Source of the DNA: Halobacterium sp. CBA1132
GTDB taxonomy: Archaea; Halobacteriota; Halobacteria; Halobacteriales; Halobacteriaceae
DNA: 64,000 nucleotides
NCBI RefSeq assembly: GCF_001485535.1
Contig: NZ_BCMZ01000001.1
Span: forward strand, 2,232,001-2,296,000
Direction of reading: 5' to 3'
The number at the start of each line of letters is the position of its first letter. Within the stretch, counting starts at the first letter, position 1. The position numbers and the translations under genes were made by a program. The notes under the pieces were generated by a model. It ran no database searches. It had not been told where the DNA came from and saw only the letters and a list, made by a program, of their open reading frames with translations. Positions 1 through 64,000 of the stretch are shown here, piece by piece.

Positions 1-155
1 ACATGCTGTCGGCGTTTTTCCTCGGGTACGTCACGCTCACCGAACTCGCCGCGGTGCTGACGGCGGGGACGCTGGTGAGCGTGCTGTCGACGCTGACGTT
101 CGCGGTCGTCGAGTCGTGGCGAGCCGAGCGGAAGGGCGGCCCGGACGCCGCCTAG
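1..155 (+). CDS. 3' end of a membrane protein gene (partial)
   Basis: An open frame enters from the left edge and ends with TAG at 153-155. The visible 50 residues begin with a Met at base 3, but this is probably internal. They contain about 35 hydrophobic residues (AFFLGYVTLTELAAVLTAG and on) followed by a short charged tail ending KGGPDAA, as at the cytoplasmic end of an integral membrane protein. The family cannot be named from this fragment. It converges on the polyprenyl synthetase gene and overlaps its stop by a few bases. Confidence 0.6.
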   Translation, partial: MLSAFFLGYVTLTELAAVLTAGTLVSVLSTLTFAVVESWRAERKGGPDAA

Positions 156-994
156 GCTTCCCGGGAGACGACGAACTCCGCGAGATACTCCAAGTAGTCG
201 TAGGCTTCCCCCGCCGGCAGGTCGAGGCTGTCGAGGGCCTCCATCGCGCGCTCGCTCTCGCGTTCGGCGAGCGCGTTCAACTCCGCCGGCGAACGGTCGG
301 TGACGCGAACGATGCTCGGACGGTCCATCTCCTCGTCGATGCCCGCGGGCTTTCCGAGGTCCTCGCTGTCCGCGGTGGCGTCGAGGACATCGTCCCGAAT
401 CTGGAACGCGACGCCGACCCGTTCGGCGTACTCCCCGAGCGCCTCTATCGAGCGGCCGTCCGCGTCCGCGGCAATCGCGCCGAGCTCCGCGGCCGCGCGG
501 AACAGCGCGCCCGTCTTCCGGCGCGCCAACTCCATGTACTCGGCTTCCGTCTCGGGCCGGTCGACGAGTTCGATGGCCTCGCCCTCACCGAGCTCGACGA
601 GCGCATCGGTCACGCACTCCATCGCACGCGGGTCCCGGGAGAACAGCGCGAACGCCTCCCCGAGCAGGCCGTTCGACGCAATCAGCGCGGGGCCGTGCTG
701 GAACTCCGCCCACGCGCTGGCCTTCCCGCGGCGGAGCGCCGACTGGTCGATGATGTCGTCGACGACGAGGGAGGCGTTGTGCACGAGTTCGACGCCGACC
801 GCGAACCCCATCGCGTCCTCGCTGTCCCCGCCGGCGGCCTCGCAGACGAGCACGGTGAGCGTCGGCCGCACGCGCTTGCCGCCCGCGAGCACGACGTGTT
901 CGAGTTCGTCGCTGAGTTCCGACGGCTCCACGGCCGCGACGGTCTCCGCGAGCCGCTGTTCGATGGCGGCGCGGCGCGCCTCCACGTACTCCAT
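152..994 (-). CDS. Polyprenyl (geranylgeranyl-type) diphosphate synthase
   Basis: A 280-residue trans-isoprenyl diphosphate synthase that condenses isopentenyl diphosphate with allylic diphosphates to make precursors of archaeal lipids, quinones and carotenoids. Visible motifs are GKRVRP (IPP binding), the first aspartate-rich motif DDIID followed by RRGKAS, and the second aspartate motif in FQIRDDVLD. The start at 994 (MEYVEARR) is preferred over the in-frame Met at 1057 because the extra 21 residues look like leader sequence and the family normally begins close to this helix. Product chain length cannot be read from the sequence. It is a single gene, upstream of and on the same strand as nothing closely coupled. 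Confidence 0.9.
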   Translation of the reverse strand: MEYVEARRAAIEQRLAETVAAVEPSELSDELEHVVLAGGKRVRPTLTVLVCEAAGGDSEDAMGFAVGVELVHNASLVVDDIIDQSALRRGKASAWAEFQHGPALIASNGLLGEAFALFSRDPRAMECVTDALVELGEGEAIELVDRPETEAEYMELARRKTGALFRAAAELGAIAADADGRSIEALGEYAERVGVAFQIRDDVLDATADSEDLGKPAGIDEEMDRPSIVRVTDRSPAELNALAERESERAMEALDSLDLPAGEAYDYLEYLAEFVVSREA

Positions 995-1109
995 TACCCG
1001 TCTCTCGGGGATTCGCGCGGAAATATATGACGGGATTTCCCGGCCAGCGGCGCGCACGCGTCGCTTCCGGTCCGACAGAACCGCGAAGAAAACGTGAGTC
1101 GTCGAGCGC

Positions 1110-2084
1110 TCAGACGCTCGGCGCGTCCCCGCCGAACTCCTCGATGAGCGCGGGCACGACGTCGAAGAGGTCGCCGACGACGCCGTAGTCCGCGATGTCG
1201 AAGATGGGCGCGTTCGGGTCGGTGTTCACCGCGATAATGGTGTCCGCGCCCTTCATCCCGGCGACGTGCTGGACGGCGCCCGAGATACCGATTGCGAGGT
1301 AGACGTCCGGCGTCACCTGCTTGCCGGACTGGCCGACCTGCCGGTTCTTCGGGAGCCAGCCGTTGTCCACGATGGGGCGCGACGAGGAGAGCGTCGCGCC
1401 GGTGACTTCGGCGAGTTTCTCGACGAGTTCGAGGTTCTCCTCCTCCTCGATGCCGCGGCCGATGGAGACGAGGAAGTCCGCGTCGCCGATGTCGACGTCG
1501 CCGCCGCCGACCTCCTCGAAGCCCTTCACGTTCGACCGAACGGCGTCCTCGTCGATGTCGACGTCGAACGCCGAAATTTCGGCGTCGCCAGTACCCTCAG
1601 CAGGCGGCCACTCGCCGCCACGAATCGACACCGCGAACGGACCTTCTGCGACGTCGACGGTCGTCTCGACCTTCGAGCCGTACATCTCGCGGGTGACTTC
1701 CAGCGTGCCGTCCGCGTAGTCGAGGTCGGTCGCGTCGGAGACGTACGGGCGGTCGAGGCGCGTCGCGACCGCGGGCGCGTAATCGAGGCCGTTGACGCTG
1801 TTAGGCACCACGACGACCTCTGGGTCGAGTTCTTCCGCGAGCGCCACGACCGCCTGCGTGTAGACGTCGTGGTTGAACTCCTCGCCGTAGTCGACGGTGT
1901 GAATCGCGTCGACGCCGTCGCGGTTCAGTTCCTCGGTGAACGACTCGACGTTCCCCGAGACGACGGCGGCGTGGAGGTCGCCGCCCGTGGCGTCCGCGAG
2001 TTCGCGGCCCGCCGAGAGCAGTTCGAGACTGACGTCGCGCAGGTCGCCGCGACGGTGGTCGGCGACAACGAGCACGTCGGTCAT
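1110..2084 (-). CDS. etfA: Electron transfer flavoprotein alpha subunit
   Basis: A 324-residue EtfA/FixB. With EtfB it forms an FAD heterodimer that carries electrons from acyl-CoA and other dehydrogenases to the respiratory chain. The C-terminal FAD domain is clear: SSRPIVDNGWLPKNRQVG followed by QSGKQVTPDVYLAIGISGA, the family signature. The N-terminal Rossmann-like half begins MTDVLVVADHRRGD. It lies 58 bp downstream of etfB on the same strand and is surely co-transcribed with it. The length is normal for archaeal EtfA. Confidence 0.95.
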   Translation of the reverse strand: MTDVLVVADHRRGDLRDVSLELLSAGRELADATGGDLHAAVVSGNVESFTEELNRDGVDAIHTVDYGEEFNHDVYTQAVVALAEELDPEVVVVPNSVNGLDYAPAVATRLDRPYVSDATDLDYADGTLEVTREMYGSKVETTVDVAEGPFAVSIRGGEWPPAEGTGDAEISAFDVDIDEDAVRSNVKGFEEVGGGDVDIGDADFLVSIGRGIEEEENLELVEKLAEVTGATLSSSRPIVDNGWLPKNRQVGQSGKQVTPDVYLAIGISGAVQHVAGMKGADTIIAVNTDPNAPIFDIADYGVVGDLFDVVPALIEEFGGDAPSV

Positions 2085-2142
2085 TGGCTCTCACCCCCGG
2101 TGAGAACGATGACGTCGTCGGGCGTGGAACGTCCGACGGAAG

Positions 2143-2982
2143 TCATTCGCCGACCACCCCCTTCTCGCGGAGCACGTCAGCGAGCTTCCCGGCCTGCTCG
2201 CCGGCGTCGCCGTCGAGGTACTGCGCGTCGCTCTCGGTCTCGGGTTCGTACATCGCTGTCACGTCGAGGCTGCTCGCCACGTCGCTGATTCCGAGGTCGT
2301 CGAGGCTCTGCACGTCGATTTCCTTCGACTGGGCCTGACGGATGCCCCGCAGGCTGGCGTACCGCGGCTCGTTGATGCCCGTCTGGATGGCCAGCACTGC
2401 TGGGAGTTCGATGTCGGTGAGTTCCTCGACGCCGCCCTCCAGTTCGCGGCGGACAGAAGCGACGCTCTCGTCGAGAACCGTCTCGGTGTCGAGGGCGTTC
2501 ACAACCGCCGCCCACTCGAAGCCGAGCGTCTCCGCGAGCGCCACGCCGGTCGCGCCGAAACTGTCGTCGTTGGCCTGCACGCCGGAGAGCACGAGGTCGG
2601 GGTCCTCGTCCGCAACGACCGCCCCGAGCAGTTCGGCCTTCGTCTCCACGTCCAGCAGTTCGACGTCCTCGATGGCGTCGTCCCAGACGCGGACCGCGCG
2701 GTCGGCGCCCTTCGCCAGGGCCATCCGAATCGTCTCCTCGCTGCGCTCCGGCCCGATGGTGACCGCGACGACTTCGACGTCGTCATCAGGTTGTACCTGA
2801 TTGCTCGCCGAGCTCTGCTCGGCGCTGTCGCCGGCTTCCGCGAGCTGGACGGCTTCCTCGACGGCGTAGTCGTCCCACTCGTTGAGGTCGTAGTCGAGGT
2901 ACGTCTCCTCGATTTCCGTGCCGGAAATCTCGAAGTCGTCCTCGACAGTAGCGACCTCCTTGACGGTGACGAGAACCTTCAT
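2143..2982 (-). CDS. etfB: Electron transfer flavoprotein beta subunit
   Basis: A 279-residue EtfB/FixA beginning MKVLVTVKEVATVEDDF, as usual for the family, with the nucleotide-binding core GPERSEETIRMALAKGADRA and the LSGVQANDDSFG segment. It binds AMP structurally and forms the ETF heterodimer with EtfA, encoded just downstream on the same strand. The ETF has no adjacent FixC/FixX-like partner here, so its dehydrogenase and quinone oxidoreductase partners must be elsewhere. The segment SAEQSSASNQVQPDDD looks like a lineage-specific loop. Confidence 0.95.
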   Translation of the reverse strand: MKVLVTVKEVATVEDDFEISGTEIEETYLDYDLNEWDDYAVEEAVQLAEAGDSAEQSSASNQVQPDDDVEVVAVTIGPERSEETIRMALAKGADRAVRVWDDAIEDVELLDVETKAELLGAVVADEDPDLVLSGVQANDDSFGATGVALAETLGFEWAAVVNALDTETVLDESVASVRRELEGGVEELTDIELPAVLAIQTGINEPRYASLRGIRQAQSKEIDVQSLDDLGISDVASSLDVTAMYEPETESDAQYLDGDAGEQAGKLADVLREKGVVGE

Positions 2983-3063
2983 CGTGCGTGAGTGCTCCGG
3001 GACGCAGGTAAACGTTTTCGGAACTGCGAGGAGCGCACGAACAGTTTCTCCGGGACCGGGGCG

Positions 3064-4233
3064 CTACTCCTCGTCGACGCCGCCGTCGACGCCCTCGCCG
3101 GGCAGCGAGATGAGGTTCTCGCGGCCGATACGGAGCTTCTCGACGCGGTCGTCGTCGGCCATCGAGGAGAGCAACTGGGAGACCTTCGCGGTCGACCACC
3201 GCGTCTCCTCGACGATTTCGGACTGCTTCATCCGGCCGCCGTGCTCGCGCAGCAGCCGCTCGACGCGCTCCTCGTCGCTCAACAACTCGGGGTCGGTTCG
3301 CTCGGACTCTGAGTCTGTGTCGCCGCCCGCACTCGGCGAGGACGCCGCGGCCCCGCCGGTCCCGGTCACCGCTCCGGCGTCTGCTGGTGGTTCGTCGCTC
3401 TCAGAGTCGTCGCTCGCGTCGGTGCTGGTGACCTCGTCGCGAACGCGGTCCAGCCACGAGGACGCGGGCTCGTCGCGGTAGTACGCCCACACGGTCGCGG
3501 CGCCGACGACCAGCGCGAGTACGCCGACTGCGACGAGTACGACGACGGAGACGCCGACCACGCTGTCGTTCTCCGTGAACTCGGCGAACGGCTCGTCGGC
3601 GCCAAACGTCTGCGGCCCCGACCAACGGTACCCGTTGTTGACGATGCTCGTGTCCGGCAACACGCGCTCCGTGTCGTAGCCCTCCGGCGAGCGGAGGGTC
3701 AGCGTCTGGTTCGCCGAGAGGTCGCCGAACCACTGCGTGGAGAACGAGTCGACGACCAGTCGCTCGTCTTCGACGCGGGAGAAGTTCGTCCACGTGAACC
3801 GCAGTGAGAGCACGCCCGTGGAGTTGTTCCCGTGCTCGACGACGCGCGACGACCGGCTGGCGTCCCGGATTTCCATGGGTCGGCCGACGCGGTCGCTGAC
3901 CGACGGGACGACCGCGCGGAACACGTCCACCGAGAACTCGGTGTCAGTCACACCCGTCTCGAACCGGTCGCGAAGCCGTTCGAACGCCGCGGTGGCGTTG
4001 TCGCCTTCGAGAGTGTACTTCGAGGAGACGGTCCAGCGAGCCGCGCCGTCGGGCTGCACTTGGACGGTGATGTCGACGCCCGACGCTTCCAGTCCTGCGT
4101 CATCTTGGAGGGCGGCCGACTGCGGAGCGGCCGGCTGCGGAGCGGGCGCTCCGACTGTACCGGCCACGGGCACAGCGAGGAGACAGACAACGGCGACGAG
4201 GAGGGCGGCCTGCCGCATACCAGTTCCGTCCAC
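3064..4233 (-). CDS. Membrane-anchored protein with C-terminal winged helix-turn-helix
   Basis: A 389-residue protein. Residues 1-30 are a signal peptide (QAALLVAVVCLLAVPVAGT), followed by an extracellular beta-rich domain with N-glycosylation-type sequons (NNST, NFS, NQT). One transmembrane helix lies around 224-250 (SVVGVSVVVLVAVGVLALVV). A low-complexity acidic linker follows, then a cytoplasmic winged helix near 320-375 (EERVERLLREHGGRMKQ, then STAKVSQLLSSM). The layout suggests a one-component membrane transcription regulator that senses outside and binds DNA inside, a haloarchaeal family of unknown ligand. A second Met lies 5 residues in. Confidence 0.75.
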   Translation of the reverse strand: MDGTGMRQAALLVAVVCLLAVPVAGTVGAPAPQPAAPQSAALQDDAGLEASGVDITVQVQPDGAARWTVSSKYTLEGDNATAAFERLRDRFETGVTDTEFSVDVFRAVVPSVSDRVGRPMEIRDASRSSRVVEHGNNSTGVLSLRFTWTNFSRVEDERLVVDSFSTQWFGDLSANQTLTLRSPEGYDTERVLPDTSIVNNGYRWSGPQTFGADEPFAEFTENDSVVGVSVVVLVAVGVLALVVGAATVWAYYRDEPASSWLDRVRDEVTSTDASDDSESDEPPADAGAVTGTGGAAASSPSAGGDTDSESERTDPELLSDEERVERLLREHGGRMKQSEIVEETRWSTAKVSQLLSSMADDDRVEKLRIGRENLISLPGEGVDGGVDEE

Positions 4234-4414
4234 CCCGCTCGTGCAAAGTATTTTCTATCCGGTGGAACCCACCAGCTCGCTGACTTCACGCCGGACGCCC
4301 CACGTCAGTCGTCGCTGCGCACGACAAGCGCCACCCCCGGTGGGCTTCGACCGGGACTCGGCCGCGGTCGTCGTCTCCGCATCGCTTTTGTCGGGTGCGG
4401 TCGAACGCGTTCCC

Positions 4415-5617
4415 ATGTCCCGCGTCCGCCCCGCCCTCGCCGCGGTCCTCCTCGTCGTCGCCACGACGGCCACACTCGCCGCCGGCGGCGTCGCCGCGCC
4501 CGTCGAGCCCAGCGACAGCCCCGTCGTTGGCACCTCCGAGCAGTCCACGCACGTCCTCCTCCTCACGGAGGTTGACGCGGCGGCGTACAACGAACCGAAC
4601 GCGTCCGTGACGAGCACGCTCGAATCCGGCCACGCGGCCCTCGGCGACAACCTCCAACTCGGGACGGTCGAGCAGCGCCTCGCGGCGACGGAGAACCGGT
4701 CCGCCCGCCGCAAAATCCTCCAGAACGCCACCGACGAGGCCGCCGAACGCGTCGCGGAACTCCGTGCTCGGGCGACGGCCGCCCACGACGCGTACACCGA
4801 CGGCGACATCACGGCCTCGGCGTACGTCCGCACGCTGGGCACGATTCACGCGGAAGCCAGCAGTCTCTCCTCGATACTCGGCAGCACGTCCGCCGCCGGA
4901 ACGCTGTACACGCACGCCTACGACGACGGCTTCTCGGAGATCGGTACGCGAGTGTACCGGCTCCGCGCGCAGTTGGCGACAGTGCAGGGGCCGGTCCGGG
5001 AGCGCGTCGCGGCGGTCGTCCACGGTGACCGCGACCAGATTCGCGTCCACCTGACGGTCGGCAACGGCGTCATGCTCTCGACCATCACCGACGGCCGCTA
5101 CGTCCGCGAGACTGTCCGCCCCGACAACGTCGAAGAGAACCTCGGCGGGGACATCTCGGAAGCGCCCGCCATCATCCAGACGCAGTACCCGTGGCTGTCG
5201 AACCACTCGACGTCGCCGAGCATCGAGACGCGCGGCGGGTACGCCTTCTACTACACGGCGAACTACGGCCACGGCCAGATTTCGGCGTACATCGACACGA
5301 CGACCGAGCGGGTCTACGTCGAACGCCACCAGCAGACGCTCTCGCAGCTCCCCGCAGACACCGGACAGACCGACACGGAGAACAACGTGACGCTGACGAC
5401 CTCCCGGACGTACACGGGCGGGCCGCTGCTCGTGCAGGTGGAGAACGAAGCCGACGAACCCCTCGATACGACCGTCTCCCTGAATGGGGAAACTGTCGGT
5501 GACACGGGCGACGACGGTCGGCTCTGGCTGCTGAGTCCCGCTGGCGAGTACAGCGTCTCGACGGTCCACGACGGCGCGACGCTGGAGGCCAACGTGACTG
5601 CGCGGCCGTCGCCCTGA
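4415..5617 (+). CDS. Secreted haloarchaeal protein of unknown function
   Basis: A 400-residue exported protein. The start at 4415 gives a signal peptide (RPALAAVLLVVATTATLAAGG); the frame stays open upstream, but that part is shadow of the opposite-strand gene. After a helical region rich in Ala/Glu/Arg (roughly residues 60-150) comes a domain with HLTVGNGVMLSTITDGRYVRET and a GYAFYYTANYGHGQISAYIDTTTERVYVE-like beta segment, then a C-terminal Ig-like or carboxypeptidase-regulatory-like repeat (LNGETVGDTGDDGRLWLLSPAG). I recognise the architecture only as a conserved haloarchaeal surface protein. It is followed 52 bp later by a pilin-like gene on the same strand. Confidence 0.7.
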   Translation: MSRVRPALAAVLLVVATTATLAAGGVAAPVEPSDSPVVGTSEQSTHVLLLTEVDAAAYNEPNASVTSTLESGHAALGDNLQLGTVEQRLAATENRSARRKILQNATDEAAERVAELRARATAAHDAYTDGDITASAYVRTLGTIHAEASSLSSILGSTSAAGTLYTHAYDDGFSEIGTRVYRLRAQLATVQGPVRERVAAVVHGDRDQIRVHLTVGNGVMLSTITDGRYVRETVRPDNVEENLGGDISEAPAIIQTQYPWLSNHSTSPSIETRGGYAFYYTANYGHGQISAYIDTTTERVYVERHQQTLSQLPADTGQTDTENNVTLTTSRTYTGGPLLVQVENEADEPLDTTVSLNGETVGDTGDDGRLWLLSPAGEYSVSTVHDGATLEANVTARPSP

Positions 5618-5668
5618 CGACGCGGCCCGTCCGAGGGTTCTTGTCCGAGCGCGCGACCACTGGAGCGC

Positions 5669-6211
5669 GTGCCCCGCGGCTACGCGCCCGTCGCGGTCGT
5701 CCTCCTGCTCGCGGTCACCGTCGCCACCGCGGCAGCCGTCGCGACGGCGGTTCCCGTCCTCCCTGGTGACCCGCCGCCGCAGCGCGGCATCGACGCCGAC
5801 GCGACCAGCGACGGCCGCGTCGCGGTGACGGTGCTGGCCGGGGAACCGCTCGACGTGCGCGAGGCGACCGTGCGGATTTCCGTCGACGGAAAGCGACTCG
5901 CCCACCAGCCGCCAGTTCCGTTCTTCGCCGCGGCCGGATTTCGCGGCGGCCCAACGGGACCGTTCAACGTGGCCGCCGACCCGACGTGGAATGTGGGGGA
6001 GACGGCGTCGCTGCGGGTGGCTGGGACGAACACCCCCGCGTTGCGAGCGGGCGCGTCGCTCAGGGTTGAGGTGTACGTCGACGGCCGCGTCGTGGCCGTC
6101 GCTGAAACGACAGTCGAGAGAAGTAATCAGTCCGCGGCTTCGTCGTCCGCCGGTGCTCGCGCGAGTGTGACGATTGCGCGCGGGCTGCCGGGTTTCGCCT
6201 GCATCACGTGA
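5669..6211 (+). CDS. Short exported protein with a type IV pilin-like N-terminus
   Basis: A 180-residue protein starting at GTG. The first 27 residues (PRGYAPVAVVLLLAVTVATAAAV) resemble the short positive stretch plus hydrophobic helix of archaeal type IV pilins (RAVSPVIGVILMV-like), though the usual SP(V/I) cleavage context is only approximate (YAPVAVV). The remainder is beta-rich, with glycine and proline turns. The last 28 codons overlap the 3' end of the convergent methyltransferase gene by 85 bp, so the true C-terminus could be a recent extension. It could instead be an ordinary membrane-anchored secreted protein. Confidence 0.55.
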   Translation: MPRGYAPVAVVLLLAVTVATAAAVATAVPVLPGDPPPQRGIDADATSDGRVAVTVLAGEPLDVREATVRISVDGKRLAHQPPVPFFAAAGFRGGPTGPFNVAADPTWNVGETASLRVAGTNTPALRAGASLRVEVYVDGRVVAVAETTVERSNQSAASSSAGARASVTIARGLPGFACIT

Positions 6212-6765
6212 TTTTCCACGTCGACGAAGCCGGCTTCGGCGAACATTCGGTCGGCCTCGTCCTCGTCGTAGAACAGCATGATTGCGTCGGCGACCTTCTG
6301 GAACACCGTCGAGTTCGGGTAGTCGGGACCGACGACAACGGTCCACTCGCCGGGCTTCAGGACGCGGCGAATCTCGCGCAGGCCCTCGACCGGGTTGGGC
6401 CAGTACTCGATGGACCCCGACGACCACACCGCGTCGAAGGAGTCGTCCTTGAACGGCAAGCGCTCGGCGTCCCCGTAGTGGAACGCCACGTCGTCGTGGC
6501 GCCCGAACTTCGCGAACGCCTTCTCCAACTGGTGGGGGCTCTGGTCGAGCCCGCAGACGTCGTCGGTGTACTGGAGGATTCCCTCGGTCCCGAACCCGGT
6601 GCCACAGCCCACGTCGAGGACGCGGTCGTCGGCGTCCAAGTCGAGCATCGCCAGCGCCTCGTCGCGCATCTCCTCGTTCCACACGAACGGGTTGACGCGG
6701 TCGTACACCTTCGAGAGGTACTTGTAGAAGGTGCGCGCTCGCGCCTTGTCTTCGAGGACTCCCAT
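6127..6765 (-). CDS. UbiE/MenG-like class I SAM-dependent methyltransferase
   Basis: A 212-residue methyltransferase. The N-terminal FYKYLSKVYDRVNPFVW matches the start of UbiE/MenG and tocopherol-type quinone methyltransferases. The SAM-binding motif I is VLDVGCGTGFGTEG, followed by GLDQSPHQLEKA, GDAERLPFKDDSFD and the post-motif RVLKPGEW. A role in C-methylation of the menaquinone ring or a related prenylated ring is plausible for a menaquinone-using haloarchaeon, but the substrate cannot be read from the sequence. The gene stands alone, convergent with the pilin-like gene and divergent from the ATP synthase operon. Confidence 0.8.
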   Translation of the reverse strand: MGVLEDKARARTFYKYLSKVYDRVNPFVWNEEMRDEALAMLDLDADDRVLDVGCGTGFGTEGILQYTDDVCGLDQSPHQLEKAFAKFGRHDDVAFHYGDAERLPFKDDSFDAVWSSGSIEYWPNPVEGLREIRRVLKPGEWTVVVGPDYPNSTVFQKVADAIMLFYDEDEADRMFAEAGFVDVENHVMQAKPGSPRAIVTLARAPADDEAAD

Positions 6766-6824
6766 TGCCCCGGAATTGCGCCCGAAGACGCATAATAGCT
6801 TGCGTTAGCGCCCGCGAACTTCGC

Positions 6825-6842
6825 AACTACCATATAGGCCGT
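6825..6842 (+). promoter_or_regulatory. Likely TATA box of the ATP synthase operon
   Basis: The A/T-rich stretch ACCATATAGG lies about 30-38 bases before the atpH ATG at 6868, in the divergent gap between the methyltransferase and atpH. It is the only TATA-like run in the right place for the operon, and would put the transcription start close to the ATG. Assigned by position and composition only. Confidence 0.45.
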
Positions 6843-6867
6843 GGCCAAAGGTCCGCCCGGTAAGTGT

Positions 6868-7200
6868 ATGCCAAGGCCAGAGGTTCTCGAAAACATCAAA
6901 TCGGCAGAATCGGACGCCGACGACATCGTGGCTGAGGCGGAGGAGGACCGGGAGCAACGGTTGTCCGAAGCCCGACAGCGAGCCGATGAGATCCGCAGCG
7001 AAGCGGAAGAGGAGGCTCGCGAGCTGAAAGAACAAGAACTCGAAGAGGCGCGCGAAGACATCGAAGCGGAGCGTGACAGCATCCTCGAAAACGGGGAAAC
7101 CGAACGCGAGCAACTCGAATCGCTCGCTGAGGAGAACGACGAGGACGCAGTCGCGTACGCCGTCGAACAGTTCGAGGAGGCGGTACATGCTCAGACCTGA
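6868..7200 (+). CDS. atpH: A-type ATP synthase subunit H (peripheral stalk)
   Basis: A 110-residue, almost wholly helical, highly charged coiled coil (EAEEDREQRLSEARQRADE). It is the first gene of the ATP synthase operon, as AhaH is in other archaea. With subunit E it forms the peripheral stalk that holds A3B3 still against the rotor. The start at 6868 (MPRPEVLENIKSAES) is chosen over the in-frame Met 27 bases earlier because family members begin just before the ENIKxAE helix. The 3' end overlaps the atpI start by 14 bp. Confidence 0.88.
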   Translation: MPRPEVLENIKSAESDADDIVAEAEEDREQRLSEARQRADEIRSEAEEEARELKEQELEEAREDIEAERDSILENGETEREQLESLAEENDEDAVAYAVEQFEEAVHAQT

Positions 7201-9379
7201 ACGCATGAGCAAGGTGTCGGTGACGGGCTCGAAGCGCGTCATCGACGACGTCATCGAGACGATTCACGACCTGAATCTCGTCCACCTCTCGGACTACGAC
7301 GGCGACATCGAGGGGTTCGATAACGGCAACCCGATGGAGGGCGCCGACGACGCCTCCGAGAAGCTCGTCACGGTGCGGTCGCTGCAGTCGACGCTCGACG
7401 TCGACGAGGCCGACGCCGGCCCGACCCGCATCGTCACCGACGAAGCGCTCGAAACCGAACTCGAAGAGATTCGCGTCGAGGTCAACGACCTCGACGACCG
7501 CTACGGTGAACTCGAGGACGAACTCCGCGACATCGACGAGCGAATCGACGCCGTCGAACCGTTCGCGGACCTCGGCATCGACCTCGACCTGCTCGGTGGC
7601 TACGACAGCCTGCAGGTCGCAGTCGGTGAGGGGAACGCCGACGACGTCCGCGACGAACTCCGGACCGCGGAACCCATCGAGGCGTTCGAGGTCTTCGAGG
7701 GGGACGACACGCTCGCGGTGTTCGCGTACCCGCGCAGCGACGACCCCGACGCGCTCGACGACGCGCTCGTCGGCGTGGAGTTCGCGCGACTGGAGGTCCC
7801 GGACGCCGAGGGTAGCCCCGAAGCGTACGTCGAGGAACTCCGCCACGACCGCGAGACCATCGAGTCGAAACTCGACAGCGTGGAGAGCGAACTCGACGAC
7901 CTCCGCGTGGAGCACGCGGGCTTCCTGCTGGCCGCCGAGGAGAAACTCTCCATCGATGTCCAGAAGGCGGAAGTTCCGCTGCAGTTCGCGACCACCGAAC
8001 ACGCGTTCGTCGCCGAGGGGTGGATTCCCAGCGACGAGTACGCGACGTTCGTCGAAGGGCTTCAGGACGCCGTCGGCGAGCACGCTGCGGTCGAAGAACT
8101 CGAACAAGCGGAGTACGAGCCGTCCGGTCACGGCCACCACGGCCCCAGCGACGAGCCGGAGCCGGTCACGGACGACGAAACCGAGGCCGCGACCGACGGC
8201 GGTACGGCGGCCGAGTTCGACGAGGACGACAGCCCGCCGGTCATCCAGGACAACCCCGGTGTTGCGCGACCGTTCGAGGCGCTGACCGAGGTCATCAACC
8301 GACCGAAGTACACGGAGCTCGACCCGACGGTCGTGTTGTTCCTGACGTTCCCGGCGTTCTACGGGTTCATGATCGGGGACCTCGGGTACGGCATCCTGTA
8401 CGGCGCACTGGGCTTCTGGCTGTACCGCGGCTTCGACAGCGAGATGATTTCGAAGCTCGGCGGTGTCGCCATGTGGGCCGGCGGATTCACGGCCCTGTTC
8501 GGCGTTCTGTACGGCGAGATATTCGGACTCCACCTCGTCACGGAGTACCTGTGGCACGGCGCGCTCGGCCTCGCGGACGCCCCGCTGAAGAAGGGGCTCC
8601 ACGTCAGCGCGTTCGCCGAACTGTGGCTCGCGGCGAGCCTCCTGTTCGGTATCGCCCACCTCGCAATCGGCTACGTGTTCGGGCTCGTCAACGAGACGCG
8701 CTCGCACGGCCTGAAGGCCGCCGTCACGGAGAGCGGCGGTCCGCTCCTGCTCATGGCGGGTGTCGGCGCGTGGCTGTTCAGCACGCACATGCAGTCCGGC
8801 GGCGGTCCGCGCCCCGAACTGCTCTACCGCGCACTGGAACTCCCGCCCATCGTCGGCATCGTGGGCCTCGCGCTCGCGGTGCTTGGACTCGTACTCGTGA
8901 CGATTGGCGAGGGCGCCGCCGGGTTCCTCGAGAGCCCGACGTACGCGCTCGTCAACACCGTCTCCTACACGCGGATTGCGGCGGTCCTGCTCGCGAAGGC
9001 GGGCATGGCGTACGTCGTCAATCTGCTCGTGTTCGGCGCCTACGAACTCCACCTCGAAGAGCCCGAGACCGTCGAGTACATGTTCGGTCTGTTCTCGGCG
9101 ACGCTCGAACACGAGACGCACTTCATGCTGTTCAACACCCACACCCACGGGGGCGAAGTGCTGTTCCCCGGCCTGATTCACATGGGTACCGCGGGGGTGC
9201 TCGGCGGCATCGTCGTGTTCGTGCTCGGCCACCTTCTCGTGTTGGCGCTCGGCGTCACATCCGCCGGCTTACAGACGCTACGCCTCGAATACGTGGAGTT
9301 CTTTAACAAGTTTTATGAGGGCGGTGGCGAGAAGTATCACCCGTTCGGCCACCAGCGAAACTACACCACTGAGGACTAA
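7187..9379 (+). CDS. atpI: A-type ATP synthase subunit I (membrane a-subunit)
   Basis: A 730-residue subunit I. The soluble N-terminal half (about 1-370) is rich in coiled coil (LEEIRVEVNDLDDRYGELED), with an acidic, low-complexity linker around 310-360. The C-terminal half carries some seven to eight membrane helices, beginning VVLFLTFPAFYGFMIGDLGYG. It supplies the stator half-channels for ion flow past the K ring; the conserved essential Arg should lie in one of the last helices (SYTRIAAVLLAKAG). The start at 7187 (MLRPERMSKVSV) overlaps atpH, which suggests translational coupling. In this cluster it lies between atpH and atpK. Confidence 0.93.
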   Translation: MLRPERMSKVSVTGSKRVIDDVIETIHDLNLVHLSDYDGDIEGFDNGNPMEGADDASEKLVTVRSLQSTLDVDEADAGPTRIVTDEALETELEEIRVEVNDLDDRYGELEDELRDIDERIDAVEPFADLGIDLDLLGGYDSLQVAVGEGNADDVRDELRTAEPIEAFEVFEGDDTLAVFAYPRSDDPDALDDALVGVEFARLEVPDAEGSPEAYVEELRHDRETIESKLDSVESELDDLRVEHAGFLLAAEEKLSIDVQKAEVPLQFATTEHAFVAEGWIPSDEYATFVEGLQDAVGEHAAVEELEQAEYEPSGHGHHGPSDEPEPVTDDETEAATDGGTAAEFDEDDSPPVIQDNPGVARPFEALTEVINRPKYTELDPTVVLFLTFPAFYGFMIGDLGYGILYGALGFWLYRGFDSEMISKLGGVAMWAGGFTALFGVLYGEIFGLHLVTEYLWHGALGLADAPLKKGLHVSAFAELWLAASLLFGIAHLAIGYVFGLVNETRSHGLKAAVTESGGPLLLMAGVGAWLFSTHMQSGGGPRPELLYRALELPPIVGIVGLALAVLGLVLVTIGEGAAGFLESPTYALVNTVSYTRIAAVLLAKAGMAYVVNLLVFGAYELHLEEPETVEYMFGLFSATLEHETHFMLFNTHTHGGEVLFPGLIHMGTAGVLGGIVVFVLGHLLVLALGVTSAGLQTLRLEYVEFFNKFYEGGGEKYHPFGHQRNYTTED

Positions 9380-9384
9380 GTAAC

Positions 9385-9657
9385 ATGATTGACGCACTCA
9401 CACAGTTCGCCACGATCGCACAGGAAACGGCTACCAGCAGCAGCCCCGCAATCACCCCGAAGTCCGCCGCCGCACTCGCCGTCGGTCTCGCCGCACTCGC
9501 CGCAGGGTACGCGGAGCGCGGTATCGGTAGCGCGGCCGTCGGCGCCATCGCGGAAGACCAGGACCTCTTCGGTACGGGCCTCATTCTGACGGTCCTCCCG
9601 GAAACGCTGGTCATTCTCGCGCTGGTCGTCGTCTTCGTCGTGCCGTCCGCATTCTAA
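9385..9657 (+). CDS. atpK: A-type ATP synthase proteolipid subunit K
   Basis: A 90-residue proteolipid that forms the membrane rotor ring. After a polar N-terminus come two hydrophobic helices, SAAALAVGLAALAAGYAERG and LFGTGLILTVLPETLVILAL, joined by the polar loop GSAAVGAIAEDQ. The Glu in the LPETLVI segment of helix 2 is the ion-carrying carboxylate, and no sodium-type ligand set is obvious, consistent with protons. It starts 5 bp after the atpI stop and is followed by atpE. Confidence 0.94.
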   Translation: MIDALTQFATIAQETATSSSPAITPKSAAALAVGLAALAAGYAERGIGSAAVGAIAEDQDLFGTGLILTVLPETLVILALVVVFVVPSAF

Positions 9658-9679
9658 ACCACCGTCCCCCCTCTCATCT

Positions 9680-10312
9680 ATGAGCTTGGAAACAGTAGTT
9701 GAGGACATTCGAGACGAGGCCCGCGAGCGCGCGAAGGAAATTCGGTCGGATGCCGAATCCCGCGCCGACGAGATTGTCGCGGACGCCGAGGCCGACGCCG
9801 AGGAGATTCTCTCCGAGGCCGAAGCCGAGGCCGAGCGCGAGATCGAGCGGGAGCGCGAGCAGCGCCTCTCCAGCGCGAAACTCGAGGCCAAGCAGATGCG
9901 CCTCGAAGCGCGCCGCGACGCCCTCGAGGACGTCCGCGAAACCGCCGAGGAGGAAATCGCCGCCATCGACGGCGACGACCGCGAGGAACTCACTCGCGCC
10001 CTCCTCGACGCTGCGGCCGACGAATTCGACGCCGACGGCGAGGGACAGAGTCCCTCGGGCAATCGGACGCAGTCCGATGACGCCGACGTCAGCGTCTACG
10101 GCCGTGCGGACGACGAGGCACTCATCTCGAACATCCTCGACGACTACGACGGTTACGAGTACGCCGGCGAGCACGACTGTCTCGGCGGCGTCGTTGTCGA
10201 GAGCGAGACGTCCCGGGTCCGGGTGAACAACACGTTCGACTCGGTCATCGACGACGTCTGGGAGAACAACCTGAAGGAGATCAGCGCGCGCCTCTTCGAC
10301 GAGGAGCAATGA
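9680..10312 (+). CDS. atpE: A-type ATP synthase subunit E (peripheral stalk)
   Basis: A 210-residue subunit E. The N-terminal coiled coil (ESRADEIVADAEADAEEIL) pairs with subunit H, and the C-terminal globular domain (EHDCLGGVVVESETSRVRV, then NNTFDSVIDDVWE) binds the A3B3 head. Between the two, at about residues 120-134, is an acidic, polar insertion encoded by two tandem perfect hairpins (10040-10078), absent from the subunit E sequences I remember. The insertion keeps the frame. The 3' end overlaps atpC (ATGA). Confidence 0.92.
   Translation: MSLETVVEDIRDEARERAKEIRSDAESRADEIVADAEADAEEILSEAEAEAEREIEREREQRLSSAKLEAKQMRLEARRDALEDVRETAEEEIAAIDGDDREELTRALLDAAADEFDADGEGQSPSGNRTQSDDADVSVYGRADDEALISNILDDYDGYEYAGEHDCLGGVVVESETSRVRVNNTFDSVIDDVWENNLKEISARLFDEEQ
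10040..10078 (+). repeat. Two tandem 7-bp-stem hairpins inside atpE
   Basis: GAGGGAC-aga-GTCCCTC at 10040-10056 and ATCGGAC-gca-GTCCGAT at 10062-10078 are two perfect 7-bp inverted repeats with 3-nt loops, five bases apart. They encode the polar run GQSPSGNRTQSDD between the coiled coil and globular domain of subunit E. Tandem perfect hairpins in frame within a conserved gene suggest a small palindromic insertion. Confidence 0.7.
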
Positions 10313-11358
10313 GCGTGTACGGGTCGGCAAACTACGAGTACGTGGTCGCCCGCGTCCGCCACCGCCGAGCCAGCCTGTTCAGCGACGACGAGTACCGGAA
10401 ACTGCTCCGCATGGGCACGGGCGAAATCGCCCGGTTCATGGAGGAGACCCAGTACGAGGACGCGGTGAACGCGCTGGGCTCGCGGTTCAGCGGCGTCGAC
10501 CTCGTCGAGCACGCGCTCAACGAGACGCTCGCGGACGACTTCCAGGACTTGCTGCGGTACAGCGAGGGCCGGCTCTACGAGCAGGTCGTGCGCTACCTCC
10601 GCAAGTTCGACGCGTGGAACGTCAAGACCGTGCTGCGCGGCCTCTACTCGGGCGCCAGCGACGACGAAGTCCGCGAGGACCTCATCGACGCCGGCGAGTT
10701 CGAGGACGAGTTCCTCGACCGCTTGGTCGCCGCCGAGTCCATCGAAGCGGTCGTCGAGTTGCTCGACGGGACCCTGTTCGAGACGTACATCGACGCCGCG
10801 TTCGAGGCCTACGAGGAGTCCGGGACGCTGGTCCCGCTGGAGAACGCGGTCGACCGCGCGTACTACGAGAACCTCGTGCCCGACGCCTCCGTTCGCGGCG
10901 AAGCAGCGCAGCTCTACCGCGAGTTCCTCGAAGCCGAAATCGACTTCCGGAACGTTCGGAACGCGCTGCGGCTGGCGCGGTCGGGCGCCGACGTCGACCC
11001 CGCCGAGTACTTCATCGACGGCGGCGCGCTGTTCAGTCGGAAGGAAGTCAGCCAGCTCGTCGCGGACCGCTCGGCACTGGTCAACCGCATCCGGGAGAGC
11101 AAGTACGGCGACGAGCTCTCGCGAGCGCTCGACGAACTGGAGGAGGCGGACAGCCTCATCGGCTTCGAGCACGCCCTCGACCGGGCGCTGCTTGAGTACT
11201 CCGACCACCTCTCGTACGTCTACCCGCTGTCGGTCTGTCCGGTGCTGGCGTACGTGCTCGCGAAGGAACGCGAAGTAGACAACATCCGCGCCATCGCTCG
11301 CGGCCGGGAAGCCGGCCTGAGCGAGGCGGAAATCGAAGAGGAGCTGGTCATCCTATGA
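10309..11358 (+). CDS. atpC: A-type ATP synthase subunit C (rotor funnel)
   Basis: A 349-residue subunit C (V-type d-subunit homologue), which couples the central stalk to the proteolipid ring. It is recognised by position and by the family's helical repeats, such as [36 protein letters not shown] and [20 protein letters not shown] near the C-terminus, the last being a strong family signature. The start ATG overlaps the atpE stop, and the stop overlaps the atpF ATG. Confidence 0.93.
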
Positions 11359-11696
11359 GCCAGGAGATCGCAGTCGTCGGCAGCCCGGATTTCACTACCG
11401 GGTTCCGGCTCGCGGGCGTTCGGAAGTTCGAGAACGTCCCGCAGGACGACAAAGACGAAGCGCTCGACGATGCAGTCGAGTCGGTGCTGGAGGACGACGA
11501 CGTCGGCATCGCGGTGATGCACGACGACGACCTCGACGCGCTCTCGCGGCGAGTCCGCGAGGAAGTCGAGACGAGCGTGGAACCGACGTTCGTGACCATC
11601 GGCGGCGGCGCCGCCGGCGGGAGCGGGCTACGCGACCAGATCAAGCGGGCCATCGGGATCGACCTGATGGCCGAAGAAGACGAATCCAACGAATGA
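11355..11696 (+). CDS. atpF: A-type ATP synthase subunit F
   Basis: A 113-residue subunit F, a small Rossmann-like central-stalk protein that binds subunit D. It begins [19 protein letters not shown], the family's first strand and turn, with the later [10 protein letters not shown] segment. The start overlaps the atpC stop (ATGA) and the stop overlaps the atpA start, so translation is probably coupled. The length is typical. Confidence 0.93.
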
Positions 11697-13444
11697 GTCA
11701 AGCAGAAGAAATCACTGACTCCGGCGTAATCGAGAGCGTGAGCGGTCCGGTCGTGACCGCCACGGACCTCGACGCCCAGATGAACGACGTCGTCTACGTG
11801 GGCGACGAAGGCCTGATGGGCGAGGTCATCGAAATCGAAGGCGAAGTAACAACCATCCAGGTCTACGAGGAGACCTCGGGCATCAGCCCGGGCGGCCCCG
11901 TGGACAACACGGGCGAACCCCTCACCGTCGACCTGGGCCCCGGCATGCTGGACTCCATCTACGACGGCGTCCAGCGCCCGCTCGACGTCCTGCAGGGCGA
12001 GATGGGCGCGTTCCTCGACCGCGGTGTCGACGCGCCCGGCATCGACCTGGAGAAGGAGTGGTCGTTCGACCCCGTCGTGGAGGAAGGCGACCACGTCGAG
12101 GCCGGTGACGTCCTCGGCACCGTCGACGAGACGGTCAGCATCGAACACAAGGTTCTCGTCCCGCCGCGCAGCGACGGCGGCGAGGTCACCGAAGTGAACG
12201 ACGGCGAGCACACGGTCGACGAGCCCGTCGCCGTGCTCGACAGCGGCGAGGAAATCGCGATGCGCCAGGAGTGGCCGGTTCGGCGTGCGCGTCCCTCGAA
12301 GGACAAGCACACGCCGCGGACGCCGCTCGTCACGGGCCAGCGGATTCAGGACGGCCTGTTCCCGCTCGCGAAGGGCGGGACGGCCGCGATTCCGGGGCCG
12401 TTCGGCTCCGGGAAGACGGTCACCCAGCAGCAGCTCGCGAAGTGGTCCGACGCGGACATCGTCGTCTACATCGGTTGCGGGGAGCGCGGCAACGAGATGA
12501 CGGAAGTCATCGAGGACTTCCCCGAACTCGAGGACCCTCAGACCGGGAACCCGCTGATGGCGCGGACGTGCCTCATCGCGAACACGTCGAACATGCCGGT
12601 GGCGGCCCGCGAGTCCTGCATCTACACGGGCATCACCATCGCGGAGTACTACCGCGACATGGGCTACGACGTGGCGCTGATGGCCGACTCCACCTCGCGG
12701 TGGGCCGAGGCCATGCGCGAAATCTCCTCGCGCCTCGAGGAGATGCCGGGCGAGGAGGGGTACCCCGCGTACCTCGCCGCTCGCCTCGCACAGTTCTACG
12801 AGCGCGCGGGCCTCTACACCACCCTCAACGACGAAGAGGGGTCGGTGTCCGTGGTCGGCGCGGTCAGCCCGCCGGGCGGTGACTTCTCCGAGCCGGTCAC
12901 TCAGAACACGCTGCGCATCGTGAAGACGTTCTGGGCGCTGGACGCGGACCTCGCCGAACGCCGGCACTTCCCGGCTATCAACTGGAACGAGTCGTACTCG
13001 CTGTACAAGGACCAGCTGGACGACTGGTGGCGCGAGAACGTCTCCGAGGACTTCCCGGAGGTCCGGCAGTGGGCCGTCGACGTCCTCGACGAGGAGACAG
13101 AGCTCGAAGAGATTGTGCAGCTGGTCGGCAAAGACGCGCTGCCCGACGACCAGCAGCTCACTCTCGAAGTCGCTCGCTACCTCCGTGAAGCGTGGCTCCA
13201 GCAGAACGCGCTCCACGACGTCGACACCAACTGTGAGCCCGAGAAGACGTACAAGATGCTCACAGCCATCAAGACGTTCAACGACGAGGCCTTCGACGCG
13301 CTCGAAGCCGGTGTCCCCGTCGAGGAGATTCAGAACGTCGACGCGGCGCCCCGCCTCAACCGCATGGGCGTCCAGGAGGACTACGACGAGTACATCGAGG
13401 AGCTGAAAGACGACCTCAGCGAGCAACTACGGGACCACTACTAA
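11693..13444 (+). CDS. atpA: A-type ATP synthase catalytic subunit A
   Basis: A 583-residue catalytic subunit. The P-loop is [10 protein letters not shown], preceded by the A-subunit-specific non-homologous region. Further signatures are [44 protein letters not shown] (read in pieces) and [21 protein letters not shown]. It synthesises or hydrolyses ATP at the A-B interface. No intein interrupts the P-loop, although archaeal atpA can carry one. The stop is directly adjacent to the atpB ATG. Confidence 0.97.
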
Positions 13445-14862
13445 TGAAAGAGTACAAGACAATCTCCGAAGTCAGCGGCCCGCTGGTGTACGTCGACATC
13501 GACGAGCCGGTGGCCTACGACGAGATGGTGGAGATCGAGACGCCCGACGGCGAAGTCAAGCGCGGTCAGGTGCTCGAATCCAGCGACGAGTTCGTCGCGA
13601 TTCAGGTCTTCGAGGGAACCGAAGGCATCGGGCAGGACGCCTCGGTGCGGTTCCTCGGCGAGACCCTGAAGATGCCCGTGACCGAGGACCTCCTCGGTCG
13701 CGTGCTCGACGGCTCCGGTCAGCCCATCGACGGCGGCCCGGACATCGTGCCCGAGGAGCGCCGCGACATCGTCGGCGAAGCGATCAACCCCCACGCGCGT
13801 GAGTACCCCGAGGAGTTCATCCAGACGGGCGTCTCTGCCATCGACGGCATGAACACGCTCGTGCGCGGGCAGAAGCTCCCCATCTTCTCGGCGTCGGGGC
13901 TACCCCACAGCGACCTCGCGCTCCAGATTGCGCGACAGGCCTCCGTGCCGGAGGAAGAGGAAGCTGGCGACGAGGACAGCGAGTTCGCCGTCGTCTTCGG
14001 CGCGATGGGTATCACCGCCGAGGAAGCCAACGAGTTCATGGAGGACTTCGAGCGCACCGGCGCGCTCGAACGCAGTGTCGTCTTCATGAACCTCGCGGAC
14101 GACCCCGCAGTCGAGCGGACGGTCACGCCGCGGATGGCGCTCACGACCGCGGAGTACCTCGCCTTCGAGAAGGACTACCACGTCCTCGTCATCCTGACGG
14201 ACATGACGAACTACTGCGAGGCGCTGCGCGAGATCGGCGCGGCACGCGAGGAGGTGCCCGGTCGGCGTGGCTACCCCGGGTACATGTACACGGACCTCGC
14301 GCAGCTGTACGAGCGCGCCGGCCGCATCGAGGGACGGGACGGCTCTGTCACCCAGATTCCCATCCTGACGATGCCCGGCGACGACGACACGCACCCGATT
14401 CCGGACCTCACTGGCTACATCACGGAGGGCCAGATCATGATGGACCGCGACCTGAACAGTCAGGGCGTGACGCCGCCCGTGAACGTCCTCCCGAGCCTCT
14501 CGCGGCTGATGGACGACGGTATCGGCGAGGGCCTCACGCGCGGAGACCACGGCGACGTCTCCGACCAGCTGTACGCGGCGTACGCGGAAGGCGAGGACCT
14601 CCGCGACCTCGTGAACATCGTCGGTCGCGAGGCACTCAGCGACCGCGACAACCTCTACCTCGACTTCGCGGACCGCTTCGAGGCGGAGTTCGTCGACCAG
14701 GGCTTCGACACCGACCGCAGCGTCGAGGAGACGCTGGACCTCGGCTGGGAGCTGCTCAGCCTGTTCCCCAAGGAGGAGCTCAACCGCGTCGACGAGGAGC
14801 TCATCGAGCAGTACTACGTCGAGGACGAGGCCGAGGCCGAAGAGGCCGCGGCCGCCGACTGA
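13444..14862 (+). CDS. atpB: A-type ATP synthase regulatory subunit B
   Basis: A 472-residue non-catalytic subunit. The degenerate nucleotide site ([24 protein letters not shown]) lacks a P-loop Lys, as expected for B. Other family blocks are [31 protein letters not shown] (read in pieces) and [20 protein letters not shown]. The tail is an acidic Glu/Ala run ([13 protein letters not shown]). It is followed by crtY and blh rather than directly by atpD, an unusual interruption of the operon. Confidence 0.96.
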
Positions 14863-14952
14863 CCGCCGCGTTCGCGGCGTGTCGTCCACGTATCTTTTGC
14901 GAACTGACGCGACCGGACAGTCGCGACTGTGCGACTTCGAGGGGACGCGCTG

Positions 14953-15663
14953 ATGGCGACGTACCTCCAGTTCCTCGCCGCGTTCGTCGCGCCGCCGCTA
15001 GTCGCGCTGGCGGCGCTGCGCGTCCGTAACCGCCGCGAGGACTGGTGGTCGCTGGCCGGCGTGGGCGTCCTCGTCGTCCTCGCGCTGGCGTACACGACGC
15101 CGTGGGACAACTACCTGATTCGACGCGGTGTCTGGACGTACGGCGAGGACGCAGTGCTGGCGACGCTGTGGCTCGCGCCGGTCGAGGAGTACGCGTTCGT
15201 GGCGATGCAGACGGTCGTCGCGGGACTGTGGGTGCAGGTCATCGCTGGACCGCCGGACGCCGAGTTCCGCCCCTCGAAGCGGGACGCAGCGGTCGGCGCG
15301 CTCGCGGGCCTCGCGGTCACGGCGTCGGGCGTCGCGTTCCTCGGCGCGGCGAGCACGTTCTACCTCGGCGCGATTCTGGCGTGGGCCGGCCCCGTCCTCG
15401 CGATGCAGTGGGCCGTCGGCTGGCGGTACCTCCTCGAACGCCCGCGCGCCGTCGCCGCGGGCGTCGGCGTGCCGACGCTGTACTTCGCCGTCGCCGACCG
15501 CCTCGCGCTCGCGGACGGCATCTGGACGATTTCACCGACGTACAGCACCGGCGTCGCCGTCGCGGGCCTCCCAATCGAGGAGGGCGCGTTCTTCCTCGTG
15601 ACGAACCTCTTCGTCGTGCAGGGACTGCTGCTCTACGACTGGGTGGTCGCACGATGGGCGTGA
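14953..15663 (+). CDS. crtY: Lycopene beta-cyclase, CrtYcd-like fused form
   Basis: A 236-residue membrane protein with about seven hydrophobic helices, of the lycopene cyclase domain family (CrtYc-CrtYd fused, as in haloarchaea). The repeated acidic signatures APVEEYAFVAMQT and LPIEEGAFFLVTN mark the two half-domains, along with AYTTPWDNYLIRRGVW. It cyclises lycopene to beta-carotene, the substrate of the next gene. The start at 14953 (MATYLQFLAAF) is preferred over the in-frame Met 24 bases earlier. The 3' end overlaps the blh start, so translation is likely coupled. Confidence 0.9.
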   Translation: MATYLQFLAAFVAPPLVALAALRVRNRREDWWSLAGVGVLVVLALAYTTPWDNYLIRRGVWTYGEDAVLATLWLAPVEEYAFVAMQTVVAGLWVQVIAGPPDAEFRPSKRDAAVGALAGLAVTASGVAFLGAASTFYLGAILAWAGPVLAMQWAVGWRYLLERPRAVAAGVGVPTLYFAVADRLALADGIWTISPTYSTGVAVAGLPIEEGAFFLVTNLFVVQGLLLYDWVVARWA

Positions 15664-16682
15664 ACGGACTGGACGAGGCGGTCCGCAACACGCTGGCGTG
15701 GCCGGCGCTGGCCGCTGGCTGGGTCGGGGTCGCCGTCGCGGCGCTCCCGACGCTCGCCGGTGTGGCGTTGCCGACGGCGGTCCGGTACGCGCCACTGATT
15801 GCGAGCGTCGTGGTGTTCGGCCTCCCCCACGGTGCTATCGACTACGTGGCGCTCCCGCGCGCAGTCGCGGGCCGCGTGACCCGGCGGTGGCTCGCAGTCG
15901 TCGGCGCACTCTATCTCGTGCTCGGCGGCGCGTACGCTATCGCGTGGTTCGCGTGGCCGGTCGCGGCGGCGCTGGCGTTCGTCGGACTGACGTGGCTCCA
16001 CTGGGGGCAAGGCGACGTCTACCCGCTGGCCGTGCTACTGGACGCAGATTATCTTGACTCGCGCGCGCGACGCGTGGCGACGGGCGTCGTCCGCGGCGGC
16101 CTCCCGATGCTCGTGCCGCTGCTGGGCCACCCCGAGACGTACCGCGACGTGGTGGCGGCGTTCGCCGCGCCGTTCGGCGGCAGCGTCGGCGACCTCTGGC
16201 TGTTCGCGCCCGACGCGCGGCTCGTGCTCGGCGTCGGCTTCGCCGCCGTAACCGTCGTGACGCTGGCTGCGAATCGACTCGCAACGACCGAATCGCCGCC
16301 GACCGCGTGGCGCGTCGACGCCGCTGAGACACTGGGGTTGTGGGTGTTCTTCCTCGTCGTCCCGCCCGTATTCGCGGTAGGCGTCTACTTCTGCCTGTGG
16401 CACGCCGTCCGCCACGTCGCGCGCGCAGTCGCCGTCGACAACGGGTCGCGGCACGCGCTCGCTGCGGGTGACTTGCGCGGACCACTGGCCCGATTCGCGC
16501 GCGAAGCGGCGCCGCTGACCGTCGCCGCGCTCGCACTGCTGGGCGGGCTCTGGGTCGTCGTGCCGAACCCGCCGACGACGCTGGCCGGCGGGGCCGCGCT
16601 GTATCTCGCATTCGTCGCAGTGCTGACGCTGCCCCACGTCGCAGTCGTGACGTGGATGGACCGCGCGGCAGGACTGCTGTAG
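15654..16682 (+). CDS. blh: Beta-carotene 15,15'-dioxygenase (Brp/Blh family)
   Basis: A 342-residue polytopic membrane enzyme of the Brp/Blh family, which cleaves beta-carotene into two retinals for rhodopsins. Iron-ligand His candidates lie in family motifs [23 protein letters not shown] and [11 protein letters not shown], all intact. The ATG at 15654 overlaps the end of crtY. The frame is open for 600 bases upstream, but that is crtY shadow. With crtY it gives a two-step lycopene-to-retinal unit lying between atpB and atpD. No rhodopsin gene is in this window. Confidence 0.92.
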
Positions 16683-16744
16683 CTGGCGGCAGCGACAGGA
16701 AACGTTTACCTCCCTCCGTCCAGAAGTCCCCGCCAAGAGAACAG

Positions 16745-17428
16745 ATGGCCCAGGACATCAAACCGACCCGGAAGAACCTCATGGAGATCGAGGACCGAAT
16801 CGAACTCTCCGAGCGGGGCCACGACACGCTCGAGCAGAAGCGCGACGGCCTCATCATGGAGTTCATGGACATCCTCGACCAGGCACAGGACGTCCGCGAG
16901 GACCTCGAAGCCGACTACGAGACCGCCCAGAAGAAGATCAACATGGCGCGCGCGATGGAGGGCGACATGTCCGTTCGAGGGGCGGCCGCGGCGCTCGAAG
17001 AACACCCCGAGATTACCGTCGAATCCCGGAACATCATGGGCGTCGTCGTCCCGCAAATCGAGTCCTCGAAGGTCCGCAAGAGCCTCGACGAGCGCGGCTA
17101 CGGCATCCTCGGCACGAGCGCGCGCATCGACGAGGCCGCGGAAGCCTACGAGGAGCTCCTGGAGTCCATCGTGCTCGCGGCGGAAGTCGAGACCGCGATG
17201 AAGAAGATGCTCACGGAGATCGAGACGACCAAGCGCCGCGTGAACGCGCTCGAATTCAAGCTCCTCCCCGAACTCTACGAGGGCCAGGAGTACATCGAGC
17301 AGAAGCTCGAAGAGCAGGAGCGCGAGGAGATTTTCCGCATGAAGAAGGTCAAAGCGAAGAAAGAAGAAGACGAGGAAGAGGAAGAAGAGGCGGCCGAGCA
17401 GGCGGCCGAAGAAGCGCTCGCAAACTGA
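16745..17428 (+). CDS. atpD: A-type ATP synthase subunit D (central stalk)
   Basis: A 227-residue subunit D. Two long helices make the rotor axle. It begins [21 protein letters not shown], with the family block [23 protein letters not shown] near the C-terminus, then a haloarchaeal acidic/lysine tail ([15 protein letters not shown]). It should follow atpB but is separated from it by crtY-blh. A 62-bp gap with AACGTTTACC-type A/T sequence precedes it, so it may also have its own promoter. Confidence 0.95.
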
Positions 17429-17484
17429 ACGCGGCTTCGGCTTTCGTCCGCGCCGGCTAAGTACCGCGCGCGCAACGTCGAGGT

Positions 17485-17874
17485 ATGAGCTGTCCGAACT
17501 GCGGCGGCGACCGACTCCAGTTCCCGATTCCGGACGCCGTCGCCGAGTTCCTCCCCGACGACCGGCCGGCGGCGACGCTGTGTACGATTTGTCTCCGGGT
17601 GTCACCGGCCGACGAAGCGCCCGACGCGTACCCCGACTTTTCGAGCGTCAGCGACGCGTTCCCCGACGGCGAAACCGGCGCCGTCGTCGCGTGCCTGTTG
17701 GCGTTACTCGACCGACTAGTCGTCCACCGCAGCGAGGCCGAAGCGGTCGCGACGGAAGCCGAGCGCCGCGGCGTCGACGTGTTGCTCGTGCTCGACCGGC
17801 TCGCCGCCGACGCCGGCCTCGACCCACACATCGACCTCGAACGGCGGCGCCGCCAGCTCGAACAGCTCATCTAG
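17485..17874 (+). CDS. Small zinc-ribbon haloarchaeal protein
   Basis: A 129-residue protein. The N-terminal CPNCGG (residues 3-8) and a later CTICL pair form a likely four-cysteine zinc ribbon; the rest is helical and acidic. I recognise it as a conserved haloarchaeal protein family (DUF6276, from memory) with no known role. It follows atpD on the same strand with its own short spacer, so read-through from the ATP synthase operon is possible. Confidence 0.75.
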   Translation: MSCPNCGGDRLQFPIPDAVAEFLPDDRPAATLCTICLRVSPADEAPDAYPDFSSVSDAFPDGETGAVVACLLALLDRLVVHRSEAEAVATEAERRGVDVLLVLDRLAADAGLDPHIDLERRRRQLEQLI

Positions 17875-17979
17875 GGACGCGGCCGGCCGTTGCCGGCGAG
17901 CGCGCGGGTGCGCTGACGCCGCTCCGGGACGGCGACGGCGTGCCGCAAGGGTTTAGCCGACCGGCCAGTAACGGCCTGT

Positions 17980-18447
17980 ATGGCTGACTGTCCACTCGCC
18001 GACGAATGCCCCAGTTTCCAGGAGCAAATCGAAGGGATGGGGTGCCAGCACTACGGCGACCGCGGCGGGATGGAGTGGTGCAACCACTACAACCAGCCCA
18101 TCGAGGACCTGAAGACCGCGCCCGTGGTACCCGGTCAGGAGGTCGTGCTGGAAGTCGACGACATGCACGAGAGCGGCGCTGGCGTCGGCCGGCAGGAGGA
18201 GAGCGGGTTCATCGTGATGGTCGACGGCGTGCTGCCGCCGGCGCGCGTGAAAGCCGAGGTGACGAAAGTGAAGCCGAACTACGCTCGCGCGGACCTCATA
18301 GAGAAGCTCCCCGACGAGCCGGACGACGAGGACGGCGAAGTGGACGAGGACGCCGAGGAAGACGCCGAAGCCGAAGACGCGGCCGACGAGGACGACGAAG
18401 AAGGAAGTGAGCGCCTCGGCAGCCGCGAGAACTTCTGGGGTAACTAG
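17980..18447 (+). CDS. TRAM-domain protein with cysteine-rich N-terminus
   Basis: A 155-residue protein. The N-terminal 45 residues hold Cys/His pairs (DCPLADECPSF, GCQHYGD, WCNHYNQP) that look metal-binding. Residues 50-110 are a TRAM-type beta-barrel (VVPGQEVVLEVDDMHESGAG, then PPARVKAEVTKVKPNYA), which usually binds RNA. The acidic tail (EDAEEDAEAEDAADEDD) is followed by the conserved-looking end RENFWGN. Likely an RNA-binding accessory factor. It converges on the first CHAT-like gene, overlapping by 4 bp. Confidence 0.8.
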   Translation: MADCPLADECPSFQEQIEGMGCQHYGDRGGMEWCNHYNQPIEDLKTAPVVPGQEVVLEVDDMHESGAGVGRQEESGFIVMVDGVLPPARVKAEVTKVKPNYARADLIEKLPDEPDDEDGEVDEDAEEDAEAEDAADEDDEEGSERLGSRENFWGN

Positions 18448-20300
18448 CGGAAGCGTTCGACCGAGAGGTCGTCGGTGAGGTGGACTTCGCCGTCGACGAG
18501 GACCGGAACGCCCGAGTCCGCGAGTAGTTCTTCGAGCACGTGCTGTGAAAGCGCCGTCTCCGTCACGGATGCGTCGTAGACGTCCGCGGGAGCGTCAGTG
18601 TACGTGTACGAGGCGAGCGCGCCGATTCCACTGTCCGCGTGTGGGAAGTGGTGGACAGACAGCGGCCACGGCGCAGACGCAGTGCCGGTGTCGACCGCGG
18701 GGAGGACAGAGATGGCCGACTGGCTGTGCCGGAGGCTGCTCCGGTCGTCCCCGAGGATGGTGTGGAAGAACGCACTCACGCCCGTCTTCGCGAGCGTCCG
18801 CGTGTCCAGCACCCCGTCCGGACACACCATCCCGTCGTCCGTGACGTGCCCGACGAAGTGGAGGTAGTCCGTCTCCTCGTAGAGCGCGTCGCGGAGTTCT
18901 GCCGTCGATAGCGACCGCGACACACGCACGTCCGTCTCCCGATACGGGTGACTGTCGAACAGGGAGACGTCCCCCTGTTGGAGGCGCGCGTCGTTGAAGA
19001 CGACGTGGACGTCCAGCGCCCCGTCGCCTTCCGTCGAAGAGAAGGGGCGCTGGAACGACCCGACAGTCGGGTTCGCCGCGTCGACGGCGGAGCTCGACGT
19101 GACCCACGAGTGGCCGGGCGTCTTCACGTCGTCCGGCACGACGACGGCAGACGGCGAGGACTCCGGCGTGGCCGACCGGACGAGCACGCCGTCGGCTTGG
19201 AGCGCGTTCGGTGACGGCGTGAGTTCCGCCGTCGACGCCCGCTGGGGCGGACTCCGCACCAGCGCGAGTTCGTCCACCAAGTACGGCAGCGCAGCGGCGT
19301 ACGACGGCGCCGCCGCCACGTCCGCCGTGTAGTGCCACGCCACCAATCCCTCCGTCGCCGACCGCGGAATCCGGAGGTACGCCGCCGTTCGCTCCGACAG
19401 CGACAACTCGAACAACCGTTCGCGGTCTAGCGCCACGCGCGCGGTCAGTTCCTCGGACATCGCCGTCTGGAACGGGTAGACGCCGGCTTCCCGCACGACG
19501 CAGTCCAGCGTGAACACGTGCTCTAAGACCGAACGCACGCTCTCGGCCAGCGCTCGCGAATCGAGTTCGCGAGTCTCCCCGTCTGCGACCACTCGCGGAC
19601 GACTCCCCGGGAGGACACTCGCACCCAGATAGTACGCCAGCGGTGCGACCGTGTAAATCGCGCCGTACTCCGGCGGGACTTCGATTCGAACGCCCGTCTC
19701 CGGGGGTTCGACTTCCGCGGGTACGTGGAGCGCGTCACCGAGTTCCAGAGCCGGCGGGTGCCCGCGTAGCGTCGGCCACGACCGGTCCGGCGTCTGCGTC
19801 TTCAGCGCCGACCCGAACGTCGACACCGCACGCATCAAATCACGCGGGTCCTCCGTCACCGTCACCGTCCCCGCCGGCGACTCGTGCATCGACCGCACTC
19901 CCAACACCAGCCGCGTCGCCTCGCCGAAGTCGAGGGTCGCGCGACTCTCCGGGAACCGGACTGTCGGTTCGGCGTCCTCGATGCGAACGTACAGTTTCAC
20001 GCCCGGTGGCGAGAAATCCACTTCGTACGTGTCCCGCGGCAGTTCGTCGGCAGGCTCCTCTGACGTAGCGCGGTCGACGACCTCGCCGTCTCGCCAGAAT
20101 ATGACATCGGTGAACGCCGGCGTCCCGAGTTCCGCGGCTTCGACCGCGACAGCGGCGTCGACCGGCATCGTGAACGCTTCGGTGCTCGCCGATTCGGGGT
20201 CGACCGGCCGGTCCGTGCGGAGCGGGAACTGCTCGCCCGCGACCTCGTCCCGGACGACCACGCCCGGCTCGCCGTCGAGCGCGTCGACGCGAATCGTCAC
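18444..20300 (-). CDS. CHAT-like peptidase paralogue lacking the catalytic Cys block
   Basis: A 618-residue protein if started at GTG 20300 (VTIRVDALDG), the site equivalent to the paralogue's start. It matches the neighbouring CHAT-domain protein along its length. It keeps the catalytic His (His485, YLHFVGHVTDD) but goes from TGVSAFF straight to TILG, missing about 67 residues that in the paralogue include NGCRSYEQG with the catalytic Cys. Reading resumes in the homologous C-terminal tail (GIGALASYTY, then PVLVDGEVHLTDDL), so this is a clean in-frame deletion, not a frameshift. It is probably a pseudoenzyme (regulator or decoy) or a recently inactivated copy. A TTG at 20360 is another in-frame start but lies too close to the TATA-like box. 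Confidence 0.75.
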   Translation of the reverse strand: MTIRVDALDGEPGVVVRDEVAGEQFPLRTDRPVDPESASTEAFTMPVDAAVAVEAAELGTPAFTDVIFWRDGEVVDRATSEEPADELPRDTYEVDFSPPGVKLYVRIEDAEPTVRFPESRATLDFGEATRLVLGVRSMHESPAGTVTVTEDPRDLMRAVSTFGSALKTQTPDRSWPTLRGHPPALELGDALHVPAEVEPPETGVRIEVPPEYGAIYTVAPLAYYLGASVLPGSRPRVVADGETRELDSRALAESVRSVLEHVFTLDCVVREAGVYPFQTAMSEELTARVALDRERLFELSLSERTAAYLRIPRSATEGLVAWHYTADVAAAPSYAAALPYLVDELALVRSPPQRASTAELTPSPNALQADGVLVRSATPESSPSAVVVPDDVKTPGHSWVTSSSAVDAANPTVGSFQRPFSSTEGDGALDVHVVFNDARLQQGDVSLFDSHPYRETDVRVSRSLSTAELRDALYEETDYLHFVGHVTDDGMVCPDGVLDTRTLAKTGVSAFFHTILGDDRSSLRHSQSAISVLPAVDTGTASAPWPLSVHHFPHADSGIGALASYTYTDAPADVYDASVTETALSQHVLEELLADSGVPVLVDGEVHLTDDLSVERFR

Positions 20301-20338
20301 GTCGCTTCGCCCCGGTCGCCCGTCGCCCCTCGAGCCAT
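20297..20338 (-). CDS. 13-codon leader mini-ORF before the inactive CHAT gene
   Basis: ATG at 20338 opens 13 codons (MARGATGDRGEAT) ending in a TGA that overlaps the GTG start of the main gene (GTGA). A TATA-like CTTTTAG sits about 29 bases before the ATG, the distance expected for a leaderless transcript starting at this ATG. The paralogue has a mini-ORF of exactly the same length in the same position. It may couple translation of the main gene. Too short to prove as coding. Confidence 0.35.
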   Translation of the reverse strand: MARGATGDRGEAT

Positions 20339-20391
20339 ACCGGATTGTCAGCGGGTGCAACTAAAAGTATGCTGCCCCCGGAATCCGACAA

Positions 20392-22461
20392 TCAACTGAA
20401 GTCCGCCATCGTGAGATTCGGCGTGTAACGGAGTTCGCCGTCGACGAGCATCGGATGAGGTGACACGTCGAGCGAGCGCTCCAGGTCCGCACGCGGGAGT
20501 TGCTCGCACCGAACGCGGCCGCTGGCTATTATCGCGTCCGTCGTCGCGTACGTCGAGTGGACGAACGCCCCGATGCCGTGGACGCCGTACGGGTAGTACC
20601 GGCCAGTCACCGGAATCGGGTCGGTATCCGCGTCGAACGCCGCGGTATCGGTTTCGTAGAGGAACGGAGTCCCCGTCTCGCTCGCTCGGAACGCGAGCGT
20701 TCCGCTGCCGAGAATCGCGTACCGGTCGCGTCGCAGCCCGGTTCGGCCGAGGACGTCGAGCGCCGCGTACAGCGGGAACCCGCTGTCCAACAGCATCGAG
20801 ACCGCGTGGCCGGCACGGCCCGCGTCGTCGTCGGAGACATCGTCGGCCGTGGCGATGCCACCGACTGCGCCCGCCGTCAGTAAGGCGCGTCCCTGCTCGT
20901 AGGAGCGACAGCCGTTCAGGAAGAACGCCTTCACCCCCGTCTTCGCCAGCGTTCGCGTGTCCAGCACCCCGTCCGGACACACCATCCCGTCGTCCGTGAC
21001 GTGCCCGACGAAGTGCAGGAAGTCCGTCTCCGCGTAGAGCGCCTCGCGGAGTTCTGCTGTCGACAGCCCGTGCGACACCCGAACGTCCGTCTCGGAGGCC
21101 GGGTGGATGTCGTAGGCAGTCTCGTCGCTGGCTTCGAGGCGTGCGTCGTTGTAGACGACGTGGATGTCCAGTGGTCCGTCACCCGTGGGCCACTCGAACC
21201 CGCGCCGGAACGACCCCACTGTCGGGTTCGCCGCGCTCGGTGCGAAGTCTCCCGCGACCCACGAGTGCCCGGGTGTGTCGGCGTCCTCCGGGACAACTCC
21301 CGAAAGGGGGTCGGGTGTCTCGCTGGTGACCGACCGGACGAGCGCGCTGCCGGCCTGGAGCGCGTTCGGTGACGGCGTGAGCTCCACCGTCGACGTCCGC
21401 CGCGGCGGACTCCGAACGACTGCCAACTCGTCCACTAAGTACGGCAGCGCAGCGGCGTACGACGGCGCCGCCGCCACGTCCGCCGTGTAGTGCCACGCCA
21501 CCAATCCCTCCGTCGCCGACCGCGGAATCCGGAGGTACGCCGCCGTTCGCTCCGACAGCGACAACTCGAACAACCGTTCGTAGTCCAACGCCACGCGTGC
21601 TTCCAAGTCCTCGGAAGCCTCGGTGCGAAAGGAGAAGACGCCGGCTTCCCGCACGACGCAGTCCAGCGTGAACACGTGCTCTAAGACCGACCGAACGTCC
21701 TCGGCCAGCGCTCGCGAGTCGAACTCGTAGGTTTCGCCGTCGGCGACCAGTCGCGACTGATTCCCCGGGAGGACAGTCGCGCCCAAATAGTACGCCAGCG
21801 GTGCGACCGTGTAAATCGCGCCGTACTCCGGCGGGACTTCGATTCGAACGCCCGTCTCCGGGGGTTCGACTTCCGCGGGTACGTGGAGGTGGCTCCCCAG
21901 CTCGATTGCGGGGGGATGTCCCCGCAGTGTCGGCCACGACCGGTCCGGCGTCTGCGTCTTCAGCGCCGACCCGAACGTCGACACCGCACGCATCAAATCA
22001 CGCGGGTCCTCCGTCACCGTCACCGTCCCCGCCGGCGACTCGTGCATCGACCGCACGCCGAGTACGACCCGCGTCGCGTCACCGAACTCGAGGCGCGTGT
22101 GGCCGTCGACGAACTCCACGGCTGGTTCCGCACCTTCGACGCGAACGTACAGTTTCACGCCCGGCGGCGAGAAGTCGACCTCGTACGTACCCCGCGGCAG
22201 TGGCTCGACCGACGCGGCTGACTCCGCTCGGTGGACGACCTCGCCGTCCCGCCGGAAAATCGCGGTGACCGCCAGCGGCGCGGAGAACTCTCCCACATCG
22301 AGTTCGACAGCGGTGTCGACCGGCATCGTGAACGCGTCACCGTTCGCCGCTGTGGGTGCGACCGGCCGGTCGGTCCGAAGCGCTATCGCTTCGCCCTCCG
22401 CCGTGTCGGCGACGCGAACCCCGTGTTCGTCGTCGTCGAGCGCGTCGACGCGAATCGTCAC
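20392..22461 (-). CDS. CHAT (caspase-like) domain peptidase, intact
   Basis: A 689-residue protein from GTG 22461. The N-terminal 350 residues are beta-rich (VTIRVDALDDDEHG, YEVDFSPPGVKLYV) with no family I can name. A middle segment (SERTAAYLRIPRSATEGLVAW) precedes a C-terminal CHAT domain with both catalytic residues: His487 in FLHFVGHVTDD and Cys518 in FFLNGCRSYEQG, followed by the family's LLTAGAVGGIATADDVSDDDA stretch. A 110-residue tail (GIGAFVHSTYATTDAI) follows. CHAT enzymes are caspase-clan proteases, often effectors triggered by a partner; the substrate here is unknown. It lies 91 bp upstream of its inactive paralogue and diverges from a Tfx-like regulator. In-frame upstream sequence to 23280 is shadow. 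Confidence 0.8.
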   Translation of the reverse strand: MTIRVDALDDDEHGVRVADTAEGEAIALRTDRPVAPTAANGDAFTMPVDTAVELDVGEFSAPLAVTAIFRRDGEVVHRAESAASVEPLPRGTYEVDFSPPGVKLYVRVEGAEPAVEFVDGHTRLEFGDATRVVLGVRSMHESPAGTVTVTEDPRDLMRAVSTFGSALKTQTPDRSWPTLRGHPPAIELGSHLHVPAEVEPPETGVRIEVPPEYGAIYTVAPLAYYLGATVLPGNQSRLVADGETYEFDSRALAEDVRSVLEHVFTLDCVVREAGVFSFRTEASEDLEARVALDYERLFELSLSERTAAYLRIPRSATEGLVAWHYTADVAAAPSYAAALPYLVDELAVVRSPPRRTSTVELTPSPNALQAGSALVRSVTSETPDPLSGVVPEDADTPGHSWVAGDFAPSAANPTVGSFRRGFEWPTGDGPLDIHVVYNDARLEASDETAYDIHPASETDVRVSHGLSTAELREALYAETDFLHFVGHVTDDGMVCPDGVLDTRTLAKTGVKAFFLNGCRSYEQGRALLTAGAVGGIATADDVSDDDAGRAGHAVSMLLDSGFPLYAALDVLGRTGLRRDRYAILGSGTLAFRASETGTPFLYETDTAAFDADTDPIPVTGRYYPYGVHGIGAFVHSTYATTDAIIASGRVRCEQLPRADLERSLDVSPHPMLVDGELRYTPNLTMADFS

Positions 22462-22499
22462 GTACGACGACCCCGGCCCGCGGCCGTCCCTCGCCTCAT
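22458..22499 (-). CDS. 13-codon leader mini-ORF before the intact CHAT gene
   Basis: ATG at 22499 opens 13 codons (MRRGTAAGRGRRT) ending in a TGA that overlaps the GTG start at 22461, exactly as in the neighbouring paralogue. A TATA-like TTTTACG lies about 25-30 bases upstream of the ATG. Length, M(A/R)RG start and ACG-TGA end match the other copy, while the middle differs. Confidence 0.35.
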   Translation of the reverse strand: MRRGTAAGRGRRT

Positions 22500-22581
22500 T
22501 GGTGGAGGAAAGTCGCTGACGCGTAAAAGCGTTCGGAGGGCGTCCACGGGGTTTTTGCGTTCCGGCGGCGTCGGTTCGGGC

Positions 22582-23052
22582 ATGGACGAGGGGGTTCCGG
22601 ACGCCGACGAGGTGCTGGCCAGCGCCGGCTTCGACGCCGACGAGAGCGTGCTGACGCGGCGGCAAGCGGAGGTGCTGGCGTTGCGCGAGCGCGGCGCCGC
22701 CCAAGCGGCCATCGCCGACCAACTCGGGACGTCCCGCGCGAACATCTCGAAGGTGGAGGCGAGCGCGCGCGAGAACGTCGCGAAGTCCCGGGAGACGGTG
22801 GCGTTCGCGGAGGCGCTGCAGGCGCCGGTGCGCGTGGAGATCGACCCGGACACGGACCTCTACGACGTGCCGGACATGGTGTACGCGGCCTGCGACGAGG
22901 CGAACGTGAAGGTCTCGCTGTCCGCGCCGGAAGTGATGAAGCGCGTCAGCGACGCGGCCGGGTCGGCGGTCAGGGGCCGCGGCGTGCACGCGCCGCTTCT
23001 GGTGTCCGTGACCAGCGACGGCGCCATCCAAGTGCGGCAGGGCGACGAGTAG
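22582..23052 (+). CDS. Tfx-family HTH DNA-binding protein
   Basis: A 156-residue protein. Residues 25-70 are the Tfx-type helix-turn-helix (LTRRQAEVLALRERGAAQAA, then LGTSRANISKVEASARENV). The C-terminal half is the Tfx domain (VRVEIDPDTDLYDVPDMVYAACDEANVKV). Tfx of methanogens activates the molybdenum formylmethanofuran dehydrogenase operon; the haloarchaeal target is unknown. It diverges from the CHAT pair across an 80-bp gap, so regulation of those genes is possible but unproven. It converges on the mannose-1-phosphate guanylyltransferase gene with 1 bp between stops. Confidence 0.85.
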   Translation: MDEGVPDADEVLASAGFDADESVLTRRQAEVLALRERGAAQAAIADQLGTSRANISKVEASARENVAKSRETVAFAEALQAPVRVEIDPDTDLYDVPDMVYAACDEANVKVSLSAPEVMKRVSDAAGSAVRGRGVHAPLLVSVTSDGAIQVRQGDE

Positions 23053-23053
23053 C

Positions 23054-24046
23054 TCAGAACAGGTCGTCCTCGCGGAGTGCTGCGACGACCTCGCGGACGC
23101 GCTGGGCGTCGTCAGTCGGGACGACGAGCACGCGGTCGTCGAACGCCGCGACCACGAGGTCGTCCGCGCCGACGACGGAGACGTGTTTGTCGTCGCTCGC
23201 GAGGACGTTCCCCGACGCGTCGATGGCGAGTGTGTCACCCAGCGTCGCGTTCTTCTCGTCGGCGAGGCGCAGTAGCGCATCCCACGCGCCGACGTCGTCC
23301 CACTCGAAGTCCGCGGGCACGACTCGGACGTCGTCGGCGCGCTCCAAGACGGCGTAGTCGACGCTCACCGCCTCGGTTTCGTCGAAGGCGGCATCGACAT
23401 CACCGGTCTCCAGCGCGGCCACGATTTGTTCGAGTGGACCGTCGCGGGCGGCGTCGAGGAACGCGTCGGGCGTCCACGCGAACATCCCCGCGTTCCAGAG
23501 GCAGCCCGCGTCGAGGAGGTTCTCGGCGGTCGCCTCGTCGGGTTTCTCGCGGAACTGCTCGACCGCGTAGTGGTCGCCGTAGTCGACGCCGGGCTGGATG
23601 TACCCGTAGCCGGTCGCCGCTCTGTCGGGTTCGACGCCGAGCGTGACGAGCGCGTCCGTGCGAGCGGCGACGTCGACGGCGGTTTCGGCCGTTGAGCGGA
23701 AGCCGTCCCCGACGACGTGGTCGCTGGGCAGGCAGAGCATCGCGGCGTCCGCGAAGCGGTTACGTACCTCGCCGGCGGCGTACGCGAGCGCCGGGCCGGT
23801 GTCGCGGCCCGCTGGCTCGACGAGCACCGTGGCTTCGGGGACGATGTCGCGGGCGCGGTCGGCGTACGCCTCGCGCGTGACGACGACGAGTTCGTCGGCG
23901 AAGCCGGCGCGGTCGGCGGTGCGACGGAGGAGGCTGCGGTCGTCGTCGCCGAGCGCGAGGAACTGCTTGGGGCGGTGGCTGCGGCTCGCTGGGTAGAGCC
24001 GGGTACCGGTGCCGCCCGCGAGCAGGACGGCGACCGTGGTTACCAC
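23054..24046 (-). CDS. Mannose-1-phosphate guanylyltransferase-like nucleotidyltransferase
   Basis: A 330-residue ManC/CpsB-type enzyme making GDP-mannose (or a related NDP-sugar) for glycosylation and surface polysaccharide. The signature is LLAGGTGTRLYPASRSHRPKQFL, followed by SDHVVGDGF, GYGYIQPG, FREKPDE and the LWNAGMFAW motif. It lacks the C-terminal isomerase cupin of bacterial bifunctional ManC. The GTG at 24046 (VVTTVAVLLAGG) is preferred because family members begin right at this strand; an ATG at 24172 would add 42 unrelated residues. Confidence 0.82.
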   Translation of the reverse strand: MVTTVAVLLAGGTGTRLYPASRSHRPKQFLALGDDDRSLLRRTADRAGFADELVVVTREAYADRARDIVPEATVLVEPAGRDTGPALAYAAGEVRNRFADAAMLCLPSDHVVGDGFRSTAETAVDVAARTDALVTLGVEPDRAATGYGYIQPGVDYGDHYAVEQFREKPDEATAENLLDAGCLWNAGMFAWTPDAFLDAARDGPLEQIVAALETGDVDAAFDETEAVSVDYAVLERADDVRVVPADFEWDDVGAWDALLRLADEKNATLGDTLAIDASGNVLASDDKHVSVVGADDLVVAAFDDRVLVVPTDDAQRVREVVAALREDDLF

Positions 24047-24199
24047 GCGGAACCACCGCGGTTGGGGGGCGACAACTCCTCGCGGGCGTCGGGCGAACAG
24101 GGCATCGCGTCGGGCTTGCACGGCTCGCGTTATAGGCCTGTTTGCGCCGCGCCTGCTCGCCAAGGTAGCCATCTCCGAACTCCACTTTCACTGTGGTTA

Positions 24200-24214
24200 C
24201 GACAATTTAAATAC
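24200..24214 (+). promoter_or_regulatory. TATA box of the rpa3 operon
   Basis: GACAATTTAAATACGG contains TTTAAATA, a strong archaeal TATA match, about 60 bases before the rpa3 ATG at 24273. The transcript would carry a 5' leader of roughly 35-40 bases, unlike the leaderless genes nearby. Confidence 0.6.
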
Positions 24215-24272
24215 GGTAGCGCACCAACCCCGATACGTCTCCCACCGAAAACACGCGGAGACGAATACGACC

Positions 24273-25205
24273 ATGAGCGACCTTTCAGACACCGCTGCGG
24301 AGATTCACGACGAGTTCTCCGAGCACGTCGACGCCACCGTCGACGACGTAGAAGCACGGCTACAGAAACTGGTATCCGAGTACAAAGTCCCGCTGGACGA
24401 GGCGCGGCGCTCCGTCGAGAACCACTACCTCGACGAGGCCGGTCTCGACCGCGACGACCTCGCGGGCGGCGGCGGTAACGAGACCGTCGAAGTCGAGGAC
24501 GTCGACGAACCCGAGCAGTGGGTCGACCTCACTGCGAAGGTCGTCGAACTCTGGGAGCCCCGCTCGGACTCCGTCGGGCAGGTCGGCCTGCTCGGCGACC
24601 CGACCGGCACCATCAAGTTCACGAAGTGGGCGAAATCCGACCTCGAAGACCTCCAGGAGGGCCAGACGTACCGCCTCGGGAACGTCGTCACCGACGAGTA
24701 CCAGGGCCGGTACTCCGTGAAACTCAATCGCACGACCTCGATTCAGGAGGTCGACGAGGAGTTCGACGTCGGCGACAACGAGGACGACGTCGAGGGCGCG
24801 CTCGTGGACATCCAGTCCGGGAGCGGCCTCATCAAGCGCTGCCCGGAGGAGGACTGCACGCGCGTCCTCCAGAACGGCCGCTGCAACGAGCACGGCGAAG
24901 TGGAGGGCGAGTTCGACCTCCGCATCAAGGGCGTGCTCGACGACGGCCGCGACGTCCACGAAGTCATCTTCGACGAGGAAGCGACCGAGGCGCTGACCGG
25001 CATCGGCCTCGAAGAAGCCAAACAGATGGCGAAAGACGCACTCGACACCACCGTCGTCGCCGACGAGATGCGCGAGACGGTGCTCGGGCGCTACTACCAC
25101 GTGACCGGCCCGACGTTCGGCCGGTACGTGCTCGCCAACGACACCGAACAGCTGGGCGAGCCAGCCGACCCGGAAGCAGTCCTCATCGAAGCGAGGTCGA
25201 TGTAA
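24273..25205 (+). CDS. rpa3: Replication protein A (single-stranded DNA-binding), Rpa3 type
   Basis: A 310-residue RPA. After an N-terminal helical region comes an OB-fold (WVDLTAKVVELWEPRSDSVG, then QVGLLGDPTGTIKFTKWAKS). A zinc finger follows, KRCPEEDCTRVLQNGRCNEHGE (read in pieces; C-x4-C-x6-C-x2-H), then a C-terminal OB-like region. It binds single-stranded DNA in replication and repair. Length, zinc finger and downstream partner match the haloarchaeal Rpa3/Rpap3 pair rather than Rpa1 or Rpa2. The partner gene starts 1 bp after the stop. Confidence 0.9.
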   Translation: MSDLSDTAAEIHDEFSEHVDATVDDVEARLQKLVSEYKVPLDEARRSVENHYLDEAGLDRDDLAGGGGNETVEVEDVDEPEQWVDLTAKVVELWEPRSDSVGQVGLLGDPTGTIKFTKWAKSDLEDLQEGQTYRLGNVVTDEYQGRYSVKLNRTTSIQEVDEEFDVGDNEDDVEGALVDIQSGSGLIKRCPEEDCTRVLQNGRCNEHGEVEGEFDLRIKGVLDDGRDVHEVIFDEEATEALTGIGLEEAKQMAKDALDTTVVADEMRETVLGRYYHVTGPTFGRYVLANDTEQLGEPADPEAVLIEARSM

Positions 25206-25206
25206 C

Positions 25207-25797
25207 ATGAGTAACGCACCCACCCGCGAGGTCGCACGCCGCGCCTTCGCCGCCGAGTTCAACGACGCCGAGTTCACGTTCAAGGAATCCGACGACGAGC
25301 GCGCGCCGCTGTACGCGCTGCTGCCGACGGGCGAGCGCGCGAACCGCGTGTTCGTCGTCGGCACGCTCACGGAAACCGAGGACATCGGCGAGGACTCCGA
25401 GTACTGGCGGGGCCGCGTCGTCGACCCCACTGGGACGTTCTTCGTGTACGCGGGCCAGTACCAGCCGGAAGCGGCGTCCGCGCTCCGGGACGCCGAGACG
25501 CCGCAGTACGTCGCCGTGGTCGGGAAACCGCGGACCTTCGAGACCGACGACGGGTCCGTGAACGTCTCCCTGCGCCCCGAATCCATCACGCCCGTCGACG
25601 AGGCGACCCGCGACCGCTGGGTCGTCGAGACGGCCGAGCGCACGCTCGAACGCCTCGACGCGTTCGACGACGAGGGCAACGAGTACGCCGAGCGCGCCCG
25701 CGCCGAGTACGGCGAGGACGTCTCCCCGTACCGCCGCGCGCTCCTCGAAGCGCTCGAGGACTTCGATACGGAAGCCGACGTACCGGCCGACGCGTGA
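25207..25797 (+). CDS. rpap3: RPA-associated protein Rpap3
   Basis: A 196-residue OB-fold protein (COG3390 type, from memory) that partners Rpa3. Visible family blocks: REVARRAFAAEFNDAEFTFKE, RANRVFVVGTLTETEDIGED, YWRGRVVDPTGTFFVYAGQYQPEAA and VVGKPRTF. It lies one base after rpa3 and is co-transcribed with it. In Haloferax such partners co-purify with their RPA and are needed for its function. The C-terminal third is acidic and helical. Confidence 0.88.
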   Translation: MSNAPTREVARRAFAAEFNDAEFTFKESDDERAPLYALLPTGERANRVFVVGTLTETEDIGEDSEYWRGRVVDPTGTFFVYAGQYQPEAASALRDAETPQYVAVVGKPRTFETDDGSVNVSLRPESITPVDEATRDRWVVETAERTLERLDAFDDEGNEYAERARAEYGEDVSPYRRALLEALEDFDTEADVPADA

Positions 25798-25843
25798 CTG
25801 TCTGACAAACGCTTATAGGGCTCGTTTCCTTATCTGGCGGTAG

Positions 25844-26248
25844 ATGGGGAACAAGAACAAGACCATCTCGTTCCGCGTGAACGAGGACACGTTCGACGCG
25901 CTCCGCGACATCGCCGAGGAGCGCGACCTCTCGCTGTCCGCGGTGTTCCGGGACTACGTCGACTCGTTGGTCGCCCACGACGGCCAAGTCCGGGTCGTCC
26001 CCGAGAACCAGCCCGAGTCCGTCGACGGCGAGGAGTTCCCGCCGAAAGTCGAGGTGTCCAAGAGCTTCGTGCGCGAGCACGAGCGCCTCGAACTCGAAGC
26101 CGAACACCTCCGCGACCAGCTCGAGGAGCACAAGAAGTACATCGACCACCTCCGCGAGCAAGTCGAGTCCGAGGGCGACGTCGAGGAGGTCATCCACCTC
26201 GAAGAACTGGACGGCGACGACGACGAAGAGCCCTACCAGCTCGGGTAG
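25844..26248 (+). CDS. Ribbon-helix-helix regulator with C-terminal coiled coil
   Basis: A 134-residue protein. Residues 5-45 are a ribbon-helix-helix DNA-binding domain (KTISFRVNEDTFDALRDIAE, then RDLSLSAVFRDYVDSL). Residues 75-110 form a coiled coil (REHERLELEAEHLRDQLEE), and the acidic tail ends EEPYQLG. The CGCTTATAGGG just upstream is a likely TATA box for a nearly leaderless transcript. The layout (short RHH plus long C-terminal extension) resembles the haloarchaeal cell-division regulator CdrL, but that identity is a guess. Confidence 0.8.
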   Translation: MGNKNKTISFRVNEDTFDALRDIAEERDLSLSAVFRDYVDSLVAHDGQVRVVPENQPESVDGEEFPPKVEVSKSFVREHERLELEAEHLRDQLEEHKKYIDHLREQVESEGDVEEVIHLEELDGDDDEEPYQLG

Positions 26249-26707
26249 CTACCGCGACAGCTCGCGTTTCTCCCTGGTCGCGCGCTCGGCCTGCTCCTGG
26301 CGGCCGTCCACGTCGGCGAGGTCCTCGACGGCTTCGAGCGTGCGGACCGCGTCGTCGAGGAACGAGTAGAGGTCGCCGGGGTAGGCGTACACCATGTAGT
26401 CCTGGGTCATCACGTCGACCATCGACTCGGGGTCTAGTCCCTGCGCGCGCAGGTCCAGCAGGTACTTGACGAACTTCCGCTCGGGATGCCCGCAGTAGGG
26501 GTTGGAGTCGCAGCCGCAGTCCAGGAAGTCCTCCGAGAAGTCCAGCACTTTGTCCCGGGTGGCTTCGTCCAGCTCCGAGAGATCGCCCGTGAAGAGGATG
26601 TCCAGGGTCGCGCCGCTGAACGCGCTCTTCGGGAAGCGCGTGTCTATCTGGGACGCGATCTGCCGGTGGTTCTTCACGTAGATTTTGTCCGTGACGGCCA
26701 CAGTCAC
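26249..26707 (-). CDS. Conserved haloarchaeal protein (DUF5814-like)
   Basis: A 152-residue protein with no hydrophobic segment. Conserved-looking blocks: VTDKIYVKNHRQIASQIDTR, LDCGCDSNPYCGHPERKFVK (Cys/His cluster, probably metal-binding), YMVYAYPGDLYSFLDDAVRT. I recognise it as an uncharacterised haloarchaeal family, DUF5814 from memory. It converges on the RHH gene with touching stops, and has its own upstream region. Confidence 0.75.
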   Translation of the reverse strand: MTVAVTDKIYVKNHRQIASQIDTRFPKSAFSGATLDILFTGDLSELDEATRDKVLDFSEDFLDCGCDSNPYCGHPERKFVKYLLDLRAQGLDPESMVDVMTQDYMVYAYPGDLYSFLDDAVRTLEAVEDLADVDGRQEQAERATREKRELSR

Positions 26708-26749
26708 TCACGGGTAGGCGGCTGTCGTGGAAAAGCGTATCGTCCGCGT

Positions 26750-27166
26750 TCAGGTGCCGAGTTCGTCGAAGAGCGCGACGACTCGTCGCTCAATATCGTC
26801 GCGGATGCGCGCCACTTCGTCCGGGGAGCGACCGTCCGGGTCGTCGAGGTCCCAGTCGCGGTTCTCGCCCGCCCAGCCCGCGGGGCAGATGTCTTCGGCC
26901 GAGCAGCCCATCGTGATGACGTAGTCGGCGTCGCGAACTTCCTCGAACGTGACTTCGCGGGGCGTGCGGTCGGCGAGGTCGAAGCCGGCGTCGGCCATCG
27001 CGTCGACGACTGCCTCGTGGACGTGGTCAGCGGGGTCCGTGCCGCCCGTTACGAGCGCGATTTCGCCGTCGAGGCCGCGGCTCTCGCGTTCGCGCTGGGC
27101 GAACGCGTAGGCCATTTGGGAGCGGCCCGCATTCTGCACGCAGACGAACGCAACAGTGGTGGTCAC
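26750..27166 (-). CDS. arsC: Arsenate reductase, thioredoxin-coupled low-molecular-weight phosphatase type
   Basis: A 138-residue enzyme reducing arsenate to arsenite for export. The P-loop CVQNAGRS (C-x5-R-S) holds the nucleophilic Cys10, and ITMGCSAEDICPAGW supplies the second and third redox Cys of the thioredoxin-coupled class. The DWDLDDP motif supplies the catalytic Asp. It starts at GTG 27166, which overlaps the TGA of a short ORF made by a duplicated copy of this gene's own 5' end. Last gene of the arsR-acr3-arsC operon. Confidence 0.88.
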   Translation of the reverse strand: MTTTVAFVCVQNAGRSQMAYAFAQRERESRGLDGEIALVTGGTDPADHVHEAVVDAMADAGFDLADRTPREVTFEEVRDADYVITMGCSAEDICPAGWAGENRDWDLDDPDGRSPDEVARIRDDIERRVVALFDELGT

Positions 27167-27261
27167 GCGACCACCTCTCGCGGGACGTGCAGCACACGTC
27201 GCGCCGCAGGTGAGACGGCGTTCTGCACGCAGACGAACGCGACAGTAGTGGTGTCAGTCAT
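27163..27261 (-). pseudogene. Truncated duplicate of the arsC 5' end (32 codons)
   Basis: ATG at 27261 overlaps the acr3 stop, as an operon gene start normally would, and reads MTDTTTVAFVCVQNA, almost the same as the arsC start (TTTVAFVCVQNAG). After the P-loop Cys it diverges into unrelated sequence and ends at 27163 in a TGA that overlaps the arsC GTG. About 35 bp (27221-27255 against 27131-27165) are near-identical. It looks like a partial tandem duplication or repair scar at the acr3-arsC junction; the fragment may now serve to couple translation. Confidence 0.7.
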
Positions 27262-28399
27262 CGGTGGCTGGGGCGTCGAGGCCGCCGGTGGTGTGGCCGC
27301 TCCAGTCGTAGCGGCGCTGGAAGTACAGTGCGACGTTGACGAGCGCCAATAGGACGGGGACTTCGATGAGCGGGCCGACGACGGTGGCGAACGCGACGCC
27401 GGAGCCGACGCCGAAGACGGCGACGGAGACGGCGATAGCGAGTTCGAAGTTGTTGCTCGCGGCGGTGAAGCCGATGGCGGTCGTGGTGGAGTAGTCCGCG
27501 CCGATTCCTTTCCCCATCCCGAAGCTCACGAGGAACATCACGACGAAGTAAATCGTCAGGGGGACGGCGATGAGGAGAACGTTGCCGGGCGCGGCGACGA
27601 TGCTGCCGCCCTGCGTGGCGAACATCACGACGACGGTGAACAGCAGCGCGACGAGCGTCAGCGGGTCGATTTTCGGGACGAGCACGTCCTCGTACCACTG
27701 CTCGCTGCGGAGCCGAGTGCCCGCGAATCGGGTGAAGAAGCCCGCGGCGAACGGGACGCCGAGGAAGACGACGATGGCCTCGAACACCTGCATCGGGGTG
27801 ACGTCGAAACTGGTGATGCCGGCGGCGAGGGCGTCAAGCCCGAACGCGGAGGGGAGCACGAGCGCGAACAGCCAGACGTAGACGCCGTACGTGAGAATCT
27901 GGAAGAGGCTGTTGAACGCGACGAGGCCAGTAACGTACTCCGTGGAGCCTTCGGCGAGTTCGTTCCAGACGAGCACCATCGCGATGCAGCGCGCCATCCC
28001 GATGAACACGAGGCCGAGGAAGAACTCGGGGCGGGCGGGCAGGCCGGGGACGACGCCGCCGAAGAAGACGACGGCGAGCGTGAACATCAGCGTCGGGCCG
28101 ATGAGCCAGTTCTGCACGAGACTCAGACCGAGCACGCGCCAGTTGCTGAACACCGCCCGCAGTTGCGAGTAGTCGGCTTTCGCGAGCGGCGGGTACATCA
28201 TCAACACCAGCCCGATTTCCACGAGGTGGAGGTCCTGGATGGGCTGAGTGACCGACGGCGCGGCGTAGCCGAGGCCGACGCCGGCGGCCATCGCGGCGAA
28301 AATCCAGACGGTGAGGTACTTGTCGAGGACGTCCATCGAGCGCGGGTCGCCGCAGGCCTCGCAGTCGCAGTTCGGGCCGTGCTCGTGGGCGTTACTCAT
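27254..28399 (-). CDS. acr3: Arsenite efflux transporter, ACR3 family
   Basis: A 381-residue permease with about ten membrane helices. The ACR3 signature with the essential Cys is GMARCIAMVLVWNELAEGS; the PLTIYFVVMFLVSFGMGKGI and GFTAASNNFELAIAVSVAVFG blocks are also present. It exports arsenite using the membrane potential. The N-terminal 20 residues carry an unusual motif, HGPNCDCEACGDP, with three cysteines, that may bind metalloid. Its 5' end overlaps arsR by 8 bp. Confidence 0.93.
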   Translation of the reverse strand: MSNAHEHGPNCDCEACGDPRSMDVLDKYLTVWIFAAMAAGVGLGYAAPSVTQPIQDLHLVEIGLVLMMYPPLAKADYSQLRAVFSNWRVLGLSLVQNWLIGPTLMFTLAVVFFGGVVPGLPARPEFFLGLVFIGMARCIAMVLVWNELAEGSTEYVTGLVAFNSLFQILTYGVYVWLFALVLPSAFGLDALAAGITSFDVTPMQVFEAIVVFLGVPFAAGFFTRFAGTRLRSEQWYEDVLVPKIDPLTLVALLFTVVVMFATQGGSIVAAPGNVLLIAVPLTIYFVVMFLVSFGMGKGIGADYSTTTAIGFTAASNNFELAIAVSVAVFGVGSGVAFATVVGPLIEVPVLLALVNVALYFQRRYDWSGHTTGGLDAPATDD

Positions 28400-28781
28400 C
28401 GCTCACCCCGCGGTCGGCGGCGACGAAGAGGTCGTCCGCGAGCGCGGTGGCGTCGTAGTACCGCCAGTTGCCGTCCTTTCGACGGGTGGCGAGGCCGGCG
28501 TCCACGAGGTCCGCGAGCGCGTGACTGACCGCGCTGTCCGAGACATCCACGAGCGGTTCGAGTTCGCAGACGCAGCGCTCGCCGTCGCTCGCGGCGAGCA
28601 CGCGCGCCAGTCGGTAGCGGGTGTCGTTGCCGAGCACCGCGAACACGGACTGCGTTCGGTCGTCGAAGGCGTCGTCGGCGAGCCCGTGGAGTTCCTCGAG
28701 ACGCCGCTCTACGTCGCCGTCGCAGCACTCGCCGAGTTCGTCGGCGAGCAGCCGTCGAAGCCGGTCGGGAGCCTGAGCCAT
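28392..28781 (-). CDS. arsR: ArsR-family arsenic-responsive repressor
   Basis: A 129-residue winged-helix repressor. The DNA-binding segment is LEPLVDVSDSAVSHALADLVD, and the metalloid-sensing cysteines lie in ERCVCELEPL as in classic ArsR (ELCVCDL). An extra Cys pair near the N-terminus (GECCDGD) may add a ligand. First gene of the operon; the ATG at 28781 lies 6 bases from a double palindromic operator, which fits negative autoregulation. Confidence 0.9.
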   Translation of the reverse strand: MAQAPDRLRRLLADELGECCDGDVERRLEELHGLADDAFDDRTQSVFAVLGNDTRYRLARVLAASDGERCVCELEPLVDVSDSAVSHALADLVDAGLATRRKDGNWRYYDATALADDLFVAADRGVSDE

Positions 28782-28786
28782 ACAGC

Positions 28787-28840
28787 CTATCTGAACTGTT
28801 CTTCAGATAGTCGTTCCGGTGTGAACTGCAGTTCAGATAG
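28787..28840. promoter_or_regulatory. Probable ArsR operator (two palindromic sites)
   Basis: A perfect 9-bp inverted repeat CTATCTGAA-ctgttc-TTCAGATAG (28787-28810) is followed by the perfect 12-bp palindrome GAACTGCAGTTC (28823-28834), which runs into another TTCAGATAG half-site (28832-28840). The pair lies directly upstream of arsR. Spacing and symmetry suit two ArsR dimers covering the promoter. Confidence 0.75.
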
Positions 28841-28903
28841 TGTGGGGAGGCCGGTGCGTGTCGTAACGTATTTGAATTCCAGTCGGCTAGAGATGGATGC
28901 AGT

Positions 28904-28977
28904 GTCCGGGGTAGGGTAGTGGACTATCCTTCAGCCTTGTGGAGGCTGAGACGCGGGTTCGATTCTCGCCCCTGGAC
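28904..28977 (+). tRNA. tRNA-His (GUG anticodon)
   Basis: The sequence folds as a cloverleaf. The acceptor TCCGGGG (28905-28911) pairs with CCCTGGA with one G-U. The D-arm is GGGT/ATCC, and the anticodon stem CAGCC/GGCTG carries the loop TTGTGGA (anticodon GTG). The T-arm is GCGGG-TTCGATT-CTCGC. G at 28904 is the extra G-1 and pairs with C73 at 28977, the histidine identity pair. CCA is not encoded. No intron. Confidence 0.95.
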
Positions 28978-29039
28978 TGTTCCAATTTTTACATTTATTT
29001 TCGAGTTACGTAGTGAGACTTGCATCCAGATATACGAAC

Positions 29040-29882
29040 TTAGCCGGCGTTTTCTGCGGATTTAGGTTTGGATTTATGAACTGGTGCCCCAATTAATGAG
29101 CGCAAATCATCACGTTCTACGCTCCCGGATTCGGCACGACGATGGCAGCTACTGCAAAGCGATATCAGATTCGCCAGGAAGTGCGCATCCTCGGCAGTGT
29201 GCGTGTCTGAATCGACGAAGCATCGAACTGGGATGATGTGGTGTACATCCGGGTTACGTCCCAGTTCTTCTCGCGTCGATTCACACAACTGGCACTCGTA
29301 TCCATCCCGGTCAAGGGCTTCTGACCGTGCCTCTCGCCATCCAGTACCGTATTCGAGGTTTCCGCCACCCTTCCAATTCGGATGTCCATCACCCGAAAAC
29401 TGCTCAGAGAGCCACGTAGCTCGACAGTCACGACTACAGAATACTGCGGATACAGTTTGACTGGGGTACCGTTCGACTCCGGTTCCGCAGACAGTGCAGT
29501 CAACTGTCTGTTTGCCGCCATTCCAGCGAGGATTCTTCTCACCTTCGAGAACTGGTGGTGACTGCCACGAACCGCTATCGACGCAGGCGGTGCAGTAGAC
29601 GCCGGACTTCTCAGATGGATAGTATTCGAATGCGGTACCGCAGATTCGACACGTCTCGGATTCCGTTCCACCCTTGTAGTTCGGGTTTTCCGCCCCCTCG
29701 TGTGAAACAGCCACTTCCCGACAAGCTGAAGAACAGTACTTCTGTTCGTATTCAGAGTAGAATTGGTCTCCACACTCACTACACGTTCGGTTAGCCAATC
29801 GCTCTCCGTGTGACCGCCAGTGGTGGACACGACCACCACGTTCCGTATCGAATGACTTGCCACAGGTCGGACACTCGAACAT
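29040..29882 (-). CDS. HNH endonuclease with N-terminal zinc fingers
   Basis: A 280-residue protein. It opens with a C2H2-like finger (FECPTCGKSFDTERGGRVHH), then several CxxC ribbons (CSECGDQ, CRICGTAFE, YCTACVDS, CTVCGTGVE, FCSRDCRATW), many followed by the motif (N/H)P(N/R)(Y/W)(K/N)GG. The C-terminal HNH nuclease is YECQLCESTREEL, then NPDVHHIIPVRCF and NLISLCSSCHRRAE, with catalytic His and metal ligands visible. The finger repeats probably read DNA. Codon use is AT-richer than neighbours, it is bracketed by tRNA-His repeats, and it is probably a mobile endonuclease. Confidence 0.85.
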   Translation of the reverse strand: MFECPTCGKSFDTERGGRVHHWRSHGERLANRTCSECGDQFYSEYEQKYCSSACREVAVSHEGAENPNYKGGTESETCRICGTAFEYYPSEKSGVYCTACVDSGSWQSPPVLEGEKNPRWNGGKQTVDCTVCGTGVERYPSQTVSAVFCSRDCRATWLSEQFSGDGHPNWKGGGNLEYGTGWREARSEALDRDGYECQLCESTREELGRNPDVHHIIPVRCFVDSDTHTAEDAHFLANLISLCSSCHRRAESGSVERDDLRSLIGAPVHKSKPKSAENAG

Positions 29883-29991
29883 CGTAGTCGATAGTGACTA
29901 CTAGAAGTACCGACAAAATTCTTAATTAAACATTCTGATATGGGGCGTACAAGTCGCAGCGCCGAGCGTAGCGAGGCGACCGTCTCACAAC

Positions 29992-30013
29992 GGTTCGATT
30001 CTCGACCCTGGAC
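29992..30013 (+). repeat. att-like copy of the tRNA-His 3' end
   Basis: Twenty-one of 22 bases match the last 22 bases of tRNA-His (28956-28977). No tRNA precedes it, so it is a truncated copy. The following sequence (CTTCCTACGAGCC) differs from that after the real tRNA, placing the repeat boundary at base C73. Confidence 0.7.
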
Positions 30014-30137
30014 CTTCCTACGAGCCAACCGAGTAGCGTAGCGCCCAGCAGTCGAAGAATGAACCCACCAGCGGCACCCCACACAGCGACCGCTGTGAGA
30101 CGACAACTGATTTACTGGTTCGGTACGCGCATCCGGT

Positions 30138-30899
30138 GTGAGACGCAGAGCCCTCCTCTCCGGCCTCGCGGCCGGTACGACTGCCGCCCTCGCCGGGTGT
30201 ACGGACCGGGGTAGCCTGTTCGGTGACCCCGTGCAGGAGACCCGCGAGCGGTACTTCGACCTGCCGGACGGCGGCCGGCTTCGAATCGAGAACGCGAACG
30301 GCGACGTGAATGTCTCCGGGCGGAACAGACCCGAAGTGAGCGTCGACGCGGTAGTGACGGTGCCCAGCGACGAACGCCTCGACGACGTGACCGTCGCGGT
30401 GTCCGGAGACGGCGACGACCGGGCGTTGACCGTCGACATTGACGGAGACACCAGCAGCGTGAGCGTCGACATCGACGTCCGCGCACCCGAGGACGCCGCG
30501 ATGGGGTCGGTACAGACGGACAACGGCCACGTCGAGGTTCGGGGCGTGGCCGGGGTGGCCGCGGCGCGCTCGATGAATGGGAGCGTGACGGTTCGCGACG
30601 CCGGCCCAGTCAGCACGGTAGCCAGCGAGAACGGCGACGTCGCCGCGGACGTGCCGGCGCCCCTGCCGGGGGACGTGTCGGTGCGCACCGAGAACGGGGA
30701 CGTCGAGGTGGCGCTGTCGCCGGAGGCCGACGCGACGCTGGACGCACGAACGGAGACCGGCTACGTCGAAATCGAGGAACTGCCGCTAGAGGACGAGCGC
30801 GGCGACAACGCCCACGTCACGGGGACGCTCGGGGGCGGCACGCGGGACGTGACAATCGGCACGACGAACGGACGGGTCGTGGTGGAGCCGCTGGAGTAG
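30138..30899 (+). CDS. Exported lipoprotein, DUF4097-like beta repeat
   Basis: A 253-residue protein with a Tat-type signal (MRRRALLSGLAAGTTAA) and a lipobox LAGC (Cys around residue 21), so probably a haloarchaeal membrane-anchored lipoprotein. The mature part is made of repeated short strands with the ENxNGDVxV theme (RIENANGDVNVSGRN, TENGDVEVALS, TTNGRVVVE), typical of the DUF4097/adhesin-like beta-helix family. The start is GTG at 30138. Function unknown. Confidence 0.82.
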   Translation: MRRRALLSGLAAGTTAALAGCTDRGSLFGDPVQETRERYFDLPDGGRLRIENANGDVNVSGRNRPEVSVDAVVTVPSDERLDDVTVAVSGDGDDRALTVDIDGDTSSVSVDIDVRAPEDAAMGSVQTDNGHVEVRGVAGVAAARSMNGSVTVRDAGPVSTVASENGDVAADVPAPLPGDVSVRTENGDVEVALSPEADATLDARTETGYVEIEELPLEDERGDNAHVTGTLGGGTRDVTIGTTNGRVVVEPLE

Positions 30900-32072
30900 T
30901 CAGGGCGCGGACTGGCCGCTCGTGCCGGGGATGGTGGGTTCGGCGCTGACCCCCGTCGACTGGATGATGTCGAAGGCGGTCATGAGGTCGGTGCGGGAGA
31001 CGAGGCCGACCATCTCGTCGGCCTCGTCGACGACGACGAGGCGGCCGACGCCGTGCTCCTGCATGGCGTCGAGCGCGTCCATCGCGTTGTTCGTCTCGCC
31101 GATGGAGTGGACTTGGTCGGACATCACGTCCTCGACGAGGATGGCGTCCCGTTCGACCGCGTCGACGTCGCGGGCGTCGTCGAGCGTGACCATCCCGACG
31201 ACGCTGCCGTTGCGCATGACTGGGTAGCCGGTGTGGCGTTCTTCGAGCATGCGCTCCATGAGTTCGGCGACGGAGTCGTCGGCGTCGACGGTGTGGACGT
31301 CACGGGTCATGATGTCCGCGACAGTGACGTCTTGGAAGACGGCGTTCATCACGGTGCGCTGGGCTTCGCCGGACGCGCCGATGTAGATGAAGAAGGCGAT
31401 GGCGATGAGGATGGGATTGAACCCAAGCAGGCCGACGATACCGATGAGGAGCGCGAACAGTTTCCCGACCTCGGCGGCAATCTGAGTGGCGCGGGCGAAC
31501 GAGCGCTTGCGGGCGAGCAGCGCGCGGAGGACGCGCCCGCCGTCCATCGGGAAGCCGGGGAGGAGGTTGAACGCGGCGAGCGCGAAGTTCATCAGCGCGA
31601 GGTAGCCGAAGACGAACCGGAGCGTGTCGAGCGACGCCGGCAGGAACCGCAGCGCGCCGAACGACAACACCCCGAGCGCGATGCTGACGACGGGGCCGGC
31701 GATGGCAATCCAGAACTCTTGGCTCCACTCCTCGGGCTGGTCGGAGAGGGAGGCGATGCCGCCGAGAATCCACAGCGTGATGGAGTCGATGGGGAATCCG
31801 AACCGCATCGCGACGACGCTGTGTCCGAGTTCGTGGAGGACGACGCCGACGAACAGGCCGACGGCGGCAGCGATGCCGAGGTACCACTGCATGTCTCCGT
31901 CGGTGAGCGCGGCAGCGTCGAGGTTGGCGTCGAACGGCACGCTGTTGAGCGTCTCTATCCAGATGTCGACCTGCGTCCCGATGAGGTACGCGAACACGGG
32001 GAGAATCAGCAGGAACGTGACGTCGAGTTTGATCGGGATGCCGAACGCGCTCCCGACTTTGAAGCTTCGCAT
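30900..32072 (-). CDS. Site-2-protease-type M50 metalloprotease with CBS domains
   Basis: A 390-residue membrane protease. The zinc motif is VVLHELGHSV and the third ligand lies in NLLPGFPMDGGRVLRALL; both intact. About six membrane helices come before residue 235. Two CBS domains follow (VADIMTRDVHTVDADDSVAE, VEDVMSDQVHSIGETNNAMD), which usually sense adenine nucleotides. It would cut transmembrane substrates within the membrane, possibly anti-sigma-like or regulatory proteins. The ATG at 32072 (MRSFKVGS) is chosen; a Met two codons upstream is also possible. Confidence 0.9.
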   Translation of the reverse strand: MRSFKVGSAFGIPIKLDVTFLLILPVFAYLIGTQVDIWIETLNSVPFDANLDAAALTDGDMQWYLGIAAAVGLFVGVVLHELGHSVVAMRFGFPIDSITLWILGGIASLSDQPEEWSQEFWIAIAGPVVSIALGVLSFGALRFLPASLDTLRFVFGYLALMNFALAAFNLLPGFPMDGGRVLRALLARKRSFARATQIAAEVGKLFALLIGIVGLLGFNPILIAIAFFIYIGASGEAQRTVMNAVFQDVTVADIMTRDVHTVDADDSVAELMERMLEERHTGYPVMRNGSVVGMVTLDDARDVDAVERDAILVEDVMSDQVHSIGETNNAMDALDAMQEHGVGRLVVVDEADEMVGLVSRTDLMTAFDIIQSTGVSAEPTIPGTSGQSAP

Positions 32073-32141
32073 ACACACGGATACCGGCGCACGCCGTTTA
32101 AAAGCGGGGGCGGCGACGACCCGAGGCGAGCGCCGCGGTGG

Positions 32142-33359
32142 TCAGTAGGCCGCGCGGAGGACGGCTTCGACATCACCAGTCGTGAGGTCGAGACCGGCGG
32201 GCGCGTTCGCGACGAACGAGTCCGCGACGACGGTCTCGGCGACCGCCGGGAAGTCGTCGGGTTCGGGGCCGTCGACGGCCGACAGCGAGTCGGGGAGACC
32301 GAGCGCGTCCCGGACGTCCGCGACTGCCTCGACGACGGCTTCGGCGGGGTCGTCCGCATCTCCGACGCCGAGCGCGTCCGCGAGCAGGTCGCGGCGGCCG
32401 TCCACCTCAGCGAAGAGGTAGCGGAGGGCGTGGGGTGCTATGACGGCGTGCGCGGCGCCCTGCTGGACGGCGTAGCCGTCGGTGAGGCCGTGGCCGAACG
32501 CGTGGAGTATCGAGAGCGTGGTCTCGCCGGGCCGCGAGATACCGTACTGGACGAGCAACAACCCCTCTAGCACGGGTTCGAGCGTGTCCGCGCTCACCGC
32601 TCTGCGCCCTAACTCGCGGAGACCGTCGGCCATCAGGCCGAGGCCGCGGGCGGCAGTGGCGTCCGTGACGGGCGTGGCGTTCGCGGCGTACAGCGTCTCG
32701 ATGCCCTTGTCGAAGCCGTTCATCGCGGAGCCGACGAGCACGTCGTAGGGCGTCGTCGCGACGAGCGCGGGGTCGTAGAAGACCGCACGCGGCATCAGCC
32801 GGCGGTCCGAGAGCCCGCCACTCACGAACTCGTCGACGAGTCCCGCATCGGGCGCGGCGTTGAGGCCCGCGACCACGGAGAGGTCCGCGCCCGCGAGCGT
32901 CGTCGGCGCGGCAACGATTGGTTCGAGGTCGCCGTCCGCAGACAGCGTCCCCGTCGACGCGAACTCGCGGGCGGCGGCTTCTCGGTCGTGGTCGCCCGCG
33001 GCGAGCACGCTGGCGGCTTTGGCAACGTCGAGGCTGCTGCCGCCGCCGAGCGAGACGAGTACGTCAGCGTCGCGCTCACGGTACGCGTCTCGCGCGTCCA
33101 GCGCCGTCGACAGCAGTTTCTCGGGGGTCGTCTCGGCGAAGACGCCCGCGAGGCGGTCGCCGAGGCCGTCGCGAACCGGGTCCATTACGGCCGCCGTGTT
33201 GCCGACCGTCGACCCGCAGACGACGAGCGCGCGCTCGAACCCCTGCGCGTCGAGTTCGGCCGCGAGGTCGGCCACGCAGTCGGCGCCGTACCGGAGGACG
33301 GGAGTGTCGTAGTCGAAGCGGAAGGGCGCGCCGACGCGGTCGCTCCCGGGCGCCGGCAC
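32142..33359 (-). CDS. Iron-containing alcohol dehydrogenase / maleylacetate reductase family
   Basis: A 405-residue NAD(P)-dependent enzyme. The dinucleotide motif is LVSLGGGSSLDVAK, and the metal ligands lie in GFDKGIE (Asp) and HAFGHGLTDGYAVQQGAAHAV (three His). The family covers alcohol dehydrogenases and maleylacetate reductases. Its start lies 1 bp from the end of the ring-cleaving dioxygenase gene, which is upstream on the same strand, so the two form an operon. That neighbour favours the maleylacetate-reductase reading, as inference only. Confidence 0.85.
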   Translation of the reverse strand: MPAPGSDRVGAPFRFDYDTPVLRYGADCVADLAAELDAQGFERALVVCGSTVGNTAAVMDPVRDGLGDRLAGVFAETTPEKLLSTALDARDAYRERDADVLVSLGGGSSLDVAKAASVLAAGDHDREAAAREFASTGTLSADGDLEPIVAAPTTLAGADLSVVAGLNAAPDAGLVDEFVSGGLSDRRLMPRAVFYDPALVATTPYDVLVGSAMNGFDKGIETLYAANATPVTDATAARGLGLMADGLRELGRRAVSADTLEPVLEGLLLVQYGISRPGETTLSILHAFGHGLTDGYAVQQGAAHAVIAPHALRYLFAEVDGRRDLLADALGVGDADDPAEAVVEAVADVRDALGLPDSLSAVDGPEPDDFPAVAETVVADSFVANAPAGLDLTTGDVEAVLRAAY

Positions 33360-33360
33360 G

Positions 33361-34326
33361 CTACTCGCCCCCGTCGCCCGCGGCCGGCGGCACGAAGTCG
33401 GGGAGCGCCGCCTCGATTGCCTCGCGGTCGGCCTCCAGCCAGTCCGGCAGGACGAGCGACGACCCGAGTTCCTCGACCGGCTCGTCGGCGTCGAAGCCCG
33501 GGCCGTCGGTGGCGATTTCGAAGAGGACGCCGCCGGGCTCCCGGCAGTACAGCGACTGGAAGTACTTGCGGTCGATGGGGCCGTTCGCCGCGAGGCCGCG
33601 CTCGGCGTAGGCCTCCTCGTACGCCTCCAGTTCGTCGACGCTCCGAGCCGTGAACGCGACGTGGTGGACGGTCCCGACGCCCATCGTGCCGCGGGCGGCC
33701 TCCGTCTCCACGAGGTCCAGCAGGGCGTGCGCGCCGCCTTCGGGCGTCCGGTAGCGCCGCCGGTCGCCGTCTTCGGCGACGCGTTCGTAGCCGAGTACGT
33801 CCGTCAGAATCTCCTCGGTCGGCCCGAACTCGCGGACCGCGAGCGTGACGCTGTGGAACCCCCGGAGTTGGTGTTCGGCGGGCACCGGGCCGTCGGGCCA
33901 CGGCACCGCGTCGGAATCGCGGGCGTGCTCACTCGCGATTAGTTCGAGGCCGACGCCGTCCGGGTCCGCGAACCGGAGGACGGTGTCGCCGAAGCGCTCG
34001 TCCTCCTCGACGTCGACGCCGCGCTCGTGGAGGCGCTGGACCCAGTAGTCGACGGACTCGGGCGGAATCAGGTAGGCGGTGTCGCGAGTCTGCCCCGCGC
34101 CGAACTGGCCGTCGCGGCCGCTTTCCGTCCACGGGAAGAACGTGATGTTCGTCCCGGGCGTCCCCTCGTAGTCCCCGAAGTAGAAGTGGTACGTTCCGGT
34201 GTCGTCGTGGTTGACGGTGCGCTTGACGAACCGCAGGCCGAGCGTCTCGACGTAGAAGTCGGCGTTCGCCTGCGGGTCGCCCGCGATGGCCGTGACGTGG
34301 TGGAGTCCCGGCGTCGTCGGTGGCAT
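33361..34326 (-). CDS. Ring-cleaving dioxygenase, VOC/glyoxalase superfamily (PcpA/LinE/MhqO-like)
   Basis: A 321-residue protein with two tandem VOC modules. The first starts PGLHHVTAIAGDPQANADFY and has TYHFYFGDYEGTPGT. The second has LRGFHSVTLAVREFGPTEEI, then GTVHHVAFTARSVDELEAYE and LFEIATDGPGF, giving His, His and Glu as likely Fe(II) ligands. This is the MhqO/LinE/PcpA class, which opens hydroquinone-type rings. It is the first gene of a two-gene operon with the Fe-type dehydrogenase. Confidence 0.87.
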   Translation of the reverse strand: MPPTTPGLHHVTAIAGDPQANADFYVETLGLRFVKRTVNHDDTGTYHFYFGDYEGTPGTNITFFPWTESGRDGQFGAGQTRDTAYLIPPESVDYWVQRLHERGVDVEEDERFGDTVLRFADPDGVGLELIASEHARDSDAVPWPDGPVPAEHQLRGFHSVTLAVREFGPTEEILTDVLGYERVAEDGDRRRYRTPEGGAHALLDLVETEAARGTMGVGTVHHVAFTARSVDELEAYEEAYAERGLAANGPIDRKYFQSLYCREPGGVLFEIATDGPGFDADEPVEELGSSLVLPDWLEADREAIEAALPDFVPPAAGDGGE

Positions 34327-34452
34327 ACTCGGCCGTACGGCTCCCAGACACCTATACCCCAGTTAGACGGCACCGTCACCGGGTGACGGCCGTGTCACCG
34401 AGGGACGGTGGTGCCAGCGAACTGTTAACACGCCAGCCCGCGAAGCCGGCGT

Positions 34453-34641
34453 ATGACCTGCCCGTTCTTGGAGTACCGCGACGAGGGCGACGGCCGCTCG
34501 TTCGACGTCGAGCGGGCGTACTGCGGGGCCGCCGACCAGTTCGTCGAGGCGATGCGCGCGGACGTCTGCAACGACCGCTACGACCTCGACCACGCCACTG
34601 ACTGCGAGATATTCCGCGAGCACGCGGGCGAGAACGCGTGA
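34453..34641 (+). CDS. Small cysteine-containing haloarchaeal protein
   Basis: A 62-residue soluble protein with four Cys (TCPFLEYR, AYCGAA, DVCNDRYD, TDCEIF) that could bind zinc. It starts at an ATG just after the divergent gap with the dioxygenase operon, and its TGA overlaps the GTG of the BKACE gene, so the two are translationally coupled. I know it only as a conserved haloarchaeal small protein. Confidence 0.75.
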   Translation: MTCPFLEYRDEGDGRSFDVERAYCGAADQFVEAMRADVCNDRYDLDHATDCEIFREHAGENA

Positions 34642-35495
34642 GCTACGAGGCGTTCCTCGCGGACGAGCCGGTCATCGTGACCGCGGCGCTCACGGGCGGC
34701 GTCCACGGGAAGGAAGCGAACCCGAACGTCCCCGAGACGCCCGAGGAGATCGGGAAGGCCGCTGCGGCGGCTGAGGCGGCGGGCGCGTCGGTGGTCCACG
34801 TCCACGCGCGGAAGCCGAACGGCGAGCGGTCGTTCGCCACCGAGGACTTCCAAGCAATCGACGACGAAATCCGGGCGCGGGCGGACGACGTGATAATCCA
34901 GCACTCGACGGGCGGCACGGGCGCGCCCGACGACCTGCGCCACGAACCCCTTCGCACGGACCCCGCGCCGGAGATGGCGAGCCTCGACATGGGGCCGCTG
35001 AACCGCTACGACCACCTCACCAGCGAGAACACGCGCGGGCTCGTGGACTCGCTGTACGACGAGATGGACGACCGAGGAATCAAGCCCGAACTGGAGGTGT
35101 TCAACGACGGCCACCTCAACGAAGTCCACGGCCTCCTCGACCGCCACGACCTCGCCGACCCCGTGTACGCCACGCTCATCTTCGGGCCGGGAACGCTCAC
35201 GCGGCCCCGTCCCCGGAACTTCCTCAATTTGGTGTCGAACCTCCCGGATGGCGCGACGTTCAACACGCTCGGGTTCGGCCCCCACCAACTCCCGTTCGCC
35301 GCGATGGGCGTGCTGTTCGGCGGGCACGTCCGCGTCGGCCTCGAAGACAACGTCTACTACGAGAAGGGAGAACTCGCGGAGAGCAACGCCCAACTCGTCG
35401 AGCGCGTCGTCGGCGTCGCGGAGACGCTCGGGCGCCCGGTCGCGTCGCCGGCCGAAGCCCGCGAGGTCCTCGGCCTCCGGGACGGTGACGCCTAA
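34638..35495 (+). CDS. Beta-keto acid cleavage enzyme (BKACE)
   Basis: A 285-residue enzyme of the Kce/DUF849 TIM-barrel family, which condenses a beta-keto acid with acetyl-CoA to give acetoacetate and a new acyl-CoA. Zinc ligands are visible in VVHVHARKPNGERS (His54, His56), and the late GGHVRVGLEDNVYYEKGE block is diagnostic and carries the Glu ligand. Substrate specificity is unresolved; known family substrates include 3-keto-5-aminohexanoate, beta-ketoadipate and dehydrocarnitine. It starts at GTG overlapping the small upstream gene and is followed by a cupin. Confidence 0.88.
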   Translation: MSYEAFLADEPVIVTAALTGGVHGKEANPNVPETPEEIGKAAAAAEAAGASVVHVHARKPNGERSFATEDFQAIDDEIRARADDVIIQHSTGGTGAPDDLRHEPLRTDPAPEMASLDMGPLNRYDHLTSENTRGLVDSLYDEMDDRGIKPELEVFNDGHLNEVHGLLDRHDLADPVYATLIFGPGTLTRPRPRNFLNLVSNLPDGATFNTLGFGPHQLPFAAMGVLFGGHVRVGLEDNVYYEKGELAESNAQLVERVVGVAETLGRPVASPAEAREVLGLRDGDA

Positions 35496-35520
35496 GGCGC
35501 GGGACCGCCACAGTACGGGT

Positions 35521-35958
35521 ATGACGACTTCCGAGACCGCGATCCACGTGATTCGCCGCGCTGCCGACGTCGAGTACGAGACCGTGGACGCCGCCGAGGG
35601 CATGCGGAAGGGCGTGCTGCTGGACGACACCGATGGCGTCCCCGCGAGCGACACGAGCGGGGGCTCGTCAGACGAGCAAAGCGAGTCTGACGGCGCGCCA
35701 CACTTCGCGATGCGGCGGTTCGTCCTCGACGCGGGCGCGAGCGTCCCCGAGCACACGAACGAGGTCGAACACGAGCAGTACGTCCTCGCAGGCGAGTACA
35801 CGGTCGGCATCGACGGCGAGGAGTACACAGTGAGCGCCGGCGACAGCCTCCTCATCCCCGCGGGCGCGGTCCACTGGTACGACAACCCCGGCAACGAGGA
35901 AGGCGCGTTCGTCTGCGTCGTCCCGAACGGCGACGACACTATCGAACTCGTCGAGTGA
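35521..35958 (+). CDS. Cupin-domain protein
   Basis: A 145-residue single cupin. Metal-binding blocks are VPEHTNEVEHEQYVLAGEY (His, His, Glu) and PAGAVHWYDNPG (His). Such small cupins are often mono-iron/manganese dioxygenases or sugar/hormone-like binders; this one is uncharacterised. Between GVLLDDTDG and APHFAMRRF, which I expect to be nearly contiguous, lies an in-frame polar run (VPASDTSGGSSDEQSESDG) encoded by two hairpins. Confidence 0.85.
   Translation: MTTSETAIHVIRRAADVEYETVDAAEGMRKGVLLDDTDGVPASDTSGGSSDEQSESDGAPHFAMRRFVLDAGASVPEHTNEVEHEQYVLAGEYTVGIDGEEYTVSAGDSLLIPAGAVHWYDNPGNEEGAFVCVVPNGDDTIELVE
35653..35692 (+). repeat. Two nested/tandem hairpins inserted in the cupin gene
   Basis: ACGAGC-gggg-GCTCGT (35653-35668) abuts CGTCAGAC-gagcaaagcga-GTCTGACG (35666-35692; 8-bp stem, with GC/GC pairing in the loop). 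The arrangement, two adjoining palindromes in frame in a surface loop, matches the pair inside atpE in design though not in sequence. The core GAGCAAAGCGAG resembles GAGCGnAGCGAG motifs in two intergenic spots of this window (about 29963 and 36080). Confidence 0.65.
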
Positions 35959-36205
35959 CGTCGACACCGACCACCGGCGACAGCGACTGAACAGCCGGTA
36001 TCGGGTGGACTGAAAGGGGCGGCGCGGTCGGCAGTCGAGACGAAGCAAGCACCACAGGCCGAAGGCCGAGGAGCGCAGCGAGTCGCAGACGCCGAGCGCG
36101 CCGGGGCTTTCGAGGAGGCATCGGCAACCGCTTAATCGCGAACACATACTGCGGAAAGACCTAGCAAGCGAATCGCTGAAATACCGCGCTCTCCTACGTT
36201 GGTTC
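35959..36205. other. 247-bp intergenic region with palindromic motifs
   Basis: This is one of the longer gene-free stretches. It contains GGTGGACTGAAAGGGGCGG, then GGCCGAAGGCCGAGGAGCG and GCAGCGAGTCGCAGACGC, short GC-rich inverted repeats. I see no supported ORF. A small RNA or a dispersed repeat is possible. The last 60 bases are A/T-richer and should hold the promoter of the downstream helicase. Confidence 0.3.
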
Positions 36206-38260
36206 GTGTCTGAGCAGGTCCAGCGCGTGGATACGTTGTTCCTCCACGAGACCGGAGACGACTACTTGGCGGTCGCTCAGCGGAGCGGCGACCGGTTGTT
36301 CCGCGCGAAACTGGAGTTGACGGAGCGGGACGCGGGGCCGCGTCCCGGACGATTTCGCGTGAAGACGGGGAGCGGCGAGGAGCCGCGCAACCCCGACCAG
36401 TTCGTGGACATCGCGCGGCGCGCGGACCGCATCCGCATCAGCGAGCAGACCTCGCGGGCGGGCCGCGAGGAACTGCAGGAGATGCTGGGCGCCTACCAGC
36501 AGGACGCCAAGGTCGTGCGGACGTGTCGGTACTGCGCGGGGAAGGGCCGCTACTCCCCGATAACGTCCGAGACCGCTATCGAGGCGGACGGCGAGTTCAT
36601 CTGTCAGGACTGCGCGATTCGGGAACTGGAGCGGGAGTTGTCGTTCAACGGCAGCATGACCGGCGCCGCCCAAGAGCGCCTCGAAGAACTCCTGCTGGAG
36701 GAGCAGGACCTCGGCCGCATCACGGGCCTGCTGGGCGGGAACCTCGACCCGGACCTGACGAAGTTCGACGAGGTGTCGGCGACGACCGACGAGGTCGACC
36801 CGATGCCGGTCTCGGACCTCGACCTCCACCCGGGCGTGAAGGAGCTGTTCGAGAGTCGCTTCGACAACCTCCTGCCCGTGCAGAGCCTCTCCGTGGAGAA
36901 CGGCTTGCTCGACGGCGAGGACCAACTCGTGGTCTCGGCGACGGCGACCGGGAAGACGCTCGTCGGCGAGATGGCGGGCCTCCATCGGCTGCTCTCCGGG
37001 AACGGGAAGATGCTGTTCTTGGTGCCGCTGGTGGCGCTGGCGAACCAGAAACACGAGGACTTCGAGGACGAGTACGGCGACCTGGCGAACGTCACGATTC
37101 GCGTGGGGTCGTCGCGGATTCGGGACGACGGCCACGCGTTCGACCCCAGCGCGGACATCATCGTCGGCACCTACGAGGGCATCGACCACGCGCTCCGCAC
37201 GGGGAAGGACCTCGGGGACATCGGGACCGTGGTCATCGACGAGGTGCACACGCTCAAGGAGGACGAGCGCGGCCACCGCCTCGACGGCCTCATCTCGCGG
37301 CTGAAGTACTACTGCGAGCAGCGCGAACAGCAGTACCGCGACTACGGGGGCGCGCAGTGGATTTACCTCTCCGCGACCGTCGGCAACCCCGGCGAGCTCG
37401 CGCGGGGGATGCGCGCGAACCTCGTGGAGTTCGAGGAGCGCCCGATTCCCATCGAGCGCCACGTGACGTTCGCAGAGGGCAACGAGAAGCCCGACATCGA
37501 GAACAAGCTCGTGCGCCGCGAGTTCGACCAGGAGTCCTCGAAGGGGTACAAGGGACAGACGATTATCTTCACGAACTCCCGTCGGCGCTGCCACGAAATC
37601 TCCCGGAAGCTCGACTACCCCTCCGCGGCGTACCACGCGGGACTGGACTACGGCGAGCGCAAGTCCGTCGAGCGCCGGTTCGGAAACCAAGACCTCTCGG
37701 CGGTCGTGACGACGGCGGCGCTGGCGGCGGGCGTGGACTTCCCCGCCTCGCAGGTCATCTTCGACACGCTCGCGATGGGCATCGAGTGGCTCTCCGTTCA
37801 GGAGTTCGAGCAGATGCTCGGCCGGGCAGGGCGGCCGGACTACCACGACCGCGGGAAGGTGTACATGCTCGTCGAACCCGACGCCTCCTACCACTCCTCG
37901 ATGGAGGGCACGGAGGAGGAAATCGCGTTCAAACTCCTGAAGGGCGAGATGGAGGACGTCGTCACGCACTACGACGAGACCGCGGCCGTCGAGGAGACGC
38001 TGGCGAACGTCACGGTCGGCGGGAAGGCCGCCAAGCGCCTCAACGACCGGATGCTCGGCGAGGTGCCGACCAAGCATGCGCTCGGCAAACTCATCGAGTA
38101 CGAGTTCATCGACGGCTTCTCACCGACACCGCTCGGGCGCGCCGTGACCACGCACTTCCTCGAACCCGGCGCGGCGTTCACGATTCTGGACGGCGTCCGC
38201 AAGCAGCGACACCCCTACGAGATCGTCGCCGACATCGAGTTGCGCGACGAACAACAGTAG
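36206..38260 (+). CDS. Ski2-like DEAD/DEAH-box helicase with zinc ribbon
   Basis: A 684-residue superfamily 2 helicase from GTG 36206. The N-terminal 200 residues include a zinc ribbon (CRYCAGKGRYSP, CQDCAIRELE). Motifs: I SATATGKTLVGEM, II VVIDEVHTLKED (DEVH), III YLSATVGNPGE, IV-V FTNSRRRCHEIS and TTAALAAGVDFP, VI QMLGRAGRPDYHDRG. This resembles haloarchaeal Ski2/Hel308 relatives and could unwind DNA or RNA. It is single, flanked by the cupin and by cytochrome oxidase on the same strand. Confidence 0.9.
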   Translation: MSEQVQRVDTLFLHETGDDYLAVAQRSGDRLFRAKLELTERDAGPRPGRFRVKTGSGEEPRNPDQFVDIARRADRIRISEQTSRAGREELQEMLGAYQQDAKVVRTCRYCAGKGRYSPITSETAIEADGEFICQDCAIRELERELSFNGSMTGAAQERLEELLLEEQDLGRITGLLGGNLDPDLTKFDEVSATTDEVDPMPVSDLDLHPGVKELFESRFDNLLPVQSLSVENGLLDGEDQLVVSATATGKTLVGEMAGLHRLLSGNGKMLFLVPLVALANQKHEDFEDEYGDLANVTIRVGSSRIRDDGHAFDPSADIIVGTYEGIDHALRTGKDLGDIGTVVIDEVHTLKEDERGHRLDGLISRLKYYCEQREQQYRDYGGAQWIYLSATVGNPGELARGMRANLVEFEERPIPIERHVTFAEGNEKPDIENKLVRREFDQESSKGYKGQTIIFTNSRRRCHEISRKLDYPSAAYHAGLDYGERKSVERRFGNQDLSAVVTTAALAAGVDFPASQVIFDTLAMGIEWLSVQEFEQMLGRAGRPDYHDRGKVYMLVEPDASYHSSMEGTEEEIAFKLLKGEMEDVVTHYDETAAVEETLANVTVGGKAAKRLNDRMLGEVPTKHALGKLIEYEFIDGFSPTPLGRAVTTHFLEPGAAFTILDGVRKQRHPYEIVADIELRDEQQ

Positions 38261-38321
38261 CGCGCTTCCGCCGCCATATCTGCCGTTTGATTTTACCCGG
38301 AGGCCCGCAAACCGGCCGCAC

Positions 38322-40124
38322 ATGCCTCTGGTCGCCGCGGCCGGACTGGCCGCGCTCTCGGTTGTCGGCGCCGGCATCGTGCTCTACGCCGCGTGGCGCG
38401 CGGACCGCTCGCCGGACGCACAGCAGCCCAGCGGCGCGAACGCGCTCGCGGACGGCGGCGAACCGAGCGACGAACAGACGCCCGTCGAGCCAGACGGTGG
38501 CGAACCCGCGGGCTCGGGTTCGCTGCTCGGGACGACCGCCGCGAACAAGCTCAGCGGCGTCACGCGCTGGCTGACGACTGTCGACCACAAGGACATCGGC
38601 CTGCTGTATCTGGCGTTCGCCGCGACCGCGTTCCTCTGGGGCGGCACGGACGCGATGATGATGCGCACCGAACTGTACGATCCTGCCGTTTCGGTCTGGG
38701 ACGAACACACGTACAACGCCCTGTTCACGATGCACGGGCTGACGATGCTGTTCATGTTCGGGACGCCCGCGCTCGCCGGCCTCGGGAACTACCTGCTGCC
38801 GCTGTTCATCGGCGCCGACGACATGGCGTTCCCGCGCATCAACGCCATCGCGTTCTGGCTGCTCGTCCCCGCGCTCGTGTTGTTGCGCGCGGGCTTGCTC
38901 TCGGACGTCCTCGGGCACGTCTTCGTCGCCGGCGGCCTCGGCGCGCTCGGCGAACAACTGCTCGCGCTCGCGCCGCCCGCCACGGGGTGGACGTTCTACG
39001 CGCCGCTGTCCGTGCAACTCGAACTCCCGACGGTGAGCATCGTCCTGCTCGGACTCCACCTCTCCGGGGTCGCCACCACGATGTCCGCCATCAACTTCAT
39101 CACGACCATCTTCACCGAACGCGAGGTGTCGTGGCGCGAACTCGACATCTTCTCGTGGACGATGCTCACGCAGTCCGGCCTGATCCTGTTCGCGTTCCCG
39201 CTGCTGGGCAGCGCGCTCGTCATGCTCCTGTTAGACCGCACCGTCGGCACGACGTTCTTCGCCATTCAGGGCGGGAGCCCCATCCTCTGGCAGCACCTGT
39301 TTTGGTTCTTCGGCCACCCCGAAGTCTACATTCTGGTGCTGCCGCCGATGGGTATTGTCAGCCTGCTCGTCCCCAAATTCTCCGGGCGGAAGCTGTTCGG
39401 GTTCAAGTTCGTCGTCTACTCGACGCTCGCCATCGGCGTGCTCTCCTTCGGCGTGTGGGCTCACCACATGTTCACGACGGGCATCGATCCACGCCTCCGC
39501 GCTAGCTTCATGGCCGTCTCCATCGCCATCGCCGTGCCGTCGGCGGTGAAGGTGTTCAACTGGATTACGACGATGTGGAACGGCCACGTCCGCCTCACCG
39601 CGCCGATGCTGTTCTGCATCGGCGGCATCGGGACGTTCATCGTCGGCGGCGTCACCGGCATCTTCCTCGCCGCCATCCCCGTCGACTTACTGCTGCACGA
39701 CACCTACTACGTCGTCGGCCACTTCCACTTCATCATCATGGGGCTCATCTCGTTCGCGTTCTTCGCGGGCGTCTACTACTGGTACCCCCTCGTCGTCGGC
39801 AAACACACCGACTACCGGCTCTCCGTCGCGCACTTCGTGCTCACCATCGTCGGCATCGTGCTCGCGTTCGGCCCGATGATGATTATGGGCCAGGAAGGGC
39901 TACCGCGGCGGTACGCCTCCTACCCTGCGGAGTTCGCCGGCCTCCAGCAGGTCGCGACGCTCGGCGCGATTCTCATCGCGCTCGGCACCGTCGTCTGGCT
40001 GTTCAACCTCGTGCAGTCCTACCGGATGGGCGACCCCGTCACCACCGACGACCCCTGGGACCTCCGCGAACACGGCGACAAACGCACCGCCGAGTGGGAC
40101 GAACTCCCCTACGACGCGGAGTAA
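38322..40124 (+). CDS. coxA: Heme-copper terminal oxidase subunit I
   Basis: A 600-residue subunit I with about twelve to thirteen helices, reducing oxygen at a heme a-CuB site and pumping protons. Copper ligands and the crosslinked Tyr lie in FFGHPEVYILVLPPMG; the paired His in VWAHHMFTTG and the heme ligands near GHFHFIIMGL are present. D-channel residues are visible (GNYLLPLFIGADDMAFPRIN), suggesting the A (aa3) class. An extra N-terminal helix and an acidic linker precede the core. Subunits II and III are not adjacent, which is unusual. Confidence 0.92.
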   Translation: MPLVAAAGLAALSVVGAGIVLYAAWRADRSPDAQQPSGANALADGGEPSDEQTPVEPDGGEPAGSGSLLGTTAANKLSGVTRWLTTVDHKDIGLLYLAFAATAFLWGGTDAMMMRTELYDPAVSVWDEHTYNALFTMHGLTMLFMFGTPALAGLGNYLLPLFIGADDMAFPRINAIAFWLLVPALVLLRAGLLSDVLGHVFVAGGLGALGEQLLALAPPATGWTFYAPLSVQLELPTVSIVLLGLHLSGVATTMSAINFITTIFTEREVSWRELDIFSWTMLTQSGLILFAFPLLGSALVMLLLDRTVGTTFFAIQGGSPILWQHLFWFFGHPEVYILVLPPMGIVSLLVPKFSGRKLFGFKFVVYSTLAIGVLSFGVWAHHMFTTGIDPRLRASFMAVSIAIAVPSAVKVFNWITTMWNGHVRLTAPMLFCIGGIGTFIVGGVTGIFLAAIPVDLLLHDTYYVVGHFHFIIMGLISFAFFAGVYYWYPLVVGKHTDYRLSVAHFVLTIVGIVLAFGPMMIMGQEGLPRRYASYPAEFAGLQQVATLGAILIALGTVVWLFNLVQSYRMGDPVTTDDPWDLREHGDKRTAEWDELPYDAE

Positions 40125-40547
40125 TCAGACGTCCGCAAGCGAGTGGTAGACCGCGCCGAGCGTGAAGCCGTAGAGGAGGTGCGCGAACAGCGTAAAGGAG
40201 AGGTGGAGCGCGCCCTCCGCCGACGCGAGGTCGGGCGACCCCACCGCGACGTACACCACCCACAGCGGAAGGCTGAACGCCATCCCCCTGATTGCCGGGT
40301 CGCCGCCGCCCGGCACGTGCGAGAGCACGCCCTCCAGTCGCACGAACACCAGCGGGAACAACACCATCCCCGCCAGCAGGAATACGAACAATCCCAGCAC
40401 GGGCTGGTCGGAGACGCCCGCGTACCGCGCTATCGCCGGGCCGACACCCAGCTCGAAGCGGGCTTCGACCTCCGCGATGACGAGCACGACGGACATCACG
40501 ATGGTCCCCGCGACCCCGCCGCCAATCGCGCGTCGTATCGAGTCCAT
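40125..40547 (-). CDS. Four-helix membrane protein (DUF6789-like)
   Basis: A 140-residue protein with four hydrophobic helices (GGGVAGTIVMSVVLVIAEVE, PVLGLFVFLLAGMVLFPLVF, GMAFSLPLWVVYVAVG, LSFTLFAHLLYGFTLGAVY). It converges on the oxidase subunit I gene with touching stops. Proteins of this family lie beside oxidase genes in haloarchaea as far as I recall, so a link to respiration is possible but unproven. Confidence 0.75.
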   Translation of the reverse strand: MDSIRRAIGGGVAGTIVMSVVLVIAEVEARFELGVGPAIARYAGVSDQPVLGLFVFLLAGMVLFPLVFVRLEGVLSHVPGGGDPAIRGMAFSLPLWVVYVAVGSPDLASAEGALHLSFTLFAHLLYGFTLGAVYHSLADV

Positions 40548-40561
40548 CCGTTGTCACCCCG

Positions 40562-40843
40562 TCAGAGTGCCAGCGGCACCGTCAGCAGCCCCGGCACGAA
40601 CGCCACGCCGACGGTCGCCAGCAGGATGACGAGTATCGCGCCCGGTACCCCGCCGACGGCGACCACCAGCAGCGCCAGCGGCGTCACCGCCACGTTCGCA
40701 CCGAAATACTGCGCGAGGAGGATGACCACCAGCCCCACCACGGCGTTGACGATGAACGGCTTCACCGCGCGAATCACGCGGTACGCGCCGAACAACGCCA
40801 CCAGTACGAGGACCGCGAGCCCGACCTCCAGCATCGTTGGCAT
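40562..40843 (-). CDS. BofA-like small membrane protein
   Basis: A 93-residue protein with three hydrophobic helices. The segment VKPFIVNAVVGLVVILLAQYF matches the conserved core of the BofA family (inhibitor of an intramembrane protease in Bacillus). In this genome an M50 intramembrane protease lies 8 kb away, but no functional link is shown. The ATG at 40843 (MPTMLEVG) is taken as start; the frame is open further upstream. Confidence 0.78.
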   Translation of the reverse strand: MPTMLEVGLAVLVLVALFGAYRVIRAVKPFIVNAVVGLVVILLAQYFGANVAVTPLALLVVAVGGVPGAILVILLATVGVAFVPGLLTVPLAL

Positions 40844-40935
40844 ACCTCTCGCTGTGTCCCCCACCGCGAAAGTCGTTGTGGCGCCAGCCCGCCGAACGAA
40901 ACCCTTACGCCGCACCCGGCGGTACGTCTACGTGC

Positions 40936-41008
40936 GGGACCGTGGGGTAGCTTGGTATCCTTCAGCGTTTGGGACGCTGTAACCCCGATTCAAATTCGGG
41001 CGGTCCCA
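40936..41008 (+). tRNA. tRNA-Pro (UGG anticodon)
   Basis: The cloverleaf is clear. The acceptor GGGACCG (40936-40942) pairs with CGGTCCC, with A73 at 41008. The anticodon stem CAGCG/CGCTG carries the loop TTTGGGA (anticodon TGG), and the T-arm is CCCCG-ATTCAAA-TTCGGG-like with the usual TTCAAAT. CCA is not encoded and there is no intron. An accessory island begins 90 bp downstream. Confidence 0.95.
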
Positions 41009-41097
41009 CTTCTCTGCGACGTCACGACGACCAGGGCGACGGCCGTCGAACGCGGTAGTCCGGAAGTCTATATGTAATCCCGACCACACTATTTCGT

Positions 41098-41895
41098 ATG
41101 GAGTCGCATCGGAAAGGAGACTTGACCGAGGCCACCGTCATCACGGAGTTGAAACGGCGGGAGATACCCGTGTCAGTCCCGTTTGGTGACAACGAGCGCT
41201 ACGATCTGGTCGCGGAATCAGCGGGCGACCTCTATCGGATTCAGGTGAAGACCGGCTGGCTCTCGGACGGCTGCGTGGAGTTCCACGGGAAATCGAGCCA
41301 CACGAACTCGAGCGGCAACGTCTACAAGACCTACGACGGCGACACGGACTTCTTCGCTGTGTACTGCCACGAGCTCGAACAGCTGTATCTCGTCGACGAG
41401 GACGCGTTCGAGACGGAGATGCGCCTCCGCGTCGAGGACCCCGAAATCGAGCAGCCGAGCATCAACTGGGCGGCCGAGTACAAATTTGACGAACAGTGGC
41501 CGCCCGAGGACGGCACGAACGCCGTCGCGGGCGAGCGCGAGGCCATCGTCCAGACGCTACGCGACCGCGGCGTGGACGTCATCGATGCGATGGACAGCGA
41601 CGCGCCCTACGACGTCATCCTGCGCACGCCCGCGGACGACCTCCTGCGAGCGGCCGTGCGCCGGGGCTCGGTGACGAACGGCCGGATTCGCTTCGACACG
41701 AGCCAGACCGTCCCGGGTCCCGACGATGTCGAGTACGTGGTCGTGGACTGCGCGGAGCGCGGCGAGCAGTATCTCGTCGAGCGCGCGAGCTACGAGCGCA
41801 CGATGAGCCTGCGGGTGGCCGAACCCGAGCAGGCCCAGCCGTCGATAAACTGGGCGGAAGAGTACGAATTCGGGAAACGCTGGCCGCCGGGGTAG
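41098..41895 (+). CDS. PD-(D/E)XK endonuclease-like protein with two tandem repeats
   Basis: A 265-residue protein. Repeat 1 (1-140) has the PD-(D/E)XK layout of group-I-intron-type endonucleases: KGDLTEATVITELKRREIP, NERYDLVAES (Asp), YRIQVKTGWL (Q-x-K). Repeat 2 (143-265) follows the same plan (DRGVDVIDAMDSDAPYDVIL, VVVDCAERGEQYLVERASYE), and both end in near-identical QPSINWA(A/E)EY blocks, but repeat 2 reads AAVRRGS where repeat 1 has QVKTGW, so its active site is lost. First gene after tRNA-Pro. Confidence 0.8.
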   Translation: MESHRKGDLTEATVITELKRREIPVSVPFGDNERYDLVAESAGDLYRIQVKTGWLSDGCVEFHGKSSHTNSSGNVYKTYDGDTDFFAVYCHELEQLYLVDEDAFETEMRLRVEDPEIEQPSINWAAEYKFDEQWPPEDGTNAVAGEREAIVQTLRDRGVDVIDAMDSDAPYDVILRTPADDLLRAAVRRGSVTNGRIRFDTSQTVPGPDDVEYVVVDCAERGEQYLVERASYERTMSLRVAEPEQAQPSINWAEEYEFGKRWPPG

Positions 41896-42105
41896 GTGTT
41901 CCACAAGTGGGTCGAAGGTCGTGGCCTCGGCCCCGAGACTGTCGCTACCCGACTGGACCTCTCGCTCTCGGAAGTCTACCACGCGCTGGCGTACTACCAC
42001 GACCACCCCGAGGAGATGCGGGTAGTCGAGGAAGAGCGCGAGCGCGTTCGTGAGATGGCCGAGACCGACTCAGACATCGCCACCAGCCCGGGGAACATCC
42101 CGTAG
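41896..42105 (+). CDS. Truncated DUF433/HTH-like protein
   Basis: Sixty-nine residues starting at a GTG immediately after the previous stop. The core LGPETVATRLDLSLSEVYHALAYYHDHPEEM matches the helix-turn-helix half of DUF433 antitoxin-like proteins; the N-terminal beta half is missing. A fragment or fusion remnant is likely. It could still be expressed by coupling to the upstream gene. Confidence 0.55.
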   Translation: MFHKWVEGRGLGPETVATRLDLSLSEVYHALAYYHDHPEEMRVVEEERERVREMAETDSDIATSPGNIP

Positions 42106-42110
42106 TAACG

Positions 42111-42520
42111 ATGGAGGTCCGCGTTCTGCTCAACGAAGACACAGAAGCATCACTCACGGACTCCATCTCACGCGCCGGCAACGACATCGAGCGCGAGTTC
42201 GGCGCGGACCTCTCGATCTACCGCGACAAGTCCACTGGCACGAACACCGAGCGCTCCGGCTACCAAGAGATGATGGCCGACGCCGAGGACGGCGAGCTGC
42301 GCGACAGGCCAACGAGGACTACCACCACGGCCCCGCGCCGCTCGGGTTGGAGAAGGACGACGGCCGGCTCGTCGAGGCCGACAACTACCACGACGTCGTC
42401 TTCGTACTCGACATGGTGCAGAAAGACGAACTCTCGAAGCGCAAGGCTGCCGAGCGATTGGACAGTTCGCGGCCGACGATTAACCGAGAACTGGAGCGAG
42501 CGGAGCTGTACGGGCTGTAG
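42111..42520 (+). pseudogene. Broken serine recombinase (resolvase) gene
   Basis: Frame 1 (from 42111) ends its homology with SIYRDKSTGTNTERSGYQEMMADAEDGEL, a resolvase segment. The reading then jumps frame to RQANEDYHHGPAPLGLEKDD, then DMVQKDELSKRKAAERLDSS and ELERAELYGL, the HTH end of the same family. The catalytic-core middle (about 80 residues) and a proper N-terminus with the active Ser are missing. This is a deletion-plus-frameshift remnant marking past mobility of the island. Confidence 0.75.
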
Positions 42521-42717
42521 GCCGTGGAATTCGCAGCACTTCGGTCCTCTACGAGCGCGAGGTTGAGCGCATTCTCGTGACGACTTAGAGTAGCTGAGAT
42601 ACGTTCAGGAAGTACTCGGTGATAGCACAGCAGCGGGTGAGAGAAGGTTCTGCAACTCTAATCAGATAGACATAATATAGATTTTGAGCGCGTATATATT
42701 TACTAACTCAATCAGGT
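42521..42717. other. AT-rich gap at the left edge of the defence-like trio
   Basis: No supported gene. Composition switches from GC-rich to A/T-rich around 42590 (for example GACATAATATAGATTTTGAG), marking the boundary of the foreign DNA carrying the next three genes. It probably holds the terminator region of the leftward-reading operon. Confidence 0.4.
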
Positions 42718-43818
42718 CTAATCAAGCATCCTCAAGTCATAGTCCAAAGCTTCAACGGCCTCTCGGGCGATTTCTTCATCAATCTGGGTTTCCGTATACG
42801 CAATTATGTACATCTCATTAAGTATTTCACCCAATCTTCGGGTCAATCCATCACTGCCATCGAATGCAGTTTCAATTGAAGCCTCAGTATACGGCTCAAA
42901 TTGATCCTCAAGATCAACGGTCCGTCTGTAGTCGATAACGCGAGATGCTATTTGTTTTGCATCATCCTCGCTAATCTTACCCAAGCTGAATCCACGAACC
43001 ATTCGGGATTCGAGTGCAGTCAACCAACCTGGCAAATCCTTTGACGAAGCAGTTGGATCAATCTTCGTTGCTGCTTGCGTAGTTGCACTAATGATGATCT
43101 CCACATTAGGAACGTTATCCTCTTGCTCAATTACGTCGTAAAGTCTACGGAGACCGTCACTGAAGTCGGTCATCTTATTCGAACTCAGTCGGGTTACTGT
43201 AGTCTCGAACTCGTCAATAAGAATTAATAAATTATCGACTCCCGTGTCGTATAATCGCGTTAGCCATCTTCTCAAGAAGTCAGTTTGCACCTCTCTTTGC
43301 GTCCACTTCGGTTTTTCATCTATCCCTGAGATACTGGGGAACCGTCCCTTATTTCCAGTTAGGACAGCCCAACTCTCGCGGTTCATGACTGCGTGGTTGA
43401 GAATTCCTTCCCGTCCTCGACCGGAAATTGAATCGGTCCCAGTCGGTAAGTCTTCTTCCACTTCACCACGCAGATATTCGGTTGCCGAGAAAATAGATTG
43501 ATAAAGATCTCGAACTTCCCCCCCACCAAGGTCCGATACTAGTGCGGCTTCCCAGCGTTCATCAGTATCTAAATCATTCTCAACGGCTTGCCTAGCTAGC
43601 CAAGCAAGCGTCCATGTCCGACCGATGCCAACAGGGCCAGATAGTGGATAGACACAGACCCCTCTTACTCGATTTTTCTGAACGTGCTCCTTGAACCGTT
43701 TATGTTGATCAAGGGCGACAAAGGTTTCACGTCCAGTATCAAGGTCCAAACCACCGCCCAATTGGAAGGGCGCGTTCGGGAGTAAGTCCTTGACCTGTTG
43801 AGGCTCATCTTGGTTCAT
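42718..43818 (-). CDS. AAA-like ATPase with Arg in the Walker A motif
   Basis: A 366-residue P-loop protein. The nucleotide loop reads GPVGIGRTWT (61-70), with Arg67 where Lys is expected. Walker B is NLLILIDEFE (Asp202, Glu203) and a sensor-like strand is EIIISATTQAATK. Followed by a helical lid and a C-terminal helical bundle, the order resembles Cdc6/ORC-type and STAND ATPases. It starts 2 bp after the stop of the Cas4-like gene upstream, so they are co-expressed. Low GC and AT-ending codons indicate transfer. I cannot match it to a named defence ATPase. Confidence 0.7.
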   Translation of the reverse strand: MNQDEPQQVKDLLPNAPFQLGGGLDLDTGRETFVALDQHKRFKEHVQKNRVRGVCVYPLSGPVGIGRTWTLAWLARQAVENDLDTDERWEAALVSDLGGGEVRDLYQSIFSATEYLRGEVEEDLPTGTDSISGRGREGILNHAVMNRESWAVLTGNKGRFPSISGIDEKPKWTQREVQTDFLRRWLTRLYDTGVDNLLILIDEFETTVTRLSSNKMTDFSDGLRRLYDVIEQEDNVPNVEIIISATTQAATKIDPTASSKDLPGWLTALESRMVRGFSLGKISEDDAKQIASRVIDYRRTVDLEDQFEPYTEASIETAFDGSDGLTRRLGEILNEMYIIAYTETQIDEEIAREAVEALDYDLRMLD

Positions 43819-43820
43819 GT

Positions 43821-45581
43821 TTAACTATCACCCGTTTGCGGCTCGGTCAACAGTATTGCATCGTAAATTCGTGCGTTCCTCATGAGTCTTGTATTGGACA
43901 TTGTGGAACCCTCCATTAAATCAATTGCCCGAGATTTTGAAGACCATTCTCTCCAGATAAGTTCATCCACGAGCCAAGAACTAGCGTGTTCGTCTCTATT
44001 ATCTAATTCTTTCAGCACCTTTCGCCGAGCATAATCATACTGGATTCGCCGATCATTCGGCAACGAAATCTGGATTAGTTCTCGTCGAGAGTCTTCATCA
44101 ATTAGATACTGGTACAATCCACCTGCCCGATATAGATGGTCAATCAAGTGTGGGTTACCATCATCAGACTCTGGCAGGTCAATATTGAAATAATCCAGAT
44201 ATTGATTCCTGAACCGCTCTAGGGCGGGAGTGAAATTAGGATATTCTCCTGTAGAGACTTCGTCTCCGTAATCCTCAAAGTATCGCAGAGCGTCACCAGT
44301 TAGACTGAGCTCACATACCACGTAATCTCGAATTGAAGTCGCCAAGCGTCGGATTTGCTCTTCTTGGTTCTCAGCTTGAAGAATCATCTGTCCATTTGGA
44401 GCAATATTAATGCTTTGTCCATCATTTTCAACCCTTATTAGATGGAGTCTTGTCAGGGTCGGGATGGCCATACCTCGGAAAACGCTCTTCTTACTTTTGT
44501 CTGGGAAGACCTCCATTACACTCGCAGCGACATCCGGTCTCGCTGGAGCTCCAGAAGCGACTTTTTCCAGAACCTTCAGAATATGCGAGCCGCTCAGTTT
44601 TAGATTGGTTAGATCATTATAAATATCATTTCTAAGGTCGTAGTATTTCCCTCCCTGATGGCAGGCATTAGCGTAGAGACAAGAAGTACATGCCCCCGCA
44701 TACTTTGGCTCTTCAGGTTCAAGTAATCGGTCCTTGAGTGGTTCAGAGTTATCCCACTCATCCTCAGTTATACTGTCGAACGCTAGGCTAGTGAACCGTT
44801 CCAAATTTGTTCTTATCTGCTCTCGTATGACATCATCAACATACACTCGATCAATCCGTAGTTCAGACAATTCTTCATTTAAGCTAAGATAAATACCATA
44901 GTTAACTGGGATATCACTGTCTCTTTCGACGTGAACAGCATACCCCGCGAGTAGATGACGGTCAATCGGACTATCTGGAACGCTTATTTTCGATTCAAAA
45001 ACGCCCCCGGGAAGTTCGTCCGGCAACCATGCGCCATCTGGTTCTGCATCATGAAAATAGTCAGTTGAAACAGAGTGTTGGACATCAATTTTTAGAGCTT
45101 CTAAATCGATATCGAGCTCATCAACTTTCTTGGATATATCCGTGGTTCTATCGAGATAAAATTCTCTAAGATTTTCCGGGATATCCGGTTCTTCCAACGC
45201 GGACGGATCCTGTGTGGATAGCCATTGATTAAACGCGCGATTTGCTTTATCGACCCATTCTTCGAAGAGGTTCCCTGCTTCACGTCGTGTTACATTTACC
45301 TCACGACCGAGGATTTCGCTAACCTCATCGTCTGAGTTTTCAAATTCTGGCGGAGTGCTAAACTGGTGGTACACCCTAGCATTAGAGGGGCAAGGACCTG
45401 TTCTAAGAATTTTAGCTTTGATACGGTCTCGGTCATCCAGATCTACGCCGGGATCAGATTTCCCCAGGTCATTAAATAGCTGATCAATCCTGTGGAAGAA
45501 TTCAGAGTTATACCCTCGTTGGGTAATTGGTGCCCTAAATTCACTTTCCTCATGAGCTTCTAGAAAGCCCAATGCTGGCAT
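43821..45581 (-). CDS. Cas4/RecB-like nuclease with C-terminal winged helix
   Basis: A 586-residue protein. The N-terminal half has Cas4 hallmarks: a lone Cys64 (TGPCPSNARVYHQF), a PD-(D/E)XK core with VFESKIS (Glu196, Lys198), an LLAGYAVHVE helix in the place of Cas4's QLxxYA, and a C-terminal C-x2-C-x5-C (Cys298, Cys301, Cys307) that together with Cys64 can hold an iron-sulfur cluster. Residues 325-400 look like a winged helix (SHILKVLEKVASGAPARPDV). The last 180 residues are helical and unidentified. It is far longer than Cas4 (about 200) and no cas genes are nearby. Operon with the ATPase. Confidence 0.7.
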   Translation of the reverse strand: MPALGFLEAHEESEFRAPITQRGYNSEFFHRIDQLFNDLGKSDPGVDLDDRDRIKAKILRTGPCPSNARVYHQFSTPPEFENSDDEVSEILGREVNVTRREAGNLFEEWVDKANRAFNQWLSTQDPSALEEPDIPENLREFYLDRTTDISKKVDELDIDLEALKIDVQHSVSTDYFHDAEPDGAWLPDELPGGVFESKISVPDSPIDRHLLAGYAVHVERDSDIPVNYGIYLSLNEELSELRIDRVYVDDVIREQIRTNLERFTSLAFDSITEDEWDNSEPLKDRLLEPEEPKYAGACTSCLYANACHQGGKYYDLRNDIYNDLTNLKLSGSHILKVLEKVASGAPARPDVAASVMEVFPDKSKKSVFRGMAIPTLTRLHLIRVENDGQSINIAPNGQMILQAENQEEQIRRLATSIRDYVVCELSLTGDALRYFEDYGDEVSTGEYPNFTPALERFRNQYLDYFNIDLPESDDGNPHLIDHLYRAGGLYQYLIDEDSRRELIQISLPNDRRIQYDYARRKVLKELDNRDEHASSWLVDELIWREWSSKSRAIDLMEGSTMSNTRLMRNARIYDAILLTEPQTGDS

Positions 45582-45671
45582 TATTACAGCGAACTTATTC
45601 TATGCTGATTAATCTATTGGACTACTCAACCACAAAATGGCAGAAGGGAACGGAGGTCATTCTTCCAAGCC

Positions 45672-45684
45672 AAATTTATATCCC
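45672..45684 (+). promoter_or_regulatory. TATA box of the methyltransferase gene
   Basis: AAATTTATATCCCC contains TTTATAT about 27-34 bases before the ATG at 45708, the proper distance for a transcript starting a few bases ahead of the gene. The box lies in the 126-bp divergent gap between this gene and the nuclease-ATPase operon. Confidence 0.6.
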
Positions 45685-45707
45685 CGCCTGTTGAGTTACA
45701 TTACAAG

Positions 45708-47375
45708 ATGGACGAGGAGACGTCGCAGTCGGAGCAAACTCACCTCAGCGGTTCACTTAGCGATGGTGACTCTACCTCAGATTTTGATTTTGGCTTTGAG
45801 TCCTCTCCCGCGATCTCAGATGATCGGAAGTTTCCAACTTATCCGCTCAAGGTAGTACCTGGCCAAGAACATCTAGAGTATCCAGAGATGGATTTTCGAG
45901 CGTTATCCTCTGTTAAAGACACACAGTATCTAACACATGTTCTTCACAAACATCCTGCAATATTCATTCCACAAATACCGGAATATATTATCGAGCAATT
46001 CAGCAGCGTGAGGAACGTTAAGGGCGAGCAAACTACAGTAATGGATCCGTTTTCCGGAAGTGGAACAACAGGGGTGGAAGCGAAGATAAAGGGTCGAAAC
46101 TACCTTGGTGTGGAAATTAACCCACTCTCAAAGTTAGTTAGTGAAGTGTCAACAAGTCCGGTACCACATACGGTACTAGATGAAGTGGTGACGGAGCTTA
46201 CCGCCCATTTAGAAAGGGTTGACACAAGTGAAAAATTCGAAGAATATGATGTCGAGTTTCTTGATCAGACCAATAAGGGCCATTGGTTCGAGGAAAGCGC
46301 TCAAAGAGAGCTAACTGCTGTTAGAAAGGTCATTCAAGAATTCACAGATCAGTTCAACCCATATGAGAACCTGACTCGATTTGAGGAAGAAGCAATCAAA
46401 GAGGGTTCAACCTCGCTGCTGAAGAAAATCAAGAGGTGGCTCGTTCTGATGCTAGCAAATGCCGTCTATGAAGTATCAAATGCAGATCCTGGCGTATCGA
46501 AGGCATATAAGTCGCCAGATATAAAGGAAAAAATATCTGCAGGGGAGCACCCACAAAGCGCGGTTTCGGTTTATCAGGAAGAGCTAGCCGACAGTAAAGA
46601 CCGGTTAGAGGATTTATGGGATGCCGTATACCCAGAGAAAGATATTGACGACCTGGAATCTAATCCACGACATCAAGCAAAGATAGATATCCGTCTAGCA
46701 GACGCGCGTGAATTCCAATATCCGGAGTACTCAGAATCAGTCGATTTAGCAATTACCTCACCCCCATACATCAACGCGATGAATTACTATCGGGGCACGA
46801 AGCTGCGGTTATTCTGGATTTACGATCTAATCGAAGATGAATTTGAAGCCGATGAGTTACGCCGGTCTATAGTTGGCACAAACGCTTCGAGGATTAGCGA
46901 GGCGGAGATAGACCTTCCGGGCTCTCTTCGTGATCGTTGGAAGGGTTCTACAGAGTTATTTAATGCCACAAGTCTCCCAGCTCTTGATGAAGATATAGAA
47001 GAAATCCACGAGGGACATCTAACTGAAGCCAATCGTCGAGCATACACAACTTGGCGGTTCTTCGCTCACGACATCCTACGAGCGTTAACCCGGAGCTACG
47101 AGCATCTCAAGCGGGGCGCTCATTTCTTTTTCATTATCGGGGAAAATACCATCAGTGGACGGCATATCAGTAGTCACCGCTACGTGGCAGATATCGCACA
47201 GAATCTCGGCCAGTTTGAGGGCCATGGTGGAAATCTTGAATCAGATGAAGGATTCAACCTGATAGGATTTGCTTGGGATGAGATTACTAATCGTGACCTC
47301 TTCCAAGGTAGAGACCATGGAAGCGGAGTGATTGACTGTGAATGGGTAGTGATACTCCAGAAGCCAACTAACTAG
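45708..47375 (+). CDS. DNA methyltransferase (TSPPY; N4-cytosine or N6-adenine type)
   Basis: A 555-residue methyltransferase. SAM motif I is MDPFSGSGTTGVEA (113-120 core) and the catalytic motif IV is AITSPPYINAMNYYRG (SPPY at 351-354). Motif I precedes motif IV with about 230 residues between them, an alpha-like order with a large insert that probably reads the target. The tail has FFFIIGENTISG (motif VI-VIII region). It diverges from the nuclease-ATPase operon, so modification and cutting could be paired. AT-rich and foreign in codon use. Confidence 0.82.
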   Translation: MDEETSQSEQTHLSGSLSDGDSTSDFDFGFESSPAISDDRKFPTYPLKVVPGQEHLEYPEMDFRALSSVKDTQYLTHVLHKHPAIFIPQIPEYIIEQFSSVRNVKGEQTTVMDPFSGSGTTGVEAKIKGRNYLGVEINPLSKLVSEVSTSPVPHTVLDEVVTELTAHLERVDTSEKFEEYDVEFLDQTNKGHWFEESAQRELTAVRKVIQEFTDQFNPYENLTRFEEEAIKEGSTSLLKKIKRWLVLMLANAVYEVSNADPGVSKAYKSPDIKEKISAGEHPQSAVSVYQEELADSKDRLEDLWDAVYPEKDIDDLESNPRHQAKIDIRLADAREFQYPEYSESVDLAITSPPYINAMNYYRGTKLRLFWIYDLIEDEFEADELRRSIVGTNASRISEAEIDLPGSLRDRWKGSTELFNATSLPALDEDIEEIHEGHLTEANRRAYTTWRFFAHDILRALTRSYEHLKRGAHFFFIIGENTISGRHISSHRYVADIAQNLGQFEGHGGNLESDEGFNLIGFAWDEITNRDLFQGRDHGSGVIDCEWVVILQKPTN

Positions 47376-47386
47376 CTATAACGCAA

Positions 47387-47586
47387 TTAGTTATAGAACA
47401 TGTCCAGCGGGGGTCGCGGCTGATGTCGAGCATCAATCTCGTCTTCGATATATAGCCGACCGCAAGTCGTCAGCTCGTAAATCTCGCTGTGAATCGGCTC
47501 GATAGAGAAGATAAGGCCGAACACGTACGTGATATTCTCTGCACCGTGACAGACGAGCTGGAGTTCAACGAAGGTTCCGAGGACTA
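47387..47586 (-). pseudogene. C-terminal fragment of a phiH1-type winged-helix repressor
   Basis: The minus-strand frame ending at TAA 47387 reads VLGTFVELQLVCHGA, then IHSEIYELTTCGRLYIEDEI and DARHQPRP, the wing and tail of haloarchaeal phage-repressor-like proteins (E-I-Y-E-L-T-x-x-G-R-x-Y-I). It lacks the N-terminal HTH and has no good start. Confidence 0.55.
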
Positions 47587-47889
47587 AGCCAGCACATAGC
47601 CGGGTCGCTGCGCGCTCGGCTCAGGCACGATCTGGTCAGCGCGCGCCTCCCTATCCAGGTAGAACCGCCCCCAAATAGTGAGCGAGAACAGGCCGTAGTC
47701 GTCGGTCTACGGGTCGACGTAGCCAGCCTGCGCAAGCACGCGAAGCCGCTCGCGAATCTTCTGCGTGCTCACGGGTCGCCGACGAGACCGTGCGATAGTC
47801 CGCGGCGTCGCAGCTGCGTCCGTGTCGAGGTATTCGAGAATCCGGTCGTCGAGCGTCGTCATCCAGTCGCCTGTCCGACGCACATTCAT
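47584..47889 (-). pseudogene. phiH1-type repressor gene with an in-frame amber stop
   Basis: It begins NVRRTGDWMTTLDDRILEYLD, the hallmark start of haloarchaeal virus repressor-like winged helices, continues TPRTIARSRR and VLAQAGYVDP, then hits TAG at 47707. Beyond it the same frame resumes family sequence (TDDYGLFSLTIWGRFYLDRE) to TAG at 47584. A single nonsense change has therefore split a gene of about 100 codons. Its ATG overlaps the preceding remnant (ATGA). Confidence 0.65.
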
Positions 47890-48156
47890 GCTCCGTTGGC
47901 CTCCGTCTCGGAGTCGCCGAGCTGGTACTTCTCGGCGTCCGCCTCCTTGGTGAACTCCTCTGCCTCCGCGTCGTACTCGCCTTCGAGGTACGCCTTCCCC
48001 TCCTCAGTGCCCGTACACGCCGTTCGGAAGCCGATACAGCAGCCCGTGGTCGGCCATTTTGTTGAGTCGCGACGAGATGTGTTGCTTCGAGACGTGAATC
48101 AGGCCGGTATTTTTGATGGTTTTCGGTGAACTTGGCCCTTTTTGCTCGATAGTCAA
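47886..48156 (-). pseudogene. Frameshifted winged-helix repressor remnant
   Basis: From a TTG at 48156 the frame reads LTIEQKGPSSPKTIKNTG, then HVSKQHISSRLNKMADHGLL and YRLPNGVY, a winged helix of the same family, then stops. The family's end (GTEEGKAYLEGEYDAEAEEF) continues in another frame to TGA 47886. One small indel near 48005 would join the two. It forms a chain with the next two remnants. Confidence 0.6.
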
Positions 48157-48247
48157 GAGAATCAATTACGGTGTGACTTGCCCGCCGATACGTCTACCGA
48201 GAGACGAACAGAAGCGGGCGTTACGGCAGATAGTCGAATGGATTTCC

Positions 48248-48538
48248 TCACTCCACGCCGACGACGTCGTAGACGCCGACCATCTCCGTCTCCTCGACGC
48301 GCGCCGTGAATTCCGCGCCTTCCTCGGGCGCGTCGTCGGCGACGAGCGTGACGGCTTCGATGGGGTCGCGCAGCAGGAACGACTTGATGCGTTCGGGCCA
48401 CGACGGCGCGCCGCCCTTCCGACAGACGAGGACGTACCGCGAGGCCGCGAGGTCGCGGAGCGCGGGCTGGAGGTCGTGGTCGTCGACGTCTTCCGGGGGG
48501 ACGACGGCCAGCACTTGCGTGTGGAGCGTCTCGGACAC
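48248..48538 (-). CDS. Small haloarchaeal protein (DUF7526-like)
   Basis: Ninety-six residues from GTG 48538 (VSETLHTQVLAVVPPEDVDD). Blocks LRDLAASRYVLVCRKGGAPS and LRDPIEAVTLVADDAPEEG look conserved, and the small alpha/beta fold has no membrane segment. The frame is open to 48703, but this GTG fits the family's usual start as I remember it. Function unknown. It diverges from the DMT-like transporter. Confidence 0.65.
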   Translation of the reverse strand: MSETLHTQVLAVVPPEDVDDHDLQPALRDLAASRYVLVCRKGGAPSWPERIKSFLLRDPIEAVTLVADDAPEEGAEFTARVEETEMVGVYDVVGVE

Positions 48539-48614
48539 ACGCGACGAGAGGTGTTCGACGGTGATGAGTCTTCTCGAACGCGGCGTTTTTCCGGCGCACG
48601 CGAAACCGACCTGT

Positions 48615-49028
48615 ATGGTCGGGTCGTCGATTCTCGTCGCGGTCGTAGCGCTCGTGTTGTACGGCGCGTGGGCGGTCACCGCCGGCGTGGCGACGCGGAG
48701 CATGACGGCGGTGAACGCGGTGTTCGTCTCCTACGTCGCGGGCATCACGGTCGCGGGCGGGTACGCGCTGTGGACGCGACAGCCGATGACGGGTTCCCGG
48801 GTGGACCTCGCGTTCGCCGTGGTGTCCGGGGTCTGTCTGGCCGCGGGCACCATCGGCTTCTACGCGGCGCTGGCGCGCGGGAACATGGCTGTCGTCTCCG
48901 CCATCGTGGCGCTGTACTTCGTGATTCCGGCGGTCGTCGGCGTGCTCTACTTCGACGCCGCGCTGTCCGCGACGAACGTCGCGGGGCTGGTGCTGGCGGT
49001 CGCGGCGGTCGTCCTCGTGGCGTCCTGA
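48615..49028 (+). CDS. Half-size EamA/DMT-type membrane transporter
   Basis: 137 residues with about five hydrophobic helices (SSILVAVVALVLYGAWAVTA, FAVVSGVCLAAGTIGFYAAL, AIVALYFVIPAVVGVLYF, VAGLVLAVAAVVLVAS). The repeat matches one EamA module of the drug/metabolite transporter superfamily; single-module members work as dimers (SMR-like). Substrate unknown. It is convergent with the sensor kinase gene. Confidence 0.78.
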   Translation: MVGSSILVAVVALVLYGAWAVTAGVATRSMTAVNAVFVSYVAGITVAGGYALWTRQPMTGSRVDLAFAVVSGVCLAAGTIGFYAALARGNMAVVSAIVALYFVIPAVVGVLYFDAALSATNVAGLVLAVAAVVLVAS

Positions 49029-49070
49029 GTGGGGCTGCGTCGGCCGACGCCCGCCTCGCCGTCGTCGGCG

Positions 49071-50702
49071 TCACTCCGCGGCGGTTTCCACGCCGCGAAC
49101 CTCGAAGCGCGCGCCCGTCTCGCTGTGTTCGGCGTCCGTCACCGAGACGCCCCAGCCGTGGGCGGACGCAATCGTCTCGACAATCGAGAGCCCGAGGCCC
49201 GTCCCCTGTCCGGTCGTGTACCCCAACTCGAAGATGTCCTCGCGGTGTTCGGCGGGAATGCCGGGGCCGTCGTCCTCGACGTAGAACCCCTCGCTGTCGT
49301 CGAGGGCGCCGACGCGAATCGCGACCTCCGGGCCGCCGTGCTCGACGCTGTTCCGGTAGAGATTCTCCAGAATCTGGACGACGCGGTCCGTGTCCGCGTC
49401 GAACACGAGGTCGGTGTCGACGACGTGGGTGGCGTGTTCGGCCGGGACGGACGACCACGCGCGCTCCGCGAGCGTCGCCAGTGACACCCGCGAGTACTCG
49501 CCGACGTCCTCGCCCTCGCGGGCGAGCAACAGCACGCTCTCGATGATTTGCTCCATGCGGTCCAGCGCCCGCGCCACCGCGTCGAGGTGCTCGCTGTCGC
49601 GGGTCTCCCGCTCCAAGTCGACGTGCCCGGAGGCGACGTTCAGGGGGTTGCGGAGGTCGTGGCTGACGACGCTCGCGAAGCGCCCGAGGCGCTCGTTCTG
49701 TCGCTCGATGCGGCGGCGCGCGGTCTCCTCGCCGGTGACGTCCGTGACGACGACCATCCGCCCGACGCGCGTCCGCCCGAACGTGAACGGCGTCGCCGAC
49801 ACCTGGTAGAACCGCCGCTCCCCGTTCCGGCCGAGTTCGACGACGTCCCGGTTGCCGGCGAGTCGGTCGGCGACTTCGGGGACGACCGCGTCGAGCGGTT
49901 CGCCGGTCGCGCCCGCCAGCGCGGGGAACAGTTCGCGGGCGCGCTCGTTCGTGTCTCGAATCTCGTCGTCCTCGGTGAGGAAGACGACCGCGTCCTCGAC
50001 GTCGCCGGCGAGCTGGACGGCCTGGAACTGGTCGAGGTAGACGAACAGCACGCCTACGGCGAACGCCGCGACGCCAACCGACTCGTAGCTGAGCGCCGGG
50101 ACGAGCGTCGTGGACGCACCGACGACATCCGCGGCGACCGGGAGGCCGGTGATGCCGACGAGCGCGAGCAGCGGGCGCGTGTCGTAGCCCGTCTGCCCGA
50201 GCAGCTCGAACAGCATGAAGTAGCCGACGGCGGCGAGCGCGTACGCCGTCCCCATCACGACCCAGTGGAGGACGTAGTGTTCGATGGCCACGTGCGGGAA
50301 CGGCGCCGACACCTGTTCGACGCCGAAGTAGAAGCCGTGCCAAGGGTTCGTGAGCTTCACCGCGACGACGGCGAGGAAGACGGCGACGGCGGCTCGCCGA
50401 ACCGTCGGGTCGCGGTGGAACGCCCGGCCGGTGTACGCCGAACAGAAGTACAGCCACGCGCCCACGGTCGCGATGCCGAAGACGAGCCCCGCGGTGTACA
50501 CCGCGACCTTGAGCTGTATCGACGGGACGACGAGGAACCCCGCCTGCGCCGCCGCCCAGCCGCCGCTGGTCACGAGCAGCGCGGCGAGCCCGCGGCGCGT
50601 GTCGGGGTCCTCGACGCGCTCGACCCGCGACAGCCCCGCGACGCACGCCAGCGCCGACACACCGAACACCGCGACGTAGCCAGCGAACACCAGTCCTGTC
50701 AT
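49071..50702 (-). CDS. Membrane histidine kinase (7TM sensor, PAS, HisKA, HATPase)
   Basis: A 543-residue sensor kinase. About seven N-terminal helices (to residue 220) form the 7TM histidine-kinase sensor domain; a PAS domain follows (VEDAVVFLTEDDEIRDTNER). The phospho-accepting His lies in FASVVSHDLRNPLNVASGHV. ATP-binding boxes are LYRNSVEHGGPEVA (N), VEDDGPGIPAEHREDIFELG (G1), TTGQGTGLGLSIV (F/G2). No response regulator is adjacent, as is common in haloarchaea, so its partner is unknown. Confidence 0.9.
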   Translation of the reverse strand: MTGLVFAGYVAVFGVSALACVAGLSRVERVEDPDTRRGLAALLVTSGGWAAAQAGFLVVPSIQLKVAVYTAGLVFGIATVGAWLYFCSAYTGRAFHRDPTVRRAAVAVFLAVVAVKLTNPWHGFYFGVEQVSAPFPHVAIEHYVLHWVVMGTAYALAAVGYFMLFELLGQTGYDTRPLLALVGITGLPVAADVVGASTTLVPALSYESVGVAAFAVGVLFVYLDQFQAVQLAGDVEDAVVFLTEDDEIRDTNERARELFPALAGATGEPLDAVVPEVADRLAGNRDVVELGRNGERRFYQVSATPFTFGRTRVGRMVVVTDVTGEETARRRIERQNERLGRFASVVSHDLRNPLNVASGHVDLERETRDSEHLDAVARALDRMEQIIESVLLLAREGEDVGEYSRVSLATLAERAWSSVPAEHATHVVDTDLVFDADTDRVVQILENLYRNSVEHGGPEVAIRVGALDDSEGFYVEDDGPGIPAEHREDIFELGYTTGQGTGLGLSIVETIASAHGWGVSVTDAEHSETGARFEVRGVETAAE

Positions 50703-50824
50703 CAGACGACTCCGGAGTTGTCGGGGGTTCTCAGCAGAGCGGGATACCTGTTCGGGCGTGGATTCACTTCCACCCCGGTTTGCGAACCTTCTTAGGCGAG
50801 CGCGCGTTACCTATCGTGGACAGA

Positions 50825-53800
50825 ATGGCCCAGGCCGCAAACCAGGAACTCGTCGACAGGTTCGAGGAGTTCTACCGCCGGTACTACAGCGACGACGTCG
50901 CGGAGCTCGCGCGCAAGTACCCCCGCGAGTCGAAGTCCCTCCACCTCGACTGGCGGGACCTCTACCAGATGGACCCCGACCTGGCCGACGACTACATCAA
51001 CCACCCCGACGACCTCCGGGAAGCCGCCGAGGAAGCGCTGCGCCTCTACGACCTCCCGGTCGACGTCAGCCTCGGGCAGGCCCACGTGCGCGTCCAGAAC
51101 CTCGACGAGCACACCGAAATCCGGGCGATTCGCGCCGAACACCTCAACACGCTCGTCAGCGTGCAGGGGATGGTGCGGAAGGCGACGGACGTCCGCCCGA
51201 AAATCGAGCGCGCGGTGTTCGTCTGCCAGCGCTGCGGCGCCGAAACCGAGGTGCCCCAGGGAGACGCCGGCTTCCAAGAGCCCTACCAGTGCGAGTCCTG
51301 CGAGCGACAGGGGCCGTTCAAACTCGACCCCGAGCGCTCGGAGTTCGTCGACTCCCAGAAGCTCCGGATTCAGGAGTCCCCGGAGGGGCTGGCGGGCGGC
51401 GAAACCCCCCAGAGCATCGACGTGCACGTCACCGACGACATCACCGGCGAAGTGACGCCCGGCGACCACGTCACCGTCGCGGGCGTGCTCCGCCTCGACC
51501 AGAGCGAGGGGAGCAACGAGTCCCCCGTCTTCGACCTCTACATGGAGGGGACGTCGGTCGTCATCGAGGACGAGGAGTTCGACGAGATGAACATCACCGA
51601 GGAGGACAAACAGCAGATCGTCGAAATCTCGAACCGCGAGAACATCTACGAGCAGATGGTCGACTCGATGGCCCCCTCCATCTACGGCCACCGGGAGGCC
51701 AAGCTCGCGATGATTCTCCAGCTGTTCTCCGGCGTCACCAAACACCTCCCCGACGAGTCCCGCATCCGCGGCGACCTCCACATGCTCCTCATCGGGGACC
51801 CCGGGACGGGGAAGTGCCTCGACGGGGACACGAACGTGACGCTCGCTGACGGTACCGAGCGCCCGATTCGGGACATCGTCGAGGAGAACCTCGAAAACCC
51901 GAAGCCGGTCGACGACGGCGTGTACGACGACGCCGACCTGCCGGTTCTCTCGATGGACGCCGACGGAACGCTCACCGAACGGCGAGCGACCCGAGTCTGG
52001 AAGCGAGAAGCACCAGACCAGATGTATCGGATTCGCACGTCGAGTGGGCGCGAACTCGAAGTGACGCCCTCGCACCCGCTGTTTGTCCGTCGGGGCCGCG
52101 GACCGAAAGCGGTACGAGCAGAAAATCTCGAGAAAGGTGAAGCGGTTGCAGCCGATTCGAAGAGATTCCAAACCGAACAAATCGTAACGGACGGCGGGCG
52201 TGTAGTCGAGCGACCTAATGACAAAATAGGAGCGAGTTTACCCACGGTCGACTGGGACCGAATCGAGTCCATCGAGGCCGTCGAGCCGGCCGAGGAGTGG
52301 GTCTACGACATCGAAGTCGAAGGGACGCACGCGTACGTCTCGAACGGCGTCGTCTCGCACAACTCCGCGCTCATCTCCTACGTCCAGAACATCGCGCCGC
52401 GCTCCGTCTACACCTCCGGTAAGGGCTCTAGCTCAGCCGGGCTGACGGCGGCGGCGGTCCGCGACGACTTCGGGGACGGCCAGCAGTGGACGCTGGAAGC
52501 CGGCGCGCTCGTGCTCGCCGACCAGGGCGTCGCGGCGGTGGACGAACTCGACAAGATGCGATGTGTGACGGGGGACACGCTGGTCCACTTTGACGACCGA
52601 GTGAGCAGAATTCGGGACTTCGCCGTCGACGCTGCCGAGTCCGGTGATCTGGAGGAGTTGCCGAACGGCCGGACGATTCGGGGCGTCGAGGCCGACGTCT
52701 GGACGATGACGGAATCCGGACGAATCGAAAAACGCCCCGTGACGGCCGTCCACGAGTACGACGCTCCGAGCGAGCTCGTCGAGGTGACACTGGAGTCCGG
52801 CGAGCGACTGACCGCGACGGCCGACCACCCGTTCTTCACCTTCGAGAACGGCGAGCGCGTCGAGCAGCCGGCCGAGGAGCTCTCCGACGACGACTGGGTG
52901 TACGTCCCGCGGTCGCTGTCCGGGGCGACGGCCGACGGCGGGTCGGTGACCGAAGCGTCAGTACCGCCCTCTGTCTCGTCCGGAGCGGACGGCATCGAGC
53001 CGGAATTCGCCGCGGTCCTGGGCTATCTCGCCGGCGACGGGAACCTCTACTACGACCGCAGCGAGGGGGTCTACGGAATCAGATTCACGAACGCCGAAGA
53101 ACAGTTGCTCGCGGACTTCGAGGATGCTGCCCGGAGCACGTTCGACACCGAGCCGACGCGCCCGCCGAGCGAGCAGCGCGCCGACGGCGTCGACACCGTC
53201 CGCGTCCACGGCCGAGAACACGCCGACCGGGTACTCGACGCGGGGATGAACCGCGAGACGTACGACGGAAAGACGCTACCGGACGACGTGACGGCGTCGT
53301 CGCGGACAGCGAAGGCGGCGTTCGTTCGCGCACTCGCCGACAGCGAGGGGGCGGTCGGCGACCGGCAGCTCCGCATCCACTCCGCGAGCTACGAACTACT
53401 GCTCGGCGTGAAACACCTCCTGTTGGAGTTCGGCGTCTCCAGCCAGCTCCACCACCGGGAACACGAGGACAAACGCGACATCTACCAGCTCGCGATCACG
53501 GACGCGGACTCGCTGGCCGCGTTCGACCAGTGCGTCGGATTCACGCTCGACCGGAAGCAGGACGCACTCGAGGACGCTGTCGAACGCGTGTCCGGCGAGC
53601 GGACGATTCGGGACGTGGTCCCGGGCATTGGCGGACGGCTCGAGGCGGCCCGAAAGTCGCTACGTCTGCACCAGTCCGAGTGTGGCATCGATGACGTGAC
53701 GTACTGCAACTTCGAGAACGGCGACGCGAACGTCTCGATCCGGCTGGCCCGAGACGTCCTCGACGCCTTCGAGTCACGGCGACGCGCGGCCGATCGAGAC

Positions 53801-55387
53801 GGCCAGCAGGTGACAGACGCCGACTGGCGGACACTCAAGCGCCTCCGGGACCGCTATCACGTCTCTCAGGACGAACTCGCGACCGGAACTGCGTTCAGCC
53901 AGCAGCAAATCTCCCGGCTGTGGGGCGAGGACGAGCGCTTGCTCACGACGGTCCGGTCGCGGCTCCGGGAGGTCGTCGAGGGTGCCGCGGAGACGGAGCT
54001 TACCGGTCTCCGCGAGATCGTTTACGGGGACGTGAAGTGGCGGCGAGTAGCTAGCGTCGAGTCCGTTTCGCCGGACGAACAGGATGACCGGATTCCGGTG
54101 TTGCGCGGTGAACTCGCCGACAGCCTCGGTGTCCCGGAGGACGAGGCTGTCGAGGTCGCAGACGAACTGCTCGCTCGAGAACCGAGCGTCGATTCGTGGA
54201 GCGCGCTCCGGACGGCGCTGTCGCGGCACGGAATCGCTCACGAAGCACTCGCGGCGGACCTCGGCGTGAACCAGAGCACGGTGACGCGGTGGCTGAACGA
54301 GGACGTCGAGACGGACCGGTTCGTCGAGGTCGCAGACGCCGCACTCGACCGCATCCACGAGGTCCGCAGCGAGGTGGACCGGCTGCGTTCCGAAATCGAG
54401 CGGCGCGAACAGCCGAAAGTGTACGATCTCACCGTCGCGGGGACGCACAACTTCGTCGCGAACGGGATGGTCGTCCACAACTCCGAGGACCGTTCGGCGA
54501 TGCACGAGGCGCTCGAACAGCAGAAGATCTCGATTTCGAAGGCGGGTATCAACGCCACGCTCAAAGCCCGCTGTTCGCTTTTGGGCGCGGCGAACCCGAA
54601 GTACGGCCGCTTCGACCAGTACGAGCCCATCGGCGAGCAGATCGACCTCGAACCCGCGCTCATCTCCCGGTTCGACCTCATCTTCACGGTGACCGACGAG
54701 CCCGACCCGGAGGAGGACGCGCAGCTCGCCCAGCACATCCTCCAGACGAACTACGCGGGCGAACTCAACACCCAGCAGGAGCAGCTCGCGAGCGCGAACC
54801 ACACCGAGGACGAGGTTAGCGCGGAGACCGACAACGTCGCGCCCGCCATCGACGCGTCGCTGCTGCGGAAGTACATCGCGTACTCGCGGCGGAACTGCTA
54901 TCCGACGATGACCGACGAGGCGCGGGACGCCATCGAGGAGTTCTACGTGGACTTGCGCGCGGAGGGGCAGGGCGAGGACTCGCCCGTCCCGGTGACCGCG
55001 CGCCAACTGGAAGCCCTGGTGCGACTCGGCGAGGCGTCCGCGCGCGTCCGGCTCTCGGACACCGTCGAGAAGGAGGACGCCGAGCGCGTCATCGAGATCG
55101 TGCGGTCGTGTCTCCAGGACATCGGCGTCGACCCGGAGACCGGCGAGTACGACGCCGACGTCGTCGAGACCGGGCGCTCGAAGACCCAGCGCGACCGCGT
55201 GAAGAACGTCAAAGCAATCATCAAGGAAATCGAGGACGAGTTCGACGAGGGCGCGCCCGTCGAGGAGGTGCTCGACCGCGCCGAGGAGGTCGGGATGGAC
55301 GCCTCGAAAGCCGAACACGAGATTGAGAAGCTCAAGGAGAAAGGCGAGCTCTACCAGCCGAACAAGGACCACCTGCGGGCGATATAG
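50825..55387 (+). CDS. mcm: Replicative helicase MCM with two inteins
   Basis: A 1520-codon gene encoding a 697-residue MCM plus two inteins (183 and 640 residues). The N-terminal domain carries a zinc site (FVCQRCGAETEV, CESCERQG). The AAA+ module has Walker A GDPGTGK-S split by intein 1, Walker B region VAAVDELDKMR split by intein 2 before S-E-D-R-S, then sensor/arginine finger ANPKYGRFD and LISRFDLIF, and a C-terminal winged helix. The hexamer unwinds DNA at forks. The ATG at 50825 (MAQAANQELVDRFEEFYRR) follows a TATA-like TTCTTAGG; the frame is open 45 bases upstream. Confidence 0.96.
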   Translation: MAQAANQELVDRFEEFYRRYYSDDVAELARKYPRESKSLHLDWRDLYQMDPDLADDYINHPDDLREAAEEALRLYDLPVDVSLGQAHVRVQNLDEHTEIRAIRAEHLNTLVSVQGMVRKATDVRPKIERAVFVCQRCGAETEVPQGDAGFQEPYQCESCERQGPFKLDPERSEFVDSQKLRIQESPEGLAGGETPQSIDVHVTDDITGEVTPGDHVTVAGVLRLDQSEGSNESPVFDLYMEGTSVVIEDEEFDEMNITEEDKQQIVEISNRENIYEQMVDSMAPSIYGHREAKLAMILQLFSGVTKHLPDESRIRGDLHMLLIGDPGTGKCLDGDTNVTLADGTERPIRDIVEENLENPKPVDDGVYDDADLPVLSMDADGTLTERRATRVWKREAPDQMYRIRTSSGRELEVTPSHPLFVRRGRGPKAVRAENLEKGEAVAADSKRFQTEQIVTDGGRVVERPNDKIGASLPTVDWDRIESIEAVEPAEEWVYDIEVEGTHAYVSNGVVSHNSALISYVQNIAPRSVYTSGKGSSSAGLTAAAVRDDFGDGQQWTLEAGALVLADQGVAAVDELDKMRCVTGDTLVHFDDRVSRIRDFAVDAAESGDLEELPNGRTIRGVEADVWTMTESGRIEKRPVTAVHEYDAPSELVEVTLESGERLTATADHPFFTFENGERVEQPAEELSDDDWVYVPRSLSGATADGGSVTEASVPPSVSSGADGIEPEFAAVLGYLAGDGNLYYDRSEGVYGIRFTNAEEQLLADFEDAARSTFDTEPTRPPSEQRADGVDTVRVHGREHADRVLDAGMNRETYDGKTLPDDVTASSRTAKAAFVRALADSEGAVGDRQLRIHSASYELLLGVKHLLLEFGVSSQLHHREHEDKRDIYQLAITDADSLAAFDQCVGFTLDRKQDALEDAVERVSGERTIRDVVPGIGGRLEAARKSLRLHQSECGIDDVTYCNFENGDANVSIRLARDVLDAFESRRRAADRDGQQVTDADWRTLKRLRDRYHVSQDELATGTAFSQQQISRLWGEDERLLTTVRSRLREVVEGAAETELTGLREIVYGDVKWRRVASVESVSPDEQDDRIPVLRGELADSLGVPEDEAVEVADELLAREPSVDSWSALRTALSRHGIAHEALAADLGVNQSTVTRWLNEDVETDRFVEVADAALDRIHEVRSEVDRLRSEIERREQPKVYDLTVAGTHNFVANGMVVHNSEDRSAMHEALEQQKISISKAGINATLKARCSLLGAANPKYGRFDQYEPIGEQIDLEPALISRFDLIFTVTDEPDPEEDAQLAQHILQTNYAGELNTQQEQLASANHTEDEVSAETDNVAPAIDASLLRKYIAYSRRNCYPTMTDEARDAIEEFYVDLRAEGQGEDSPVPVTARQLEALVRLGEASARVRLSDTVEKEDAERVIEIVRSCLQDIGVDPETGEYDADVVETGRSKTQRDRVKNVKAIIKEIEDEFDEGAPVEEVLDRAEEVGMDASKAEHEIEKLKEKGELYQPNKDHLRAI
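51815..52363 (+). other. Intein 1 in MCM (mini-intein in the Walker A loop)
   Basis: 183 residues (331-513 of the precursor). It begins with Cys (CLDGDTNVTLADGTER; block A), has the block B region ELEVTPSHPLF, and ends with block F/G WVYDIEVEGTHAYVSNGVVS then His-Asn before extein Ser514. It sits exactly within GDPGTGK|S. No LAGLIDADG endonuclease is present and it is too short for one, so this is a splicing-only mini-intein. The last third is AT-richer. Confidence 0.93.
52562..54481 (+). other. Intein 2 in MCM (LAGLIDADG homing endonuclease plus HTH)
   Basis: 640 residues (580-1219). It starts Cys (CVTGDTLVHFDDR), block B TATADHPFFTFEN, with two LAGLIDADG-type motifs (AAVLGYLAGDGNLYY and AFVRALADSEGAV), and ends VYDLTVAGTHNFVANGMVVH then Asn before extein Ser in SEDRSAM. 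Between the endonuclease and the splicing C-block lie roughly 330 residues with two helix-turn-helix-like segments (RDRYHVSQDELATGTAFSQQ and HEALAADLGVNQSTVTRWLN). The insertion is after DELDKMR, next to Walker B. Confidence 0.93.
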
Positions 55388-55663
55388 ATGGATCGAATCA
55401 GCGCGCTGCGGAACGTCGAGGACGCGCTCGCGGACTTCGAGGCTGGCGACGCCTCGCTGGGCGACGTGGAGGACCGCGTGCTCGGTGTGCTACGGACGTA
55501 CGCGACGGAGTTCGACGACGGCGACCTGTCGGCGTACCGGGCGACCGGCGACCCACGCGTGGAGGGCGTCGTCGTCGTTGCCGAGTCGAAGGCCGCTGCC
55601 CGCGAGCGTGTCGCCGCGCGGGTCGACGAATCCCCCGAGTTTCGCGTCGAACCGGCAAATTGA
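55388..55663 (+). CDS. Small conserved haloarchaeal protein downstream of mcm
   Basis: 91 residues, acidic and mostly helical (ALRNVEDALADFEAGDASLG), with a strand DPRVEGVVVVAESKAAARER. The ATG directly follows the mcm stop, so they are co-transcribed. The function is unknown; I recognise it only as part of the haloarchaeal post-mcm gene train. Confidence 0.7.
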   Translation: MDRISALRNVEDALADFEAGDASLGDVEDRVLGVLRTYATEFDDGDLSAYRATGDPRVEGVVVVAESKAAARERVAARVDESPEFRVEPAN

Positions 55664-55711
55664 TTCCACGCGTTCGAAACTAATTTTTAGCACCAAGTAG
55701 AGTGTCAGGTC

Positions 55712-56050
55712 GTGCTGTTGGTCGCGACACACTCGCAGGCCGCCCGGCAGAGCCTGCGCAACGTCTGCTCGACGCACGAGGACTCCGTCGTCCGGCGGTT
55801 CGGGCGCGCGGCGCTGCTCGCGGAGACCGAACTCGCGGCGTTCCACGCGCTGCGCCTCCGAGAGAAACACGCCGGCGACGTGCAGGTCGAGCGGACCGCG
55901 CCGCTGAACGAGTTCAGCGACGTCCCCGAGCGCGTGCGGGAGGCGGCCACCGCCTACGAGGACCGGGAGGCCGCGAGCACGCCGTACGCGAAGTTCGCGT
56001 CGGGAAGCGAGCATCCCGACCCCGAGTCGATGGCCGACGAGGAGCTATGA
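55712..56050 (+). CDS. Conserved haloarchaeal protein of the post-mcm cluster
   Basis: 112 residues from GTG 55712 (LLVATHSQAARQSLRNVCST). Soluble, with helical blocks RRFGRAALLAETELAAFHAL and ERVREAATAYEDREAAST. The TGA overlaps the next gene's ATG. The TAATTTTTAG box just ahead (about 55681-55690) may give it its own promoter. No function can be assigned. Confidence 0.7.
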   Translation: MLLVATHSQAARQSLRNVCSTHEDSVVRRFGRAALLAETELAAFHALRLREKHAGDVQVERTAPLNEFSDVPERVREAATAYEDREAASTPYAKFASGSEHPDPESMADEEL

Positions 56051-56871
56051 GAGTCGACCTCGCTGGTGGCGAGCGCTGCGGCCGAGCGCTCGACTTGCGG
56101 GACGTCAACGTCACTGCGGCGTCCGTGGCGGCAGCGGTTCGAGACGCCGACGACGACCGGGTGGCGTGCGCCAGCCCGCGACCCGTCCACGAGCGCGTCG
56201 GCTTCCTCCATCGCGGAATGTCGGTCGCGCCCGTCGCGGCGCTCGCGGCCGCGGCGCGCACTCGCGGCGCGACGACCGAGTACGACGCCGAACTCCGAGC
56301 CGCCGAGGACGACCTCGCGGCCATCGACGCCCCAAATGTGGACCTCTCGGCTGTCCGCGAGCGCGTTGCTGAGACCGCAAGCGACGTCGACCGCCTCCGG
56401 GAGCGCGTGGCGCGGGCGAGCGGCCGCGTCGAAGCCCAGCGAGAGAGCGACGCGGACGCCGGCGACGCGGAAGCCGCGTTACGGGAGGCGACCCGCGAAC
56501 TCGCCGCGCTGGAGACCGACCACCACGCCGCCAAAGAGGAACTGGCGGCGGCCAGGGAGCGAGCGCGCGAAGCGCGGGACGCCCGCGAGCGACGGCTGTC
56601 ACTGGCGGACCGCCGGGACAACCTCCGGCGGGCGGCGCGGCGAGAACTCGCGGACGTGTACGGCGACCGCTTTCGGGCCGCTCTCGACGCGCTGCCCGTG
56701 TCGAGCGAGCCGGCCCCGCCCCGGGAGTTCTCGGGTCCGGACTGGGTGGCCGGGGCTGCGGCCGCGCGGCTCGCCCGCCCGGGCGCACCGCTCGTGGTCG
56801 CCTGCGAGTTCGAGAACGCGTCGCGAGCGGCCGCGGCGCTCGACGCGCCGGTCGCGCTGGTGGAAGTTTAA
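56047..56871 (+). CDS. Coiled-coil haloarchaeal protein
   Basis: 274 residues. The first 80 form an alpha/beta domain (RVDLAGGERCGRALDLRDVN). Residues 90-210 are a long coiled coil (VRERVAETASDVDRLRERVA, then ATRELAALETDHHAAKEELA). The end returns to a small globular domain (PLVVACEFENASRAAAALDA). The plan recalls SMC-like or structural linker proteins, but with no ATPase motif. It is translationally coupled to the preceding gene. Confidence 0.7.
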   Translation: MRVDLAGGERCGRALDLRDVNVTAASVAAAVRDADDDRVACASPRPVHERVGFLHRGMSVAPVAALAAAARTRGATTEYDAELRAAEDDLAAIDAPNVDLSAVRERVAETASDVDRLRERVARASGRVEAQRESDADAGDAEAALREATRELAALETDHHAAKEELAAARERAREARDARERRLSLADRRDNLRRAARRELADVYGDRFRAALDALPVSSEPAPPREFSGPDWVAGAAAARLARPGAPLVVACEFENASRAAAALDAPVALVEV

Positions 56872-56897
56872 GCCCGAGAGCGCGGCCACTCCCGAGC

Positions 56898-57395
56898 ATG
56901 GAGTTGGAGACGGCGACTCACCGGCAGCGCGGCGTGACGCTGGTCGCGGTCCGCGTACTCAACGACGGTGAGCACGCCCAGCGCGTTCGAGTCGCGAATC
57001 GCTGTGACGGCCCCGTGTTGCCGCCCCGCGAACAGGGAGTCCCGGCACTGGGGTGGGACGACGGCGGCTGGGAGGGCGTCGTCGCGGCGGGCGCAGCGGA
57101 ACCGCTGGGCTACGCGACGCCCGCGCTCCCCTCGGACCCGCCGGTCGAGGTCACGTGGAGCGAACGGGCGGGAGAGAGTGAGCCGACCGCGGCGGAGACG
57201 CTGGCGGACCTCGGCGACCCGCGACCGCCTGCCGACGCCGTCAGCCCGCCGACCACGGTGCTCCCGGAGGCGGTCCGCGAGTGGCTGGCGGCCGTCGACG
57301 AGCGCGCGACGACCGGGGAGACGACGGATGCCGACCGCGACGGTGTGGCGGCGCTGGCGGCGCGCGCGAGTCGCCTCCGGGAGGACGTGGAGTGA
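56898..57395 (+). CDS. Haloarchaeal protein with N-terminal beta domain
   Basis: 165 residues. The first 90 residues are strand-rich (TLVAVRVLNDGEHAQRVRVA, then PREQGVPALGWDDGGWEG), resembling an Ig-like or C2-like fold; the rest is helical. The TGA overlaps the GTG of the MinD-like gene. Conserved neighbour of mcm in haloarchaea, no known role. Confidence 0.68.
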   Translation: MELETATHRQRGVTLVAVRVLNDGEHAQRVRVANRCDGPVLPPREQGVPALGWDDGGWEGVVAAGAAEPLGYATPALPSDPPVEVTWSERAGESEPTAAETLADLGDPRPPADAVSPPTTVLPEAVREWLAAVDERATTGETTDADRDGVAALAARASRLREDVE

Positions 57396-58045
57396 TTCTG
57401 GCTGTCTGCGGCGGGAAGGGAGGCGTCGGGAAGACCACGACGGCGCTCAACCTCGCGGCCGAACTGGGGGCGGTGCTCGTGGACGCGGACCTCGGGATGG
57501 CGGACGTGCCGGCGGGCCGTGGGCCGGACCTCCACGACGTGCTCGCGGGCCGTGCCGACGCGGTGGAGGCGGTCCGCGAGTCCGGCGCAGTCGACGTGCT
57601 CCCCTGTGGGCGGACGCTTGCTGGCGCTCGCGAGGGCGACCCGCGACGGCTGGTGGACGCGCTTCATGCTGTCGCGGATGCCTACGGCGACGTGGTCGTG
57701 GACTGTCCCGCGGGCCTGCGTGCGGATGTCGGCCTGCCGCTGCTGGTCGCGGACGCCTGCGTGCTCGTGACGACGCCGGACCGCGCGGCGCTGGCGGACG
57801 CGCTCCGCGCGCGGTCACTGGCCGTCGAACTGAACGCGGGACTCGCGGCCGTCGCGTACAACCGAGCGGACAGCGCCGGCGAGGAGGTGGCGAACGCGCT
57901 GGGCGCGCCCGTGGTCGCGGTGCCCGACGAGGAGTCGGTGGCGGCGGCGATGGACGCGGGACTCCCGGTCGCGGCAGCCGACGGCGAGGCAGCGGCTGTG
58001 ACGCGGTTCGCGGCGCTGGCAGAACGAGTGCGGGCGACGCAGTAG
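57392..58045 (+). CDS. MinD/ParA-family ATPase
   Basis: 217 residues from GTG 57392. The deviant Walker A with the signature Lys is CGGKGGVGKTTTALNLA, followed by LVDADLGMADV (A') and VVVDCPAGL (Walker B), then VLVTTPDRAALADA. It lacks an obvious C-terminal amphipathic membrane-targeting helix. ParA/MinD proteins place cargo or DNA by ATP-driven patterning; the specific cargo is not known. It closes the co-directional run that starts with mcm, convergent with tfb. Confidence 0.85.
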   Translation: MILAVCGGKGGVGKTTTALNLAAELGAVLVDADLGMADVPAGRGPDLHDVLAGRADAVEAVRESGAVDVLPCGRTLAGAREGDPRRLVDALHAVADAYGDVVVDCPAGLRADVGLPLLVADACVLVTTPDRAALADALRARSLAVELNAGLAAVAYNRADSAGEEVANALGAPVVAVPDEESVAAAMDAGLPVAAADGEAAAVTRFAALAERVRATQ

Positions 58046-58047
58046 CG

Positions 58048-58905
58048 CTACTCGGTGAGGTCGTCGTACGTCGACCGCAGCGTCACCGGCGTCACGTCCG
58101 CGACGTCGGCGGCGTCGGCCTGCGTGAGCGGAACGTCGCGGTCGCAGGCGGCCGTGTAGAGGCACGCCGCGGCGACGCCGCTGGGGTTGCGCCCGGAGAC
58201 GAGGTTCCTGTCTTCGGCTTCCGCGACGTACTCGCGGGCGGCGCGCTCGACGTCTTGGGAAAGGTCGAGTTCGGTCGCGTACCGCGGCAGGTAGTCACGT
58301 GGGTCGATTGGTCCAGTCGGAAGGCCGAGTTCGCGGTTCATCGCGTCGTAGGCGGCCGAGAGTTCGCCCTCGTCGGCGCGGGCGACGGCTTCGACTTCGC
58401 CGAGCGTGCGCGAGAGCGCGTTCGTCCGGCAGACCGCGTAGACGGCCGCGGCAGCGAACCCCTCGATGGAGCGCCCGCGGAGCAGGCCGTCGTTCTGCGC
58501 GGAGTCGAACAGCGCACACGCTTGGTCGCGGACGCTGCGCGGCAGGTCGAGTTTGCCGACGAGGCGCCGAATCTCGGTGAACCCGTACACTTGGTTGCGG
58601 TCGGCTTTCGACGGGATGGAGGCACGCTTGTGCTGGCGGCGCATCCGCTTGAGGCGGCGGCGTTTGCGCCCCTTCACGCGGGTCGAGCGGCCGATTTCCG
58701 TGGAGAGGCCGCGGTCGTGTCTGGCGCGCGTGAGCGGCGCGCCGGTGCGCTCTGGGTTGGTGTCGTCGTCAGCGAAACTGCGCCACTCGGGGCCGCGGTC
58801 GATGCGGTCCTCGGAGACGACGAGTCCGCAGTCGGTGCAGACGCGTTCGGTCGCTCGCTGGCGGACGGAACCCTGACACTCGGGACAGGTCAGTGATTGG
58901 CTCAT
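58048..58905 (-). CDS. tfb: Transcription initiation factor TFB
   Basis: 285 residues. The N-terminal zinc ribbon is LTCPECQGSVRQ, then RVCTDCGLVVSED. The B-finger region is GPEWRSFADDDTNPERTG. Two cyclin repeats follow (GFTEIRRLVGKLDLPRSVRD to about 180, then YATELDLSQDVERAAREYVA onward), the second ending with an HTH that reads the BRE. Haloarchaea carry several TFBs; this is one. The upstream GCTTAAATAC (about 58929-58938) is a strong TATA box. It is shorter than typical TFB (about 320). Confidence 0.92.
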   Translation of the reverse strand: MSQSLTCPECQGSVRQRATERVCTDCGLVVSEDRIDRGPEWRSFADDDTNPERTGAPLTRARHDRGLSTEIGRSTRVKGRKRRRLKRMRRQHKRASIPSKADRNQVYGFTEIRRLVGKLDLPRSVRDQACALFDSAQNDGLLRGRSIEGFAAAAVYAVCRTNALSRTLGEVEAVARADEGELSAAYDAMNRELGLPTGPIDPRDYLPRYATELDLSQDVERAAREYVAEAEDRNLVSGRNPSGVAAACLYTAACDRDVPLTQADAADVADVTPVTLRSTYDDLTE

Positions 58906-59076
58906 CACCTGAACGTAGGTCCGGAAGCAGTATTTAAGCGTGGGCTGGAACCGCCGTGAACGCCGCTCCTGGGCGCTGGGAACGTACTGATAACCGGTAC
59001 GTTCGTCGGGCGTAGCGTGGATGTCCAACCGCGGACCACTCGTAATTTTAAGTGTTAGCGGGGAGAACGAATCAGT

Positions 59077-59580
59077 ATGGGACTGGCGGACATCGCAGAG
59101 GGAGTGACGGTGACCACGCGCCAGCGCGAGCGCGGGGTTGCGAGCGTCGACCGGACGACGGAGTCGCTGGCGTCGCGACTCACCGCGTTCGACGACGACC
59201 TCCCGGTGGCTGCCGAGGCGGCCGCGGCGATGGCGGAGGCGTACGCGGGCGGTGCGAGCGTCGGTGACGCCGCCGACGAAGCCGGGGTCGCGCCGACGAC
59301 GGCGGCGAAGGCGCTGCACCGCCTCGGGTTCGAGGGGTTGTCCCCGTTCTCCCCGTTGCAGCGCGAGATGCTCGACGACTGGCTGGCCGCGGAGTGCTCG
59401 CGCGCCGACGCCCTCGAACTCACCGCCGCGAGCGAGCGGGAGTTCGCGCTCGCGGCGTACGTCGCGACCCACGAACCAATCGAGGGCGCCGCGGAAGCCG
59501 TCGAGAGCGCGCTGTCGAACGCGGAGGACGCGATGGTCGAGAAGCGTGACGCGCTGGCGGCGACGCTGCCGGACGCGTAG
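59077..59580 (+). CDS. Helical haloarchaeal protein of unknown function
   Basis: 167 residues, helical and acidic. The segment GGASVGDAADEAGVAPTTAA looks like an HTH, followed by KALHRLGFEGLSPFSPLQRE, suggesting a DNA-binding module; the tail is a helix bundle. ATTTTAAGTG about 28 bases upstream is a good TATA box. It lies between tfb and the second MinD-like gene, convergent with the latter (stops touching). Confidence 0.7.
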   Translation: MGLADIAEGVTVTTRQRERGVASVDRTTESLASRLTAFDDDLPVAAEAAAAMAEAYAGGASVGDAADEAGVAPTTAAKALHRLGFEGLSPFSPLQREMLDDWLAAECSRADALELTAASEREFALAAYVATHEPIEGAAEAVESALSNAEDAMVEKRDALAATLPDA

Positions 59581-60324
59581 TCAGGCGAGTTTCTCGCGGG
59601 CGGCGTCCAGCAGCGTGTCGTCCTCGATTTCGACGTCGAGTTCGGTGTCGAACAGCGACGCGGCGAACGCGGCGATTCCAGCGGTATAGGCACCATCTCC
59701 GTCCAACGTGACTGGCGCTCCGGGGACTCCGGTCTCGGCGTGCGGGGGGAGGGCGTGGTCGGCGTCCGGTGGCGCGTCGGCGACGCGGTTCGCGACCGCG
59801 AGGTCGAAGCCGGTGCCGACGTCCGCGAGGCGGCCGCGGGCGCGCTGGAGGCTGTCGACGCCGCGGTCACCCGGTGGGAGGACGGCCGCGACGCGGTCGG
59901 CACTCGTGGCGGCGGCGACGGCCTGATTCGCGGCGACCGGCGGCGTGTCCACGAGCACGTAGTCGTGGGTGGCTTCGAGGGCCGCGAGTCGCGTTTCGAG
60001 GCGTTCGGCCGCGTTCGGCGCTTTCGCCTCGGCGATGCGCGCGAACGGCGCGAAGGCGGGATACGCAGCGATTTCGCCGGGTGCGTCGGGCGCGAGGTCG
60101 TGGCGCGCCGCGGTGGGGTCGACGTCCGGGTCGATCAGAAGGGACGTGGCGTCTGTGTCGATGCGGCCGTCGACGTACTGTGCGAGTCCCTGCGTGGCGA
60201 ACGCGGCGTCGAAGATGCCGACGCTGGCGCCGTCTCGGGCGAGTACGCCGGCGGTTTCGACGGCGGTACGGGTGGTGCCGGCGCCGCCGGCGACACCGAC
60301 GAGCGCGGCAGTTCGTGACTGCAT
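59581..60324 (-). CDS. MinD/ParA-like protein with degenerate P-loop
   Basis: 247 residues. The fold is MinD-like, with LVGVAGGAGTTRTAVETAGV (P-loop position), VGIFDAAFATQGLAQYV and YVLVDTPPVAANQAVAAATS (Walker B). But both signature lysines of the deviant Walker A (KGGxGKT) are gone, the loop reading AGGAGTTRT. ATP hydrolysis is doubtful, so it may be a non-hydrolysing partner of the MinD-like ATPase encoded 2 kb away. The ATG at 60324 (MQSRTAALVG) is preferred over one 27 bases upstream. Confidence 0.8.
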   Translation of the reverse strand: MQSRTAALVGVAGGAGTTRTAVETAGVLARDGASVGIFDAAFATQGLAQYVDGRIDTDATSLLIDPDVDPTAARHDLAPDAPGEIAAYPAFAPFARIAEAKAPNAAERLETRLAALEATHDYVLVDTPPVAANQAVAAATSADRVAAVLPPGDRGVDSLQRARGRLADVGTGFDLAVANRVADAPPDADHALPPHAETGVPGAPVTLDGDGAYTAGIAAFAASLFDTELDVEIEDDTLLDAAREKLA

Positions 60325-60373
60325 GCCAGTAGTTTCCCCGCGTTCCGCCACTAAAATTTGTGTGTTCGCCTCG

Positions 60374-60808
60374 TCAGTCTTCGCCGGCGCTGTCGGCGAT
60401 GTTGGCGGCGATGTCGTCGAGTTCGTCGTCGGAGAGGTCCGGGCGTTCGCCCGCGACGGCGTGGATGGGGCGGCCGCCGTCGTCGTCGAAGCGCGGGATG
60501 ATGTGCCCGTGGACGTGCGGGACTTCCTGCCCGGCGGCCTCGCCGTTGTTGAACGCGACGTTGCTGCCGCTGGCGTCGACGCTCTCCTCGACGATGGGCG
60601 TGAGGTAGTGCAGCGCCGCGAACATCATCTCGCCGCTCTCCGGCGGGACGTCCCCGAGCGTCTCGTGGTGGGCTTTGGGGATGACGAGCGTGTGCCCGGC
60701 CGCCAGCGGGTTCGCGTCGAGGAACGCGAGCACGTCGGCGTCCTCGTAGACGACGCGCGCGGGAATCTCTCCGTCCACAATCTGACAGAAGATGCAGTCC
60801 TCGCTCAT
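60374..60808 (-). CDS. HIT-family hydrolase (HinT-like)
   Basis: 144 residues. The histidine triad is VPHVHGHIIPRF, preceded by DCIFCQIVDGEIPARVVYED with a zinc-like CxxC and by HTLVIPKAHHETLGD. It hydrolyses adenosine phosphoramidates or AMP-lysine-type bonds. The length is normal, with an acidic helical C-tail typical of halophiles. It is a single gene. Confidence 0.92.
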   Translation of the reverse strand: MSEDCIFCQIVDGEIPARVVYEDADVLAFLDANPLAAGHTLVIPKAHHETLGDVPPESGEMMFAALHYLTPIVEESVDASGSNVAFNNGEAAGQEVPHVHGHIIPRFDDDGGRPIHAVAGERPDLSDDELDDIAANIADSAGED

Positions 60809-60839
60809 GTGCGGCCAAACGACCGCCTCGATTAAAAGC

Positions 60840-61301
60840 CTACTCGCGTCGGCGCCCGGCGACGCTGTCCCGGAACTGGTCGCGGTCGACGACGCGGAGC
60901 GTGAGGTCGCCGGTGGCGACGGACGCGCCGTCGTCGCGCTCCGCGCGGCACGCGAACGAGAGGTCCGGGCGCTCGACGCCGACCAGCGTCACGGAGACGT
61001 CGACGTCGCGGCCGACCGAGACGGGAGCGAGGTGCGACACCGAGGCGCCGCGGTCGACGACGCCGGTGCCCTCGGGGAGGCGGCCGCGGAGCGTCTCGCG
61101 CACGAGCGCCTCGAACTGCGCGAGGAGGTGCGGCGTCCCGAGCACGCGCGTGGCTTCCTCGGGCGTCGCGTCGACGGCCGCGGGGTCGCCCGGCGGGTCG
61201 TCGTGGGGACCGAAGGCGACGGTGGCGTGTTCGGCGTCGAGCGTGAACGTGGCGTCGCCGCGAACGTCCGCGTCGGCGAGCGCTTCGAAAGCGTCGGCCA
61301 T
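60840..61301 (-). CDS. Hotdog-fold thioesterase-like protein
   Basis: 153 residues. The N-terminal 60 are acidic and unassigned. The C-terminal hotdog has the segment TPHLLAQFEALVRETLRGRL, then GTGVVDRGASVSHLAPVSVG and ATGDLTLRVVDRDQF, which match the FlK/thioesterase-like family (Thr/Glu-type rather than 4-HBT Asp). Likely acts on a CoA thioester; the substrate is unknown. Confidence 0.72.
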   Translation of the reverse strand: MADAFEALADADVRGDATFTLDAEHATVAFGPHDDPPGDPAAVDATPEEATRVLGTPHLLAQFEALVRETLRGRLPEGTGVVDRGASVSHLAPVSVGRDVDVSVTLVGVERPDLSFACRAERDDGASVATGDLTLRVVDRDQFRDSVAGRRRE

Positions 61302-61415
61302 GCGTGAGCAGACGACGCAGCCGGTGTTAGTCCTGACGGCACACTGCGTCGACCGCCGTGGCGCTGGCTGGCCGGGGTAAGAGCGTCGTGCGTGTCGACG
61401 CGCGAGAAGAACGTG

Positions 61416-61634
61416 TTACTCCGTGAGCGGGAGAACGATGCCGAACACGAGCGGACAGACGAGGATACCGAGTACGCCGATGATTTCCGCGTCAAACAGC
61501 AGCGCGTGCTCCCAGGCGGGCAGTGAGCCGCCGCCCAGCGCGAGGCCGAGCGCGCCGACGACGAACAGCGCGAAGCTGGCGAGCGTCGAGCGTTTCACGA
61601 GCGACGAGTAGTCGAGGTTGCCGTAGCGTCCCAT
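61416..61634 (-). CDS. Two-helix small membrane protein
   Basis: 72 residues with two hydrophobic helices (STLASFALFVVGALGLALGG, then DAEIIGVLGILVCPLVFGIV). Conserved haloarchaeal small membrane protein type; no function known. It diverges from the next small membrane protein across about 50 bp. Confidence 0.68.
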   Translation of the reverse strand: MGRYGNLDYSSLVKRSTLASFALFVVGALGLALGGGSLPAWEHALLFDAEIIGVLGILVCPLVFGIVLPLTE

Positions 61635-61688
61635 GTGGCGAGAACGCGCGTCACCGCTACTAAGCCTTCTGTCTCGAACAGAAAGGCT

Positions 61689-61952
61689 ATGAGCGCCGGC
61701 AGGCTACGCCGGAGCATGCTCAACAACGCCGCGGAGCTATTCGACGTCGCCGTCACGCTCGGGTACGCCGTGCTTGGCGCGGGACTGATGGGGACGGGCG
61801 TGCTCACGGAACTGCGGAGCGCGACCACAATCGGGAGCGGGCAGACGGTGCTGGGCGTGTGGCTGGCGGTCATCGGGGTCGTCGCCATCGCCGCGGGCAC
61901 GATGCTGTTCACGGACAAGGTGCGCGCACGAATCGGCGGCGGCAGCGCTTGA
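61689..61952 (+). CDS. Small membrane protein next to the TnpB element
   Basis: 87 residues with two helices (LFDVAVTLGYAVLGAGLMGT and VLGVWLAVIGVVAIAAGTML) and a basic end (KVRARIGGGSA). The stop codon (61950-61952) lies exactly at the edge of the tnpB element, so the gene was not cut, or its end was defined by the insertion. Confidence 0.65.
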   Translation: MSAGRLRRSMLNNAAELFDVAVTLGYAVLGAGLMGTGVLTELRSATTIGSGQTVLGVWLAVIGVVAIAAGTMLFTDKVRARIGGGSA

Positions 61953-62150
61953 CATCCTCCCCGCCCTGAAGGGCGAGGATTCCCGCGTTGGGATATTGTG
62001 GTCTACGATGTGACCTGTTCTCGCGGTGCGAAGCAGCCGCTCTCTGAATCGAACAGGTACGTCGATGGCTGTGCCAACCAGCCGTTACTCCTATTCACCG
62101 ACAGATTCGGTGAACTCGGAGATACTTTCTGTCGAATGTTCTCAGCACCG
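61951..62150 (-). ncRNA. Predicted omega-RNA (TnpB guide RNA scaffold)
   Basis: By analogy with IS605/IS1341 elements, an RNA overlapping the tnpB 3' end runs through the right-end hairpin (61956-61978) and continues into flanking DNA as the guide. On this strand the hairpin is followed by GATGTC, then the flank AAGCGCTGCCGCCGCCGATT from 61950 downward, which would be the guide. The 5' boundary is a rough estimate. Archaeal IS1341 genes are known to give such sense-overlapping RNAs; none is demonstrated here. Confidence 0.5.
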
Positions 62151-63283
62151 TTCACGTCCGCGTTCGCCACCGTCTCGCACTCGTCACAGACGTACAACCC
62201 GCGCTCCACACGGTTCGCGCTACGCTTCCGACCACAGTACGAACACGACTTCGATGTATCACGCTCCGATACCTGCTCGACCGTGATGCCTTCCATCTCG
62301 GCTTTGTACTCAAGCATCGAGGTGAAGCGGTCGAACGCCCACGAGTGCAGGTCGAGGTTTCCGTGCTTGTCCCAGTTCTTTGACTCGCCGTTCTCCTCAT
62401 CCTCGCGGATGTCGGAGAGGTCGCCCACCACGATCGTTCCCACACCTTTGTCTACGCACCGTTCGACGATGTGCTTGGAGAGGGTGTGGCAGTAGTGGGT
62501 GCGCCGAGCCGACTTCTTCTGGTTCAACCGCGTGGCCTGCTCGGAATCGGAGTCATCACAGCGAGCGATGCGTTTGTTGAAGTAGTAGTCGTCCTGCTTC
62601 AAACAGTTCAGCGGGTACAGTTCGCTGTGACCGTCCTCGTAGGCGAGCGCGGCGAAGTTGTTGATACCGAGGTCAACACCCACGGTTTTCTCACCGGGTG
62701 CTTCAGAAACCTCGATTTCGACCTTGCACACGAAGTGCAACTCCCACTCGTCACTAGTCCAGACGACTCTGGCTTGTTGGACGTTCTCCACGGTGGAGAG
62801 GTCAACATCGGGGCGGGTCTGGTACTCGCAGAGGATGAAGTCCGACCAATACTCCTTGAGGTTCGAGCCTTTGCTAAGTCGGACTCTCCCGTACTCGGTG
62901 TCGAGTTTGAAGCCTTTCTGCTTGAACGTGACCGTGCTTCGCGGGTGTTCGTCACCGTGTTTGCGGTAGCCGGGCGGGTTCGCCCGTGTATCTCCGTTGC
63001 GTCGTTTGGTGTACCAGCCGTTGAACGCCTCAGCGAGTTCTTGAAGGACTCGCTGACTTGACTGAGAATGCAGGTCATCATAACGTTCGTGGCTCTTGAG
63101 GTACGCGGTGAGTTCGGTGTGACTGGGAATGTGGCCGATTTCACTCCACACACGGTCGCAGACCCACCGCCCAACGTTCCAGAGTTTCGAGGCTGAGAAC
63201 CCGAGGGCGTCAAGGTCGTCTTGCACCTGTTGCTGGTTCCGTATGGAAGCAGTGTAGGTACGGGTGACGACCTGTTTCGCCAT
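62003..63283 (-). CDS. tnpB: TnpB RNA-guided endonuclease
   Basis: 426 residues. The RuvC-like catalytic triad is visible: Asp in KTVGVDLGINNFAAL, Glu/Asp region in TIVVGDLSDIRE, and Asp in NADVNGAENI. A four-Cys zinc finger lies between (KSCSYCGRKRSANR, YVCDECETVANA). The N-terminal domain starts KQVVTRTYTASIRNQQQVQD. The length and motifs are complete, so the nuclease should be active. It would use the omega-RNA from its own 3' end to cut DNA, promoting element retention. Confidence 0.92.
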   Translation of the reverse strand: MAKQVVTRTYTASIRNQQQVQDDLDALGFSASKLWNVGRWVCDRVWSEIGHIPSHTELTAYLKSHERYDDLHSQSSQRVLQELAEAFNGWYTKRRNGDTRANPPGYRKHGDEHPRSTVTFKQKGFKLDTEYGRVRLSKGSNLKEYWSDFILCEYQTRPDVDLSTVENVQQARVVWTSDEWELHFVCKVEIEVSEAPGEKTVGVDLGINNFAALAYEDGHSELYPLNCLKQDDYYFNKRIARCDDSDSEQATRLNQKKSARRTHYCHTLSKHIVERCVDKGVGTIVVGDLSDIREDEENGESKNWDKHGNLDLHSWAFDRFTSMLEYKAEMEGITVEQVSERDTSKSCSYCGRKRSANRVERGLYVCDECETVANADVNGAENIRQKVSPSSPNLSVNRSNGWLAQPSTYLFDSESGCFAPREQVTS

Positions 63284-63487
63284 ACGTAACCTATGTTGTC
63301 AAACTTACTTGAAGGTGTGGATGACGCAACGTGGAATATCCTGCCGTGCAATCGAACGGTGAATTGTGTAGTCGATTGTCGGATTCATCCCCGCCCTGAA
63401 GGGCGAGGCTTTCTCCTTGCACTTCCGTAACCCGGGGGCGACTGTACAACCGATTACCCTTTGAGGTGCGAGCGAGACGGGTACGCC
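63284..63487. other. TnpB left end and ileS promoter region
   Basis: No gene. It carries the second palindromic repeat (63389-63408), likely the left end of the element, in an A/T-richer setting (GTCGATTGTCGGATTCATCC). The remaining 80 bases, with ACCGATTACCC, lie ahead of ileS and should contain its promoter. Confidence 0.5.
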
Positions 63488-64000
63488 ATGAGCCGATTCG
63501 CCGACGTACCCGACCAGTACGACCCCGAGGACGTCGAGGACCGGGTGTTCGACTACTGGGACGACGTCGACGCGTACGAGCAGACCAAGCAACACCGAGC
63601 GGACGGCGAGGACTTCTTCTTCGTGGACGGCCCGCCGTACACGTCGGGCGCCGCGCACATGGGGACGACGTGGAACAAGACGCTGAAGGACGCCTACATC
63701 CGCTACCACCGGATGCGGGGCTACGACGTCACCGACCGCCCGGGCTACGACATGCACGGCCTCCCCATCGAGACGAAAGTCGAGGAAGAGCTGGGCTTCG
63801 AGTCGAAGAAGGACATCGAGGAGTACGGCGAACAGAACTTCATCGACGCCTGCAAGGAGTTCGCCGACCGGAATCTGGAGGGACTGCAGTCGGACTTCCA
63901 GAGCTTCGGCGTCTGGATGGACTGGGAGAACCCCTACAAGACCGTCGACCCGTCGTACATGGAGTCGGCGTGGTGGGCGTTCGACCGCGTCCACGAGCGC
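63488..64000 (+). CDS. ileS: Isoleucyl-tRNA synthetase (N-terminal part)
   Basis: 171 residues are visible before the window ends. It starts SRFADVPDQYDPEDVEDRVF, with the class I HIGH-type motif in YTSGAAHMGTTWNKTLKD and the following GYDVTDRPGYDMHGLPIETK block, diagnostic for IleS. It charges tRNA-Ile with isoleucine and edits valine. The catalytic KMSKS, editing and anticodon-binding parts lie outside. The ATG at 63488 is the family's usual start. Confidence 0.95.
   Translation, partial: MSRFADVPDQYDPEDVEDRVFDYWDDVDAYEQTKQHRADGEDFFFVDGPPYTSGAAHMGTTWNKTLKDAYIRYHRMRGYDVTDRPGYDMHGLPIETKVEEELGFESKKDIEEYGEQNFIDACKEFADRNLEGLQSDFQSFGVWMDWENPYKTVDPSYMESAWWAFDRVHER

Follow-up and report, generated by a model that had tools for sequence, protein, structure and literature searches.

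The window, a stretch of 64,000 nucleotides from the haloarchaeon Halobacterium sp. CBA1132, carries three adjoining genes for a P-loop ATPase, a nuclease-like protein and a DNA methyltransferase, which an earlier note had proposed as a defence or modification system. All three ORFs are present and intact where they had been placed (Table 1). The ATPase and nuclease ORFs are separated by 2 bp, and the methyltransferase gene diverges from them across 126 bp containing TTTATA at ~45674-45679, ~30 bp before its ATG. This motif is consistent with an archaeal TATA box and may act as a promoter; a search of the same intergenic region for sigma-70-type promoters and terminators gave no match. The trio is indeed AT-rich, with a GC content of 0.45-0.47 (GC3 of 0.39-0.44) versus 0.66-0.71 (GC3 of 0.92-0.93) in three flanking genes.

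Table 1. Features of the cassette, its surroundings and related loci (window positions unless a locus or residues are named).
Feature	Position	Strand	Remarks
P-loop ATPase, predicted distant BrxC/BrxD relative	42718..43818	-	366 aa, intact ORF
Walker A, GPVGIGRT (Lys replaced by Arg)	~43615-43638	-	window ATPase
Walker B, LLILIDEFE	~43204-43230	-	window ATPase
Predicted two-part protein, Csa1/Cas4-like nuclease + second subunit	43821..45581	-	586 aa, intact ORF
Predicted Csa1/Cas4-like PD-(D/E)XK nuclease, four-Cys Fe-S signature	residues ~1-310		N-terminal
Predicted second subunit	residues ~311-586		C-terminal
Predicted nuclease active site D182, E196-x-K198 (GGVFESK)	44988..45038	-	invariant in three haloarchaeal copies
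C298-x2-C301-x5-C307, predicted Fe-S ligands	44661..44690	-	invariant in three haloarchaeal copies
Cys64, predicted Fe-S ligand	45390-45392	-	invariant in three haloarchaeal copies
Divergent intergenic region	45582..45707	no strand	126 bp, sequence
DNA methyltransferase	45708..47375	+	555 aa, intact ORF
Motif I, DPFSGSGTT	46044-46070	+	window methyltransferase
Motif IV, TSPPY	46755-46769	+	window methyltransferase
AT-rich inserted element with the trio	42059..48245	no strand	conserved flanks nearly adjoining in sister genomes L062, L064
Broken recombinase-like fragment	42050-42566		outer part of insertion
Small HTH-like ORF	47707-47889		outer part of insertion; HTH_24 0.0049
tRNA-Pro	40936-41009		outside insertion
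Methyltransferase + 640-690 aa partner	L036:8659-12985; L037:8723-12649; L038:6758-10581

The cassette is missing from two sister genomes of the same genus (L062 and L064) in which the flanks, up to ~42058 and from ~48246, are conserved and nearly adjoining, which delimits an insertion of ~6.2 kb (~42059-48245). Flank identity amounts to 90-92% beyond the insertion ends and to 82-86% in 41107-42058. According to the ORF list, the insertion holds no large ORF besides the trio. The fragment next to the trio is a frameshifted remnant that reads as serine recombinase-like and has no Pfam match. The description of the locus as an island with decayed mobile genes beside tRNA-Pro thus holds for this remnant and for the presence of the tRNA gene, but the latter lies outside the insertion, as does a PDDEXK_5 endonuclease-domain gene, since both are common to the sister genomes. 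That gene (41098-41895; 6e-54 over two stretches) shows an apparent tandem duplication. A direct repeat of the tRNA-Pro end was looked for as an attachment site and none was found. The site, empty in L062 and L064, is occupied in a third sister genome (L063) by a different island of ~9 kb starting directly after the same tRNA-Pro, which points to an integration hotspot. The L063 island (L063:1769-10271) encodes an HSP90-like ATPase (HATPase_c_3), an HhH-GPD glycosylase and more large genes without assignment, and looks like another defence island. Elsewhere in the window, at 50780-55387, a 1535-aa MCM-like ORF appears, on reading its sequence, to be interrupted by inteins.

The 586-aa protein had been described as a Cas4-like nuclease. 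This stands for its N-terminal half; the remainder is a fused second subunit, since the two halves are encoded by separate genes in a distant copy of the set (L065, see below). Csa1 is matched by all three haloarchaeal members, with a best value of 3.8e-6; the window copy alone reaches 5e-5, under the Pfam cut-off. The motifs follow the Csa1 order (CP..R cysteine, D, [DE]xK, GYA and a C-terminal cysteine cluster), as expected of the Cas4/Csa1 family, and the window ExK aligns to the DxK of L065 and of CRISPR Csa1 proteins. Cys64, the ESK site (196-198) and the C298-x2-C301-x5-C307 cluster, all singled out in the earlier note, are present, and the catalytic and cysteine residues are invariant among the three copies, whose nucleases are ~50% identical. 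We therefore assign the protein, on its motifs, to the Csa1 branch of Cas4-like nucleases, an assignment that becomes firm only through the L065 copy. No convincing family match was obtained for residues ~311-586, no target-recognition domain was identified in the cassette, and a PDB sequence search with the nuclease returned nothing meaningful. AlphaFold models built on three-sequence alignments had a mean pLDDT of 36.

The ATPase matches AAA_22 (1.1e-5) and BrxC_BrxD (2.2e-4) in Pfam, under the cut-offs, as do all three members, and the BrxD models of PADLOC (7.9e-6) and NCBIfam (1.6e-5). The three haloarchaeal copies share 66% identity. A P-loop and a Walker B motif with its DE pair are present as claimed, but the Walker A lysine is an arginine in 3/3 copies, Walker B being kept, whereas the L065 ATPase has a normal GKT. 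This substitution makes ATP hydrolysis uncertain in the haloarchaeal proteins: nucleotide may be bound but left intact, or its hydrolysis may follow an unusual route. Searches of the PDB sequences returned nothing meaningful for this protein, and viral contigs and plasmids contained no relative of it. By sequence it is a distant BrxC/D relative; the match is weak when the window protein is taken alone and firm only through L065.

The methyltransferase carries both motifs expected of the TSPPY type (DPFSGSGTT and TSPPY), and matches N6_N4_Mtase in Pfam (8.7e-14) and the type II methyltransferase model of PADLOC (8.6e-34). An FxGxG motif I together with an SPPY motif IV is the signature of N4-cytosine methyltransferases, and N4-C DNA methyltransferases figure among its PDB matches, so that its product is probably N4-methylcytosine. 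Its orthologues are 52% identical.

Among 391 Halobacteria genomes, the nuclease was found in three, one of them the metagenome-assembled genome of Halobacteriales archaeon QS_1_69_70 (L008), and the ATPase profile retrieved exactly the same three. A close methyltransferase homologue lies nearby in each. Nuclease and ATPase were never found apart, nor without the methyltransferase; if the first two were unlinked, their coincidence would have a chance of ~1e-7, in a calculation that ignores phylogeny. The neighbourhood survey could have revealed that the genes seldom occur together, and for nuclease and ATPase it revealed the opposite. All three copies keep the catalytic residues unchanged, and every cassette is AT-rich relative to its host. 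The layout varies: divergent in the window, a single operon in L007, where the cassette sits between two genes reading as tyrosine recombinases, and in L006 a methyltransferase separated from the pair by ~5 kb that hold other genes. These genes (L006:11772-16084) encode a 713-aa HATPase_c_3 protein, 255-aa and 332-aa proteins without assignment and a PadR-like wHTH protein, and may represent a second defence module that has moved into the cassette.

A phylum-wide search with the nuclease profile recovered a further copy, L065, in another archaeal class. It is a four-gene operon of methyltransferase, Csa1 nuclease, separate second subunit and BrxC/D ATPase, all on one strand with overlapping ends and with low sequence identity to the window set. 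Profile comparison with the window proteins gave 4e-29 for the methyltransferase, 1e-7 for the second subunit (3e-7 by hmmsearch) and 5e-4 for the ATPase; the nuclease half matches its counterpart directly, though modestly (3e-4). Against Pfam, the L065 proteins exceed the cut-offs for Csa1 (2e-21) and BrxC_BrxD (2.7e-12). CP..R, [DE]xK, GYA and C-x2-C-x5-C align between the two sets, and most also with CRISPR Csa1. The divergence of this copy and its occurrence in another class indicate that the whole gene set is old. A search of 139 genomes of that class with the L065 second subunit returned itself only. Two other candidates were discarded: the weak match at L061/L066 is, on its neighbours, an ordinary CRISPR locus with Csa1, and a 298-aa gene preceding a BrxC/D ATPase in L068 was not supported as a second subunit by profile comparison, although the ATPases are weakly alike.

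Four loci of the set are thus known in all, three of them from one order; scans of genome contigs with short peptide patterns recovered just one known copy. Methyltransferase and nuclease behave as a linked, co-transferred unit in 3/391 genomes and in L065, as restriction-modification partners do, and nuclease, ATPase and methyltransferase together form a conserved unit that is transferred as such. Could an orphan methyltransferase and an independent nuclease-ATPase operon merely have met in a defence hotspot? The opposite strands in the window, the 5 kb separating the genes in L006 and the four genomes in which the methyltransferase clade lacks the pair would fit. We nonetheless regard this as very improbable, given that the pair never occurs without the methyltransferase and that the L065 operon, of low sequence identity, carries every part on the same strand with overlapping gene ends.

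The four genomes in question (L036-L039) encode a full-length methyltransferase of the same clade without nuclease and ATPase. In L036, L037 and L038 it adjoins instead a 640-690 aa protein unrelated to the window partners, and in L039 a mere 41-residue stub of that protein. The trio proposed earlier as one system is accordingly upheld insofar as a methyltransferase accompanies every nuclease-ATPase pair, but the methyltransferase is also found with a different partner. That partner has no convincing match in Pfam, PADLOC or NCBIfam; it carries a conserved D...GEHRTSVVSGGTTAR stretch that might, at a guess, be a nuclease core, and with its methyltransferase it makes a second candidate system. 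More distant methyltransferase relatives adjoin MvaI/BcnI restriction enzymes, McrB-like and McrC-like genes, or HerA-like/PLD genes. Viral contigs yielded short partial methyltransferase matches only. A further hit, L042, was short and marginal. Partner exchange, and a modification gene that outlives its partner, are typical of restriction-modification. The swapping of partners within the clade and the retention of the modification gene in L039 after partner loss therefore favour a restriction-modification-like reading; orphan methyltransferases near degraded enzymes are on record (PMC6471742).

Two other functions were weighed against restriction of unmarked DNA. A modification-dependent (type IV-like) or abortive defence, in which nuclease and ATPase would sense foreign methylation or loss of the mark, or kill the host, is suggested by the distant methyltransferase relative beside McrB/McrC-like genes and by LlaJI, a system of mixed type II and type IV character (PMC1459862). 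We hold it to be unlikely: type IV systems need no methyltransferase, and its retention in 4/4 loci suits self-marking better. A nuclease for DNA repair, recombination or mobile-element (anti-defence) functions, paired with a protective methyltransferase, would agree with the location on mobile DNA, including the tyrosine-recombinase-like genes flanking the L007 copy, and with such roles proposed for non-CRISPR Cas4-family proteins (PMC5704561). The rare and patchy distribution (3/391), the exchange of partners on the methyltransferase side and the results of our searches, in which viral contigs and plasmids contained no relative of either nuclease, window or L065, and phages none of the L065 one, make this distinctly unlikely.

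The cassette is probably a mobile restriction-modification-like defence, in which a self-marking methyltransferase protects the host while the Csa1 nuclease and the BrxC/D-like ATPase degrade unmarked DNA. In the proposed mechanism, the methyltransferase would mark a sequence in host DNA, probably as N4-methylcytosine, and the Csa1/Cas4-type Fe-S nuclease and the ATPase would attack DNA devoid of this mark, unmethylated DNA being the presumed target. The ATPase would license or load the nuclease, and the fused second subunit may recognise DNA, thereby conferring specificity, or couple the nuclease to the ATPase. The cutting and methylating activities and any use of ATP are predictions from sequence, and a recognition site is presumed. 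The explanation is weakened by the small number of loci (four, three of them from one order), by the window nuclease and ATPase matches lying under Pfam cut-offs, by the Walker A arginine, with which ATP hydrolysis may be lost, and by the L006 methyltransferase ~5 kb away. Within this framework, the cassette most likely belongs to a new subtype of restriction-modification-like defence. The stronger proposal, that a new class of restriction-modification is defined by an Fe-S nuclease of the Csa1 type, with a BrxC/D-like ATPase to license it and a dedicated second subunit, we advance tentatively and with slightly more doubt than belief.

The Csa1 branch has so far been described as specific to type I-A CRISPR (PMC5704561); if its member here cuts in a methylation-based defence, the branch would have a job outside CRISPR. 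BrxC/D-type ATPases would likewise be seen working without PglZ, which would help to isolate the role of the ATPase. Should the new-class reading be true, parts of CRISPR adaptation, BREX and restriction-modification would be joined in one ancient archaeal machine, suggesting exchange of Csa1 between CRISPR and restriction systems. The cassette, of three genes, is small and mobile and could be tested in laboratory strains of haloarchaea. Surveys based on fixed models probably overlook it, since PADLOC returns stray Cas4, BrxD and type II methyltransferase matches alone.

No PADLOC, Pfam or NCBIfam model describes the combination, and a text search of archaeal restriction-modification and defence surveys in the open-access literature gave no match to it. 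The earlier statement that the trio fits no named system thus holds at the level of system models, but the ATPase, as a predicted distant BrxC/D relative, ties one part of it to BREX. As in BREX, a putative BrxC/D-type ATPase would be coupled with a DNA methyltransferase on mobile DNA devoted to defence; unlike BREX, it has no match to PglZ, PglX, BrxA or BrxB and has a Cas4-type nuclease. PglZ itself is matched above its family cut-off elsewhere in the same genome, on another replicon (C2) rather than in the cassette, in a BREX-like locus (L092, G000:C2:136000-155999) with further large ORFs of 1401, 972 and 1062 aa. No ATPase of that locus is matched by the BrxC_BrxD Pfam profile, which in this genome matches the window ATPase alone. 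The latter could then be a loose BREX part serving the C2 system, its neighbours being unrelated; we find this hardly credible, as its orthologues always adjoin the nuclease and a divergent BrxC may sit unseen on C2, the window ATPase itself being under the BrxC/D cut-off. BrxC/D-like ATPases also occur on haloarchaeal plasmids in a row with a tRNA-guanine transglycosylase and a ~300-aa protein (L068:4600-7684 and L069:4457-7543; 1.2e-29 for the transglycosylase and 1.2e-15 for BrxC_BrxD in L068), which may amount to a system for 7-deazaguanine modification of DNA.

DISARM is likewise multi-gene and methyltransferase-based, but the trio has no match to its helicase (DrmA), DUF1998 (DrmB) or PLD components; the reported lack of helicase, PglZ, DUF1998 and PLD families was borne out in Pfam, PADLOC and NCBIfam. 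With CRISPR Csa1 (Cas4 of type I-A, COG4343, pfam06023) the cassette protein has its nuclease motifs in common, but it is tied to a methyltransferase and an ATPase and fused to a second subunit. No cas genes lie in the cassette, as had been observed, and a search of the whole genome for Cas1, with type I-A adaptation in mind, found none. The cassette is therefore not BREX, DISARM or CRISPR. Comparable in context are the Cas4-type nucleases adjoining DNA modification genes, namely UvrD-Cas4 with type III restriction-modification or Dcm, and solo-Cas4 beside restriction-modification genes in DPANN (PMC5704561). Those proteins are pfam12705 helicase fusions or solo-Cas4, whereas in the cassette a Csa1-type nuclease accompanies a BrxC/D-like ATPase, and a helicase is lacking.

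In architecture, the cassette resembles the LlaJI/McrBC-like type II systems, in which one or more methyltransferases likewise accompany an NTPase subunit and, as a subunit of its own, a PD-(D/E)XK nuclease (PMC1459862); one Cryobacterium plasmid carries a locus of this kind that includes a distant relative of the window methyltransferase. The parts differ: the LlaJI-type NTPase is McrB-like, of a GTPase family, and the nuclease McrC-like, whereas those of the cassette are BrxC/D-like and Csa1-like with Fe-S cysteines, and neither matched the McrB or McrC models at E up to 1. LlaJI also has two 5mC methyltransferases against a single one, probably N4-C, in the cassette. It requires an NTPase-like subunit whose NTPase activity went undetected (PMC1459862), and thereby offers a precedent for the haloarchaeal ATPases with their altered Walker A. 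Taken against these systems, the cassette looks like a known kind, restriction-modification, built from an unusual set of parts and rare in salt-loving archaea.
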